From Pomphorhynchus laevis (Eukaryota > Acanthocephala > Palaeacanthocephala > Echinorhynchida > Pomphorhynchidae), in the NCBI GenBank assembly GCA_012934845.2, contig WNNJ02002553.1, forward strand, positions 124,001 to 188,000: a DNA stretch of 64,000 nt, in the 5' to 3' direction. This document shows positions 1 to 64,000 of this stretch, piece by piece. A program made the position numbers and the translations under genes. Each line of letters opens with the position of its first letter. The stretch's first letter is position 1. The notes under the pieces were generated by a model that was not told the origin of the DNA, did no database searches, and saw only the letters and a program-made list of their open reading frames with translations.

Positions 1-75
1 ATGTTTTAATAATATATTTATACATAAACATTTATTTATGATTAAATAAATGAATAAATGTTTTATCAACAGCAT
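1..75. repeat. AT-rich dispersed repeat, copy 1
   Basis: The first 67 bases match bases 5170-5236 almost perfectly (5169 bp apart in the same orientation). The sequence is dominated by imperfect ATTTATTTAT/AATAAATGAATAAATG motifs and has no coding potential. It may be the end of a larger dispersed element. Confidence 0.7.
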
Positions 76-930
76 TTATTTATTTACACATTCATTTAAA
101 TATTTATTTCTATGTCTATTTGTTTAAAATTAAACACCAAATATTCGGTGTTGAGATGAGTTGCCCACTATGGCCAACATCAGCGTATTTTTTGGAAATT
201 TTGAGCAGTATTAATAATATACTAATTTCTTTTTTATATATCACTAATTGCTGATCAAAAATAAATAGTTTTTTTCCGATTACACTAATTGAAACAGCTA
301 GCAACATATAAAAATAATAGTGTTTTACTGATCCTGCTATAAAATTTTAAATTTAAAAATAAAAAAATATATCTTTAATTTTTACCCTTCCAGAACAAAA
401 ACGTAGAATTACAAAAATAAATCTTTATAAATGTGTGTAATAAGTGCAACGTGCTTTATATGCCACGAGCACGTATAGGTTATCTAGAAATACGATATAT
501 GATGATAATATACATTTCTAATCATGCAGGATATGCTAATAATATTTCCCAATAAGCAAACACAACGTTATCAAGATATGATTAATGATTTAGCAAAATA
601 CAAGATATGTTCAAAAGCCAACTTTTAGATTGAAACAATCATGATATTACAAGCATAATTGAAAAGGAAAACGAACTATATCAGATGACGAGTATATAAA
701 GAGTGCATTACAAAGTCTGTAGTATTATTTCTACCATCAAAGCCAGCAGGCCGAGAACAGCAGGTCGAATAATAGAGAGTTGCAAATTTAAATGCTAAAT
801 GTTCAATCAACGACGTTGTATGCCATAGCATACAACGTTATAAAAGTACCGATAAAGGATATACTGCAGAGCTTCTAATTTCTTTTCGTGGTTGTACATC
901 GGATTTTAAATTTATTGAAACGTATTAATT
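76..930. other. AT-rich intergenic DNA, nothing recognised
   Basis: No ORF with coding character, no tRNA-like boxes and no clear element ends were seen on either strand. One short open frame (116-307, minus) is low-complexity and is not supported. Confidence 0.5.
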
Positions 931-960
931 GCTAAAAATTTCTTTCAACCCAAACGCTGA

Positions 961-2335
961 GGATCTATGCTGACCGACATTGAAGAAATTCTTGGTTGTT
1001 GGAAAGAGCATTTTAGGAGTATCCTTAATCCGATCGATATGTCTTCTATTGTAGAAGTAGAGCCTTTAGAACAATTTATGAAAGAGGTCATTGTTGTTGT
1101 TAAAAACTTCGTAATGGCAATTCTTATGGAGTCGATGAGATTCAACCATAAGTGTTAAAGGCTCTCTACGTTGTTGGAATGAATCGCTAACACGGATCTT
1201 CGATGTTGCATTAAAGTCTGGCAAGGTTCCTAGTGATTGGCGAACTGGGGTGGTGTTACCTATCTTTAAGAAAGGTGACCGAATAGTGTGTTCCAATTAT
1301 CGGGGCATCACTCTTCTTTGCCAAACTAGTAAGCTATTTGCTAGGATTCATGAGTTAAGGATACAATATATAGTTGATGGACGGTTGCAAGAGGAACAAT
1401 GCGGCTTTCGTCCAGGTCGTGAAACTACGGATCAGCTCTTTACTGTCCCAACTGTCCACGAATGGTCTTGGCAAAGTATGAATTGTGTTCGTGTTGTGGG
1501 TAGGAAGTGTGAATCATTTCCAGTAGGCGTGGGTCTTCGTCAAGGTTGTCCTTTGTCTCCACTTTTGTTCCTTGTTTACATGGATAAAATTACGAGACTG
1601 GCTGCTCTGTCGGATGTCGGTCATCAGTTCGGTTCCATCAGAATACCATCTCTCCTTTTTGCCGATAATGTTGTCTTGTTGGCTTCTTGTCCTGAAGACT
1701 TACAATGCCTACTAGATCGATTTACAATGGAATGCTAAGCGCCAGGGATGTTGGTTAGTACCTCCAAGACTGTCTCTATATGTTCGTCTCGGATTCAGAT
1801 GCCAATGTTAATCCGGATTGGGGAAAATGTTCTTCCTGATGTGGAGGATTTTAAGTATCTTGGGGTATTGCTCTTGAGGGACGGCAGGAACATCAGGGAG
1901 ATTGAGAAGCGGATTTGTGCAGCTAACGCAGCAATCCGTTCTTTGTACAGGTCTGTCGTGGTGAAGCGGGAGTTGAGTCTTCGAGCGAAGCTTTTGGTTT
2001 ACCACGCAATCTTTGTTCCTATCTTAACCTATGGTCATGAGCTTTGGGTTATGACCGAAAAGATAAGATCTTAGATACATGCGACTGAAATGATGTTACT
2101 TCGCGGTGCGGCCAGTCTAAGCCTAAGAGATAAGGTTAGGGATTCGGTCATTCGGAATAGACTCCGAGTAAAGTGACTGCTTCTCCAAAGCGAAGAATGT
2201 CAGTTTAGCTGGGTAGGACACGTTCCGAGGATATCTAGGGATCGCCTTCTTCGGAGGGTTTTCCAGGTCGAACTCTCTGGAAAGAGACCTCGAGATAGGG
2301 AAAAAGTGGTCTTATTTTGGTTATCCTACCGATGA
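961..2335 (+). pseudogene. Decayed non-LTR retrotransposon reverse transcriptase, fish-type family
   Basis: The conceptual protein is colinear with the RT of a non-LTR family abundant in teleost fish. In order it shows PIFKKGDR...CSNYRGITLL (fingers), EEQCGFRPGRETTDQLF, GLRQGCPLSPLLF, SLLFADN in place of FADD, EDFKYLGVLLL...IREIEKRI, and TYGHELWVMTEKIRS, then in shifted frames the C-terminal LSLRDKVRDSV and WVGHVPRI segments to about 2330. Frames change near 1150, 1738 and 2074. The palm segment holding RT motif A (LEKAFDRVPR-like in relatives) is missing between about 1455 and 1480, and the catalytic FADD is FADN, so it cannot be active. No endonuclease is seen. The clade is not assigned; the fish resemblance comes from remembered family motifs and not from a search. 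Confidence 0.8.
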
Positions 2336-2889
2336 TTTATAATAACGGCCAAACTGCAGTCATTAAAATTGTTTCTACTTCATATGGCGTCTATCACAAT
2401 GTAATATAAAGAATGCCTTAAGATATTTAATTTTGATTGACTATTCCTATATTTGTGGTATAGCGATTGCTCATTAAATAGAGCGTTTAGACAATGGGTA
2501 GAGTAAAGCACGCCATGTACATGTAACTTTTAATATCACAGTCTTCGCCTGTGCATTGCAAAAAGAATGTTGTTATGTGGTCACCTAGGACGCTGTGCAA
2601 ACAGCGGTGGTTCCTCGTAGCTACAAAGAAATGGCAGCCATTTTGTTTTTATTTTATTTTGCGTCTGCCATAAAATATAAGGATTTTTATACGCAAACCT
2701 GTGATGATTAAAACAAACAATTTTGACTGATATTCGAGTTATAGCACTGAAATTTATAACTTAATCCTGTAATCCACGATAATCGCGTAAATTTCGAGTT
2801 TACTTGCATTTATGAGAAGGTAAAATAGTAGTTAAAATACCGTTAAAATTATGCAATCTATTCACTTTTGAATTCTTTCCGGTAGAAAA
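2336..2889. other. Intergenic DNA, nothing recognised
   Basis: Lower-AT patches (about 2500-2640) occur but no ORF, hairpin end or repeat match to the rest of the window was found. Confidence 0.4.
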
Positions 2890-4030
2890 CAAACTTTACA
2901 AAGTGTATTATCCATCCATACAAATTTTTCGCATTATAGTATTAATTTATTCTTTATATTATTGTGTTGATTTATATATTTTACTATTTTCTGCTTGATG
3001 TTATTTTTATAGTACAATAAATGTTATTAATATAATTATAAAATAAACAAAACATAATAATGCTAAATCAAAATTTAATAATTAAATAATAAAATTAATA
3101 ATTGTTTTTAGATTTTCTATAATTTAAATCAAGTTAAAAAAATGAAATTTAAAATAAACGTCATTTTTATGAATTGACTAATAAATAACAGACGTTGTAT
3201 TAATAAATGTATAATAAAAGATAAGATTTTAATAAAATTATCGTATCTGAATAAGGATTGAAGGTCATCAGGAGGAACTGCTATGCTATCAGGTTTCGGC
3301 CCCTAACTCCTCTACCCAACATAGCAGCGGGGCCACATACATGCTAATGATGTATTTCCTCTGATAAAACTATCTAGTATCTTATTCTAATACAAAGTAT
3401 ATTATTTATTATCCATCCATACAAATTTTTCGCATTATAGTATAAATTTATTCTTTATATATTTGTGTTGATTTATATATTTTACTATTTTCTGTTGGAT
3501 GTTATTATTATAGTAACCTAGTTTGAAATTTGTACCTATTAAATTATTTAAATGATTTCTAAGAAAGTCAATATCATTGCACATAATTTATATCAAGTTA
3601 AAATAAAAAAATTGAAATTTAAAATATAATCAGATCAGCTAACTGAGTCTACGTATTTAATATAATTATAAAATAAACAAAACATAATAATGCTAAATCA
3701 AAATTTAATAATTAAATAATAAAATTAATAATTGTTTTTAGATTTTCTTTAATTTAAATCAAGTTAAAAAATGAAATTTAAAATAAACGTCATTTTTATG
3801 AATTGACTAATAAATAACAGACGTTGTATCAAAATAAGAATTAGAGGTCATCAGGAGGAACTGCTATGCTATCAGGTTTCGGCCCCTAACTCCTCTACCC
3901 AACATAGCAGCGGGGCCAAATACATGCTAATGATGTATTTCCTCTGAAATAACAATCTAGTATCTTATTCTAATACAAAGTATATTATTTATTATCCATC
4001 CATAAAAATTTGCCACTTAAGAGTTTAAAT
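2890..4030 (-). mobile_element. Tandem array of Penelope-like element 3' ends
   Basis: Read on the minus strand, this is a head-to-tail series of the 3' end of the ORF found intact at 28650-29336 (its last codons recur near 2905-3012, 3396-3595 and 3990-4020), each followed by the same 3' tail. The tail carries the marker CATCAGGAGGAACTGCTATG on the plus strand at about 3269 and 3849, and its outer end reads ATCAGCTAACTGAGTCTACG near 3636. Tandem and partial-tandem copies with repeated terminal segments are typical of Penelope-like elements. All copies are 5' truncated and non-coding. Confidence 0.75.
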
Positions 4031-4619
4031 TTGTTAATGTTCATAACAGGTTTGTAGCAAAAGAATGAAGGTTAAACGAAAAAGAACATTAATTTTAAAG
4101 CGTGTAGCTGACAAGAATAAATTGTATGTAAATGACGATAAAAATCAGAAATATGTATAAATGGAGGGCATGCATAGTGGATTTGCTGACTCAATATGGA
4201 AAGATTTAAGACCTTTATAGTAAATAAAAAATGCTGCGTTTAGATTGATGCCACATTTGATTTACTGAATAGAAGAACACATCGTAAGAGATCTGTTCAT
4301 ATACGAAAGATGATAACAAAAAACGTCCAAATCAATAATAAGTTCTAATTATATGTATGGATTCATTTCTTCATTGCTTAACAGGCATTTAAATATAATA
4401 AGAAACAAGTCATCTTCCGAATTTTGAATATTTTTGATACAATAAAACTATAAAGAGATGTTTGAGGATAATATTTCGCATTATAATGCTTTATTAAGCT
4501 GCTATAATGAATTGGATGGAAAGGAGTACCGTTGTTTCTGTATTGCAAAGTATAATCTTAAAAACAAAAACCCAATAGTAATATTTTGATTTTAATCCTT
4601 TGCACGTATAGCCTCAGAC
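4031..4619. other. AT-rich DNA, nothing recognised
   Basis: Checked in six frames. Short open stretches exist but none has motif support and no match to other repeats in the window was seen. Confidence 0.4.
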
Positions 4620-5150
4620 AGGAGCATTAATCAGATTAGATAACTGAGTCGATGTATTTTATATTATTTATAAATTAAAAATACAGATTAATTCTAAATA
4701 ATAAATAATAATTTTATTAAATAATTTATAAATAAATAATTTATTTATTACCGGGAAAACAAAGTCCACAGGCCAATATAAACTTATCAGTAGAAAACCT
4801 CAGTAAAATAATTGATGAACAAAAATAGTATGAAAATGTTGTTTTACAATGTACACTAGCTTTTATCACGTCATCAAGCCGAGAGAGGTCATTACCTCCC
4901 ATAAAAGATCGGCATCTAATCAGATCAGATAACTGAGTGTGAATCTTATATATAATTTAAAAATAAAGATTAATAATGACTAATAAATAATTGTTATATA
5001 AGTTTTTATACAATTTATTTTTATATCAAGCTAAAATTTAAAATGAAATTTAAAATAAAAATCAATTTATATAAATTGACTAATAAGTAATATAAAATGT
5101 ACCAGAATAAGGATAGAGCTCATCAGGTGGAATTGCTATGAAGTGCTAAG
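4620..5150 (-). repeat. Diverged PLE 3' tails (two copies)
   Basis: Degenerate versions of the PLE tail boundary (AATCAGATTAGATAACTGAGT near 4637; GATCAGATAACTGAGT near 4924) are followed by the AT-rich tail. The second copy ends in a decayed CATCAGGTGGAATTGCTATG at about 5121. They are older than the copies at 2.9-4 kb. Confidence 0.55.
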
Positions 5151-5169
5151 AATTGTTAACAATATACTA

Positions 5170-5255
5170 ATGTTTTAATAATATATTTATACATAAACAT
5201 TTATTTATGATTAAATAAATGAATAAATGTTTTATCATAAGCATTTATTTATTAT
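5170..5255. repeat. AT-rich dispersed repeat, copy 2
   Basis: Direct copy of bases 1-75; the match decays after base 5236. Confidence 0.7.
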
Positions 5256-5289
5256 ATAAATGAATATTTTTAATTTATATTATATATAA

Positions 5290-8200
5290 ATATAATACTC
5301 CAGTTAAGTCCCGCGGCTCAGCTGGAGCTACCTTCCGCGTCCTCTTGGTTGCGGACAGAGGAATTTCCATCAGATATGATGGATAACTGCGATATAAGCG
5401 GTATTACACCGACGAATAAGCAGTCGTAGACAATCACCGGCAAGGACACCGCGATGGCGGGATGAAGAATGACACTTCATCCCTATATAAAGCTGACTAC
5501 TATGAAAGAGCTTGACCTTATGACATGACGAGTATGACCCGTCATTAAAAATCGTTGCGAAATGGCTCGTATTAGCCACAGGTATCCGCGGATATCATTC
5601 CCCTTGAGTTTGGCGAACTCCTGAGGTATCCCAGCCTCAAACAAACATGAAGAAGAAAAATTCGAAAATCGACTGAAACTGAAAGCCAGCTCAAAAACTA
5701 TGAAGCGTCAAAGTGAACAACTTCCAAGCAACAATAACTTTAACCAGTTCCCAATCACAACTAATCGACGGTCTAAGAGAGTACAAATTAGTACGTTGAA
5801 CGTTTGCTCGTTGCTTCAAACTGGTCAGCAAGAATTACTCGCACGCACATTAACAAATAGGTCAATAGACGAGTGTTGTCTAATATAATGTCGCTTGCCT
5901 GATGTGGATTAACTGTGGTGAATCCGCTCTCCAGTCAATCATACCAGCTCCTACACTCAGGCCCCACGTACGTATCCGGCCAAGGCGGCGTTGCTATTGT
6001 GATGATGTCTGATCTATCAAAATGTATCATTGACTGGAATCCCATTAACTCTCGTATTGCGCTCATACGTCTAGGAAACAAACCGTTTAATTGGTCGATT
6101 GTGAGCGCATATGCACCGACGAATGAAGCACCTTCATCTATCGCAAAGAAATTTTATCAAATACTTCATAACGTACTATCTGCGGTCCCTTTTAACGATG
6201 TATTAGTGTTAGGAGGCGACTTCAATGCTCAACTTGGATGTCTTCGAAATCACCTTATCTCTTGTGTTTGACCTCATACTTTTGGTAGATTATGTCTTAA
6301 TAACGAGCGGCTCATTTCACTTGTTAAGATACATTATCTTATTATGGCAAACATTCTTCCTCCATAAAAGACGACATCTTGAAACATGGATCCATCCTAA
6401 TGGTAGGGTACGAAATCATATTGACAACATCCTCTTCTGGCAACGCTGGCGCTCCTCCGTATTGAATAGTCGCTCCTTTTAAAGGTTGGAAATAATTACG
6501 AATCATGCACTAGTTATAGTGTGTGTAGGGAAGCTCCCGCGACAAGTAAGATACCCAAATCTACGACTTATGATAGCCGACTCCTTAATACCTCGCTAAT
6601 TAGAGAGAAATTCAAAGCAACAGTAGAGGAAAACTTACTAAATGCCGAATGTGATCTACAAACATCACCTGATGAAATATGGGGACATTATCCACTCGCT
6701 GCACTCAGCTGCATATAGTCATCTTCTAAGTAGGAGACGGCATACACGTTCGTGGATATCTGCTAATACACTAGCGATCTCTGCTAAAACGAAAACATGC
6801 GCTAGATTCTGATCACTTATCGCAAGTTAGGCATTATAGTAAGTTACTATAACAAAACTTATGGATTGACCATGACGCATATTAGAGCAGCATTGACTCC
6901 CAAGCTGAAGCTGTATCTGCATGTGGTGACAGCAGACGATTATTCCGATCCGTGAGAACTATCACGCAGCCACACACGTGCTCGCAATCGGGATTACGCG
7001 ATAAGGCAGGAGCTATCGCATTCAACACAGATGCAAAACTGAGAATTTGGGCTGAATATTATCGAGAGCTATATAACAAAAACAGACCGCCAGCAAACCA
7101 GAATACCCATGATGCAACTGTGGAAGACGTCGACGTTCAACCTACAACGACAACTGAGATACAATATTGTATCACCCGCATGAAGAAAGACAAGGCCCCT
7201 GGTCTGGATCGGATCACTTCTGAAATCTTGCAAGCTTCTGGTATCACATTATATCAGAAACTCGCAGTCCTTTGTGAATCCATATGGAACGTCTCTAGAA
7301 TTTCAGATCTTTCAAATGCGATCATTATGCCTATTTACAAAAACGGTGATGTAAGATCATGAGAGAATTATCGTCTAACCTCGCTACTTTCTGTCGTTTA
7401 CAAAGTTCTCGAATTAATCATACTGGAACGCACTCGGCCAGTGCGAGAACGACAAGTACTGAGAGTCAAACAGGATTCAGAAAAATTCGTACCTATATTG
7501 ACCAAATATTTTCATCGCGATGTGTACTCGAGACTCGAAATGAGTTTAGACAACCGACGGTGATAGCGTTCCGGAATTGTAAAACCGCGTTGGACATTGT
7601 TTGCAGAGAAATTATGTGGTCTCTTTTAGATGAGTGTGGGTTCCCTCCGAAGATATCTGCAGTCGTAAAGGCTCTCTACGAACAATCGAACGGTATAATC
7701 AGAGTGATGGGACAACTAAGTGAGAAAATTCAAGTCATGACAGGGGTGAGACAGGGCGGCGTGTTAGCTCCAAGTTTGTTTAACATCGTTGTTGATAAAA
7801 TACTAAACAGCACCCTAATAGATCCTCGTAATGGTATAGAAATTGGCACACGAGGGAAGCGTATTTGTGACCTAACTTCGGCGGACGACATTGCACTAAT
7901 TGCCGAAAAAATTCGTAGACCTCAGAGGAATTATTACTAGAACATACGATGCTGCATCGAAGTACGGACTCTACTTGAACCCCAACAAATGTAAGATACT
8001 CTGCGTCGGAACCCGTGAAGAAGTTGTCACTATAGAGCATCAACCGATCGAGTGTGTACAGTTATTCACCTATCTAGGTTGTGTAATATATGACAACCCT
8101 GATACAGAAGAGAATATAATATTAACACTAGGCAGCGCTAATCGAGCGTTTGGCGAGCTTTCGAAATTGTTGAAACGATGCGACGTTAACCTCAAAACAA

Positions 8201-8690
8201 AGATAAGAGTATATGCATCACTAGTGCGTCCGGTACTACTATACAGCTGTGAAACCTGACCTGATAAAAAGGTGATGATTCGCAAGCTAGAGTCGGCTGA
8301 CTACATTTTCCTCAGAAGAATTGCACACATCTCCCTGCAATTGCATATGTCGAATCCAGAGGTCATGAAGAAGTGTGGGCAGATTGAAACCATCAACAAT
8401 ACGATTGCAATCGTCGATGGATGTATGTTGGTCACGTATTGAGGATGAACGACAATTGACTGCCTAAACTCACGCTTCTTGCTCTACCAAAATCATCGTG
8501 AAAACATCCTAGTGGATGAGTTAGAAAGACTCTCAGAAGAAGCCTTGAGCAAATTGCACGACCGTATATATTTCAGAAGACCAATGTTGGATGGTGAACA
8601 TACCGTGACAATTAGTTGGCTATATTGGAGCGACTGGCAAGGGAACAAGTAGCTTGGAAGCAAGGGATTTGTTAATACTTTCTTTTTCTT
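5290..8690 (+). pseudogene. Decayed RTE-like non-LTR retrotransposon (endonuclease and reverse transcriptase)
   Basis: Endonuclease pieces come first: ISTLNVCSLLQTGQQELLA (about 5790), GQGGVAIVMM and VSAYAPTNEA (5980-6130), VLVLGGDFNAQLG (about 6200-6235). RT pieces follow in several frames: MKKDKAPGLDRITSEILQ (7180-7230), IIMPIYKNGD (7320-7350), GVRQGGVLAPSLFN (7745-7785), a mutated SADDIAL in place of YADD (about 7880), LYLNPNKCKILCVG (7970-8010), FTYLGCVIYDN and KTKIRVYASLVRPVLLYSCET (8070-8259). The YAPTNEA and VLLYSCET motifs fit the RTE clade. Breaks occur at about 5888, 6240, 6718, 7361, 7940 and 8259. A GC-rich leader at 5300-5640 precedes the first coding piece and may be the 5' UTR. 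The element is dead. Confidence 0.85.
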
Positions 8691-8734
8691 TTGTTTTCTG
8701 ATGTTTATGGTCGACGGCCAATTAGGTCAAGACC

Positions 8735-8925
8735 TTTAATAATAAATTAAAAATAAAGATTAATAATTATAAATAATAAATAATTATATACGATTTTTTA
8801 CAATTTATACATATATAACGGTAACATTATTAAAATTAAAAATAAAAATCAATTTTTATGAATTGACTAATAAATAACATATGATGTATTCGAATAAGGA
8901 ATAGAAGTCATCAGGATGAAGGCAC
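8735..8925 (-). repeat. Diverged PLE 3' tail
   Basis: Shares the order of AT-rich blocks with the PLE tail, including TTTTTATGAATTGACTAATA near 8855 and GTCATCAGGATGAA near 8907. It abuts the 3' end of the RTE-like pseudogene. Confidence 0.5.
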
Positions 8926-10160
8926 TTGTAATTTTGAACGATGAAATTTCTATTCTAAGAAAGTAAATAGCCAACTATTCACTTTATAGTAAGTTTTACT
9001 TTATAGTGAGTTATAGAGTAAAATTAATGCATCATCACAAAATAATGCACCGTTAAAACATAAAACATTATAGTAAGTGTAAATGTAATCTTACTGCATG
9101 ATGTAAATGATTGTTCGCTGTACAATGCATATGAGCGGACGTATTTGACTAATTCATTTTATATGATGCGATCGACCGCAAACTAAACATGTACGCTACA
9201 TATAAATGACGATGTGCATTTATATAAATGTCGTCTTCTACAGATACACGCGTTCAAAAACAAAAATGATTCTTCAACGTATTTATGTCTAAAAATCCAC
9301 AAGTTACAACTATAACGGGCTATTATATAAACCCTTAAATAGGACATTATATTCAAAGCAATTTATGATTAAAAACGCTAAAATTAGATGTGAATCATTA
9401 GTTAAGCGAATTAAAATATTTATCACTCAATCAAGCAATTTTTACCGAAAGAAGACCATTACAATAGAGAAATTACATGGGAACATTATGAATGTAATTA
9501 AAATTTTACAGTAAAGAAAATAACCAGTAAAAGCACTACATGAAATATGCATTTTTTGAAAAGAAAAATATTTGAAGAAATGTCTATTTCTTCAAACACA
9601 TACCGATTTCAAATATGCAACCACATATTAGATCCGAAAATGGAAGACACTCAAAAATTAAAACGAAATTAGAATTTTACGGCTTCTCTAGTTGAAATAA
9701 AAATTAAATCACTTAAGTAAAGTCACGTGTTTTGTACTACAATAATAAAATTAAAACAATAATTAAAAGAATTTTAAAAACCCAGTATTTTTATATAAAC
9801 CGATTAATGGATAATATACCATAAATTAGAATATCTTTATTTTATAAAAATCTAATTTGGAATGCAACCTTCATATACAAATATATCTTCTTTAGTTGTG
9901 TGAGGAATTTTTTATATATCAATCTCGGTTGTCGATTCAAATGCTATCTGGAAACTAAGAATCCTTATGAACCGATTAATAGATTATAAACCATGTGTTA
10001 AAATGAATATTATATTTCATCAGGCAATGTTTTCAGGTTTCAAACACTATTCCTCAATCCAGCATAGCAATATTTATATGGCTTCTATGGTTGTGTGAGG
10101 GATTTTTTTTATTTTTTATACAGCAATACTTAACACTTTACACTCATAATACTTAATACT
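8926..10160. other. AT-rich intergenic DNA, nothing recognised
   Basis: No coding frame or clear repeat structure was found. Small A/T-rich near-repeats (TTTATAGTAAGT variants at 8980-9080) are noted only as low-complexity sequence. Confidence 0.4.
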
Positions 10161-10162
10161 TT

Positions 10163-10190
10163 ACCTGGCAGATTCTTTAATCTGCCAGGT
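10163..10190. other. Perfect 12-bp hairpin beside a MITE
   Basis: ACCTGGCAGATT is followed by a 4-base loop and its exact complement AATCTGCCAGGT. It ends 5 bp before the foldback element at 10196, so it could be a remnant of an earlier insertion or excision at the same site. It is not followed by a T tract typical of a terminator. Confidence 0.7.
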
Positions 10191-10195
10191 AAATA

Positions 10196-10492
10196 GAATG
10201 AAAAATTGCATACACGAGCGAGAATCATCATTTGGTCGGCTTCATCAATTATCCTCGTGTGAATTCTTTAATCCTAGATGCAGCACTGTACACTACAATC
10301 AGCGTAGGTGGACCCCATCAGCAGTGAGCCATCAGCAGGCTCACATCTAGGATTACAGAATTGTAGGTGGATGAGGTCCACCTACGCTGATTGTAGTGTA
10401 CATTCTGAATCTAGGATTAAAGAATTCACACGAGGATAATTGATGAAGCCGACCAAATGATGATACTCGCTCGTGTATGTAATTGTTCATTC
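10196..10492. mobile_element. Foldback MITE with about 120-bp inverted arms, TA flanks
   Basis: The left arm from 10196 (GAATGAAAAATTGCATACAC) and the right arm ending 10492 (read in reverse, GAATGAACAATTACATACAC) stay complementary with few mismatches through about 120 bp, up to the ACTACAATCAGCGTAGGTGG segment. A short asymmetric centre (about 10310-10365) includes a second small inverted repeat around CATCTAGGATT. TA dinucleotides at 10194-10195 and 10493-10494 fit a Tc1/mariner-type target duplication. No transposase is encoded. Confidence 0.8.
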
Positions 10493-10632
10493 TATATCAG
10501 TTAATTTAATCTACGTTTTTGTACTTTGTATAAATTTAAAAATAAAAATCTACTTTAAAAATTATTTAAAAATTTATTTAGAAATTTTTATTACCTTTTG
10601 TTTAAAGGTAATGTGTTTTTTGCTATAAATTG

Positions 10633-10712
10633 GAACAATCAGGTATAGTTGAACGACAACAAAACATTATTTTGATATTTCTATAGTAACTACTAGCATC
10701 TTCAGAAATTAG
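10633..10712 (-). repeat. Dispersed repeat with PLE-end-like motif, copy 1
   Basis: About 80 bp match bases 15786-15866 in the same orientation. On the minus strand it contains CTGAAGATGCTAGTAGTT followed by GAAATAT, the same CTGANGA...GAAA layout seen in the PLE and foldback ends elsewhere in this window. Origin is inferred, not proven. Confidence 0.55.
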
Positions 10713-11399
10713 AAATATGTTGTCTATGAATTGATTGATCGCTTTGTAATCTAATAATTTTACACTGAGATACTAAAAATATATATGTTTGTATATTCCT
10801 GGATATATTCCATTGTTTTGTTTTAATGAACAATGAATTTAAAAAATATTAAAAAATTTTAATAATTAATATTAATATTTAAATTAATATTCAAATTTCT
10901 TCTTAAATGATACTAATGGGACTAATATTTTAGTATGTAATTCACGCTCTATCAGTAAAAATTTGTATAAAAACTATCGATATGTCACAATGCTAAAAAT
11001 TTGAGAATAAAATGATATTTTCAGCCAAAAAGATCAGCCAAAGAAATAATACACTTGGATAAATTTCTAAACCAAATTGAAAAGCATAATATCGAACAAA
11101 GACAAAAATCAAAGTTTGGGGTTTTTTGTTGATTTGTTAATACAAATGCAATTACGTGTAGCCAATCCGACCCAAACTGTAGCTTATTCAAATGATTCCG
11201 ACTTGCACCAGTATCTATCATACGTCTACCACATTGAGTGAATATTCTGTCCAAACCTTGACGTTTCTTTGATAATTGATCACACTTGATCACACATGTA
11301 ATAATATAAAATATTGAAATATATTATTAATATTTTTAATGATAAACAGGTTTCATATTTTCATATTTTCATATGTAAGTAAATACACAAATTACAATC
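10713..11399. other. AT-rich DNA between repeat and LINE
   Basis: A 90-codon open frame on the minus strand (11021-11293) has no recognisable motif and AT-driven composition; it is not called. The 5' end of the LINE that follows is not sharply defined. Confidence 0.4.
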
Positions 11400-11620
11400 T
11401 AAAGTAAATACAAGATCCTCGAGAAGATAACGAATTTATATACTTCGTCGAATTTAACATAAGTCTTGGTTATTATAATTCTTACAAGACGAACGCCTTC
11501 GATTACTTACTAAAAGAACTACTTACAAATCTTAAACACACAATCGACTTTCCAGCAGTCATCCCGAGATACAAGGGCTCTGACTAGTGCGCATATCATA
11601 TTTGTGATTTTTCTTCACAA

Positions 11621-12715
11621 ATGGTAAAAAAAGGTCAAAATAAAAACGATACTTATAGGAATGGGCGGACTAAGGCTGATAGCAAACATGATGCATCACA
11701 TATCACTGGTAGCGAAGAGGAATACGGTAGTCTGCAGGTGGCTTGTGATGTTCCCGGCTGCAGTGTTTGGACGACAGTTTCTCTGTTAACTTCGTTGCGT
11801 AACAGCTACACTATCAAGAAATATATATGTGGATTTTGCTGTGCGTCTAGGTTCATGCAAATGGGATGCGTTAGTGGACAGGCAAATATATCACATGTTG
11901 GTGTTCACGGTGATGAACACACTATGGAAGTATGTGAATTTGATGTGGATGATTCCGTTCACGAATCGCAGCATTTCAAGGAAATAACTAACTTACCCGT
12001 TGAACTTGAATATGGTATCGCATCTTCAAATGTAACCTGTGATAGAACGGTAAGTCCTAGAAACAACGTTCGTATATTGCGAAAAACAAAATCGGCATTG
12101 GAAGAACGGTTGATTGAAAACAGCATCACGGCAAGCTCAGTGCGTGTACATGAGAATTCACTTAAGCTCAATGAACCTACTGATAATCTTTCACAGGACG
12201 AGTTACCCAGTTCTGTGTCTTCTAAGTTCAAAAGTTCTCACAGAGTGTATAAGAAAAATCGAAGCGCTTCAAGGGACAGGTGCATTCTTTTCGCCAATCT
12301 ATCTGAATCAAATTCTTCTGTGTCACAGGAGCGAGTAAACGATGATGTTAGTGCGATAAGAGGAGTTCTGAATAAAATATTCCATGCTAACGATAAAGAT
12401 ATAGCTAAGGAGATTGTGGTTAGAAGTTTGTTCCGGCTGGGAAGGCGAACAAACAGTTCAAACATACCGCGATTGTTAAAGGTTGTGGTAGATTCGTCGA
12501 CTCATGCAAATTATATATTTAGTCGGGCTCATCGTCTCGAAAAAAACTCAATACGTATTTTGAGAGATCTATCTTTTGACGATCGTTCAAAACTGAAAAA
12601 TGCGAGGAACGAGCTTCACAAGCGTTTACTATTAGGCGAGAAAGATCTATGCATTAGAAATTTTCGAGTTGTTCGTCGAAAGCCATTTGTCCGTTGGAAA
12701 CCATTAGAACTGTAG
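11621..12715 (+). CDS. LINE ORF1 protein (zinc-finger-like N part, RRM-like C part)
   Basis: Predicted 364 residues. Residues about 41-85 hold two Cys pairs (CDVPGC, and later CGFCC), which may form a zinc-binding unit like the PHD or CCHC modules of CR1-type ORF1 proteins. Residues 120-210 are Ser/Asn-rich and probably disordered. The C-terminal part (about 220-364) has RCILFANLSES, RSLFRLGRR, PRLLKVVVDS, SIRILRDLSFDDRSKLKNA and LCIRNFRVVRRK, the arrangement of the RRM-like RNA-binding region of LINE ORF1 proteins that coats element RNA. The same C-terminal block, decayed, recurs at 48590-48940. Start: first ATG after stops, ATGGTAAAAAAAGG at 11621. The stop lies 20 bp upstream of the ORF2 ATG, which suggests reinitiation or another coupled mechanism for ORF2. 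Confidence 0.8.
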   Translation: MVKKGQNKNDTYRNGRTKADSKHDASHITGSEEEYGSLQVACDVPGCSVWTTVSLLTSLRNSYTIKKYICGFCCASRFMQMGCVSGQANISHVGVHGDEHTMEVCEFDVDDSVHESQHFKEITNLPVELEYGIASSNVTCDRTVSPRNNVRILRKTKSALEERLIENSITASSVRVHENSLKLNEPTDNLSQDELPSSVSSKFKSSHRVYKKNRSASRDRCILFANLSESNSSVSQERVNDDVSAIRGVLNKIFHANDKDIAKEIVVRSLFRLGRRTNSSNIPRLLKVVVDSSTHANYIFSRAHRLEKNSIRILRDLSFDDRSKLKNARNELHKRLLLGEKDLCIRNFRVVRRKPFVRWKPLEL

Positions 12716-12735
12716 ATAGATCGGTATCCTCTAGC

Positions 12736-15600
12736 ATGTGTGGATCTTTGATTACCGTACTAGCAACAGCTAGTCCATGTCGAGATGTTTCGTCTTCCAT
12801 GAAAATTGCATTTACAAATGCACGTAGCGCAGTTAATAAGTTGGATGAGATTAGGTATTGGATACGTTGTCATGATGTCAATGTCTTTGGAGTTTGTGAA
12901 AGTTGGTTTCATCCTGACATATCTGATGATATGGTTCACATACCTGAATTCGCTCTTTATAGATCTGATCGAGCCCATGGACGCGGTGGTGGAGTTGCCT
13001 TCTATGTGCATGTGAGTTTGATTGTTAGTTCAGCCGTAAAATTCATTGATGATTCATGCTCTGCCGAGGCTCTACAGTTGAGTATTACGCAATCTGGGAG
13101 TGCTATTATTACTTTATGTATAGTATATCGTGCTCCGGGCGCAATATCGTTCGCTCTTATTGATTTCCTTAAGAATATACCCAAGTGCCATAAATTTTTT
13201 ATCTTTGGTGATTTTAACATGCATTCATACAATTCCGCCCTCTCCAGTATTGCAACTTATGATAAATATACTATGTCGTTATGTAATTTATTGTATGATG
13301 AAATGTTGCTTATTCAACATGTTCATTTTGATACTCGTTTCTCCGCAGAATCATCCTCGAAGATTGACCTGCTGTTTACTAGACTTGAATATGATATTTC
13401 TTCAATTGACAAAGAACCTCCAATTAGTTCAAGCGATCATGTGGTGGTCAAGTTTCTGATTCCTACTAATTCGACCGGATCAGACAGTGTAGAGATTGTT
13501 GAGAAGCGAGTACGGAAAGTTATCCCAGATAATGAGATAATTGAATATGCTAAAAGGATTTCTTTTGTAAGTAATGATGGTGATGTGGAGAGCATGTGGC
13601 AGTCTATCAAAAGTGGGGTAATTCAAGTCCTAGACGAATTTGCTCCCATGCGTGTATTTTCCAAGCGTAAGAGGTCTGATAAACCTCCGTGGTTTGATAG
13701 CGAACTAAAGCGTTGTATAAGGTTGAGAAATAAGGCGTGGAGTCTCTGTAGTAAGAGTGATGCTTTATATAGTGAGTACAAACTAATACGCAATAAATGC
13801 AATCGCTTAAAATCAAAAAAGAGATACTTGTACGAGAATGATGTTGCTATGTCTTTAGGACACACACCCAAGCGATTTTGGAATTATGTTTGTCGATCAA
13901 GAGTATCTAATTCTAGTGTCCGACGCATTCATATCGGAAACGAATTAGTTGAAGACCCTATGAAAATTTCTGAGGCGTTCGCTGATGTGTTTGCACTATC
14001 GTTAAATAGGGATGATGCTTATAAAGTCAATATTTGTAATGGTTCATCAATCTGTCAGAGTCCATATATAATTATCACGATGGAGGAAGTTGAGATAGAG
14101 CTATCAAGGTTAGCTAAATGCGTGTCAGCTGGTCCTGACGATATCCCCACTTATATCCTTAAGCTCTTGAAATGTATCCTGTCATATCCGCTTTCCAAAT
14201 TATTCAACGTTTCTCTCAATACGTCGATAATTCCAAATGATTGGAAATCGGCGATTGTGGTACCACTTCCGAAAACGAAAAATGCTTGCGATGTTAGTGA
14301 TTTTAGGCCCATAAGTTTAACATCTACTGTAAGTAAGGTACTTGAGAGAATTGTTCACAAAAGATTAATAAATGTATTGGGTTCAATAAACTATTTGAGC
14401 GACTCTCAACACGGTTTTCGGCATGGCCGCTCATGTCTAACGAATACTTTATGTGCTCGTGAACAATGGGCTGACGCAATTTCATGTGGATTGGTTGTCG
14501 ATGTCGTCTATTTGGATTTCTCCAAGGCATTTGATCGCGTTCCACATGCTGAATTAATAAGTATTCTCGAATCTATTGGTGTAGATTACTATCTGACTCG
14601 TTGGATTGAGAACTTCTTGAATGGTCGACAATTTTGTGTAAGAGTAGGTAATGCTTTTTCATCTAAACGCAGTGTTATACGTGGTGTACCTCAAGGAACG
14701 GTTCTCGGGCCATTATTATTTTGCATTTTTATCAACGAGTTGTTGAGATCGCTTAATGTACCACACTTAGCCTATGCTGACGATTTGAAGTTATGGAATG
14801 TGATCTCGACTGAACGAGACTGTTTGTCATTGCAGCGTGACCTGGATTTAGTGTATGAATGGAGTCTTACTACAGGAGTATCATTAAACCTGGAAAAGTG
14901 TAAGAATATGAGATTGGGTCGTGGACGCAAAGGATGTCATACCTACTTCATTGGTGTAAAAGAACTTGAGATAGTTTCGACTCATCGTGATCTTGGTATT
15001 TTGATCGATTCATCTTTAAAGACACGACATCATTACAACATTCAATTAGGCAAAGCTAGAAAAATGATGCACACTATCAAAAATTGCTTTCTGAAAATAA
15101 ATCCATCGTCGTTCAGGGTGCTGTTTAACTCGTTATTGAGACCAATACTTGAGTATTGCTCTCCATCTTGCTTCCCATGTACACGGACTGAACTGAATGC
15201 TGTCGATGGAGTTCTTCGCCGTATTACCCGTTTATGTCCAGACTGTAAGTATTTACCTTATCGTGAGAGACTTAAAGTGATTGGCATATTTGACATGAAG
15301 GTGAGGTTAATGTTTATCGACTTGGTTGCAACGTGGAAATTATTGCACAAATTTGATGGATATCCTCGAAATATTATGGCGTGTCGTAATAATAGATCCA
15401 GGCGACATCATTCGATGACAATTTTTAAACAGCATACTGGGAAACTATCGCCTGTCACAAGATTGTCAAGACGTGTAGTTAACGTGTGGAATAGTCTTCC
15501 TGAATACGTTGTTGCCTCCACAACGCTGACTTTATTTAAGAAGCGATTGCGAATATGTCTGGAACAGATCGATAATATGGAGAAGCTATCGTATCCCTGA
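12736..15600 (+). CDS. LINE ORF2: AP-like endonuclease and reverse transcriptase
   Basis: 954 residues from the ATG at 12736; the frame is open upstream to 12694 and overlaps the end of ORF1. The APE-type endonuclease occupies about residues 15-245: TNARSAVNKLDEIRYWI, FGVCESWF (catalytic Glu region), GRGGGVAFYV, GDFNMHS (from residue 158) and SSDHVVVKF (about 233). A linker with PPWFDSELKRCIRLRNKAW follows. The RT spans about 450-760: SAGPDDIPTYILK, DWKSAIVVPLPK, DFRPISLTSTVSKVLERIV, QHGFRHGRSCLTN, DFSKAFDRVPHAEL (motif A, about 595), GVPQGTVLGPLLF, and YADD at 680-683. The C-terminal end has RDLGILIDSSLKTRHHY and WNSLPEYVV. No RNase H is seen. Catalytic motifs are intact. It would cut genomic DNA and prime reverse transcription in the nucleus. 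Confidence 0.92.
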   Translation: MCGSLITVLATASPCRDVSSSMKIAFTNARSAVNKLDEIRYWIRCHDVNVFGVCESWFHPDISDDMVHIPEFALYRSDRAHGRGGGVAFYVHVSLIVSSAVKFIDDSCSAEALQLSITQSGSAIITLCIVYRAPGAISFALIDFLKNIPKCHKFFIFGDFNMHSYNSALSSIATYDKYTMSLCNLLYDEMLLIQHVHFDTRFSAESSSKIDLLFTRLEYDISSIDKEPPISSSDHVVVKFLIPTNSTGSDSVEIVEKRVRKVIPDNEIIEYAKRISFVSNDGDVESMWQSIKSGVIQVLDEFAPMRVFSKRKRSDKPPWFDSELKRCIRLRNKAWSLCSKSDALYSEYKLIRNKCNRLKSKKRYLYENDVAMSLGHTPKRFWNYVCRSRVSNSSVRRIHIGNELVEDPMKISEAFADVFALSLNRDDAYKVNICNGSSICQSPYIIITMEEVEIELSRLAKCVSAGPDDIPTYILKLLKCILSYPLSKLFNVSLNTSIIPNDWKSAIVVPLPKTKNACDVSDFRPISLTSTVSKVLERIVHKRLINVLGSINYLSDSQHGFRHGRSCLTNTLCAREQWADAISCGLVVDVVYLDFSKAFDRVPHAELISILESIGVDYYLTRWIENFLNGRQFCVRVGNAFSSKRSVIRGVPQGTVLGPLLFCIFINELLRSLNVPHLAYADDLKLWNVISTERDCLSLQRDLDLVYEWSLTTGVSLNLEKCKNMRLGRGRKGCHTYFIGVKELEIVSTHRDLGILIDSSLKTRHHYNIQLGKARKMMHTIKNCFLKINPSSFRVLFNSLLRPILEYCSPSCFPCTRTELNAVDGVLRRITRLCPDCKYLPYRERLKVIGIFDMKVRLMFIDLVATWKLLHKFDGYPRNIMACRNNRSRRHHSMTIFKQHTGKLSPVTRLSRRVVNVWNSLPEYVVASTTLTLFKKRLRICLEQIDNMEKLSYP

Positions 15601-15785
15601 TTTTCTTAACTCTATCAATTCTACATTTTTTTAATTTTTTATTTTATTTTTTCGTGAGCAGACTGAACAGCCATATAGGCTTTGTCTTGTATGTTATAAT
15701 AACAATAATAATAATAATAATAACAGTAATATGTTTATTAGAAATATATCCATCCTGATCTGTACTTTAAATTTTTAAATATCCA

Positions 15786-15866
15786 AGAACAATCAGGTAT
15801 AATTGAACGACAACAAAAAATTATGTTAATATTTCTCTAGAAACTACTAGCATCTTCAGAAATTAA
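15786..15866 (-). repeat. Dispersed repeat with PLE-end-like motif, copy 2
   Basis: Matches 10633-10712 with about ten differences and lies 5153 bp from it, just outside the 3' end of the intact LINE. The minus strand has CTGAAGATGCTAGTAGTTTC then TAGAGAAATATT, with a CTAG/CTAG pairing in place of the TAGTA/TACTA pairing of copy 1. Confidence 0.55.
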
Positions 15867-16019
15867 TTCAGCAAATTTGAATACGGAATTTTTAGATATG
15901 CCATCGCAGACCTTTTCGGTAGAACCCCATTTGCCTTACGGTGAATCCAGATCATAGGAATGTTAGTTGATTTGAAATGAGTATGTCAATTGGGTGAATT
16001 GATAAATGAGAGTGACCTC

Positions 16020-16262
16020 TCATTCAAATTTGGTTATTCTAACCTGCGTAGCTTACTTTGCAATTTAGACGAGTTTCGATGCTATAGAGTCATCAAATTA
16101 TAATATTTTTGCAATTTCTGAAATTTGGCTCCATGATAGTATCATTAAAAGCCAAGTGAGCGTAGATAGTTATTGTTTCGTTCATGTAAACAGAGCGCCT
16201 CATCTTATAGGTGGGGGAGTTGCTTTACACATTAAATCTAATAATAAAGGTTTTCTTAAAAA
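16020..16262 (+). pseudogene. CR1-like endonuclease fragment
   Basis: Frames covering 16080-16250 read SSNYNIFAISEIWLHDSII then GGGVALHIKS, matching the start of a CR1-type endonuclease (compare VFGVCESWFHPDI...GRGGGVAFYV in the intact ORF2). It is cut off at about 16262, where the 3' end of the next element begins. Confidence 0.65.
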
Positions 16263-16523
16263 ATAAATAATACAAAGGGTTCATCGTCAGAAACAGAGAA
16301 ACAGAAAAGCTACAAAAACAAGAAGAAAACGAATCGATAAATTGACACTGTTTAATTTTCTTACATGACTCACGGCCTCAGGTACAGTAAAATCTGAGCC
16401 CTTCAGCCGAGCCAACACGCCGCTCTTCAACTGAACCACCCAGGGTCTTTTACCCCCTCCCCCGACGAGTCCAATCGAGGCGGACTATGCTGGGTAATCG
16501 AGAGACGAAGAGCTTGAGAAACC

Positions 16524-17385
16524 TTAGCCTTTGCTCTTGGGGGGACGTCCTCTAGAGAAGAAGACTAATCCCGAGATAGCCCAAATGCCCCAGAGGCGCA
16601 CATGAGTTTTCCCTTTCAATGACAGATGCTGAGCCCGTTTCAGGGCACACCTAGCTTTCTTCAGGATACGTTTGAGTCTATCCAGGTTAGCTTTCGCCGA
16701 CCAGTTCACCGTAACGATGAACCCCAGGTATTTTACTCGACTTGTGAAGGTGGGAAGTGGTTCAGAGTCAAATATATAAGAGAGCGCAGAGAGTGCTAAT
16801 CTCTTAAGTTTTAGCTTTGTTGCAGAGGCGCCATGGAAAACTACCACCTGCGATTTGGCGGAGTTTAAAATAAGATTGGATCGGGTTAACTGGTCTTTTA
16901 ATCGCAAAAAGAAACGGCTGATGTGCGAGACTACGTCTTTGCACATGCGTCCAGAGAACAGGGCTGTGGTATCATCAGCGTATACCACTAGACGTTGTTT
17001 ACGTATAAATATTTTAGAGTTCAATGGAAGCAACAAGAAACAAGATAGGAGAAAAAGGTGATCCTTGGGGCACACACGTAATAGAGTAGAACTGAGGCGC
17101 ATCAGGGTAATCTTCAAAATAGAATCGCTCGGTATACAGCAATATCTCCACCATGTTAACAATTCTCGCAGGCAACTCGAGGGACCTGAGAGAAGAGATA
17201 ACAAAGGGAATTGAGATGCGGTCAAATACAGCAGAAAAATCAAGGAAAACAGCCACAGCAAGTTGATGACTATTCTCCTGACAGAACTGATGCACTTCAC
17301 CAACAGCTGAATAGACCGAGCGACCTTTTACGAACCCATGGAAACTTGGTGGGATTGAATTTCGCCTACTTAAATGATTGCACAT
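16524..17385 (-). pseudogene. Jockey-like reverse transcriptase (copy A)
   Basis: Two overlapping frames together give FHGFVKGRSVYSAVGEVHQF, AVAVFLDFSAVFDRISIPF (motif A), CVPQGSPFSPILFLV (motif B) and VVYADDTTALFSG (motif C, catalytic YADD), then LILNSAKSQVVVFHG and VKYLGFIVTVNWSAKANLD. The frameshift lies between motif B and YADD (about 17050). Upstream RT fingers are only partly recognisable. Non-functional through frameshifts. Confidence 0.8.
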
Positions 17386-18253
17386 TGTACGCGCAAGCGC
17401 TTTTGCGTAGATCGATACAAGGGAATTTTGAATTGATATGAACCGCAGGTCTTTAGGACATTAGACAAGATTTTTCTTAGGTAGAAATATACGTCTACTA
17501 ATGTTGATGCCGGCCACATCAGAATGGGCGGCTAATAGCATTGTTACGGCCACTTCTCTTCTTTGATCGGCTGTCAAAAGCTGACAAACACGAGAAGAGA
17601 GTGGAGCGACGGATTTGGAAGTGCCCGTAAGAGGCCCCCAAGAGTTAAGGATATCTGTGACAGATAAATCCCTACTTCTGAAGTCTCCCCAAGGAGGGAT
17701 TGGCTGAGGTGATTGAGTGACTCGATAATTATGTAGGGATAGTGATTCCTCAAAACATTGTTAAGACCTATATTACCAATCCAACACAATACCCTATCCT
17801 TTCAACAAACGAACTTCTCCTTCTTGAATATCTTCCAGAAGGAGTACTGGGTTGGATTATGGGAAGCAATACTTGCCCTATCCTTACCCAGTTGGAACCT
17901 ATATCTAGTGCTCCAATATTCTTTCGAGAGCACTTGCCTGGCAGAAGCAGAGAGATTGGGAAGACGAAGCATATAGGCTAAGGTCTTGAGTTTCGTCGGG
18001 GCGGGACTGTAAATACGGCCTTTATAGGTTGTCAAAAACATAGTGGTGGCTTGCAAAGGGAGGTAGGAATTAAATTCAGTTAGACTATCATTACCAATTC
18101 AGGGGAAGCATTGGATAGCTGCCTAAAAGAAAACCACTCTGATAGGATCAAAGTTGAATTTCCTTCTAAGCAGCGTATCCTCCTCTATCCGCCAGCGAAT
18201 CAAGTCATGAGAGGTGGACAGATGTTGTCGCGACTGCTCCGTACAGTGGGGCT

Positions 18254-18832
18254 TCAAAAACCACCTATTGTGGAGCAGTAATAAGTCGAGGAGAGAATTC
18301 GTTGATGTGCAATGAAAGGTTGGGGATGGTGGTTTATGATAGAGATAACCGTTCTGGCTCTGCGGAGTGCTGTAATAATCCAACGACAAGTTCTGTCGTT
18401 GAAATCACCAAGTGCCATGTCATAGCTGCTATCAATAATCCTATCCAGGAGGTCACGGTTCTTGTGAATATCCCATGGACGGATGTATACATTGACTAGA
18501 CTGAGGCGTTTATCGTTCTTACAGAGTGAAACTACTAAACAAGAAAAGGGTGGACAAGAATAGTTGAGTAGAAGAGACGATCTTAAGGAGCATTTAACTA
18601 AGGTCAAGAGTCCTTGAGATGAAGAGGAGTGAGGCGGGGTTATGTACGGAGTATAGTGGGAACAAATGTGCTTAGGGATGAATCGAGTAATGTCCTGGGG
18701 GAGACAGATAGACCGCGTCTCCTGAAGGACTATAACATCTGCATCTCTACCAAAGAGAAGTCTAAGGGCAGAAGCTCCTTCCGAATTCCACTGAAGAATA
18801 TTCAGTGAAAAAGGCTCACGAGTACTCTGCAT
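18254..18832 (-). pseudogene. Jockey-like endonuclease domain (copy A)
   Basis: Starts LNILQWNSEGASALRLLFG and continues ADVIVLQETRS (catalytic Glu), SSQGLLTLVKCSLRS, VNVYIRPWDIHKNRDLLD and MALGDFNDRTCRW, which are the ordered motifs of a LINE APE-type endonuclease. The expected GDFN-x-H is GDFNDRT. The frame then breaks, and the C-terminal part continues in another frame (18389-18123). Copy B lacks the region after SLLLNY. Confidence 0.75.
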
Positions 18833-18998
18833 TGTGTTTGGTCAGCTGAGTGGGATTGCCTCATCCCTAGACAGAGCTAGGGGCGGAAAGGTTGCCCTTC
18901 CCGCCACAAATTCTGTCCATGCGAGCACTTGCCCATGGGCATTGTCTTCATTTACCTGTCAAGCCGACTCGTCTTTCTTCTTCAAGAGCTTCTCGTTC

Positions 18999-19433
18999 TT
19001 AATGGGGAGGGAACGACCTGAGCCGAGGCCCCCTCTTTTTCGAGCTAGGTAAAGCACGCTGAGTGGAAAGTCCCGGACTTGAATAAAGTACAGAGACCAA
19101 AGCGGATACCATATTTTCCACATTTTTGATGGCAGAATGTATCTTAACGCACATAACACTCAGGATGTCATTGTCTGTCATCCTTGAGGCCGCGCCGCAA
19201 TAATTTGATTCAGGTTTCTTGACTACAGCAGACCTTAAGAAGTTGTTCCGGTAATCCTTAAAGAGAGAATATTTACGAGGCCATGCAGGATGGCTCCCAC
19301 CACAATTTGAGCACAGGGCGGGTGAAACGCAAAAAAAGGTTACGAAGGAAATTTTTATTTCCGATTCATGAAATTTGACCGAATCGAACAGGATTCGGTT
19401 GTTGGCACACTTAGCAATAAATGGTCTTAACAA
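18999..19433 (-). pseudogene. Jockey-like ORF1 remnant with zinc knuckle (copy A)
   Basis: The frame includes CSNCGGSHPAWPRKYSLFKDY, a CCHC-type knuckle CxxCxxxH in which the final Cys is replaced (copy B keeps CSNCGRAHPAWSMKC). MTDNDILSVM follows and is also shared with copy B (MTDNDIIRLI). The N-terminal part, AKCANNRILFDSVKFHESEIKISF, corresponds to copy B residues about 97-115 (NRVLFNSVRNFEAEIRISF). Gag-like RNA-binding proteins of jockey-type LINEs have this organisation. Confidence 0.7.
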
Positions 19434-19717
19434 ACATTGAATAAACTGTGCCTTTCCAGAGGTTGTGACATCGAGATTACAATAAGGGTTTTAAGTTTAG
19501 GGATTGGGGCGTACTTCCACTCCCGGCAAATTAACAGCAGAAAAATTACTTACTTGATTTTCAGGAATTGTAGAAATCAACGTTTAACCTTTCAAAATGT
19601 CCATTTTGCTTGAATTGTTTCCTTTTGGAGCTCCGCAACTGTTTAAATTTTCACCAAATATTTTTTTCACATTAAATCTAACATCACTGTGAATGGTGTG
19701 TCGAAATACTTTAATAA

Positions 19718-20714
19718 ATGAACTATAAAATTTTTCATGAGCGAATTGTGTGTTATCGGAGGATCAAAAGATTCTACAATTGTAGCAGAAATCGGAGAAT
19801 ACCGTATAAACACAAACAAAATGCAGGTAACTTCGTCTACAATATCAAACGAGGTAAGTGGTTTGTTACCATCTACTGTAAAAGAGGTAATTGGGGAACT
19901 TCCCCAATACCCAAATTAAAAAATCTGGCGGTTATTAAGCTATCAGCGCCGATAGAGCGCCATAAGCTATTCAACATATTCCTGCTGAAGTTTACTGAAA
20001 AATATAATAATAGAGTCCTATTCAACTCAGTACGCAACTTTGAAGCTGAAATCAGGATCTCCTTCGTGTCCTGGTACCTTGAAAAGGAGTATGAAACTTT
20101 TTTCCACAACGAATTAATGGATGTTGGGACGATACAATTTAAACCTATTCAAGCTTCCATCAAAATTTCAAATTTTTCTCCCTTCCTGGATGAGAAGGAT
20201 ATTAAGTCTTTAAAGAGACTATTTAGATTAACAAACTTCTGGTACGTGATTGGGAAGAACGGATTTCCTCTCCCGATAGCTTTTACGTCCTCTTCCATTT
20301 ATAATGCTGAGATCCTAACAAAAGCCGCATGTAACCCATTTTGGGACATGACCTAATGATTAAACTTATAAGCACCGACGAGCTAACTTACCCGCACTGC
20401 AATGCTTGCCACGAATGGAGCCACTGGGGATCCGAATGTGTTAAGGAGAAGTATTGAGGGGTATGCGGCCTAACGAATTGCCCGCAAGTTGCGGGAAGTG
20501 CTCCTCCCAGCCCAAGTGTTCAAATTGTGGAAGAGCCCACCCGGCGTGGTCTATGAAGTGTGCTAACATCAAACTGTATTGTTCCCGCCACTGCTCTTCC
20601 CACCACAATAAAAAAGATGACCCCGTGACTTTTGGCGCAATTGTGGGTAGAATGACTGACAACGACATCATCAGGTTAATCGACTCCACAAGACAAGCAA
20701 TCTTCAAGCATTGA
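19718..20714 (+). pseudogene. Jockey-like ORF1 (copy B), two frames
   Basis: First frame 19718-20356 (212 codons) contains VLFNSVRNFEAEIRISFVSW and FSPFLDEKDIKSLKRLFRL. The second, 20454-20714, has CGKCSSQPKCSNCGRAHPAW followed by SMKC, giving CxxC and CxxCxxxHxxxxxC knuckles, then MTDNDIIRLID. A frame break lies near 20356-20454. The knuckles match an RNA-binding gag-like function in the element RNP. Confidence 0.75.
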
Positions 20715-21039
20715 AGTACTTGATCCAGAAATACCTTGCCTTATTTTATACCGCTCCAGTAATCTCCGACCCTCCAGTCCTGAATGAATCAGAGAAAAGA
20801 GTAGCATCCTCACATAGAGTTCCTCCTGTGAAGACCGGGAAAATGTTAAAATCTATGGCCGAAGATGATGTCGTTACACTTATGATAAATAAAGATAATG
20901 CCCGTGGGCAAGTGTCTTCCCTAGTAGGGGCTTGTGGTGGAAACGGCGACCATTCGGCCCCTAGCTCCATCTAGGTCAAGGCAATCCCACCCAGCTAATC
21001 TAATGCAATGCAGAGTACTCATAAGCCTTTTTCACTGAA

Positions 21040-22779
21040 TATCCTTTAGTGGAATTCGGGAGATGCTTCTGCACTTAGACTTCTATCCGGTAGAGATGCA
21101 GATATCGTAGTCCTTCAGGAGACGCGGTCTATCCGTCTCCTCCCAGGACATTACTCGATTTATCCCAAAACATATCTGTTCCCACTACACACCGTACATG
21201 ACCTCACCTCACTCCACTTCATCTCAAGGTCTCTTGACCTTAGTTAAGTGCTACTTAAGGTCCTCCCTCCTATTAAACTACATTGATACGGTCAGAGTGG
21301 CCTTCTTTCAAGCGGCTATCCAACTCCTTCCTAAAATAAGAAATGAGAGTCTGACCGAATCTAATAACTACCTATTTTCGCAAGCTACCGCGATTTTATC
21401 GACTACCTATATAGGTCGTATATACAATCCCACTCCGACGAAACTCAAGGTCCTAGCGAAATTGCTTAACCTCCCTAATCTCTCTATTTCCACCAGACAG
21501 GCTCTCTCGAATGAATACTGGAGCACTAGATTTAGGTTCCAGCTGAGTAGGGATAGGACGAGTATTGCTCGTCTTAATCCTTCTCAGTCTTCCTTTTGGA
21601 AGATTTTTAAGGAGAAGTTTGTTTGCTGGAAGGATAGAGCATTGGGTTTGATAGAGAATGTAGGCCTTGATAAAGTTTTGGAGGAGTCACTAGCCCTACA
21701 CAACTATGGAGCCACTCAATCACCTCAACCAATCCCGCCTTGGTGTAACTTCAGGAGTAGGGATCTATCTGTTACGGATATCTTTAACTCCTGGGGTCCA
21801 CTCCCGGGCACATCCAAATGCGTCGCTCCACTTTCTTCTCGAGTCTGTAAGCTTTTGACAGCTGATCAGAGAAGAGAGGTGGCCGTCACAATGCTTTTAG
21901 CTTCCCCATCCGATGTAGAAGGCATCAATATTAGTACGCATGTTTTTATTCCTAAGAAAAATTCTGCTCATGTCCTAAAGATCTGCGACCCATTTCGATT
22001 CAAAATGCCCTCGTGCCGATTTACGAAAAAGCGCTTGCGCGTAAAATCCGCGACCATTTAAGTAGGCGTAATTTGATCCCTCCAGGTTTTCATGGGTTCG
22101 TCAAAGGTCGCTCGGTCCATTCAGCAGTTGGTGAGGTTGAGCAGTTTTGTCGGGATAATAGCCATCGTCTGGTTGTGGCTGTTTTCCTTGACTATTCTGC
22201 TGTATTTGACCGCATCTACTATCCTTTTGTGATCTCTTCTCTCAGGTCCCTTGGGTTGCCTGCGAGAATTGTGAACAGAGTGGAGATCCTGCTGTATACC
22301 AAGCGATTTTACTATGAAGACGACCCTGCTCCATTAACCTATTCAAAATATTTCAACGCGAACAACGTCTTGTGGTGTACGCTGATGACACCACAGCCCT
22401 GTTCACTGGACACAGGTGTAAAGACGTAGTCTCTGACATCAGCCGTTTCTTTTTAAGATTAAAAGACCAGTTACACATATCCAATCTTATTTTAAACTCC
22501 GCCAAATCGCAGGCGGTAGTTTTCCATGGCGCCTCTGCAACAAAGCTAAAACTTAAGAGATTAGCACTCTCTGCGCTCTCCTATATATTTGACTCTGAAT
22601 CACTTCCCACCTTCATAAGTCGAGTAAAATACCTGGGGTTCATCGTTACGGTGAACTGGTCGGCGAAAGCTAACCTGAATAGACTCAAACTTACCCTGAA
22701 GAAGGCTAGGTGGGCCCTGAAACGGGCTCAGCATCTGTCATTAAAAGGGAAAACTCATGTGCGCCTCTGGGGCACTTAA
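21040..22779 (+). pseudogene. Jockey-like ORF2 with two internal deletions (copy B)
   Basis: From 21060 the endonuclease start reads GDASALRLLSGRDADIVVLQ, then SSQGLLTLVKCYLRSSLLLNY, where it jumps directly to IDTVRVAFFQ. Compared with copy A about 110 residues of endonuclease are missing but the frame stays open (21198-22061). The RT follows in shifted frames: FHGFVKGRSVHSAVGEVEQF and VVAVFLDYSAVFDRI (22090-22215), then a second deletion removing the PQGSP block, then VVYADDTTALFTG... (reading VYADDTTALF at 22372) to VKYLGFIVTVNWSAKANL (22620-22680). It is dead, but it could be supplied in trans. Confidence 0.8.
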
Positions 22780-23099
22780 GCTATCTCGGGATTAGTTTTC
22801 TTTTCAAGAGGACGTCCCCCAGAGCAAAGACTAAGGTTTCTTAAGCTCCTCGTCTCTCGATTATCCAGCATAGTCCGCGCCGATTGGATTCTTCGGGGGG
22901 GATGATCCCGGGTGGTACAGTCGGAAGGTGGCGTGTTGGATCGGTTGGGGGCTCGGATCCACTGGACCTGAGGCAATAGAAGAATGGACAGAAGACTATC
23001 AAATCTGAACATCCTTGACTATTTTGAATCTAATCTGACTATTTTTTTTGTCTTGACGATTTTCTTATTTATTTATCGGTTGTATTATTTATTTAACAA

Positions 23100-26000
23100 A
23101 GTCTTTATTTATTTACTTTAATAGATGTGAAACTTATGAGCTTTTATTTGCGAGTATGTCAATAGCACATAAACTGTTCACTCTTGGTGTTTTATATAGA
23201 GCACCTCAAGCTGACTGTTTGGATGATGAATTTCGTGTTTTAGTTAGACGTGCATTCAATGGTACTAATTCGTGCATTTTGGTGGGTGACTTTGACATTC
23301 GCGGGACTAGTGTTTGCATTGGTTCGACTCCGCAATTCTGATGTGCAGCGGATGGGAAGCTTTGGAAATTTATTGATGAGGAGTTTCTACTTATTCAGCA
23401 TTTTCCCTCGAGGTTTCCTTCCACACATTCTTCAGTTTTTGATCTTATCTTCTCACGGATGATTAACGACATCTACAACCTGTGCTGTAGTGATCAATAC
23501 AGTGATCACTATAATACAGTGATCACTGCATTATAAAGTTTAGTATTAATATACCTGGTGGTCGAATAGGCGAGAATACTGAGCCTGTATTATCAAAGCA
23601 CATGAAACACAATGTGAAAGAATCTCATCTTGTAGAACATGCATCATCTGTAACGTTTCACAATTCTAGTTTTGATGTTAATGAACACTGTAAGTCAATT
23701 CGAGAATATCTAATAATGATATTAGATCAATATTCACGGACGATTAACGACATCTATAATTTGGCTATGAAGCTCTAATCGGTGTGTTTGCATTGGTTCG
23801 ACTCCGCAATTCTGATGTGCAGCGGATGGGAAGCTTTGGAAATTTATTGATGAGGAGTTTCTACTTATTCCGCATTTTCCCTCGAGGTTTCCTTCCACAC
23901 ATTCTTCAGTTTTTGATCTTATCTTCTCACGGATGATTAACGACATCTACAACCTGTGCTGTAGTGATCAATACAGTGATCACTATAATACAGTGATCAC
24001 TGTATTATAAGGTTTAGTATTAATATACCTGGTGGTCGAATAGGCGAGAATACTGAGCCTGTATTATCAAAGCACATGAAACACAATGTGAAAGAATCTC
24101 ATCTTGTAGAACATGCATCATCTGTAACGTTTCACAATTCTAGTTTTGATGTTAATGAACACTGTAAGTCAATTCGAGAATATCTAATAATGATATTAGA
24201 TCAATATTCACGGACGATTAACGACATCTATAATTTGGCTATGAAGCTCTAATCGGTGACAGTGATCACTGCGTTATAAGGTTTAGTATTAATATAAGAG
24301 GTGATCAAATTGATGAGAATACTGCGCATGTATTATCAAAGCGCACGTGACACCGTGTGAACGAATCTCATCTTGTAGAATATGCATCATCTGTGATGCA
24401 TCTGTGATGCACATATTGTATATCTGTGCATCTGTGATGTTAATGAACACTGGAAGTTAATTCGAGAATGTCTAATAATGATATTCGATCACTTTGCTAA
24501 ATAGAAACAAATATAAATTAATTCAAAAAATGCTCGTATGAAACGTCCATAGTTTGACAGTAGTCTTTAAGAAGCTCTTAAGAGATGCAACGATTTGTTC
24601 ATAAAATGTCGACGACACAAAGGTAATCTGATCACTTAATTCAAACTTGCTCGAAATGCGTATAAACCGCTTCGAGTGCTGAAACGTATGGAGTATGAGG
24701 GCCAAATTATGTAATCTTTAAGTAGTTCTCCCAAACGTTTTTGGTCATATGTTCGTCAAGATGCACGTTCTTATTTTGAAAGCACTAGGTTATCTTCGCA
24801 TGGGAAGTTGATTGATTATCATCAGATATTGCTAATGAATTTGCTTATGCATTGGAGCTATGTAATGCTAATTCTAGTGTAGCTGATACCTTTCGAAGCA
24901 TCAGCTTCCCTGAGTGTTAAAGTGCTCCTATTATAATCAATGAAAAGGACGTGATCCGCAGATTATCACAATTGTCGTATTCATCTTCTTCATGCCCCGA
25001 TGGCATTCATCCGTATCGACTCAAATTATTAAGTCAACATTTGTCTCCTTCAGTCACTAGCTTGTTCCAGGCATCCTTGGATAGCATGCAAATACCTTCT
25101 GAATGGAAGTGTGCAGTAGTTGTGCCGTTGTTCAAAAAAGGTGGCCGCCGTTTAATTGACAATTATCGAGCTATAAGCCTTACGAATCATCTGGTCAAGA
25201 TATTCGAAAGAATTATTTACGATCACATAGTCGAGCACATGAGACACATGTGAACATAGCTTTATGCAACATGTTTCAGGAAAGAACGTTCTTGTCTTAC
25301 GAACTTGTTGTTTGCCTGTGAAGCATGTATAGATCCAGTTCAGGGGAAGGCAGTGGATGTTGTTATGTTCAATTTTAGTCGTGCGTTCGACTGTGTTACC
25401 CAAATTCATATCATTTAGATAGTGGTCTAATATGGCATTAATAACCTAGTTGTAGGATAGATTAATTATTTCCTTTCTAATAGAGCTTTCCGCGTATGAA
25501 GTGGTAGTATATTATCCTCGCCACGTTTATTTACGTCAGGAGTTCCTCAGAATACTGTGCTAGGACCTTTATTGTTTAATATGTTCATGAACAGTCTACT
25601 GACTCAACTGAACTGTTCTTGTTTAGCTTTTGCTGACGATATAAAATATGGTGTGAGGTATAATCTGAACAATACCATATCCGCTTACAGCGTGATATGG
25701 ATAGGGTTCGTAGGTGGAGTGTTAACACCGGCCTAATATTAAACATTTCGAAGTGTTCACACATACGGCTCGGTAGAACCTATATTTCTTCCTTGTACAG
25801 TGTCGGGTTCTGTGGAATTATTTCGATTAATCAAGTTGTGATCTAGGCATACTTTTGAAATCCACACTGAAAACTAGAATGAACAATGACAGACGCTGCA
25901 GTTCCGCTAGAAAGATGCTTTATCTGATTAAAAACCGTTTTTTGTCAGTATCTCCACTCTGCTTTGTTCGTCTATACAACGCGCTAGTTCGTCCTCATAT

Positions 26001-26570
26001 CAAATATGCCATCTAAGCGTCGCTCCATTCCACGACTGGCAAAATGAGAAACCTAGAGAAAATTCTAAGGCATGGCAGCAAACTCGTTCGAGGAGGTGAA
26101 AGGATTAGTTATAATGATCGATTAACTTCGATGGGTATGATGTCAGTGCAAACCAGACTACTCGTTCTGGATTTGCTCGCGGTGTGGCATATAGTTAAGG
26201 GGATGAATGGATATCCAAGCGACTATGTTATAATGAATGTCCAACAAAGTCATATGGGCCATTTACATGTTGCGCATAAGGCAAATTGGAAAGTTCATAA
26301 TGATATTGCCAATGTCATGCAGACCGTTAAAGTTGTGGAACTCTTTACCACATGACAAAGTAGCTGCATCATCACTAAGACAATTTAAGAATTTGTTCAA
26401 CAGTTGGATAATATATGCGGATCAAGACAACATTAGAATACTTTATCCTTCGATTGCTCGTTACTGATATTTTGCTTTTGTTTGTAATGTATTGTGTTGT
26501 ACAATGAGCGGGCATAGCGGCTATTTCGGCCAAAGTTCTGTATACAATAATAAACCAGCATTGTTTAAAA
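23100..26570 (+). pseudogene. Decayed CR1-like LINE ORF2
   Basis: Ordered CR1-type pieces: GVLYRAPQADCLDDEF and SCILVGDFDIRG (endonuclease, 23180-23305), SSCPDGIHPYRLKLL, WKCAVVVPLFKKGGR and DNYRAISLTNHLVKIFERII (24990-25215), DFSRAFD-like and FAD(D)-containing segments in broken frames (25370-25645), then the C-terminal RNLEKILRHGSKLV, ERISYNDRLTSMGMMSVQTR and VVELFTT/WNSLPHDKV (26041-26470). Many stops and frameshifts. An exact 474-bp duplication lies inside it (23311-24258). A 3' end with GGGCATAGCGGCTATTTCGG is seen at about 26509. Confidence 0.8.
23311..24258 (+). repeat. 474-bp tandem duplication (two near-identical units)
   Basis: 23311-23784 and 23785-24258 are the same sequence with only a few substitutions (for example ATTCAGCATTTT versus ATTCCGCATTTT). 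The unit begins TGTTTGCATTGGTTCGACTC and ends AAGCTCTAATCGGTG. It covers the end of the endonuclease and the linker and contains the palindrome AGTGATCACT repeated three times. Confidence 0.9.
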
Positions 26571-26589
26571 GGAATTGAGGAGACTAATA

Positions 26590-28075
26590 ATACATCGTAA
26601 TGAGTGTTCGCCTGTCGCAATCAGTGTTCACTGCGTTATAAGGTTTAGTATTAATACACCAGGTGATCGAATAGGCGAGAATACTGAGCATGTATTATCA
26701 AAGCGCATGTGACACAGTGTGAACGAATATCATCTTGTAGAGTATGCACCATCTGTAACGTTTCACAATTCTAGTTTTGATGTTAATGAACGTTGGCAGT
26801 CAATTCAAGAATGCCCATTAATGATATTAGATCACTTCGCTCCGAGGAAACAAATATTAACGTCTAAGCGAACTAAACCCGCATGGTCTAACGATGAATT
26901 GAAGACTAATAAATTATTCTAATGCATTATCCAGACAATATCTATCATTTAGATCCTTCAATTCGATCGGAATACAGTGAATGTCGCAATCAGTGCATCA
27001 TAAATAAATTTCGTAAGCGCATAATTTACGAACGTAAAATAATTAATTCGATTTATTCAACCCAAAAGTATTTTGTTTATATACTTGCAGAAATAAGTAT
27101 GTAGTCCTCATACATCGTCTTTACAGTGTGAACAGCTTGTTGATTCGCAGGCAGATATTTCGGAAATATTCACAGATTCGTTTATTCGAATTTAAAGAAC
27201 TACACTAACAATTATAGTGACAATATTACAAAAGAAAGCACGTTCCTGTTAATGCGTTTTGTAGTTTCGTAATCTTCTGTCTATGCAGAGCTAGCTTGAT
27301 TATCGATAGATTCATCTCCTGGTCCTGATGACATACACCCCTATCTGCTTCGAGATTTACTTTGTGCTAGAGAGGTATGGTTAATGATGTATCTAATGGA
27401 ATATCAGTTGATTGTCTTTATTGACTTCAGTAGAGCACTCGATCGTATAAGTAATGAAAATCTCATCGAAGTGCTTGTAGACTGTAATATAGATCCGATA
27501 CTCGCTAATTGACTTTATACATTTCTAACGCAGCGTTTTTTATCGTGTTCGTTTAAGATCTGTTTATTACTTCATTCAGTTGGGTCAAGTGTACCTTAAG
27601 CTACTATTTTAGGCATATTACCTTTAATCTAGACCTATTGATTTTCAAATCCAGTTGAATCCAGTTGATTAATCAACTGGATTTTCAAATCCAGTTGAAA
27701 TGTATTTCAACTGGATTTAAATATTATTTACGAATAAAGTGTTCAAACAGGACTCACACTAAATGTATGTAAGTGCGTATATTTGCGTTTTGGTCGAAGG
27801 AAAATACCGGCTAGTTACACATTTAGGCCTTAGTATCGTAGTACAGGGACCCACACATGTGACCTTGGCAAAATTGTTCAGTTATATCTCAAGACTCGCA
27901 TGAATACGAACATAATGTGTTCGAATGGACGGCGTGTTCTTTATTTATTAAAAAATTGTTCCAAATCCCTGACTGACGAATATTTAAAGATTCTTTACAA
28001 CACATTATAACGAGTATAGCAACACCTTACATCGAGTATAGCAAGCATCCAATCAACGTTTCCATGTATTAAAGA
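26590..28075 (+). pseudogene. Second decayed CR1-like ORF2 fragment
   Basis: Same family as 23.1-26.6 kb and directly downstream, sharing HLVEYAPSVTFHNSSFDVN (compare the copy at 23630). Recognised pieces are ILDHFAPRKQILTSKRTKPA and WSNDELKTNKLF (26840-26920), SPGPDDIHPYLLRDL (about 27315), FIDFSRALDRISNENLIEVL (about 27418-27480) and a C-terminal trace to about 27960. Many stops. Confidence 0.65.
27630..27730. repeat. Clustered short inverted repeats
   Basis: ATCCAGTTGA and its complement TCAACTGGAT occur several times within 100 bp, in both orientations (ATCCAGTTGATTAATCAACT is one perfect palindrome). It could fold into a cruciform-like structure. No function is assigned. Confidence 0.7.
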
Positions 28076-28084
28076 ATGGATAAA

Positions 28085-29500
28085 TTCACTCGATAATCAA
28101 ATCAGCTAACTGAGTCTACGTATTTAAAAAAATTATAAAATAAACAAAACATAATAATGCCAAATCAAAATTTAATAATTAAATAATAAAATTAATAATT
28201 GTTATAAGATTTTTTATAATTTAAATCAAGTTAAAAAATAAAAAATAAAAATAAAAATAAACGTCATTTTTATGAATTGACTAATAAATAACAGACGTTG
28301 TATCAGAATAAGAATTAGAGGTAATATAATCTCCTACAAGTTACATTTTATAATTTTATATTAGATTTCATATAACTTATATCAAGTTAAAATAAAAAAT
28401 TGAAATTTAAAATAAAAGTCATTTTTATGAATTGACTAATAAATAACCAAAATTGTATCAGAATAAGGATTAGAGGTCATCAGGAGGAACTGCTTCATCA
28501 GGAGGAACTGCTTCATCAGGAGGAACTGCTATGCTATCAGGTTTCGGCCACTAACTCCTCCACCCAACATAGCAGCGGGGCCAAATATATGCTAATGATG
28601 TATTTCCTCTGATAAAACTATCTAGTATATTATTCTAATACAAAGTATATTATTTATTATCCATCCATAAAAATTTGCCACTTAAGAGTTTAAATTTATT
28701 CTTTATATTATTGTGTTGATTTATATATTTTACTATTTTCTGCTTGATGTTATTTTTATAGTAACCTAGTTTAAAATATGTATCTATTAAATTATTTAAA
28801 TGATTTTGAAGAAAGCCAATATCATTACATATTGTTGCAATTCTTAAAATTTCATTATTTAATGTATTATATTTTATATTATATGGTATGCATGAATGCT
28901 CATGCAAAAATATGTTTCTTGTAAATTTAAATATGTCATCTTTACGATATAAATTAATAGTAGTTTTAGTTAATGTTAATTTAATGTTCATATCTAGATA
29001 TACACATTCTTTATCATTAATATTGGTTTTGTTAAGAATAAGGCTTCCTGGATAAATTTGTTCACTAATTGAATAAAAATTGCTAGAATTAAATACACAT
29101 ATATCATCAATGTATCGAAACATATATTTCATATATTTATATTGTTTAGATTTAGTTTTTACACAGTTATGAACAAATTCATATTCTATAAAGCTTAAAA
29201 ACAAGTCAGCTATAATTGGGCTACTATTACCACCCATTGGAACACCTTTTACTTGTCTAAATATAGATGCCCCTACTTTTAAATAATTTTGATTTATCAA
29301 AATTTTTAAGGATTTAGTATACTCAGACGAGGGTCTCGATGGTCATCAGGAGGAACTGCTGTTATCAGATTTCGGCATCTATTCTTCGACCCAACAAAGT
29401 GGCGGTGACAAATACATGCCATTGACGTATTTACCCTGATGGAACTTGATTATTCAGTGTACCTTATTCTAATACAAATCATATTTTTGACTATCCATAA
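28085..29500 (-). mobile_element. Penelope-like element lacking a C-terminal endonuclease
   Basis: Minus strand. A 5'-truncated RT ORF (29336-28650) is followed by the family's 3' tail (28650 down to about 28090, outer end AAATCAGCTAACTGAGTCTA). Within this tail the marker GTCATCAGGAGGAACTGCT has partial triplication near 28478-28526. Upstream of the ORF a diverged copy of the tail marker region (29338-29475) is joined directly to it, giving the tail-ORF-tail layout of PLE terminal repeats. At least six other tails of this family lie in the window. Confidence 0.8.
28650..29336 (-). CDS. PLE-type reverse transcriptase, 5' truncated, no GIY-YIG domain
   Basis: Open frame of about 228 codons, with the first Met codon at 29300 but the frame open to the junction at 29336, so the N-terminus is missing. 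The core begins QVKGVPMGGNSSPIIADLFL (RT motif B region), then YMFRYIDDICVFNSS (motif C, YIDD), LDMNIKLTLTKTTINLYRK and HSCIPYNIKYN, and ends FKLLSGKFLWMDNK. The order matches the palm to thumb of Penelope-like RTs. The protein stops where other PLEs would carry the GIY-YIG endonuclease, so the family either lacks it or has it N-terminally, as in permuted PLEs (Naiad/Chlamys type). The missing N part prevents a choice. The YIDD and surrounding residues look intact. Confidence 0.8.
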   Translation of the reverse strand, partial: RPSSEYTKSLKILINQNYLKVGASIFRQVKGVPMGGNSSPIIADLFLSFIEYEFVHNCVKTKSKQYKYMKYMFRYIDDICVFNSSNFYSISEQIYPGSLILNKTNINDKECVYLDMNIKLTLTKTTINLYRKDDIFKFTRNIFLHEHSCIPYNIKYNTLNNEILRIATICNDIGFLQNHLNNLIDTYFKLGYYKNNIKQKIVKYINQHNNIKNKFKLLSGKFLWMDNK

Positions 29501-29699
29501 AATGTTTTCACTTTAGAGTTGCATCATTGGTGATATGTACGATTTGTATTGCATAATAACCGCGACTATACTATAAATTTTATTCTACTATAAAATTGAT
29601 ATATGTGCTCTGATATTTCTTTAGGTAACAATATTGTACTTCGACTTATAATAATGTTACTTTAAAAATAAAATCTAACATATGTAAAATGAAGTTAAT
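29501..29699. other. AT-rich spacer
   Basis: No coding frame or motif seen. Confidence 0.4.
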
Positions 29700-30370
29700 T
29701 CGTCGTCTTCAGCGGCTTCCGAAACATGTGGCGTTTCCGTGCTTTACTGCCGCGCAGATCCGCTGCATCAGCCAGCTCAAAGCGTGCTTGTTTCCCGTTG
29801 TTCGCGTTCGTTTTCCAATGGCAGCGAGGAGCGAATGTGCGCTCGATCCAATTGCGCCCCGAGTCTCGACGGCTATAGGCACGAAATGGAAAATGTTGGC
29901 ATCCAAGTCTTTGTAGTTGAGGCTATTTCCGTCTTCTGCGTGGCGAGCAACATAGCCACCGTCAGACACAGCATTGGCTTAATGGTTGACCGCAAGAGTT
30001 TTCGGACATGTGAAGTCACATACCAGATTTCGGCTGCCTTTTCATGTCAGAAATGCAACGCCGTCTTGTTGTTTTTCGTCATCTCGCAGAAGACCGGTAG
30101 GCTTTATCCTTGACGGCAATCCAGAAGTTTGATGGTCTATACTCAAGAGCTGATTAATTGCTATGTGGCGTTAGTGGCGAGCTTTTGACCTGCGGCAATC
30201 CAGTGCATGCGAGCTGTCTTACCTGATTGTTTGACCGCAAGCGCATTTGAAATACTGACTGCAGTGTACGCTCAGCCTTAGTTGGACAGCGAGCGATAGC
30301 AATTACTCGTCGAACCTTGTATACACTGACGTGATAGGCACAGCTTCAAGGAATACGCTTGATCATTTTG
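29700..30370 (-). pseudogene. GC-richer retroelement C-terminal fragment
   Basis: On the minus strand, about 30130 down to 29710 reads GLPSRIKPTGLLRDDEKQQD, then LVCDFTCPKTLAVNH, EDGNSLNYKDLDANIFHFVP and IAVETRGAIGSSAHSLLAAI, ending MQRICAAVKHGNATC. This matches a C-terminal block common downstream of the RT in a group of metazoan LINE-like elements (G-L-x-R-x-D-x-K-x-x-D-G, WDxTCxDT, Y-x-x-LD, P-x-A-x-ET-x-G, QR-x-S-x-A-x-x-x-GNA). It has at least two stops. The upstream part (30370-30130) is GC-rich too but not readable. Base composition (near 50% GC) is well above the surroundings. Confidence 0.6.
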
Positions 30371-31019
30371 AGGCAACGACCAACAGCCACGCCCCTTTGC
30401 ACCCCTTGCCCTTCTTTTGCCACATTTTCTCCCCTTTAATCCTCTTTTGAATACTTTTTCTTCACTCTCTGCCTCCACAAGTATCAAACTTAATGATTCA
30501 TGTTCCATCTTTGTTTGCCCCCTTTCTAGTAGGCATAGAGACGTATCCTATGCCCAATTTGCCCCCTTTATATCTGCAGTCATTTATTCCTTATATATTT
30601 CCATTTTCCCATATACTCCAATTTTTTTCTCTTTGGCAGTATCATTTTCCAACTTCGTCATCTTTTCTCATTTTTTTCTACAAAATAAAGAAACAGCAGA
30701 AGGTGAAAGAGGAGGCATGCCCATTATTTATTATTTTAATACTTAAATGTTCCTTGCAAGATTTTAGAGTATCAATATTTAAATGTGAACAAAATCCATC
30801 TAAAGAGATCTAGCAACTCATCATGATAGTCACATCTACATATTCAAGTTTTCTCTAATTTTCTTTAATAATAGAAAATTGTCTTCAATTTTCTTTAATA
30901 GTTGAACACAAGTTTAGTTAATACCAATATTTTAATGGCAAATATATTCTGGATATTTATAACCACCAAATAACAAATTATTTATAATAATTTAAAAATA
31001 AAATAAAAACTAGATTTGT
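30371..31019. other. T-rich/AT-rich intergenic DNA
   Basis: Open frames on the plus strand (30417-30813) are products of pyrimidine-rich sequence and show no motif. Nothing else is seen. Confidence 0.4.
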
Positions 31020-31204
31020 TTTTACGTGGCAAATGCGTGCCGGCGCACGCTTACATGACCACGAAGAAAAGAAAACAAACAAAAGTCTAAATCATGTGTC
31101 GAGAATGTGGGAACGGAGGACGTATTTGAATGTGATAAAGGAAGGAGCGCGGCGGACGTCGAGATGGAGCTGATTCCATGCGAGGGGGCGGCGACGAAGA
31201 AAAA
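31020..31204 (-). mobile_element. L2-like LINE 3' end (short copy)
   Basis: Minus-strand 3' terminus: GCGTGCGCCGGCACGC hairpin followed by ATTTGCCACGTAAAAA (plus strand 31020-31058). Upstream in the sense direction is a C-terminal coding trace, HGISSISTSAALLPLSHSNT, matching NSLSTSAALPPL in the next copy. Truncated to about 185 bp. Confidence 0.7.
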
Positions 31205-32450
31205 AGATTTATTTTTACGTGGCAAATGCGTGCCAGCGCACGCTTACATGACTACAACAAAACAAAAATGTAAATCATGTGTCGAGAAGGTGTGAACGGG
31301 GGAAGTGTTTGAATGTTATAAAGGAGGGAGCGCGGCGGACGTTGAAAGGGAGTTGATTGCATGCGAGTGGGGCGGCGACGAGGAAGGATCGGAGACCGTA
31401 GTTGTTGGCTTACGAGAAGGCGCAGTTTGATGCGGATGTGGATGGTGGGTCAGGAGAGTTGTGCAATATATGTGGATGTGTGGTCGAAGCGACAGAGACG
31501 AAAGAGCACTCGAATAGGGGTTGAAGATGCGTTGTAGGGGTAGGATTATAGATTTTGGAGAATTGGCGAGAAGGCTGAGGCAGTAATCGATTTTAGGGAA
31601 GAGAAGCGATATAAGAAGAGACATACAAGAACGGAAGTCGATAAGGGGGCGGATACGGCGGATGTCACGGAGAATTATGTTAGACGAGCGGACCTTGTCA
31701 CGACGAAGGGTTTAAGGGAACGGTGATCATCAAAATTTAAGCCTAAGAAAGTGAGAGTGTATAGTATGGGGATGATTGATGAGGCAAAAGATACCGTGGG
31801 AGGATATATGTTTGGTTTACTGGGGATGATCCACATTATTTTGGACTTGTCGGGGTTTAGAACGAGATGGAGATTGGAGAGACGTTCGTAGATAGAAGAA
31901 ATACAGTTGGAGGCAGAATTGCCGATATCGTGTATGCGATGTGCGAGTGCTTGAGCATAGATTAGAATGTCATTTATGTCATCTAGCTGAGGTGCATGAG
32001 CATAGAACAAGGATCGGAGACCATAGTTGTTGGAGTAATTGGGAACGTGGAGTAAGAGAGAATGACGGGAACGCATCGATAGAGAGGTGGGGCGAGTGTC
32101 GTCTATGAAAGAAAGGTTGATTAACTATGTGGATGGCGGACCAGGATAGTTGGGAAAGATATGTGAATGCGTGGTCAAAGCGACGGAGACGTAGAAGCAT
32201 TCGAACGGCATATTTGATGATGCGTTTTAGGGGTAGGATGATGAATTTTATCGAATTGGCGAAAAGGCTTAGGCATTAATCGATATTAGGAAAGAAGCGA
32301 TGACAGAAGATACATACAAGAACGGAAGTCGATAGGGTGGGGGCAGATGCGGCGTATGCCACGGATATTTAAGTTAGACGAGCGGACCTCGTCCAGAACG
32401 TAAGGTTTAAAGGAAAGGTGATCATCGAAATGGAAGCCTAAGAAACTGAG
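31205..32450 (-). pseudogene. L2-like LINE 3' part with RT C-terminus
   Basis: Minus strand, sense from about 32450 to the 3' hairpin at 31215-31245. It carries pieces of the RT end: YAHAPQLDDINDILIYAQAL (rearranged YADDILIYAHA region), LVLNPDKSKIMWIIPSKPNI, PILYTLTFLGLNFDDHRSLK and FDHAFTYLSQLSWSAIHI, then LLHVPNYSNNYGLRS. Segments 31380-31640 and 32030-32300 repeat parts of the same region, so at least two copies are interleaved. Same family as 43.7, 47.6, 56.6 and 62.2 kb. Confidence 0.75.
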
Positions 32451-32777
32451 ATTGTGGACTGGATAAAAAATATTATTAATTAAATATAATATTATTAAAT
32501 ATTATAATATATAATATTATATATTATATTTTTAAATATATAATAAATTTTATATTAACATAAAAAAATATCAAATAAAATTTTCCTTATGTCTTTGATC
32601 CAGCTCCAATAATTCTTTATCAACAATGGATCAGTATCAACTATTTAAAAACAAACAGAATTTTTTTATTTTTTTCAATTAAATTTAACTTTTAGTTGGT
32701 AATGTCAATGCTAGCAGTTATGTAGTAAGTGTTAAACAAAAATCGACGTTCATCGTTGAAACTCAGTTTGGTATATT
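32451..32777. other. AT-rich region downstream of the host gene
   Basis: Contains long A/T tracts. On the minus strand it is the 3' flank of the gene ending at 32778. AATAAA-like strings occur (for example near 32672) but a poly(A) site cannot be chosen. Confidence 0.4.
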
Positions 32778-35700
32778 CTAAGTACTGCATTTGCCTTTCA
32801 TTGATTCAACTTCTAACCATTCTTTAAATTTAACGTAACCTAAACAATCGCTTACAAATGAAACGTTGCGAAAACAGTTTCTATCTTACCCGTATGTTTC
32901 ATATATTCCGATAATTCTATCATTGTGTATGTGAATGAGTGGCCATCAGTCGTAGTCAATTTTAGATTTTTAAAATTATTGTACAAATAATTTTGACAAA
33001 TCCTATTACATGCAACATATCCTGTATTTTTTCCATAATTCAGGTAAAGTATTACTCCAAATCCCCTGTGCCAAGTTTAATAGCGAACTCACAAGTATAC
33101 GGATAATCAGCAGTTACTTACTTTAAAGTTTGATCGAACTTTGTTACCTTGATGTAGTAATAAGAATTATTAGCGTAATCTTCTAATTTACGACACAGCT
33201 AAAACGCGACAATTCAGGAATTGATGTCAGATTAGATGTAGAGCACTTACCGATTTCTGCAGGTCATATTTGTAGTCTTCGACAACATCCGTAGTATCAG
33301 TGAACGTGATTTTGGCCCGTTGTTCTAAATAGTTTGTTCATTGACCAGTGAGTATAAATTTATTTGATAATGTTACTCAAGTTATTCGTTTGGCCATCGT
33401 TTCTCTCGTTTATAACTTCAAACCATTTTGTCAATGTGATCGATACTAAAACAAAAGAGAAACTCGCTTATTAGCAGTAACCAGCATTTCGATCAATCAT
33501 ACCTCCTGGTTTTTGAATGGATTTTAGATTGATTATATAATTATATGGTTCATCTTTGTATAAGCTAATAACTGCTACCATTTTATTTTCAAATTCCTTT
33601 AAGCATTCTTTACCATCATCTGTTTTCTTGCAGTATAATTTAACATTATATAACCTAAGTATAAAAATTCAATTGTCGTTAATTATCGATTAATTAAGTG
33701 CGAGTATCGATCGCCTCAACCGCCCTGCGTATCGTACTTTAACTTTTTATTTAATGTACCAACTTTGACGTAGAATGCAGTGAGGTTCGGATTGTCAGCC
33801 AACACATTGTTAATCTGAATAAAGCGATAAGAAAAAAGTTATGTTCATTCGAGTACATCAACATTACATTCTTTTGCATGTACAGTTGAGTAAATAAATC
33901 AGATTGAAGATTTGACATCATCATAATCCCATACATTCCCGCAAATTCTAAAACAAGCACATAACCATATGAATAGCAATTGATGTTGATGAATCGTTAC
34001 CATAATTGTTGGTTTCGCAACCATTCCTCATTTCGTCGGAAATAAAATCTGCAGGTGCAACAGCCACTGAAAAGACACAAATAAATTATAGCGACGAAGC
34101 TAAGGGGCACGACACGTACCAAGATTAGATTCAATATGTTTAGGTGGTGTAACTGTGCAATTTGCTCCTGATACTAATTTGATGTCTTTGAGGTTATCGC
34201 TGATAAACGCAATGCATGCATTGCGTTTATCACACTTTTCCGACAACTTGTAGTAGATCGTGATCGGAAATGAGCTAAACACGGATACAAACAATTTTGT
34301 ATAATGTAATTACAAAGATTACTTTGTTGTTGAATCGAAGACGGAAGATTTGATAAAGAACGGCACACCTTTAACATCTTCTGTCATGTCTGCCAATATT
34401 CCACACAACTTAATTAGATAACAGTTTTACAGACATTATCGGCAATCAATTTTTTTACAATTCTCTGAAAAGAATCTGTATTTTTATCATTATCCTCAAT
34501 AATGCCAGACACGGTGCATGCTGCCTCTATTTCTAAAGAGATTAATATTGGATTAGTAAATAAAATGTATCGATGAACAAATGAGTGAGCAAGACGATTT
34601 TGCTATAAATTAAAGCAAATTAAAAACGAAGGATCGTTGTAACGATTAGTTTATTGACAACGTAAATAGCTTTCGAATGGGATCAAACGAGCATAGCGCT
34701 TGTTTGATTACAATAGACGAATGTATACAAATTTGCACATTAAAGAACCAATTCAATGTTTCCTATGAAACTCAACAAATGCATTTGTTTACGAATCCTC
34801 GAATGAAGTGTTAGCTGATTTCTGAAATCGGCTCTACTGTACAGCTTTAGAATGTAAACAACTCATTCTGAAAATGCAAATCATTTGAAAATTCACAACC
34901 AATAAACGCCATTCCTATATTCAATTGTTTACAATTGAATTAGCATCAATCAACATAAATAAACGCCATTCAATTGTTTACAATATACAATTAGCAAATC
35001 AGCAGCAATCAACAACTGCGTTCTAGTTCGAATTTGTGTTCTGCGAACGGATTCACTGCACAACTCTAGAATTCAAACAACTCATTAGCAGTCATACGTG
35101 TTAATACAAGGTTAACGACGATGCCATTTGAAAATTCATTCCTATATTTAATATGCAAAAGTTAATCAGATCAAATGCCGAGTTAGTTAGTATAAATTGT
35201 CAAAGCTTTCGCCGCATTACAGCTTCGTCAGTGGCTAATCTGAAACATGGAACACATTAATATCGTCACAAATACATTAACAATTAATAACATAATTAAT
35301 ATTTATCATTGCATCGAATCAAGCAAGCCCACCGCCTTGTCTTTATTGTTGAGTCTCTTGTCGCTATCTGCACCCGATATTAAGATTACCTTCATTAGTT
35401 TTCGCGACAAAACATTATCTGCTCGGTAGAGTACATTTGGGCTGCACTTTAGGTGCTCATTTGGATGTTGCTGTGAATAATGCGCGGCCTATGTATTGCT
35501 GGCGTAAGAAGGCGCTGAAGGGTTTCGTGCTGCTCTTAAATGTTCCTTGAGCCGTTCAGAAAACGGATGTTGTGTTTCTCCTATGTAGCAAACATTATCT
35601 CCTACAGTAGATTACTCATCACAAAACATTTTAGAAACTACATTATGTTGGTAGCACAATGAAGCATTATGCTGTTTGCTTTTGTGGTCAAAGATCGGAC

Positions 35701-38700
35701 GTGCTCTCGTGCACGGTGGTGACTCCTCGTAAAAGCGACTGCGAATTAGTCGATTGTTAATATCCCTCTTCAAACTGTATGGGTGGGTTGATCGTTTATG
35801 TGGCGTAAGATTAAGCTTTGTGGGCTTCTGATACCACTCGTATTGCTTTACTTTGTTCTGTCCAACGAGACGTTTAAGAATGTCACGTGTCAATCAGCAC
35901 CGGTAGTCGTTAATTCTGTGGTCAAACGACAGTTGTTGTCCATTGTTTTGACAGTATCGACTAAGGTTTGACAGCATAGACTGGCCTCATACACGATAAG
36001 CACGTCGTCAATGTAGTTAAAGTAATGTGTGACATTTTGTGCGAGGAATTCATTGTTATAGATAAAAGTAATCTCAAGTCTATCCAAATACACGATCGCC
36101 AGGATTGGGGCGAGATAGTTATCCATTGAGAGTCTTTTTATTTGTTGATAGAATTGATTATCGCACTTAATAATGTCACACCGTAGTGTTGTCCTTACTA
36201 AGTGGGTGATATCGTCGATACGGTGGCTAAATCCAAACAGCTGTGGATCGACATTATGTAGAATAGCTTTTAAAGAATGAACTACTGCCTCATTGTCTAC
36301 ATTTGTATTTAGTGCAGTAAAGTCAATCGTCGTGATGTGTTGTTGAATGAGAACAACTGAGAACTGTGCACATCAGTTGTGTTTGAAATATAGCTACGTG
36401 CATGCTTTAAAAATGGGGTACAGAGTCTTGTGATAACTTTCGAAATCCCGTATGCTGGATCATCTATAGCAGGTATGATCGATCTGCATTTCAAGAGCAA
36501 GGTGTTAATCTAATTGGTCACCGGTGAATTTGGTAATTTATGTTTTTATCATATTATATAGTACCGGTACGACAGAAAATTTCTGTACACATCGAATTGT
36601 AATTTTCTTATCAACTGCAAGTTTCTTGCATATGCTAGTTCATACTCTGTTTATCTCCTAATATCGTTCATTGATGGCCTTCTTACCTTTGTTCCCCAAA
36701 CATACGTAAGTAGTTGATTCATAAAGTGCTTCACTAAGTTCCCTCGACGAGTTGCGTTCTCCTGCTGAGAGGTTGCTGTTACCTATCGTACAGCCTAAAG
36801 ATTTCTCAGCAAAGCTCGCGAATCGACGTTCTTGTTACAAAAACATTTTTCGGGAAACTTGAAGTCTTTGAGGAAATCGAAGTCCATGTCTAAAAAGCGA
36901 TTTGCATTTTGTTGAGGTGATATCGCTTCACGTAACTAGTGCTTAGTGCTGGTCATCTGATTTATCCAGTACATCTAGTAGACGACCGATAGAAAGTTGC
37001 CATTCTATTTTCCCATCATGGACGGTTGTGAAGATGGATTAAACTAGGGTCCTAGTAACAGTGGGTCGTTCCAACTGGTAATTATCAAGTCGTCTGGGAC
37101 TTGGTTAAAGGCAGACTTGAAAACAAGTTCAATGACCTGTTGTACATGAATCAATCAATCGCTAAAAAAGGCAGCATGAACAAGGACACATTGCACCGAA
37201 GTATGCGTTCTTAACTGTATCAGGATTCAACGTCGCATCCACTATGCTGGCTGCTCCAATGGTGTGGATATACATTTTTGTATGTTACTTTTGATAGGGG
37301 ATCGTATTCTAACGATCTATAAGAAACCTACCTAGTTGTATGATCTGCTAGCCGGATCACTGTTTTTCATGCTGCCACTTGCAATAAATGCTTAATTTAA
37401 TTAGATCTATGAGTTAAAATTCTTCTAATTGTAGCACGACATTATCTTTACATATATTGTTCCTATTCTTGATACATGACAATACTAATAAGCCTGAGAT
37501 GATCTCATCAGCTGCTAACCCAGACCTACATTTCACATTTCGACACCTATTATATGCATACTCCGTACAATGATGCTGGTTGGATTTGAACTCAAGACGT
37601 CTATATCGCGATTCATACATTTCACGTTTCGACCTTTATTATCTGCTTTCTCTGTTGACTGATGCTGATCGGATTTGAACTCAGGACGTATGTATCGCGA
37701 TTCAATTTTACATTTACTAAGATGGCTGCTCCAGTGGCGTAGATAAAAAATTTTGTATTTTACTTTTAGTATGGGATCGTATTCCATTGATCTATTATAA
37801 ACCTACCTTAGTTGTGTGATCCGCTGGCCGGATCACTGTTTTTCATGTTGTTACTTACAATGAATGCTTCTAATATAATTTGATTGCATCTGTGAGTTGA
37901 AATTTTTCTAGTTGTGGCACGATATTATCCTTACATGTATTGTTCATATTCTTGATACAGCTGGCCGCTGCTAATCATCCTGTGTTGGTCTCATCAGCTG
38001 CTGACCCAGACCTACTTTTCACGTTATGACCCTTATTATCTGCTTACTACGTACACTGGTGCTGATCGGATTGGAACTCAGGACGTATGTATCGCGATTC
38101 AACGCTACATCCACTAGCCTGACTGCTCCAGTGGTGTAGATATACATTCCTGTATATTACTTTTGGTAGGGGACCGTATTCAAACGATCTATTAGAAACC
38201 TTCCTTAGGTGTGTGATCCGCTAGCCGGATCAGTGCTTTTCATGCTGCCACTTGCAATGAATGTTTTTAATTTACAGTATACTAGCAAGTCAGCAATAAC
38301 AACCCTACAGGAATATGGTGGTTATCCAATCCTTCGCTGTCATAACCTACAGTGAATCTATTAACCACCCTAGTTTCTTATGCGCTGTTTGACTTACTGG
38401 AGATATCATCATTTCCCTCGTCTAGTTGCCTCCTCTTTTTAATCAATTTAATTTTCAATTTCTGATTGTCGTTGTCACTGGACGCTATTCTCTTCTTAAA
38501 AGTTGATGTTGGTTTGGGAATAAGTTTAGGAGTCACCATGGCAACGATAAATTTTGCTACCATTGATTCCATATTATCATCAAAGTCAGAACATTTAATC
38601 AAACATTGATTAAATGTCTGAGCTGGTATCCTGCAATCGGCTCAAGTGTATCAATTTACAATTCAAAAATAACATTTATAGTAATGCGTGATAAAAAAAT

Positions 38701-39584
38701 CTAAAACCATAATCTTCTTTCATTTCAATTACATGGTTTTATTGGAACAAAGAAAATAATTTTCCTTGATGTTAAATAAAGAAAAATTATTTCCTTATTT
38801 GTTCCAATAAAGCTATAGTAATTCGTGAAATTAACGACGAGGTTGTTGACTATAAATTGTGAGGAAGTCAGCATTCAACAACTCCGTTATCGTGAGAATG
38901 AACGCAAACAATAAAGTTTGATGTTTGCAATAAAGTTTACACTTTTCTTAACTAAATTGATTAATATGTAGTTTTCGTTAGAATTGAACGATTAAGTCCG
39001 ATGAATCCAACAATTTTGAAAACTTATAATTCAAAACCTATAACATTTCAAAATTAATAATAAAACATTAAATTATAGTGTGAAATCTGCAACGAAAAAT
39101 CAAATGTATCAAATCACTTACTGCTTCCTATTGGTGGATCAGGGGTTGTAGTCGTAGTGGTTAGTACTTGAGTTGTAGTCGTAGTGGTTAGTACTTGAGT
39201 TGTAGTTGTGGTGGTTGGTACTTGAGTTGTAGTCGTGGTGGTTGGTACTTGAGTTGTAGTCGTGGTGGTTGGTACTTGAGTTGTAGTCGTGGTGGTTGGT
39301 ACTTGAGTTGTAGTCGTGGTGGTTGATACTTGAGTTGTAGTCGTGGTGGTTGTCGTTATGGAGTTAAGTATTGGCAATATTACTGGGGATGCTGACTTGG
39401 TTGACTTACGTAAACCAACAGCAACATCTACGTATACTACAATAATGACCACACCGAGACACAAAACTACGGCAATAACTATATCCCATAACCTTTTTTG
39501 GAATTAATAAAAGCATAGAGCAGAAATATTAGAGGCAACTTACATTTTGAGTTTGGAAGGCTTGCGACTTTGATTTATATCCAT
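32778..39584 (-). CDS. Novel 14-exon gene: type II membrane protein with Thr-rich stalk and Cys-rich ectodomain
   Basis: Exons, minus strand: 39584-39544, 39492-39122, 34532-34459, 34408-34323, 34274-34120, 34066-34001, 33947-33868, 33814-33738, 33654-33503, 33445-33377, 33324-33251, 33198-33122, 33065-32890, 32839-32778. All introns are GT...AG (acceptors mostly TTTTAG or TTTCAG), all phases agree, and the sum is 1560 nt or 519 codons plus stop. Intron sizes are 48-57 nt except 83 nt (intron 8) and 4589 nt (intron 2). Residues 1-14 MDINQSRKPSKLKM are basic and cytoplasmic; 18-35 are hydrophobic (IVIAVVLCLGVVIIVVYV), a signal anchor; 60-130 are Thr runs with QVP/QVL/QVS spacers, likely O-glycosylated; 138-519 form an ectodomain with 12 Cys and sequons NCT, NLT and NNS. 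I recognise no domain. Weakest junctions: acceptor ATTAAG (exon 4) and the 4.6-kb link from exon 2 to 3, which is supported by matching phase only. Role unknown; a cell-surface protein is inferred. Confidence 0.82.
34541..35189. other. Intron 2 part of the membrane protein gene, nothing recognised
   Basis: AT-rich, with local near-repeats (AATAAACGCCATTCAATTGT twice near 34912 and 34970). No exon-like segment with matching splice sites was found here. Confidence 0.5.
35190..37000 (-). mobile_element. Penelope-like element with RT and GIY-YIG endonuclease, inserted in intron 2
   Basis: Minus-strand coding traces in order: DFKFPEKCFCNKNVDSR (about 36870-36800), IIPAIDDPAYGISKVITRLC (36470-36410), LFGFSHRIDD (about 36240-36210), MDNYLAPILAIVYLDRLE (36126-36070), HYFNYIDDVLIVYEASL (motif C, YIDD, 36030-35980), a Cys/His-bearing linker, and CYIGETQHPFSERLKEHLRA (GIY-YIG domain, about 35600-35540). 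Stops and frameshifts interrupt it (for example 36126 and 35620), so it is decayed. The 3' end near 35195-35235 has ACTGACGAAGCTGTAATGCG then GCGAAAGC, a hammerhead-like PLE end. It lies in the same orientation as the host gene. Confidence 0.8.
37205..38290 (-). repeat. Array of tRNA-derived SINE family 1, minus orientation
   Basis: Three partial units in tandem. On the plus strand the recurring block is CTGCTCCAGTGGTGTAGATA (near 37730 and 38126; a variant near 37252) and GGATTTGAACTCAGGACGTA (near 37673) with GGCCGGATCACTGTTTTTCATG-like segments (truncated here to avoid quoting the unit). On the sense strand each unit has a pol III A box (AGCCTAGTGG-like) and B box (GAGTTCAAATCC). Same family as 41.3-42.8 and 45.2-45.7 kb. 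It sits in intron 2 of the membrane protein gene. Confidence 0.75.
38378..38632 (-). other. Candidate exon or small coding remnant within intron 2
   Basis: Minus strand: an acceptor-like GATTGCAG at about 38638-38631 is followed by an open frame reading IPAQTFNQCLIKCSDFDDN, MESMVAKFIVAMVTPKLIPK, then a Lys/Arg-rich KLKIKLIKKRRQLDEGNDD, ending at a donor-like CCA/GTAAGTC near 38393. Composition looks coding, and it is bounded by consensus splice sites. Its phase (needs two bases upstream) does not fit the one-base end of exon 2, so it is not part of the main transcript as assembled. It could be an alternative or nested gene exon, or a transposon remnant. Function unknown. Confidence 0.3.
38700..38830. 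repeat. Small foldback element, copy 1
   Basis: Inverted arms ATTGGAACAAAGAAAATAAT and, read in reverse, ATTGGAACAAATAAGGAAAT (plus-strand right arm near 38787-38815) enclose about 20 bp. The left flank (AACCATAATCTTCTTTCATT) matches the left flank of the element at 44861, so both belong to one family. Confidence 0.65.
39145..39357 (-). repeat. 27-bp coding minisatellite (Thr-rich stalk)
   Basis: Inside exon 2 of the membrane protein gene, a 27-bp unit (plus strand GTTGTAGTCGTGGTGGTTGG plus TACTTGA) repeats seven times, encoding the 9-residue unit TTTTTTQVP with variants ending QVS or QVL. Unit length is a multiple of three, so gain or loss of units keeps the frame. Expected to be length-polymorphic. 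Confidence 0.9.
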
Positions 39585-40535
39585 GATTCTCTAAATGTTT
39601 TTCAATGCGTTCCCGAGCCTTTCCCCAGTATTTATAAAAACATTTTACAGTTACTGACTCATGTGCTAATACGCACAAATGATATATACATTATGTATTT
39701 ATTACCTGTACTTCTAAGTACAAGTTGTTATTCCCTCTACTAAAATACATATTTTCTATTTTCTACGTCGAAAATTTACTCGTTTTTGGTGTACATAGTC
39801 TTGATTATGCGAAATTTAAGTAGAGACTGTATTGCAGAGGCTTGTCAACGTTTAAAAATAGAACAATAGAACACAATTGTGTGTGGCTAATTGTTAAGCT
39901 GTTATTTATACTTTTGTTGCTATTAGTTTTATCTCTACTAAAATAAAATCATCGACATTCAAAATTCTCTATTTTCTAAGTTTTACGACATTTCGCCAGC
40001 AATAAATAATGTTGTCAACATCAAAAATATAATATATATATTACATCAAAAAATATATAAATAATATATATTATAAAAAATATATATTATATAAATAATA
40101 TATAGTTTAGAATATAAGGTTAATTAATTTTTCTAACGCTTTCTGGATATTAGCTAAATCCAAATTTGTTTAAAATCGGGTTACTGGGTAGTTTGCATCA
40201 TTAGCTACTTTTTACATGATGTTGGCAACATCATGTCTTCGTGCTGGCATACATATTTATTTGCACTACGCTCCCTGAGCACAGTGTTACACATTCAACG
40301 ATAAAATTATATATTCAAGATATTTTATAACTAAATTGTATATTTTATAATCAATAGTTCAAAATTAATAAACGTTTAAAAACTCTGTTTAAATTGTATT
40401 TGCATTTTTATAAATTTTATCTGATAATTATATTTATATTATAATTATATAATTATAATTATATTATTCATTTACTTCGTGTCCTTTGTTGCTAATTGGT
40501 CAAATATTTAAATATAAGCCCTACTCGAAAATAAT
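39585..40535. other. Upstream region of the membrane protein gene
   Basis: AT-rich 5' flank (on the minus strand) of the ATG at 39584. No clear TATA box or initiator could be chosen. Includes simple AT repeats at 40020-40110 and 40430-40470. Confidence 0.4.
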
Positions 40536-40539
40536 TCTG

Positions 40540-41160
40540 AGTAAGAAATCAAATCAGCTAACTGAGTCTACGTATTGTTATATAATTATAAAATAAACAA
40601 AACGTAATAATGCTAAATCAAAATTCAATAATTAAATAATAAAATTAATTATTGTTATAAGATTTTTTATAATTTAAATCAAGTTAAAATAAAAAAAATG
40701 AAATTTAAAATAAACGTCATTTTTATGAATTGACTAATAAATAACAGACGTTGAATTAGAATAAGGATTAGAGGTCATCAGGAGGAACTAGTATGCTATC
40801 AGGTTTCGGCCCCTAACTCCTCTAAAAATTTTCCATAAAATTTTCCATCCATAAAAATTTTCCGCTTAAGAGTTTAAATTTTTTTACTAATATCGAGTAT
40901 CTTATTCTAATGCAAAGTAAATAAAAATTTTCCGCTATTGATTTTAAATTTATTTTTAATATTAGTGTTGATTTATATATTTTACTATTTTCTGTTTGAT
41001 GTATTTTTATAGTAACCTAGTTTAAAATATGTATCTATTAAATTATTTAAATGATTTTGAAGAAAGCCAATATCATTACATATTGTTACAATTCTTAAAA
41101 TTTCATTATTTAATGTATTATATTTTATAGTATATATAAATATAATTTTATATTATATTA
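40540..41160 (-). mobile_element. PLE 3' end (endonuclease-less family), truncated
   Basis: Starts at the outer boundary AAATCAGCTAACTGAGTCTA (40548) and includes the tail marker with AGGAGGAACTAGTATGCTAT (about 40780). From about 40850 to 41130 it has the 3' coding end of the RT (ACTATTTTCTGTTTGATG and AAATGATTTTGAAGAAAGCC segments), disrupted by an internal rearrangement near 40820-40930. Confidence 0.7.
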
Positions 41161-41269
41161 GAAACTTAAAAAATCCCTTATAATGTAAACTTTCAGTGTT
41201 AAATTAGATCATATGGTAAAAAGAATTTGCTTTTGTGGAATTATTTAAACTGTTAATAAATATTTTATA

Positions 41270-41404
41270 TTCTGGATACAGCCGAACGCTACTGATCAGC
41301 CTGGGTGGGTCTCATTAGTTGCCGACCCAAATCTACATTTCACATTTCTACCCTTATTATTTGCTTACTCCGTAAGGCTGGGTGCTCCAGTGGTGTAGAT
41401 ATAC
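41270..41404 (-). repeat. SINE family 1 fragment, inverted relative to the array that follows
   Basis: Minus-oriented piece of the SINE (GGTGGGTCTCATTAGTTGCC, ACATTTCACATTTCTACCC). It meets the plus-oriented array in a palindrome: 41386-41404 (TCCAGTGGTGTAGATATAC) and 41411-41429 are perfect 19-bp complements around AGAAAT. Confidence 0.75.
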
Positions 41405-42835
41405 AGAAATGTATATCTACACCACTGGAAAGCAGTGATCCGGCTAGCGAATCACACGCTTAAAAAAGGTTTCTAATAGATTGTTAAACTACAATCCCCT
41501 ACCAAAAGTAATATATAGAAATGTATATCTACACCATTGGAGCAGCCTAGTGGATGTAGAGCTAAAACGCGATCCGCATCAGTGTAGAGAGTAAGCAGAT
41601 ATAAGGTTCGAAACGTGAAACGTAGGTCTGGACCAGCAGCTGATGAGACCCCTCCCATGCTGATTAGTAATACCCTGTTGTATCTAGAATAGAAACAATA
41701 CATGTAAAGATAATATAGTGCCTCATTCAGAGGAATTTCAGCTCACAGATGCATTCAAGTTAAATTAAAAACATTAATTGTAAGTGGCAGCATGAAAAAC
41801 AGTGATCCAGCTAGCGGATCACACACATCGGGTAGGTTTCTAATATATCGTTAGAATACGATCCCCTACCAAAAGTAATATACAGAAATGTATATCTACA
41901 CCACTAGAGCATCCAGCCTAGTGAATATAGCGTTGAATCGCGAGACAGACGTTCTGAGTTCCAATCGGATCAGCACGAGGGTACGGAGTAAGCGGATAAT
42001 AAGGGTCGAAACGTGAAATGTAGGTATGGGTTAGCAGTTGATGAGAATCACACATCATGATTAGTAGCGTATAGGTGTATCACAAATAGGAACAATACCT
42101 GTAAAGATAATATAGCGCCTCATTCAGAGGAATTTCAGCTCACAGATGCATTCAAGTTAAATTAAAAACATTAATTGTAAGTGGCAGCATGAAAAACAGT
42201 GATCCAGCTAGCGGATCACACACATCGGGTAGGTTTCTAATATATCGTTAGAATACGATCCCCTACCAAAAGTAATATACAGAAATGTATATCTACACCA
42301 CTAGAGCATCCAGCCTAGTGAATATAGCGTTGAATCGCGAGACAGACGTTCTGAGTTCCAATCGGATCAGCACGAGGGTACGGAGTAAGCGGATAATAAG
42401 GGTCGAAACGTGAAATGTAGGTATGGGTTAGCAGTTGATGAGAATCACACATCATGATTAGTAGCGTATAGGTGTATCACAAATAGGAACAATACCTGTA
42501 AAGATAATATAGCGCCTCATTCAGAGGAATTTCAGCTCACAGATGCATTCAAGTTAAATTAAAAACATTAATTGTAAGTGACAGCATAAAAAACAGTGAT
42601 CCAGCTAGCGGATCACACACCTAAAATAGGTTTCTTATAGATCGTTAGAATGCGATTCGTTACCAAAAGTATTATACAGAAATGCATATCTAAACCACGG
42701 AGCAGCCAGCATAATTAGTGTAGCGCTGAAACGCGATCAGCTAAAGTGCAGGGAGTAAGCAGATAATAAGGGTAGAAACGTGAAACGGAGGTCTGGAATA
42801 GCAGCTGATAGCATCAGCTTATTGACATCGTAATA
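41405..42835 (+). repeat. Tandem array of tRNA-derived SINE family 1 (397-bp units)
   Basis: Unit marker CCTCATTCAGAGGAATTTCA recurs at 41721, 42118 and 42515, an exact 397-bp spacing; units 41721-42117 and 42118-42514 are nearly identical, with a diverged partial unit on each side. Each has a tRNA-like part with A box (AGCCTAGTGGATG; GTGAATATAG variant in the middle units) and B box (GAGTTCCAATC here, GAGTTCAAATCC in the 45.5-kb copy). A downstream module reads GGGTCGAAACGTGAAATGTA then a TGATGAG segment. Pol III transcription is inferred from the boxes. The module looks like a hammerhead core in the type II order (see findings). Confidence 0.85.
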
Positions 42836-43620
42836 ACTTTGTGTGTTTATAAAATTTATCTGATAATTCTATTTTATGAAATTATTATAATTATAAATAC
42901 TAAATGATATTACTTTGTATTAAAAGCGTCTTAATACTAATTAGTATCAATGTTTTTGTCACAGAAACATTTATGTTATGTATTAAACATTTTCTTTTTT
43001 TAATTGATTTTATTCAGAGCTATTTTTGCTATATTTTGAAATATTAGTAACCAGATCGTGCACACTCGTTTGATATTTTGCGTTTAAATTTCTTGTTACT
43101 TTCCTATTAGAGTGTCTTTTGTATGGTTTGAATTCCTTTATATTGGCATTTTTCCAATAAAATGGAAATATAATGAGGTAAATTATATACGGAATCAAAT
43201 GTTTTATGGGTCATTACAAAATATGATTTGAAATCTAGCAAAATGCCGATCAATTGAAAGCAACAAGTTTAATTGTGGATCTGACCTAAAAACATTTATG
43301 CTTCAGCAGAACTTTGATTAATATTTTTATTCCATTAATACGGAACAATTGGATTCGAATTCCCTTTGCAATTAAAGCAATAAATTCTACAAAAGCATCG
43401 CCTCCCCAAATTCGAGAAAAATGTACAGATTTAAATAATGATATGATTTTAAAACTTCACTTCTCCGAAGTTCCATTATATGCTCTAGATTTACTTTAAA
43501 AATGAATATCCTCATATTTCCGATAAATCAATCTTTACGGTACTTTTACAGTATTTTTACAATCTTTACAACGTTTTTTTTGCTCTAAAAAGGAGATATA
43601 AAATATACACAATAACTTTT
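42836..43620. other. AT-rich DNA, nothing recognised
   Basis: Short frames (43010-43198 minus, 43314-43499 plus) have no recognisable motif. No repeat ends seen. Confidence 0.4.
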
Positions 43621-43689
43621 TTGAATCAACTTGTAAATTTCGTTCAATTGAGAAGTAACAAGAGCTTATACACACAATCAATTCAGATA

Positions 43690-44745
43690 AATCCGGATCT
43701 ATATACAACGATCTTACAACGATCTATACGACGACCTTACAACGATATATCCTCTCTTCGTCTAGCTCTTAATCATGAAAAGTTCAAAATTATGTGGATC
43801 ATTCCTTATAACCTCAACATAACTTCACCTATTTTATCTGTTAATTCGAGCATTCTCCTAATCGTTGACAATATGATTTTCTTAGGTTTTCACTTCGGAA
43901 ATTTCATTTCCCTCAAGCATTTTGTCCATAACAAAGTTCACACTTTTTTCTTATTCATTCGTGACCTCCGTCGCATTCGTAGGCTTATCGACTTTTGCAC
44001 CTTTCTGTTCTTATATTGTATCTCCTTTTACCCTAAATCGATTATTGTCTTAGCTTATTTACCAACTCTTCCAATTCTGCACTTTTACCTCTCCAACGTA
44101 TCATAAACTCTGCAACTCGTGTCCTCTTGTGTCTTCGCCGCTTCGATTATATCTCCCATAAACTTTCACTTATATATTTTGGCCCACAATTAAACTTCGG
44201 GTTGAATTTTTTACTTGCACATTGTTATCTTTCGTCTTCTATTTTGTCATTCACCATCCTACTTACACATTGATTATCCTAATGATTCGCGTTCTGCTCT
44301 ATTGGCTCTGTTATCAAATAATTCTCTACTTATCCAAGTCCCTCTGCACTCAACCAACTATGGTCTTAGCTCTTTTATCGTATCTGATCCACTTACCTGG
44401 AATCATTTGCCAGCATACGTTTTTTTCCATCCTTATAACTTCCACTCTTCAAACAACGAATGTCTACGTTCCTGAACTATGACTTCTCCTCCACAATAAA
44501 TCAAGAAATGCATTCCATCAACATTTTATCCAACTCACAATTCCTTCATACATCTAAAATAAAATACTCAACATTTCCCCCCGACGCCTTACCGTATTCC
44601 ACTCATTTCTCTTATCTTCAATATACTTCCTTCAATTTTATCAACATTTTAATTTAATATTCTATTTATTTTGTTTTCATATTTATTTTTTCATTTTCTT
44701 CTACGTGGGCTTGTAATCGCGCATAGGCGTGCATTTGCCAAAAAA
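43690..44745 (+). pseudogene. L2-like LINE 3' part
   Basis: Plus-strand RT end: SSLRLALNHEKFKIMWIIPY, SSILLIVDNMIFLGFHFGNF, DLRRIRRLIDFCTFLF, then shifted frames with LLCLRRFDYIS-like and VPLHSTNYGLSSFIVSDPLT, WNHLPAYVF (44340-44430). These match LRLSLNPDKSKIMWILP and VFLGFHFDNRLSLK of the copy at 62.6-64 kb. It ends in a degraded version of the 3' hairpin (CGCATAGGCGTGCATTTGCC near 44724). Confidence 0.75.
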
Positions 44746-44860
44746 ATAGTAATTTTGTTTTCGACGACATATTTATGCGAGCAAACTTCTTAAACTCTTG
44801 TCTTAATTATAAATGATAAGCTAATAAATACTAAACCCATAATCTTCTTCCATTTAAATA

Positions 44861-45008
44861 TATAGTTATTACAGGAACAAAGCAAAAATTATCATTTTTT
44901 GTGAAACATAAAATTGTAATCCTGATGATGATAGCAGGAGCTATCGAAATATAGATTTTTTTATCAAAAAAGGATAATTTTTGCTTCTTTTATCCTGTAA
45001 TAACTATA
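44861..45008. mobile_element. Foldback element, copy 2, with hammerhead-like centre
   Basis: Arms: TATAGTTATTACAGGAACAA (44861) and, at the right, a complement ending TCCTGTAATAACTATA (45008). In the centre, CTGATGA (44922-44928) is followed by a perfect 6-bp stem GATAGC-AGGA-GCTATC and then GAAA (44946-44949). One extra T separates CTGATGA from the stem. Family member also at 38700-38830. Confidence 0.7.
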
Positions 45009-45239
45009 TAAATGAGTTACGCTTAAAGTATCGATTCATAACTTCGGGTTGCGCTTTTAAAAATTGAATTAAATATAAAATTTGTGTGTTCATTGAAGCA
45101 AGCGCAATAATCATTAATTATAATTTTATATTAATTATTTGAATTGAATAATTAATTAGAAGAATGTAAGAATGCTTTGGATGCATCTTGGAAAATACGG
45201 TTTCAGAAATTTATTACATTGAAGGTTTCTTTTTTATCG

Positions 45240-45700
45240 TGCCACAATCGGAAAAATTTCAGCTCACAGATGCATTCAAGTTAAATTAAAAACATTAATT
45301 GTAAGTGGCAGCATGAAAAACGGGTGATCCGGCTAGCGGATCACACACATCGGGTAGGTTTCTAATAGATCGTTAGAATACGATCCCCTACCAAAAGTAA
45401 TATACAGAAATGTATATCTACACCACCGGAGCAGCCAGCTTAATGGATGTTGCGTTGAATCACGATGCAGACGTCCTGAGTTCAAATCCGATCAGCATCA
45501 GTCAACGGAGAAAGCAGATAATAAGGGTCGAAACGTGAAATGTAGGTCTGGGTCAGCAGCTGATGAGACCCACCCAGACTGATTAGTAGCGTCCTGCTGT
45601 ATCAAGAATAGGAACAATATCTGTGAGGATAATATCGTGCCACAATCAGAAGAATTTGAGCTCACAGATGCAATCAAATACAATTGAAGGTTTCATATAC
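45240..45700 (+). repeat. tRNA-derived SINE family 1, best-conserved single copy
   Basis: Contains the GCATGAAAAACGGGTGATCC and TAATATACAGAAATGTATAT blocks, a tRNA-like part with the B box GAGTTCAAATCCGATCAGC (45479-45497), then GGGTC-GAAAC (45525-45534) and CTGATGA-GACCC (45560-45571). GGGTC and GACCC are perfectly complementary. ACCCACCCAGACTGATTAGT follows. Its A box is weak here (CAGCTTAATGGATG). Confidence 0.8.
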
Positions 45701-45714
45701 TAAAGACTTTTTAG

Positions 45715-45895
45715 CTGTACTGGAAGATTAGACAAGTCGGTATGGTGTAAACCCATAAATCGAAAGAACATAGGTTCGAATCTAAAGGTGCAAATAATGT
45801 TCAAAATGAAACTACAGCGGTACACACTCTTCTGATGAGTTTGGGTGTACCATTGCTGAGCAGTAGCGGACGAAACAGTATTAACATGGCATGTT
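45715..45895 (+). repeat. tRNA-derived SINE family 2, copy 1
   Basis: tRNA-like head GGAAGATTAGACAAGTCGGT (weak A box) and B box AGGTTCGAATC (45771-45781 region), then CGGTACACACTCTTCTGATG. A hairpin can form between GGTACAC (45819-45825) and GTGTACC (45845-45851). CTGATGA lies at 45832-45838 and GAAAC at 45872-45876, preceded by GCGGAC. Confidence 0.75.
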
Positions 45896-45984
45896 ATGAT
45901 CGAAGATATTTAGACTTCAACAAATGAAGGAATGATACTGTAGCTGATTTCTGTTGCAAAATCACCTTGTGATTAAATAATCTG

Positions 45985-46100
45985 TACAGGATGATTGGAC
46001 TAATCGATAAGGCGTAGATTCCCCCATCGAAAGAACCTAGGTTCGAGAATCTGAAAGTGCGAATAATGTTATGTGCTGATAAACTTTCGTCTATTAACGA
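45985..46100 (+). repeat. tRNA-derived SINE family 2, copy 2 (head only)
   Basis: GGATGATTGGACTAATCGAT, then CGAAAGAACCTAGGTTCGAG and AATCTGAAAGTGCGAATAAT, matching copy 1 with a small insertion in the B box. The 3' module is not present; other sequence follows. Confidence 0.65.
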
Positions 46101-46186
46101 GGACTACAGTTTAAAAATGGAAAGCCATCACGTAAATTACAATTTACTTTGGTACATTTGCTAATGTGCGTACTTTTTAGATGTCA

Positions 46187-46225
46187 CTGACGAAGGTCAT
46201 TTCTGACCGAAACGTTTAACGTAAA
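46187..46225 (+). ncRNA. Hammerhead-like core at a PLE-type end
   Basis: CTGACGA (46187-46193), one extra A, a 5-bp stem GGTCA/TGACC with loop TTTC, then GAAAC (46209-46213), and an ACG-TTTAA-CGT closing helix followed by A. These are the conserved elements of a hammerhead core with a short helix III. A paired helix I next to the core is not apparent (A-rich on one side, TGTCA on the other), so activity is doubtful. The same layout is known from Penelope-like elements. Confidence 0.45.
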
Positions 46226-46449
46226 AAATCTATTTTCTTTGATTGAAAATATCAATATATAGAAACTTCAATACAATTATAAATAACTGTATCCACAAGA
46301 GAACCCCAGATGGAAGAAATTAACATGGATGTGTTATTTATAATCAGTGACAGCAAATTTATTGTTAATTGGATTAAGTGTTTATTGGATTACACAGATT
46401 ATTAATAGCGTCCTGAAATAGACATCCATAAGCTGTTTATAAGTAATTA

Positions 46450-46640
46450 AAATATACTGGATGGTTAGCCTGGTGTACTGGATGCTTAGTCTAGCCGGTG
46501 ATACATAGACCCACCGATCGAAGAAACCTAGTTTCGAATCAGAAAGTGCGAATAGTATTCAAAAGGTAACTACGGCGGTACACGAAGAGTCCGGGTGTAC
46601 CGTTGCACGGTCTTAGCGAAACGGTTTAAAAAATCATTTT
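46450..46640 (+). repeat. tRNA-derived SINE family 2, copy 3
   Basis: Head with a perfect A box match (AGTCTAGCCGG, about 46489) and B-box-like AGTTTCGAATC, then GGCGGTACACGAAGAGTCCG, GGTGTACCGTTGC and GCGAAACGG. Relative to copy 1 the CTGATGA is decayed (CGAAGAG) but the following GTCCG, complementary to the CGGAC kept in copy 1, is preserved here. Confidence 0.7.
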
Positions 46641-46928
46641 AATGTATTATAAGATAGCGCGTTTAAAATCCTGCCTTGTCTTAAATTTAAGAATACATTT
46701 ATTTATTAGCATTGGTATAATTGAGTGACGGATTATCTAAATTAATTAGAAAAGGAAGCGAAATTGATAAAAGTCAAAAGTTAATTTGAATAAATGTTGA
46801 GGGTTAATAATCAATAGTAAGTTATTTTGAATAATGTCTTAAATAATACTTTTTAATGTGTGATATTTTAAATAGGAAATTAAAAAAAAACCACGGTATA
46901 GTTTTTATAATAAACTCGTAAAATAATA
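46641..46928. other. 3' flank of RPL23
   Basis: AT-rich. On the minus strand this is downstream of the RPL23 stop codon. No canonical AATAAA lies in the first 60 bases after the stop. No poly(A) tract or repeat flank that would mark a retrocopy was seen. Confidence 0.5.
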
Positions 46929-47357
46929 TTATGCTACAGATTGAGCATTCGACACGACCTTGGGCCAAAGATCAGCACATTCCTTTGCAACGGGCCCAGT
47001 AATTGCAGAGCCTTTCATTTCTCCTTTCTCGTTGACAATAACTCCTGCGTTGTCCTCAAAATAAATGAACGTTCCGTCCTTTCGACGATATGGCTTGCGC
47101 TGTCGAATCACCACTGCCAGTAAAACTTTCTTTCGTAATTCTGGCTTACCTTTCTTCACAGTAACAATGATAAGATCCCCAACACACGCAGCCGGCAATC
47201 TATTCAAACGTGCACCCCATCCACGGACACTAATAATGAACATATTCTTCGCTCCTGTATTATCTGCACAATTGATAACCGCTCCAACTGGTAAACCCAG
47301 AGAAATTCTGAATTTCTTGTCGCTTACACCTCCGGTACGTGCTCTTTTCGAAGACAT
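46929..47357 (-). CDS. RPL23: Large ribosomal subunit protein uL14 (RPL23)
   Basis: 142 residues, close to the 140 usual in animals. The protein is a structural component of the 60S subunit near the sarcin-ricin loop and the intersubunit bridges. Conserved blocks: [64 protein letters not shown] and [18 protein letters not shown]. The N-terminus ([15 protein letters not shown]) is basic and slightly longer than usual. The coding region is a single exon although the gene next door has many small introns. TTTTAG immediately precedes the ATG, exactly the acceptor form used by that gene, so a 5'-UTR intron (a possible donor GTTAGTAAAT near 47458) or spliced-leader addition is likely. No stops or frame damage, and conservation argues for a functional gene and not a pseudogene. 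Confidence 0.97.
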
Positions 47358-47597
47358 CTAAAATTATATTGACATAGCTATAGTTAGAGCGGACAAGATA
47401 TAAAAAGGTGTATTGTCTAGAAATGTGAAAACGATCATGTACAGAACTATTTACTAACAAAATTTTTGCCAGGAAAACGAAACTAACTTTTGTTTCAAAG
47501 CCTGTGTCAGTCTTTTTAAAAAACTATGCAAAAAAATGTCAAATTCGGCACGGAAGAATTTACAAATAAATTTGAAAATTGTTTTAAAATAGATTTA

Positions 47598-48115
47598 TTT
47601 TTACTTGGCAAATGCGTGCCGGCGCACGCTTACATGACGACAACAAAAACAAAAATCTAAATCACGTGTCGAGGAGGTGAGTACGAAGGCTGCATTTGAA
47701 TGCAATAAAAGAGGGAGCGCGGCGGACGTCGAGAGGGAGTTGATTCCAGGTGAGTGAGGCGGCGACGAGGAAGGATCGGAGACCGTAGTTGTTAGAGTAA
47801 TTAGGAACGTGGAGTAAGAGGGAACGACGGGAACGCAGTAATAGATAGGTGGAACGAGTGTCGTCAAAGAATTGGAGGTAAATAAACGATGGGGAGCCGA
47901 CAGCGATGAGATGAAAAGTGACGAGAAGGGAGAGTTTGATGCGGATGTGGATGGTGGGCCAGGAGAGTTGGGCAATATATGTGGATGTGTGATTAAAGCG
48001 ACGGAGAGGTAGGAGCACTCGAACAGCGGAGTTGATGATGTGCTGTAAAGGTAGGATGATGGTTTTTGGAGAATTGGCGAAAAGGCTGAGGCAGTAATTA
48101 GATTTGCCAGTGTAT
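47598..48115 (-). pseudogene. L2-like LINE 3' end
   Basis: Minus strand: FNHTSTYIAQLSWPTIHIRI, LLHVPNYSNNYGLRSFLVAA and LTWNQLPLDVRRAPSFIAF (C-terminal domain of the ORF2), then the 3' hairpin GCGTGCGCCGGCACGC and ATTTGCCAAGTAAAAA at 47598-47636. It lies between RPL23 and the 5' end of a CR1-like element. Confidence 0.8.
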
Positions 48116-48487
48116 CTGATGTTTTTAAAGAGAAAATTAATTTTTCAAAACTGACAACTTTATGCAAAAATACACCAATGTTAAAACAATCGTATACAGA
48201 ATTATTTATCTACAGGATGCTTATAAATTTATCTACAGGATGCTCACGATTCCCTACCAGCACAATTCCCGCGAGTCCTCATCAACGAACAATCTTAACG
48301 AGTCTGCGCCAACCAACAATTTGTCTGAGTGCTCGGTCGTGGATTATCACTCCAACTGTGAGTTGGAACAGTATATTCCACAGTTACGTAAAATGTCGAT
48401 TCAATCAACCTAAACCGGGCAAATATTCTCCCTCGAGCTGCAACGCCAAATAATTCCTCAGCTGGTTATCGCGAAGTTCGCTAAAAT

Positions 48488-48995
48488 ATGGGCACAAACA
48501 GTGGTCGAGATCGAGCAGTTATTGTAGCGAATATTGAGTCATCGTCTGTGAATTGTCAGTATCGCATGAATGATGATCTCGATAAGGTTCGTTCCATTTT
48601 GTCATTGGTTTTATCGGGTTGCGATGAGAATGAAGTGAGCTCTTTGAGGGTTTTATCGCTATTTCGTCTTGGAAAGAGTGTACCGGGTTGCTTGAGACCT
48701 CGCTTGCTTAAGGTGATATTAAATACTCGTTAGTCAGCTAAATCACTCTTCAGACACGCATACCGTCTGCGTGGATCCGGTATTAGATTTTTACGGGACC
48801 TCGACCCTCAAGATAGAGAGAAACTCAAAGCTGCAAAACAAGAACTTCATAGGCGGACTGTAGCAGGCGAAACAAACCTGACTATTCAAAATTTTATGGT
48901 AATGCGGCGGCGTGTTCGGGTGCACTGGACGCCTCTTGTTCTTGCGCAGCAAGTAGACCCTGTCACCTTGCGTTGCGCCGCATTAAACTAGCTAT
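48488..48995 (+). pseudogene. LINE ORF1 C-terminal part
   Basis: RDRAVIVANIESSSVN, SLRVLSLFRLGKSVPGCLRP and RLLKVILNT match the RRM-like C-terminal region of the intact ORF1 (RCILFANLSES, RSLFRLGRR). The frame has a stop at 48731, then resumes with GIRFLRDLDPQDREKLKAA and LTIQNFMVMRRRVRVHWTPL to about 48990. The N-terminal part is unclear; a trace in 48162-48413 may belong to it. Confidence 0.7.
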
Positions 48996-49016
48996 CGGGC
49001 CAACAATAATGACGAG

Positions 49017-50665
49017 TTCACTCCATTTTCGTGATCGCCGTCATTCGGAAGATTTTCAATCTCGCAACGCACCTATTTGTGATCAACAAGACTACCATAT
49101 ACCTAACTTGCGTCTCTTATATACAAATATACTTAGTATATCAACTAAGTTATCCGAACTTTCCTTTGTTGTCAAGCAAAAAATGCAGATATTGTAGCAC
49201 TCACGGAAACCTGGCTTAATCCACAAATATGTGATGATGAAATTAGTCTAGATGGATACTAACTTTTTCGTATGGATCGGTTATCTTCAAGAGGTGGTGG
49301 AGTAATCATCTTCGCTCGAGATTCTTTGTCGGTAAGACTAATCGATGCATGCGCTGACGAGGTGTCTAAATGAGTACATTTGGGTCAAACTAACAGCGAC
49401 AGATAATCGTCATTTCATTGTGGGCTTATTCTATCGATCACATCGTTCATCCACAGTGTCTATCTGTAACTCATTGCGAAAACATTTAAGAACTAAGTCA
49501 TCGGCGATAGTTCTTGGTGATTTCAATATGCCCCACGTTGACTGGATAAACTTCGTGCCTCTACCTGGTTGTGACCCTGAATCAGCAAATCTTCTCGACG
49601 CTATTAATGACTTGAACCTTAATCAGCTAATTCACTAATTCACACGCGCTCGTGGACATAGTGCGTCTCTACTTGATATATGCCTATCGGTTGATGCCTC
49701 TATCATTGACCGGATTAATTATGATCCACCAATCAGTTCTAGTGACCATCGTGTGATTGATATTGTAGTTTTGTTAAGATGCCCTCGTTCAATCAAAACA
49801 GTTCCACAAGTCAATCCAATGAAGGCTAACTTTCTCAGTATGGAACGTATACTCAGTACGGTAGCATGGCCCAATCCTTTTATCATTGGTACTAACCCTG
49901 CATGGAACCATCTCAAACGTACTCTGATTGAGTTATTGACATTCTTCTCACCAATTCAACATAAGAAAACGAGCATCCGTATTCCAATTTGGTTTGACTT
50001 TGAAGTTAAGCATGCAATCAGATCACGGGATATCTCATTTTCTGCGTACAAAGATGGTAGACTATCCTTTGATAAATACCGTTTATTGAGAAACAAGGTA
50101 ACTTATATTAAGAGACTAAAGAGGAAGAATTTCATTTCTAATATATGTCGGGCTGCATCCTCGAACCCTAAGCAGTTATTCAATCACCTACTGCGCCGTA
50201 ATACTGCGTCAGATAAATTTTACAGCATTGTGAACAACGCGGGTGATTTAATTGTTGACCCTATCGAAGTTGCAGAGCTCTTTTCCGCTCATTTTGCAAT
50301 TCAAGAAGCAAAGTTGGATTACGACTATTTGTCCCATTACACTCCCAGATTCATTCGATCATGTCTTAATGACATATTTATTAGCGAAGAGGACGTCCGT
50401 ACAGAGCTACTCAAGCTTCCACGTACTCGCGTTTCCGGACCGGATGGCCTTCCATCTATACTTTTCCGCGAGCTGGCTACAGTGTTGACAAGTCCGCTAT
50501 GTGCTATATTCCAGAGTTCTCTATACTCTGGAAGTTTACCGGATGACTGGAAAAGATCTATAATCTGCCCTGTGTTCAAAAAGGGTGATCGCAATCAGAC
50601 TAACAATTATCGTCCCATAAGTCTAACTTCTATTGCCTGCAAAGTAATGGAAAAGATTCTGCTTT
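49017..50665 (+). pseudogene. CR1-like ORF2, endonuclease and RT fingers (first segment)
   Basis: Endonuclease motifs with two small frameshifts: LRLLYTNILSISTKLSELSF, ADIVALTETWL (catalytic Glu), SSRGGGVIIFARDSL, VGLFYRSHRSS and IVLGDFNMPHVDW (49508-49540). ISSSDHRVIDIVVL follows (about 49733-49770). The frame 49753-50694 is open and carries IPIWFDFEVKHAIRSRDISF, VSGPDGLPSILFRELATVLT, DDWKRSIICPVFKKGDRNQT and NNYRPISLTSIACKVMEKIL, where it is cut by an inserted element. Confidence 0.85.
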
Positions 50666-51395
50666 ATTATAAAACAATAGAAAATATACATTAACCATAA
50701 ACTTCATTAATAAATGTATAGATAGCATAAATATAGCCAGACTTTTAAATAATTCTAAAAGTAAAGAAATAATAGGGTCAGATTTAAGTAAATATATTCC
50801 TAAAATAAGGTATAAACTCCTACCACCATTAGGACGAAAAATTTGTAATTATAATAAAGAATTAAAATCAATATGTAACGATAATATTAGAAACATTATA
50901 GAAACTGAATACAATTGCAAATTTACTATAAAAATAACATCAAGCAGAAAATAGTAAAATATATAAATCCAAACAATAATATAAATAATAAATTTAAACT
51001 CTTAAGTGGCAAATTTTTATGGATGGATAATAAATAATATACTTTGTATTAGAATAAGATACTAGATAGTTATTTCAGAGGAAATACATCATTAGTATGT
51101 ATTTGGCCCCGCTGCTATGTTGGGTAGAGGAGTTAGGGGCCGAAACCTGATAGCATAGCAGTTCCTCCTGATGACCTCTTATTCTTATTTTGATACAACG
51201 TCTGTTATTTATTAGTCAATTCATAAAAATGACGTTTATTTTAAATTTCATTTTTTAACTTGATTTAAATTATAGAAAATCTAAAAACAATTATTAATTT
51301 TATTATTTAATTATTAAATTTTGATTTAGCATTATTATGTTTTGTTTATTTTATAATTATATTAAATACGTAGACTGAGTTAGCTGATTTAATTC
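50666..51395 (+). mobile_element. PLE fragment (endonuclease-less family) with internal deletion, nested in the LINE
   Basis: Plus-strand copy of the family at 28-29.5 kb. It begins with part of the RT N-terminal region not present in the 28-kb copy: INIARLLNNSKSKEIIGSD, LSKYIPKIRYKLLPPLGRK and NYNKELKSICNDNIRNIIET. It jumps near 50930 to the C-terminal end (NNKFKLLSGKFLWMDNK) with loss of frame, and ends with the complete tail to TAGACTGAGTTAGCTGATTT at about 51371-51390. The insertion lies exactly between the VMEKIL and IRTVSSHLEDNN parts of the LINE RT. Confidence 0.85.
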
Positions 51396-51754
51396 GTACA
51401 GTAAGTTCACATCTAGAAGACAATAACATCCTCAACGATGCCCAGCACGGTTTCAGACCTCACCGTTCTACGGTAACTAACCTTGTATTCTCCCGGAATA
51501 GTTGGTCGAATGCGGTTCAAGCAGGAACGGGAGTGGACACGCTCTTCTTCGATTTATCAAAGGCTTTTGATAGGGTCGTACACCGTATTCTTATCAATCA
51601 ACTATCGCTATGTGGGATTGACGGTCGCGTTAAAACTTGGATTCAGTCATTCCTAACTGATCGTTACTTTGCCGTGCGCATCAAAGGTTGTATATCTAAG
51701 TGGTCAGCAATCACCTGTGGTGTACCACAAGGCTGCGTTCTGAGTCCAATGCTT

Positions 51755-51757
<3 letters not shown>
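51396..51757 (+). pseudogene. CR1-like ORF2, RT palm (second segment)
   Basis: Continues the RT: LEDNNILNDAQHGFRPHRST, VDTLFFDLSKAFDRVVHRIL (motif A), RYFAVRIKGCISKWSAITCG and VPQGCVLSPMLF (motif B), then is cut by the (TA)n tract. The frame is open from 51396 to the insertion. Confidence 0.85.

Positions 51758-51826
<69 letters not shown>
51758..51826. repeat. (TA)n microsatellite at a PLE insertion site
   Basis: About 34 TA repeats. The LINE reading ...MLF-Y resumes at 54060 with CATATATATATTAATGATAT, so the TA tract probably expanded from the short TATATAT target of the PLE insertion. Confidence 0.9.
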
Positions 51827-51829
<3 letters not shown>

Positions 51830-53097
51830 TATCTTACGATTTACACCAGCACAAGCAAAATAGATTCAAAATTTTATTGAAAACGTTTCGCTCTTTGGAG
51901 CTTTGTCAATCTAGAGTGAGAGCACAATAAAGTTAACAATTAATAAAACAAAGTAATTGTTTAAGGTGGAATTATGTAATATCGACATCCCATTTGTAAA
52001 TGTGTTCTGAATTTAACCCATGATTAGTATCTGTTAATAGTTGACCTACAATTCTCTGCTCTTCTATTCTTCTTTCTTTAGTGTCGTTAATACCATCCTT
52101 TATTATGATATAGTCAAAAATATCCGAATTTTTTGAATGTGCTGAAATACAATGATGCACAATCGCGTCGCGATGTGTTAACTGTTTATTTATATCTGAT
52201 CTGCGATTATTAAGTCTCATATTCATGCTAAGTCCTGTCTCACCTACGTATTGTAGTTGACACAGTCTGCATGTTGCTAAATATACATTACCGTTTGATG
52301 CGCATGATGTATTGCCGTTTATTTTATATTCTAATTTCGTTTTGCTGCTAACGTACTTTGTAGCATTAATAACATTTTCACAACATTTTGTTCGCGCTCT
52401 TTGGCATTGTTTACATCCCGACATATTTTTGTTTCCTTGTCTTTGGAATTTTGACCGTATTAACCGGCGACCGATTGTGTTTGTAGCTTTAAAGGTTATA
52501 AATACTCTTTTGATTGGTTTTCCTATTTGTTTTGCTATATTACCTATTGATTCGTTAGCGTCGCATGATAATGATTGTAATGCCTTATGATAAGGGAAGA
52601 CGTAAATATTGTCACTGCATATTTTTTCTTTCGGCAAGTTTTTGGAATTTTTTAATAATATTAGACTTTTATTAATTGATCGATTAACCTCACGATAAGT
52701 ATATCCTCTCAGAATGAGCTGCTTTCTTAGATGGTCTATTGTATCTAGCTGTGATTTTGTTGTACTACATATTTTCAGGATTCTTGATGTTTCATTTATG
52801 ATCATATTCATCTTAATGTGTTTTGGGTGGGCACTCAACGGGTGCAAATGCATTTTAGGACTACTGGGTTTCCTATATATTCTGGTCTGCAATGTATCGT
52901 TATTGTCCCAGTAAATAGACACATCAAGGAAATTAATCGGAACTGTTCTATTTATCGTAAACTTTAATGGTCCGAAATTGTTTAGATTGTTAACGAACTG
53001 TTCTAAATGTTCGTCACCATCTTTCCAAACTAGAAAAATATCATCAATATATCTGTACCATATAAATGGTTTCCATGTACATTGATGAATGAACTGC
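51827..53097 (-). mobile_element. Penelope-like element with GIY-YIG endonuclease, minus arm of a palindrome
   Basis: The coding frame 53117-51972 (381 codons including junction sequence) starts inside the RT: WYRYIDDIFLVWKDG (motif C, YIDD), VPINFLDVSIYWDN, YRKPSSPKMHLHPLSAHPKH. The linker GCKQCQRARTKCC and CRLCQLQYVGETGLSMNMRL follow, the GIY-YIG domain with a preceding CxxC pair, and it ends KWDVDIT. The frame is intact from the truncation to its stop. The 3' end (51830-51960) has the end motif AAAGCTCCAAAGAGCGAAAC on the sense strand. This type of PLE enzyme nicks DNA with GIY-YIG and copies its RNA. Confidence 0.9.
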
Positions 53098-54010
53098 CAT
53101 CTAAGAAAGCAGCTCATTCTGAGAGGATATACTTATCGTGAGGTTAATCGATCAATTAATAAAAGTCTAATATTATTAAAAAATTCCAAAAACTTGCCGA
53201 AAGAAAAAATATGCAGTGACAATATTTACGTCTTCCCTTATCATAAGGCATTACAATCATTATCATGCGACGCTAACGAATCAATAGGTAATATAGCAAA
53301 ACAAATAGGAAAACCAATCAAAAGAGTATTCATAACCTTTAAAGCTACAAACACAATCGGTCGCCGGTTAATACGGTCAAAATTCCAAAGACAAGGAAAC
53401 AAAAATATGTCGGGATGTAAACAATGCCAAAGAGCGCGAACAAAATGTTGTGAAAATGTTATTAATGCTACAAAGTACGTTAGCAGCAAAACGAAATTAG
53501 AATATAAAATAAACGGCAATACATCATGCGCATCAAACGGTAATGTATATTTAGCAACATGCAGACTGTGTCAACTACAATACGTAGGTGAGACAGGACT
53601 TAGCATGAATATGAGACTTAATAATCGCAGATCAGATATAAATAAACAGTTAACACATCGCGACGCGATTGTGCATCATTGTATTTCAGCACATTCAAAA
53701 AATTCGGATATTTTTGACTATATCATAATAAAGGATGGTATTAACGACACTAAAGAAAGAAGAATAGAAGAGCAGAGAATTGTAGGTCAACTATTAACAG
53801 ATACTAATCATGGGTTAAATTCAGAACACATTTACAAATGGGATGTCGATATTACATAATTCCACCTTAAACAATTACTTTGTTTTATTAATTGTTAACT
53901 TTATTGTGCTCTCACTCTAGATTGACAAAGCTCCAAAGAGCGAAACGTTTTCAATAAAATTTTGAATCTATTTTGCTTGTGCTGGTGTAAATCGTAAGAT
54001 AAACATAAAT
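53098..54010 (+). mobile_element. Penelope-like element, plus arm of the palindrome
   Basis: Bases 53098-54003 are the near-perfect reverse complement of 52732-51829 (at the protein level only one substitution was seen, a Met/Ile in an antisense frame). The frame to 53859 keeps the linker and the whole GIY-YIG domain but no RT: HLRKQLILRGYTYREVNRS to KWDVDIT. The first residues before HLRKQ come from the junction. The 3' end ATTGACAAAGCTCCAAAGAG then CGAAACG lies at 53931-53947. Confidence 0.9.
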
Positions 54011-54057
54011 CTATTGTACTCCTGTGAGAGTCCCAGCGATAGTGTACAACGTACAAT

Positions 54058-54766
54058 GCATATATATATTAATGATATGATTGATGTCATATCCAGTGAG
54101 TGCGCTCTATATGCCGATGATTTAAAGATTTGGCGTCCAATACAAAGCACGCACGATGTAATTGAGTTGCAACGCGACGTAGACTTAATCACCAAATGGT
54201 GTCGTGCAAAGGGACTGGTTTTGAATCCTAACAAGTGTAGTCATATGCACATAGGTCCCATAAAAATCGTAGGGACATATGCGATAGAAGATGTAAACAT
54301 CGAAAAGGTTTCATGTTTTAGTGATCTGGGCGTGATCGTAAGTGAAGATATGAAGACACGAGTCCACGTCCAATATGTCGCATCCAAATGTCGACGTATG
54401 CTAGGTATGTTAAGACGCTCGTTTGGCCAACTCGATCCAGTTAGTTTTCGCATTGCCTACTCTGCCCTTATAAAATCGCACATGTTATACGCGTCCCCTG
54501 CAATACACCCACAGCTCCGTGGCGAATTGGAAATATACGAACGGATATTACGACAAGCAACCCATCTTGTGTCTTCAGTGCGTGGTGTCAACTATACCCA
54601 GAGACCAGCATTGTTGAATGTACACACTGTTGAACGTTCGCTGTCTGACGCCGACCTAGTGTATGTATGGCGGTCACTGTCTATACCTGGACATGTTTCG
54701 AAGTCTATGTTTACAATTCGTCCACCGGGTCGACTACGAGGTCACAGACTTATGATAAAGCGCTGA
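54058..54766 (+). pseudogene. CR1-like ORF2, RT C-terminal part (third segment)
   Basis: Resumes with YINDMIDVISSECALYADDL (motif C, YADD), then LVLNPNKCSHMHIGPIK, FSDLGVIVSEDMKTRVHVQY, LDPVSFRIAYSALIKSHMLY and ERILRQATHLVSSVRGVNYT. A stop after RLRGHRLMIKR at 54764 is followed by a readable tail (DDKWNNLYASTIDSGF) to about 54890. Confidence 0.85.
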
Positions 54767-55014
54767 CTCCGTCCCAAAACAAATTGTGTTACGATAAGTG
54801 ATCGCATTGATGACAAGTGGAACAATCTTTATGCATCGACAATCGACAGCGGTTTCGTCCAGAAGTTCAAGGCAATTATTAAATCACGATAATGACAGTT
54901 TCACCTTTTATTTCTTTATTTTCTGTTTTTTTTTTGTTTTGAGCTATGTGATCCAGCCAATTTGAGCTTATGCTCCTGGGCTGCTGTAACAATAATAATA
55001 AAAATAATAATCAA

Positions 55015-55719
55015 AACGAAACTGGAAACTATTCAGATTTTATATCAATTACTAGTCAAAAATCATTACTTTGTCATTCTGTTGAGAAAACGACTGCAAT
55101 TCCCCCTTTATTTGTGAAGATAAAATAAAATACAATTTTAAGCTTAGAATACCCCGTGATTGAAATGATTTGGACATCATTTTTAAGCAAAAAAGAGTTT
55201 TTACTTGCTTAGAAAATAAAAAGCGTTTTTTAAATAAATTGTTTTACTGTTAATCATTTATTGACATGCCCTAATGTCAATAATTTATTATTCAATGCAT
55301 AAAAATGGATGTTATTTTAACTTGACATAAATATTAATTGTATAAAATCTTATATAATTATTTATTATTTATCTTTATTTTTATTTATATATAGTATAAA
55401 ATAATAAATATAATAGTACACAGTGGATCATCAGGGAGCAGGCATTGAGTACTAACGTTTCAACATGCTGTAATAATTGGATGGTCTATTGAGAATCCGC
55501 AAGTCGTTGAAAAATTGATGGTCCACTGAGTACTAACGTGGCGCAGGTTGATGTTATTGGTTAGGTCGTGTTGCAACTGGTTCTTTACGATTCTCATACA
55601 CTAACTTGCTGGCACATGTTTAAATTAAAGAAGAGAGCAAGTATATGTCCTATGAAGACATACTGAGATCACTAGGACTTAAGACCGTCGCATGGATACG
55701 TCGGTACATAGATATGTTA
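55015..55719. other. AT-rich DNA with a diverged PLE tail
   Basis: 55300-55400 resembles the PLE tail in plus orientation (TTATTATTCAATGCATAAAA, TTATTTTAACTTGACATAAA). The rest has no recognised content. Confidence 0.4.
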
Positions 55720-55975
55720 CGGGTTTAGCATCTATTCCAACTTCCACCATCACCCTCTTCGGAGTAGGGTTCAATTACATGGTTCAAATATTCTTCGAGG
55801 TCATTATTTGACTATTCGAAAAGGCAGAGTTCATAAATTGAGCGCAATGCAATTTGATAGAAGAATTGTTGAGCTTAGGAACAACCTTAATGCAGACACC
55901 ATTGGATGCAGTTCACTCAGTACTTTTAAAAGACTACGAATAGAAACAGAACTACCCTTAATCTGAATCATCAGA
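55720..55975 (+). pseudogene. CR1-like ORF2 C-terminal fragment
   Basis: Readable as RGHHLTIRKGRVHKLSAMQF then DRRIVELRNNLNADTIGCSS and LSTFKRLRIE, aligned with RGHRLMIKR...DDKWNNLYASTIDSG...KFKAI of the 54.7-kb copy. Another subfamily, truncated. Confidence 0.55.
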
Positions 55976-56460
55976 GGGAATTTAGCATAAGCTCTGTGCA
56001 TGGCAGTGCGTATTGCAGTTTAACCATTCATCAGGCACTACATTCCTTTTAATAGAAATGCTGTTTTACAGGGACACTTTAAAGTGTACAAATATATAGA
56101 ATAAGAGTTGTTGTTACACCTGCCCTTGGACAGGTGTAACAACAACTGGCATTTCCGAGAATTTGCTATCGTGGTAGCACAAGCCTAGCCTCTTTAAACT
56201 AACCATGCGCTTTCCGGACCATCCTAATTTTATTCGGCAGGAATTTCACTTGCTGTCATGCTTGCTTTCTCACAGGATCCTTTGGAGGATTAAATAATTT
56301 GGAATTTAAACAAAGTATCTCACTCTCGTTAGTGCGTATCGCTATTCGCAACACACTAGTCTCAATTAGTCAAAGGACATTAGACAAAGGACATGGACAA
56401 TACTAATAAGCTTGTTATACCTTAAAAAAAGTTTAAGAAATAATTAACATACATTCCATA
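55976..56460. other. Intergenic DNA
   Basis: A short inverted repeat (AGGTGTAACAACAACT and its complement within 56108-56145) is present. Nothing coding was recognised. Confidence 0.4.
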
Positions 56461-56466
56461 TCAATC

Positions 56467-56612
56467 TAGTTCCAGATCAATCCAGTTCCAGATCAATCCA
56501 GTTCCAGATCAATCCAGTTCCAGATCAATCCAGTTCCAGATCAATCCAGTTCCAGATCAATCCAGTTCCAGATCAATCCAGTTCCAGATCAATCCTGTCC
56601 CAGATCAATCAA
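56467..56612. repeat. 16-bp minisatellite, nine units
   Basis: AGTTCCAGATCAATCC repeats at exact 16-bp spacing (CAGATCAATC at 56473, 56489 and so on to 56601). The last two units are mutated. It lies just upstream of the recognisable start of the L2-like element and may be its 5' promoter repeat, a known feature of some LINEs; this is inference. Confidence 0.9.
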
Positions 56613-56639
56613 GTTCCGCTCGCGGAATTTTTAGAGTTA

Positions 56640-59600
56640 ACATCTCTAATTATTAAAACAAATTACAGAGCTAATTACAGTTCCGCTCTCTGAAAAACCT
56701 ATCATTTTAATCAGTAGCAAATTTAAAATTTTAAACACACAAGGACGCTGATGGAAGGACGTAAGAAGACAGCTACGACCGACACCAACTGTGCTCAACT
56801 ACAAGTACAGTGTCGACACACGACTGCAGCGTCTGGACTACAATCGCACGCGACAACAGTAAGTCTAAATAAGACTTCCTATGTGGCTTTTGTGCCACCG
56901 AATTCATACACGACCTCTCCCATAAGAACATATCAATCTAAAACGTGTCCACTCAAACCACCTCAGTCGTTTCTGATGTCCTTTGTCAGCCCACTGATCC
57001 TGTCACCACATGCACTTCTAATCACATGCATTCACTTCCCGACACTCCCGTCTCTTCCATTCTGTCTCGCTTTTCAAAAACTACATCCTTCAGTCAAAAT
57101 CACCTCCAAAACCTTCCACTCATAACTTTCCTCATATCGCTCACCACCCTCTATATTATCCAAATCCGCTTTGTCTTCCGCTGTCAAACCTACACCCTTG
57201 ATATCCTCAACTCCCAGCACTCCTATCGTTATCTCACCAACTCAAGTTACTCGCCCTCCTTTACGGAAACGCTTTCCTTCTCGCAATCGTTGCGTCATCG
57301 TCACTAGCATCACTCCTCCCACCTCTTTATCTCCACAAGCATAACTCGACCACGATTTCTCTGCATTCATATTCATCCTCTCATCTCTTGTTCCTGCGGA
57401 TAAACCATCCTTTTTCAACATCTCTCCTTCGCATTCATCCGCCTAAACAAATCTTCTCAATCTACTCTTTCCTAGCCTTCTATCTTAAAAATTGTTTTAA
57501 ATCAGCGCTCTCACGCGTCCTCTGTCCTGCCTCAACGATTCAAGCTTATGTCCTCTTCAGTCCCTTGCATTTTCCCTGATCGCACCCTCTCCGAAATCAC
57601 TCAACTCTCATTTGTTCGCATCGAAAAACGCCGTCGCGAGGAAAACGGCGAAACATATATCTCCATCCGAAACATCGACATAAATTTTAAAGGTGTCCAC
57701 ACCCGCCCAAAAATTCGATGGCGCTCCATCTCCCCTATGTGTCTTCTCCACTAGCCTCTACTACCACTACACACGGTTTCCGCCTCGGCCTCCTCAACAC
57801 TAGATCTATTCTCAAAAAATCCGATCTCATCCTCAACTTATTCACTATGTAATCCATCAATCTCTTCTGCCCCATCCCCAATTCTGGCACTCCGATTCTG
57901 ACGACCTCTCCATCCGCCGTTTGTTCTCTGCCGGTTGCTCACTAGTCGAATCCGCTCGTACCCTCAGCTCATCCCCTTCTAAATTCTCTAATCGTGGCGG
58001 CATCGTCGCATTTGCCTGTCATCCCGCGTCTTTTCGCATAATAACTTCGCCCTTCAGTCCTTGCTCTTTTGAATTGTTCACATGTCGTTCTTCTAGACCG
58101 ATCACTTTAGATCTCGCCATTGTATACCGTCCTGGTTCATCAGCTCCTGCATCCATATTTTTTACCGAACTCGCTGACCTTCTGTCCTACGGTTCTTTGT
58201 CCTCCATCCAATCAATCGTTCTTAACGACTTCAACATCCGCATCGAGAGCCACGCTTTCCCCGAGTCCATACAGTTCATCAACATTATATCCAACTGAAA
58301 CTACAAACCCATATCCACTGCCCCCACAGATATCCTTGGTGGGGCACTCGACATCATCGCTGTCCCCGATCATTTTGCTGCCTACACCTCACCTCACATT
58401 TTCGATCCTAGTCTATCCGATCACTTTCTCGTCACCCTTGATCTCACTCACAACTACACCCCTCCTCACACAACTACAATCCTACGTCGCCCTTAGAGAA
58501 ATCTTGACCTCTACCTTCTCCACTGCCTTACTCTAATCGTCTCCATCCTATCCAACAATAACATATTCCTCTACTCACGATCTCGCCTTTCCTTTCGACT
58601 CTGAACTCACATCCATTCTCAATCTTCTCTTGTCATTCTAGCCTGACCCACACCGTTGCTTGCACCGTGCCCCATGGTTTGACATCTAGTGCCTACTCTC
58701 AAAGCGTTGACCTCGTCATGCTTTTCGAGTATATCACCGCTCTCTCAGACGTGATTTCCGCTCGATCACTCCGTCTTTCCGTTATACCTATCTTGCTCAT
58801 CGGCGGTCTCATCTCCACCTACTACGTACCAAATGCAACTCCTTCTGGCAGCATAAAATCATCACTTCATTCAACTCTAAGACTATCTGGCATACTTTTA
58901 ATTCAATCCTTGCTCGCTTCTCTTCGCCTTGCAAAATCAATCCCCATGATTATTCGTCATTTCTCCAGACCAAAGTATGCACGTTGCTCTCTCACACCCC
59001 GGTCTCCATCCTATCGCACTCTGCCCCGCCTAGCTTGATCCTCCCCGAACTCTTTTACCTTCTCCCTGTCTCACCTACGAAAGTCTCATATGTCCTTATG
59101 TCCTTGCCCAACAAAACCTCACCTGCCGATCCCCTGCCTACTCACATATTAAAATCCATATGCTCATCGACATCCCCGTTTCTCACAACCTTGTTTAACT
59201 CGTCCATCCAAAGTCGTATCTTCCTGTCACTGAAATCCACAATCGTTCGTCCCCTCCTTAAGAAACAATCGCTCGAGCCTCCCTTCCTTCTAGCTATCGC
59301 ATTATTTCACTACTCCCTTCTCTTTCTAAGCTCTTAGAACCCATTATCTTAATACAGATCAACGCTTATCTCTCCTCATTTAATCTGTACCCTCCTTTCC
59401 AATCCGCTTTCCGCGCTAATCACTCCACAGAAATCGCCTGCATGAAAGTTTACAACGACTTACTTATTTTTCGAAACAAGGCTCCATATAGTGTTCTCAT
59501 CTCTCTCGACTTCTCCTCCGCCTTCGACATTGTAGACCACTCCGTCCTCCTTTCTCGCCTTGGTTATGATTACGCTTTTATTCATCTTCCGTAGCATGGT

Positions 59601-60120
59601 TTGCCTCATATCTATCCGACCGTTCCTTTCGTGTCTGTTCTAATTTATCATCCTCCCCTTCCATCCCTATTTTTTGCGGGGTCCCACAAGGTTCAGTCCT
59701 ATGTCCCCTGCTTTTCTCTCTCCTACTTGGCGATCTCTCTCCGTTTATCAAACCTTACTCCTTAAACATCATGCAATACGCCAATGACATCCTCATCTAT
59801 ACTCATGCACCCGCACATCGCATACACGATATCGGCATTCCTGCCTCCAACTGTATTTCTTCTATCTAAAAACGTCTCTCCAATCTCCATCTCGTTCTAA
59901 ACCCCTCTAAGTCCAAATTAATGTGGATCCTCCCCAGTAAACCAAACATATATTTTCCCACTGTATCTTTTGCCTCAACGATCATACCCATAGTACACAA
60001 TCTCAATTTCTTATGCTTCCATTTCGATGATCATTTTTCCCTTAAACCCTTGGTCCGTGACAAGGTTCGCTTGTCTAACTTAATTCTCCGTGACATCCGC
60101 CGTATCCGTGATTATAATGA
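56640..60120 (+). pseudogene. Decayed L2-like LINE
   Basis: In order: a possible ORF1 region (56751-57760, Pro/Ser/Thr-rich, ending RTLSEITQLSFVRIEKRR), endonuclease pieces (GFRLGLLNTRSILKKSDLI at 57778, FSNRGGIVAFACHP, LAIVYRPGSSAPASIFF, VLNDFNIRIESHAF, DPSLSDHFLVTLDL to 58445), and RT (LPNKTSPADPLPTHILKSIC, FRANHSTEIACMKVYNDLL, SLDFSSAFDIVDHSVLLSRL, GVPQGSVLCPLLFSLLL, MQYANDILIYTHA with YADD changed to YAND, and NFLCFHFDDHFSLKPLVRDK to 60080). Frames change repeatedly. Strong C/T-rich codon usage distinguishes this family from the CR1-like ones. Confidence 0.8.
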
Positions 60121-60664
60121 TGATTATAATCATCAAAATTTTAGCAATCAGAGCTATTCAAAACGACGTTAATTAGAATCTAATATAAGCTAGAAGAAAA
60201 TCTAATATACGAAAATCTAATACGGAGCGTTTTTCTTCGCGTAAAGCATTAAAAATGTCAATTTACAAATTGAAAGATCTGAAAATTACTGTAAATGAAA
60301 GGAAGGTGGACAACTTTTTAGTTAAACAATAGAATTGAGTGCTACATAGTTTATTCGTTCACCGGCTTTATCCTTTGCTAATAAACTGAGTGATTTTAGT
60401 TTGGGGTCATTTTGTAGTGATCTGAATGTGATAACTGACAGAAACATGAATTATGAATACAAACGAGAAGACTGCAGCCTTCTCCTCTCATATGGGTGGC
60501 TGCTGCCAATGAGTCACACCAGTAACTGAAGTATAAATACATTAAATAAATAATTATTGTATTTATTTTTTAAATGAAAAATTTTAAAATATAACATTAC
60601 GATTATTTAATTATAAAATATATTTTAATATTTTACTTTTTTATAAAATCAAAATTTATACCTA
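60121..60664. other. AT-rich DNA, nothing recognised
   Basis: Six frames and short repeats were checked. No feature supported. Confidence 0.4.
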
Positions 60665-60857
60665 GTTTACAATCAAGTTCAGAAGATAAACTTGATTGAA
60701 GATGAACTCGGGGCGCTGGGAAATAGGCTGGTTTGGACGACTGTGATCGTCCTGGCTCATGTAGCAAATCAGTGAGGTGATTTGGCGGGGAACGCAGACT
60801 GTTTTTAAAGGCCGCCGAAGACAAGATATTGTCTATCTTCTGAACTTGATTGTAAAC
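60665..60857. mobile_element. 193-bp MITE with 24-bp terminal inverted repeats and TA target duplication
   Basis: Left end GTTTACAATCAAGTTCAGAA (60665) and right end, in reverse complement, the same 20 bases (to 60857), pairing for about 24 bp. TA at 60663-60664 and 60858-60859 is the likely target duplication, pointing to a Tc1/mariner-type source. The interior is GC-richer than its surroundings and non-coding. Confidence 0.85.
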
Positions 60858-61539
60858 TATGAATATAATATATAAAATGAATATCTCGAATCAAAAATTC
60901 GAACTTGTTAGAATTAGTTGTTCAGATATAATTTAAGTGACCACTTTAACCCATGCGTCATTGTTCTAAAACCGTAGACTTCGCTATATACTGATATGAT
61001 GAAAATGCAAAGAACTGTACTGGTACAACCAGTAACTGGGCCGGTACACTTAGTGTTCACTAGCGATGAAACTTCTTAACTAAAAATTGCAGAAAAGTCC
61101 ATAAAACAACACCGGATGTCATCACATATCCATCAAGTTCAAACGAAATCCATGTATTTAAGATTGTAATTGCATTAACTTAAAATTGTGACTAACAATC
61201 TGTGCGAGGCAAATGCGGAATTTAAAAATAACTTGACATATCAAATTCAGTCAGCAAATTCATTGTTGCAAGACACAATACCAAGGTGTTATTATCTTAT
61301 GAACTATCACTAACTTGTGAACAAAAGGGTGTAAAACCATGTCATTCAAATATTGTTAGTGGTACTTTCAAGTTACCAAATAAGTTGACGACGTCCGTAG
61401 ATACGGAAGACATTTGTATATCATCTACGGATAAACGATCTGCGTTACAATCAAAAACAGCATAATTTACGATAAAATGGAGTAAAATATAAAGGGATAG
61501 GGATTTCTCTTATTGGTAAAAAATGATTATTTTCAATTT
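60858..61539. other. AT-rich DNA, nothing recognised
   Basis: No coding frame or repeat match was seen. Confidence 0.4.
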
Positions 61540-62140
61540 TAAATTACATCTCAATGGCATCTCTTGATCACGTTGTTTGGTTAGATCCTTTTACTGTAGG
61601 ATTTGAGAGTGTCAAAACTTCTTTCCGGGATACGCTTGCTGCCTTTCTATTTGATAGGTATATGCTTTTATGCACTAAACGCTCTAATAAAAGCTATAAA
61701 CCTTGGTTTACCCATGAATTAGAGAAACAACTTAAAAAATGCAAGAATCTGTACAACCAATCCCGTTTATCTGATAATGATAATATGGCCATATCGGGAT
61801 AAATAAATTTAATACTCTAAAAAATATTAAAGAAATATAAGTATCTTATCTCGAAGAGTCTTTTGCTCAAAAAATCACACTTCAACCAAATATACAAAAA
61901 ATGTATTAAAAATACATTAAAAAACAAATTAAAAACAACTTAAAAAACAATATGTACAACCAAACTGTTTTATCTGATGATAATAATAGGGTCATATCTG
62001 GATGCAAGAAATACATTTACTTCACTAAAATGATTAAAGAAATATGTGTCTTATCTCGAAGAGTCTCTTGCTCAAAAAGTCACACTTCAACCAAATATAT
62101 TATTCTTCAAATACTGCTCTATGAAAAGCCGAACTAAGAA
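61540..62140 (+). pseudogene. CR1-like linker fragment with diverged tandem duplication
   Basis: 61554-61800 reads SNKSYKPWFTHELEKQLKKC and KNLYNQSRLSDNDN, the endonuclease-RT linker of CR1-like ORF2 (compare PPWFDSELKRCIRLRNK). The stretch from GTACAACCAATCCCGTTTAT to TCACACTTCAACCAAATATA (61753-61892) is repeated in diverged form at 61953-62098. Confidence 0.6.
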
Positions 62141-62199
62141 TAAGAGTTTTTCGTTGCGCATTAGAGGAAATAATAATAAATAATAATACAATAATTTAT

Positions 62200-64000
62200 T
62201 TAAAGTGGCAAATGCGTGCAAAATGCACGCTTACATGACCACTAACAAACAAAAAAAGAACATCAAAAGTCACAGATAATTAGTTAATTGCTGAAATGGA
62301 AATGGATTTGGCGTTTGAAGCACGGCATATATGTTGATTGGCGGATTGAATAGGCAGTTGATTTCACGAGAGAGGAGCAGCCACAACGAAGGAGCGGAAG
62401 CCAAAAGAGGTAGAGTAGTTTGGGACATGTAAAAGAAGGGAATTACGGGAACGCAGAGCACAATACACAGTACGAGAATTGTCGAGAAAAGGAAGGTTGA
62501 GAAATGAAGGGGTATGAGAAGTTATAAGGCGAAAAGCAATGATAAGAAGACGAATTTGAAAACGACAATAACTGGTAGGCCAATCAAGAGAAACAAGATA
62601 TTAGGATGTATGATCGAAACTACAAAGACGGAGGAGAACTCGGACGGCAGCGCTGATGATGTGTTGTAAAGGAAGAAGAGTGGATTTAGGTGAGTTGGAA
62701 AAAAGAATAAGACAGTAATCAAGTCTTGAGAAAAGAAGAGAAGATATGAGAGTCATACAAGAAGGGAAATCGATCAATCTACGAACTTGACGGAGATTGC
62801 GGAGTATCAAGGTATATGAGCGTACTTTATCACTAACGAAAGGTTTAAGTGAAAGTCGGTTGTCGAAATGAAAGCCTAGGAAAACGAGATTATCAACGAT
62901 TGGAAGAATTGTAGAATTTAATGATACGGAGGGAGGTTCGAAGCCGAGGCGTCGAGGTAGGATCCACATAATTTTGGATTTATCAGGATTCAGAGAAAGG
63001 CGAAGGGAAGAAAGATGATTGGAAATTGAGACAAGACAGCCCGAAGCGGAAACACTAAGATCGTGAATACGATAAACAGGTGCATGAGCATAGATGAGAA
63101 TGTCATCAGCATATTGCATAACATGGAAGTTAAATTTATGAGAAATCGACGACAAGTCAACGAGAAGAAGAGAAAAAAGCATAGGGCCTAATACGGAATC
63201 TTGTGGAACACCGGTCGGGATGGATGAAGGATGGGAGAGAGAAGAGTTAGAATAGACGCGAAATGTACGGTTTGACAGATATGAAGAAAACCATGATACA
63301 GTGGGTAAAGAGAAGCCATAATCATGACGAAGGCGATGGAGAAGAATCGAGTGATCGACGATGTCAAAAGCAGACGATAGATCAAGAGAAACTATGACAC
63401 TACATAATTTATGATCGCGCGAGATGAGTAAGTCATTATAAACTTTAAGACAAGCAATTTCAGTAGAGTGATTAGAGCGAAAAGCAACTTGGAAGGGAGG
63501 AAACAAGTTAGAGGAAAAGAGATATGTATTAACTTGCTTGAGAACGAGACGCTCAAGGAGTTTAGAGAGGGTTGGGAGAAGTGAGATTGGACGGTACGAA
63601 GATGGTAGTGAGGAGTCGAGAGATTGCTTTTTGATTTGAGGACGAACAGTGGCGCATTTCCAGATGGAAGGAAATGTACGGCTACGGATGGACGAGTTGA
63701 ACAATGTGGTTAGGAAGGGTGATATAGAGGAGCAGATATTTTTAAGCAAGTGAGTTGGAATTGGGTCAGAAGGAGAGGTTTTATTAGGTAATGACAGCAG
63801 AACCGAAGAAACTTCATCAGACGAAACGGGAAGAAGGTGGAATAGTTCTGGGAGGGAAGTATCTAAAGAGAAGAGTGGGTACAAGGGGGCTACGGGTAGT
63901 AGGGAAAGTAAATTAGATAGCTTAGTTTGTAGATAATAAGAAAATTCATCAGGATTTATATTACAAGAAGTATATGATCGTGAAAGAATTGAGTTTAAGA
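62200..64000 (-). mobile_element. L2-like LINE, 3' part, runs off the window
   Basis: Minus strand. RT coding from the window edge to 62601, C-terminal domain to about 62270, then the 3' end with hairpin GCGTGCATTTTGCACGC followed by ATTTGCCACTTTAAATAAAT at 62200-62235. The hairpin stem is kept while its loop differs from other copies. 5' part lies beyond the window. Confidence 0.88.
62601..64000 (-). CDS. L2-like reverse transcriptase, partial, one premature stop
   Basis: Open from the window end (about 466 codons visible). Motifs: LPNKTSPSDPIPTHLLKNIC, SSYRPISLLPTLSKLLERLV, FRSNHSTEIACLKVYNDLL, VIVSLDLSSAFDIVDHSILL (motif A), GVPQDSVLGPMLFSLLLVDL (motif B with Gly to Asp in the PQG triad), VMQYADDILIYAHAP (motif C, YADD) and LRLSLNPDKSKIMWILP. 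It stops at FDHTS, where relatives continue HTSTYIAQLSW; the same frame stays readable after the stop (WLAYQLL-type text continues in frame-shifted form to about 62270). PQG to PQD and the stop suggest recent loss of activity. Confidence 0.85.
   Translation of the reverse strand, partial: LNSILSRSYTSCNINPDEFSYYLQTKLSNLLSLLPVAPLYPLFSLDTSLPELFHLLPVSSDEVSSVLLSLPNKTSPSDPIPTHLLKNICSSISPFLTTLFNSSIRSRTFPSIWKCATVRPQIKKQSLDSSLPSSYRPISLLPTLSKLLERLVLKQVNTYLFSSNLFPPFQVAFRSNHSTEIACLKVYNDLLISRDHKLCSVIVSLDLSSAFDIVDHSILLHRLRHDYGFSLPTVSWFSSYLSNRTFRVYSNSSLSHPSSIPTGVPQDSVLGPMLFSLLLVDLSSISHKFNFHVMQYADDILIYAHAPVYRIHDLSVSASGCLVSISNHLSSLRLSLNPDKSKIMWILPRRLGFEPPSVSLNSTILPIVDNLVFLGFHFDNRLSLKPFVSDKVRSYTLILRNLRQVRRLIDFPSCMTLISSLLFSRLDYCLILFSNSPKSTLLPLQHIISAAVRVLLRLCSFDHTS

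Follow-up and report, generated by a model that had tools for sequence, protein, structure and literature searches.

The gene analysed here lies on the minus strand of a 64,000-nucleotide stretch of the Pomphorhynchus laevis genome (the window) and comprises 14 exons, 12 of which encode an ectodomain made up of one domain present three times, with four exons per repeat and equal intron phases (Table 1). It is among the few whole members of a dispersed family, and we propose, at about even odds, that it encodes a diversifying, mucin-stalked and probably host-facing surface glycoprotein of an acanthocephalan. The 14 minus-strand exons running from 39584 to 32778, the 13 GT...AG introns and the 519-residue product given in the original prediction were borne out, since the splice is identical in every letter to the deposited P. 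laevis hypothetical protein P0001 (GJ496_003046). Because of this identity, the gene is not unannotated, as had been stated there; the anatomy of the gene stood, and the triplicated four-exon unit, the family, the mosaic sequence and the selection pattern are additions to it.

Table 1. Features of the P. laevis gene (positions within the window).
Feature	Position	Strand	Details
Putative core promoter and transcript start	39628..39636	-	TATAAATAC box, then GCTCGGGAACGCATTGAAA at 39618-39600; predicted function
Exon 1	39544..39584	-	ATG and basic cytoplasmic tail; phase 2 end; equivalent in six relatives
Exon 2	39122..39492	-	Membrane helix and Thr-rich stalk; phase 1 end
Minisatellite in exon 2	39145..39352	-	27-base unit, 7.7 copies, 97% matches; nine-residue TTTTTTQVP-type unit
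Intron 2	34533..39121	-	4589 bases; dispersed repeats and Penelope-like remnant in the middle (Penelope identity by eye)
Repeat 1 (exons 3-6)	34001..34532	-	34532-34459, 34408-34323, 34274-34120, 34066-34001; phases 0,2,1,1
Repeat 2 (exons 7-10)	33377..33947	-	33947-33868, 33814-33738, 33654-33503, 33445-33377; phases 0,2,1,1
Repeat 3 (exons 11-14)	32778..33324	-	33324-33251, 33198-33122, 33065-32890, 32839-32778; phases 0,2,1,stop
Tract shared with the C3127 paralogue	34250..34550	-	96-100% identical; nearby flanks 62-88%; 50-base steps

The earlier argument that such a structure would hardly arise by chance was strengthened by two observations: a spliced aligner queried with residues 25-400 of the relative P0003 recovered the 12 ectodomain exons, minus the outermost base and the stop codon, and the intron positions are kept in the relatives. 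The ectodomain (residues 138-519, 382 residues) contains 12 cysteines and three sequons (229, 301 and 425), all as described. An alternative exon 3/4 junction resulting in 522 residues was found to be wrong, as the deposited junction yields the phase pattern common to all three repeats. Moreover, the profiles of the repeats align with each other, with scores of 47.4 (94.4%) for R1-R2, 90.8 (98.6%) for R1-R3 and 64.0 (97.0%) for R2-R3, the R3 profile in this comparison consisting of seven of the eight R3 rows; column-shuffle controls (20 each) reached maxima of 18.0, 16.4 and 14.4, respectively. Across 18 repeats, one tyrosine is invariant and one cysteine nearly invariant.

The putative core promoter, exon 1 with the tail, intron 1 and the membrane/stalk exon are common to seven loci, namely the window and the six relatives C1289, C237, C2594, C1570, C3127 and C1305. 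The sequence pattern of a type II membrane protein, i.e., a basic N-terminal tail, one hydrophobic helix and a C-terminal ectodomain, was seen in the window protein and its relatives, and in the window protein basic residues flank the helix C-terminally too. Type II orientation, glycosylation, disulfides and surface location are predicted for the window protein: the short basic tail would lie in the cytoplasm, the uncleaved helix would serve as anchor of a single-pass type II glycoprotein, and the Thr-rich stalk, which is probably O-glycosylated and varies in length, would raise off the membrane a head in which one small domain containing cysteine occurs three times in tandem. In C1289, C237 and C2594, the repeats are preceded by an open reading frame with helix and Thr-rich segment; C465 has these as well, but in separate frames. 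Stalk length varies among the loci from approximately 35 residues (C3127) to more than 200 (C1289 and C237). A Ser/Thr-rich tandem-repeat stretch of variable length, a mark of membrane-tethered mucins, is represented by the 27-base repeat in the window and by longer Thr-rich stretches in C1289, C237 and C465.

The size of intron 2 (4.6 kb), its dispersed repeats and the deposition of P0003 without an anchor/stalk exon might suggest that the model wrongly joins two genes, one with exons 1-2 and the other with exons 3-14. This is highly improbable: in C1289 and C237 the two parts follow each other in this order at a distance of about 1.6 kb, the stalk ends in the same phase-1 donor, and both loci have the acceptor used before repeat 1 in the window. 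Since these two loci keep both order and acceptor, separate transcripts for the two parts are unlikely. The same acceptor was found in all five loci looked at (C1570, C1289, C237, C3127 and C2201), both ends of intron 2 align with those of intron 2 in the relatives, and P0002 also joins both parts. P0003 was deposited with a signal-like start in place of the anchor/stalk exon, owing to which a secreted form was considered and not adopted; an anchor/stalk-type exon pair is present about 18 kb upstream of P0003 on the same strand. An 87-residue open reading frame within intron 2 (38641-38381) was rejected as an exon, being out of phase and mostly dispersed repeat. Other long open reading frames in the window appear by eye to be retroelement pieces.

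Matches to the family were detected on at least 22 contigs, fragments and probable assembly duplicates counted. Eighteen loci were aligned, and seven with weak or spurious alignments (L017-L019, L021 and L026-L028) were left out of the counts. Of the 11 relatives whose alignments were trusted, 10 showed stops, apparent frameshifts or missing pieces, one in-frame stop is common to C2543, C214 and C1738, and short family fragments recur on further contigs. Together with dN/dS ratios near 1, these findings would suit a decaying family whose copies were passively carried along by segmental duplication and transposons, and in which the window gene has merely survived late and serves no special role. 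By contrast, the window gene and C1570 each carry zero stops and zero frameshifts over 12 exons, whereas drift simulated from the window frame without selection produced 7.6 stops per lineage and none in 0.2% of 2000 runs; with a quarter of the change on one lineage, 4.4 stops were produced and none in 1.2%. As repeat 1 is also constrained, and promoter and splice sites are kept, we regard passive decay as distinctly unlikely.

The constraint differs along the head. dN/dS was estimated for each repeat from nine loci, the broken C2543 and C214 not among them, and had a median of 0.51 in the membrane-proximal repeat 1 (none of 15 pairs above 1), 0.88 in repeat 2 (6 of 21 pairs above 1) and 0.76 in repeat 3 (9 of 33 pairs above 1; 33 of 36 pairs used, dS 0.05-1.2), the pairs being non-independent and several involving broken loci (C3127, C237 and perhaps C1289). 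Comparison of the window gene with C1570 resulted in dN of 0.35 and dS of 0.38, with dN/dS of 0.91 (0.66-1.20); for repeats 2 and 3 combined, dN/dS was 0.76-1.62. The broken loci C2543 and C214 showed ratios to the window gene of 0.66 and 0.80. These estimates indicate that the membrane-proximal repeat is constrained and the outer two less so, with weak net constraint in the latter. The ratios of the outer repeats are near 1 and not clearly above it, which leaves positive selection unproven; since unselected drift of broken loci pulls the ratio towards 1, the values may also reflect relaxed constraint in a decaying family. Introns were more alike than exons in six of seven pairs with lenient gap costs and in five of seven with strict ones, C1289-C237 being reversed in both; this pair, together with shuffled and strict-gap controls, weakened the notion of slower evolution in introns than in exons.

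Furthermore, the family loci are mosaic in sequence, for which assembly misjoins are a possible source. Exons 3 and 4 of the window gene show identities of 1.00 and 0.99 to C3127, and the tract around them is probably the product of gene conversion with that paralogue. Two family genes are mostly near-identical up to and including the third exon of repeat 1 and 45-79% identical thereafter. Following this, we propose that the outer repeats may be renewed via recombination between loci and fast amino-acid change, and that the membrane-proximal repeat, the anchor exon and the promoter would vary less. Most likely, the protein would act as a host-facing coat or adhesin, changing the surfaces shown to the defences or tissue of fish or amphipod. 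If the protein were instead a structural coat component, i.e., a membrane-tethered mucin in which the stalk does the work and the repeats are a loosely constrained spacer, the Thr-rich stalk of very variable length and the little constrained outer repeats would be explained; the invariant tyrosine and near-invariant cysteine, the constraint on repeat 1 and the open frames of the window gene and C1570 argue that the head matters, and we consider a mere spacer rather unlikely. Gamete-surface recognition proteins are also fast-evolving and duplicating, and a reproductive role would leave an identical evolutionary signature, so that host- and mate-facing selection are not separated by sequence evidence; we judge this role unlikely. 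A host-facing role for the protein and its fold are what we infer. A single-sequence AlphaFold2 model had a mean pLDDT of 36 and was confident solely at the membrane helix (residues ~11-40), the head being without a usable model.

In line with the original prediction, which recognised no domain, no Pfam or NCBIfam family was matched above cut-off and no PDB match was obtained by sequence or profile. Matches to Pfam and NCBIfam were scattered and sub-threshold, and in one scan each of 20 families matched one of the 18 repeats. Three protein searches returned only the P. laevis proteins P0001-P0004, at modest sensitivity, as the window protein did not recall P0003; a profile search of the protein database (100-residue first row) reached only proteins of 55-175 residues. 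The view of a stalked type II surface protein fits these findings, and its lineage-specificity is likely yet unproven because the protein searches were not very sensitive.

The SEA domain comprises about 120 residues, occurs in tandem in MUC16 and has a self-cleavage motif, GSVVV, which is not found in all members. A likeness to the P. laevis repeat was suggested by a strand-helix-strand-strand-helix-strand order guessed by eye. SEA membership was not supported by sequence, profile or motif: the 18 repeats, P0002-P0004 and the 522-residue model of the window protein gave no match to SEA (PF01390) in hmmscan, and GSVVV is absent from all 18 repeats as read from the alignment. Alignment of four profiles to SEA with hhalign gave 0.14-0.51%, within the range of shuffled columns. 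The 18-repeat profile scored 10.9 (0.15%) against five SEA sequences, one of them partial, as compared to a mean of 10.1 and a maximum of 14.25 for shuffled columns (n=40), and the best sub-profile, R2, scored 14.5 (0.51%), which one of 40 shuffles reached. A search of the genome with PF01390 was silent, as were its controls, and is therefore uninformative.

The arrangement resembles MUC1 and MUC16 in that a mucin-like stalk adjoins small domains. The orientation of these two mucins is opposite to type II, and the P. laevis protein is predicted to face the other way. VSG and similar protozoan variant surface antigen families hold mosaic and broken copies alongside few whole ones, as does the P. 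laevis family; the latter, however, is built on a 14-exon animal gene and has matches, fragments included, on at least 22 contigs, and the likeness seen lies in the gene copies rather than in expression switching or antigenic variation. The polymorphic mucins of Schistosoma mansoni (SmPoMuc) are reported to form a multigene family with tandem repeats, pseudogenes, and genes that recombination has turned into mosaics (PMC2576457); in these respects the two parasitic-worm families are alike. Contrarily, KS/KN >1 is reported for about 87-93% of SmPoMuc transcripts (PMC2576457), i.e., net purifying selection as compared to near-1 ratios in P. laevis, and SmPoMuc has been shown to have splice variants and individual-specific expression (PMC2576457), whereas the P. 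laevis family is known here from its genes. The P. laevis protein also appears to be type II and to bear three domains in tandem as its head, and is likened to SmPoMuc by description.

Having no gut, acanthocephalans absorb nutrients across the body surface, as stated in the P. laevis genome paper (PMC7310846). No mucin-like or diversifying acanthocephalan surface family was found among the literature matches listed or in the parts consulted of that paper (PMC7310846) and of the N. agilis transcriptome paper. As a more tentative proposal, acanthocephalans may possess a surface diversification of their own, in which type II proteins with a mucin stalk, encoded at dispersed loci, would swap their outer two repeats from locus to locus, these repeats consisting of a domain without match in known families and diverging under host recognition. 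If tegumental, the family would provide a concrete set of genes with which to study how acanthocephalans meet host defences and a basis for comparison with the schistosome mucins. Given that the inner repeat is constrained and the outer ones change faster, the diversification idea is testable from the sequence of a few worms.

Splicing of the 14 minus-strand exons (39584 to 32778) of the gene in the window (G000:C1484:124001-188000, part of a 249-Mb assembly) yielded 519 residues identical with P0001 (GJ496_003046), a deposited protein of the acanthocephalan Pomphorhynchus laevis encoded on contig C1484 (300,643 bases). Every number checked in the anatomy given by the original prediction was correct; its description of the gene as unannotated was wrong, as the protein had already been deposited. 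Gene and family are near certainly real, and the product is likely a type II surface protein. The ectodomain, or head, comprises three repeats (R1-R3; exons 3-6, 7-10 and 11-14) with the common phases 0, 2, 1, 1, the last unit ending in the stop, and with similar exon sizes (74/86/155/66, 80/77/152/69 and 74/77/176/62 bases, respectively). Profiles of the individual repeats (4, 6 and 7 rows for R1, R2 and R3) matched one another (R1-R2, R1-R3 and R2-R3) with probabilities of 94.4, 98.6 and 97.0% and scores of 47.4, 90.8 and 64.0, whereas the best of 20 column shuffles per comparison reached 18.0, 16.4 and 14.4, each below the real score. The shared phases and sizes together with the mutual profile matches therefore indicate that the head arose via duplication of a four-exon unit. 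One tyrosine was invariant, and one cysteine nearly so, in an alignment of 18 repeat sequences from nine loci including the window (the first row reads the same in C1289 and C2673; C numbers denote contigs of this assembly). Judged by eye, the secondary structure order of a repeat may be strand-helix-strand-strand-helix-strand; the sole structure model obtained was informative for the membrane helix only.

The whole gene, exons 1-2 plus repeats, is one unit. Six relatives (C1289, C237, C2594, C1570, C3127 and C1305) share with the window a TATAAATAC box, a GCTCGGGAA-like motif, an exon 1 coding for the basic tail, intron 1 and an exon 2 coding for helix and stalk; additional DNA matches to the 5' part, known from the match alone, were found on C2482 and C2116. 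In C1289 and C237, about 1.6 kb separate the helix/stalk exon from repeat 1 downstream of it, and the acceptor before repeat 1 was that of the window in all five loci examined. The C1305 copy (locus L031) has the putative promoter, exon 1 and exon 2, but looks broken because helix and stalk are in different frames. On C1570, about 18 kb upstream and on the same strand, there is an anchor/stalk exon pair; a search of the 4.3 kb upstream of repeat 1 found no single ORF with the signal-like start of the protein deposited there (P0003; L012, L029). The deposited start of P0003 may be wrong. In the window, intron 2 (4.6 kb) matches relatives at both ends and contains dispersed repeats in its middle; the 87-residue ORF within it is mostly dispersed repeat (at least 28 matches), its first part recurring on C1570, C3127, C2594, C1305 and C2482.

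Searching the assembly by DNA and by protein detected family matches on at least 22 contigs including the window's own; fragments (C1839, C2348, C1364) and probable assembly duplicates (C1904/C813; C1289/C2673) act on this lower bound in the opposite direction. Alignment to at least one repeat was trusted in 11 of 18 loci aligned, and C1570 alone among these relatives is free of stops and frameshifts over a complete set of 12 ectodomain exons. C3127 (deposited as P0002) carries two stops, C237 one, and C69 stops and a frameshift; C2201, C2594 and C2673 are incomplete, with open frames in the portions seen. The one apparent frameshift of C1289 may be a splice-site miscall; the aligner missed the last exon of C1289, which can be recognised by eye. 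Since C2543, C214 and C1738 (L009, L010, L011) have one in-frame repeat-1 stop in common, an already broken copy was duplicated; they show other damage, some aligned stops of C2543 and C1738 being introns read through by the aligner.

The loci are mosaic. Around exons 3-4, a stretch of about 300 bases shows 96-100% identity between window and C3127, as compared to 62-88% in the nearby flanks. C1289 and C237 mostly show 96-100% identity per 100 bases across about 3.2 kb that comprise promoter, anchor, stalk and exons 3-5, falling as low as 63% in a stretch of stalk and intron 2; beyond these 3.2 kb, identity is 45-79% across the rest of repeat 1 and the two outer repeats. Either break alone might be produced by a misjoin in the assembly, but both together less readily.

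For window versus C1570, dN was 0.349 and dS 0.384 (ratio 0.91, bootstrap 0.66-1.20), the ratio being 0.51, 1.08 and 1.11 in R1, R2 and R3, with dN of R2 and R3 combined above that of R1 by 0.18-0.38. Among usable pairs of the nine loci, median ratios were 0.51, 0.88 and 0.76, and 0/15, 6/21 and 9/33 pairs exceeded 1, although these pairs are non-independent tests because they have genes in common, include broken loci and come from a recombining family. Simulated drift without selection gave the window frame 7.6 stops per lineage, and zero stops in 0.2% of 2000 runs. Introns were more alike than exons in six of seven pairs under lenient gap costs and in five under strict ones, the exceptions being C1289-C237 under both and window-C237 under strict costs. 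Taken together, these results imply a guarded frame with nearly unconstrained or diversified amino acids in the outer repeats, and they suggest positive selection.

No family was found in Pfam or NCBIfam and no sequence relative in the PDB; three protein searches, the third covering short proteins only, retrieved relatives from P. laevis alone. Identity as a SEA domain (PF01390) was tested and was unsupported. We propose that an O-glycan stalk would carry the three-domain head of this type II protein on the cell surface, where the head, kept varied through recombination and fast change, would face the host; the chances of such host-facing diversification are about even. The closest functional parallel known to us is the polymorphic mucin family SmPoMuc of Schistosoma mansoni, for which stronger purifying selection is reported than was seen in the P. 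laevis family (PMC2576457).

Further features of the window, including intron 2 of the 14-exon gene
Feature	Position	Strand	Remark
Broken Penelope-like element pieces	35309-36927	minus	inside intron 2, by eye
RT-like ORF of Penelope-like remnant	36372-35890	minus	by eye
GIY-YIG-like CYIGETQHPF stretch of Penelope-like remnant	35611-35492	minus	by eye
87-residue ORF	38381-38641	minus	within intron 2; phase does not fit that of the gene
Two facing ORFs, same Penelope-like translation over ~250 residues	51972-53132, 53089-53859	minus, plus	inverted duplication
Single-exon ORF, 142 aa, reads as ribosomal protein uL14 (L23)	46929-47357	minus	by eye
Tandem repeat, 474-base unit x2	23310-24258		99% matches
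Tandem repeat, 397-base unit x2.9	41589-42736		92% matches
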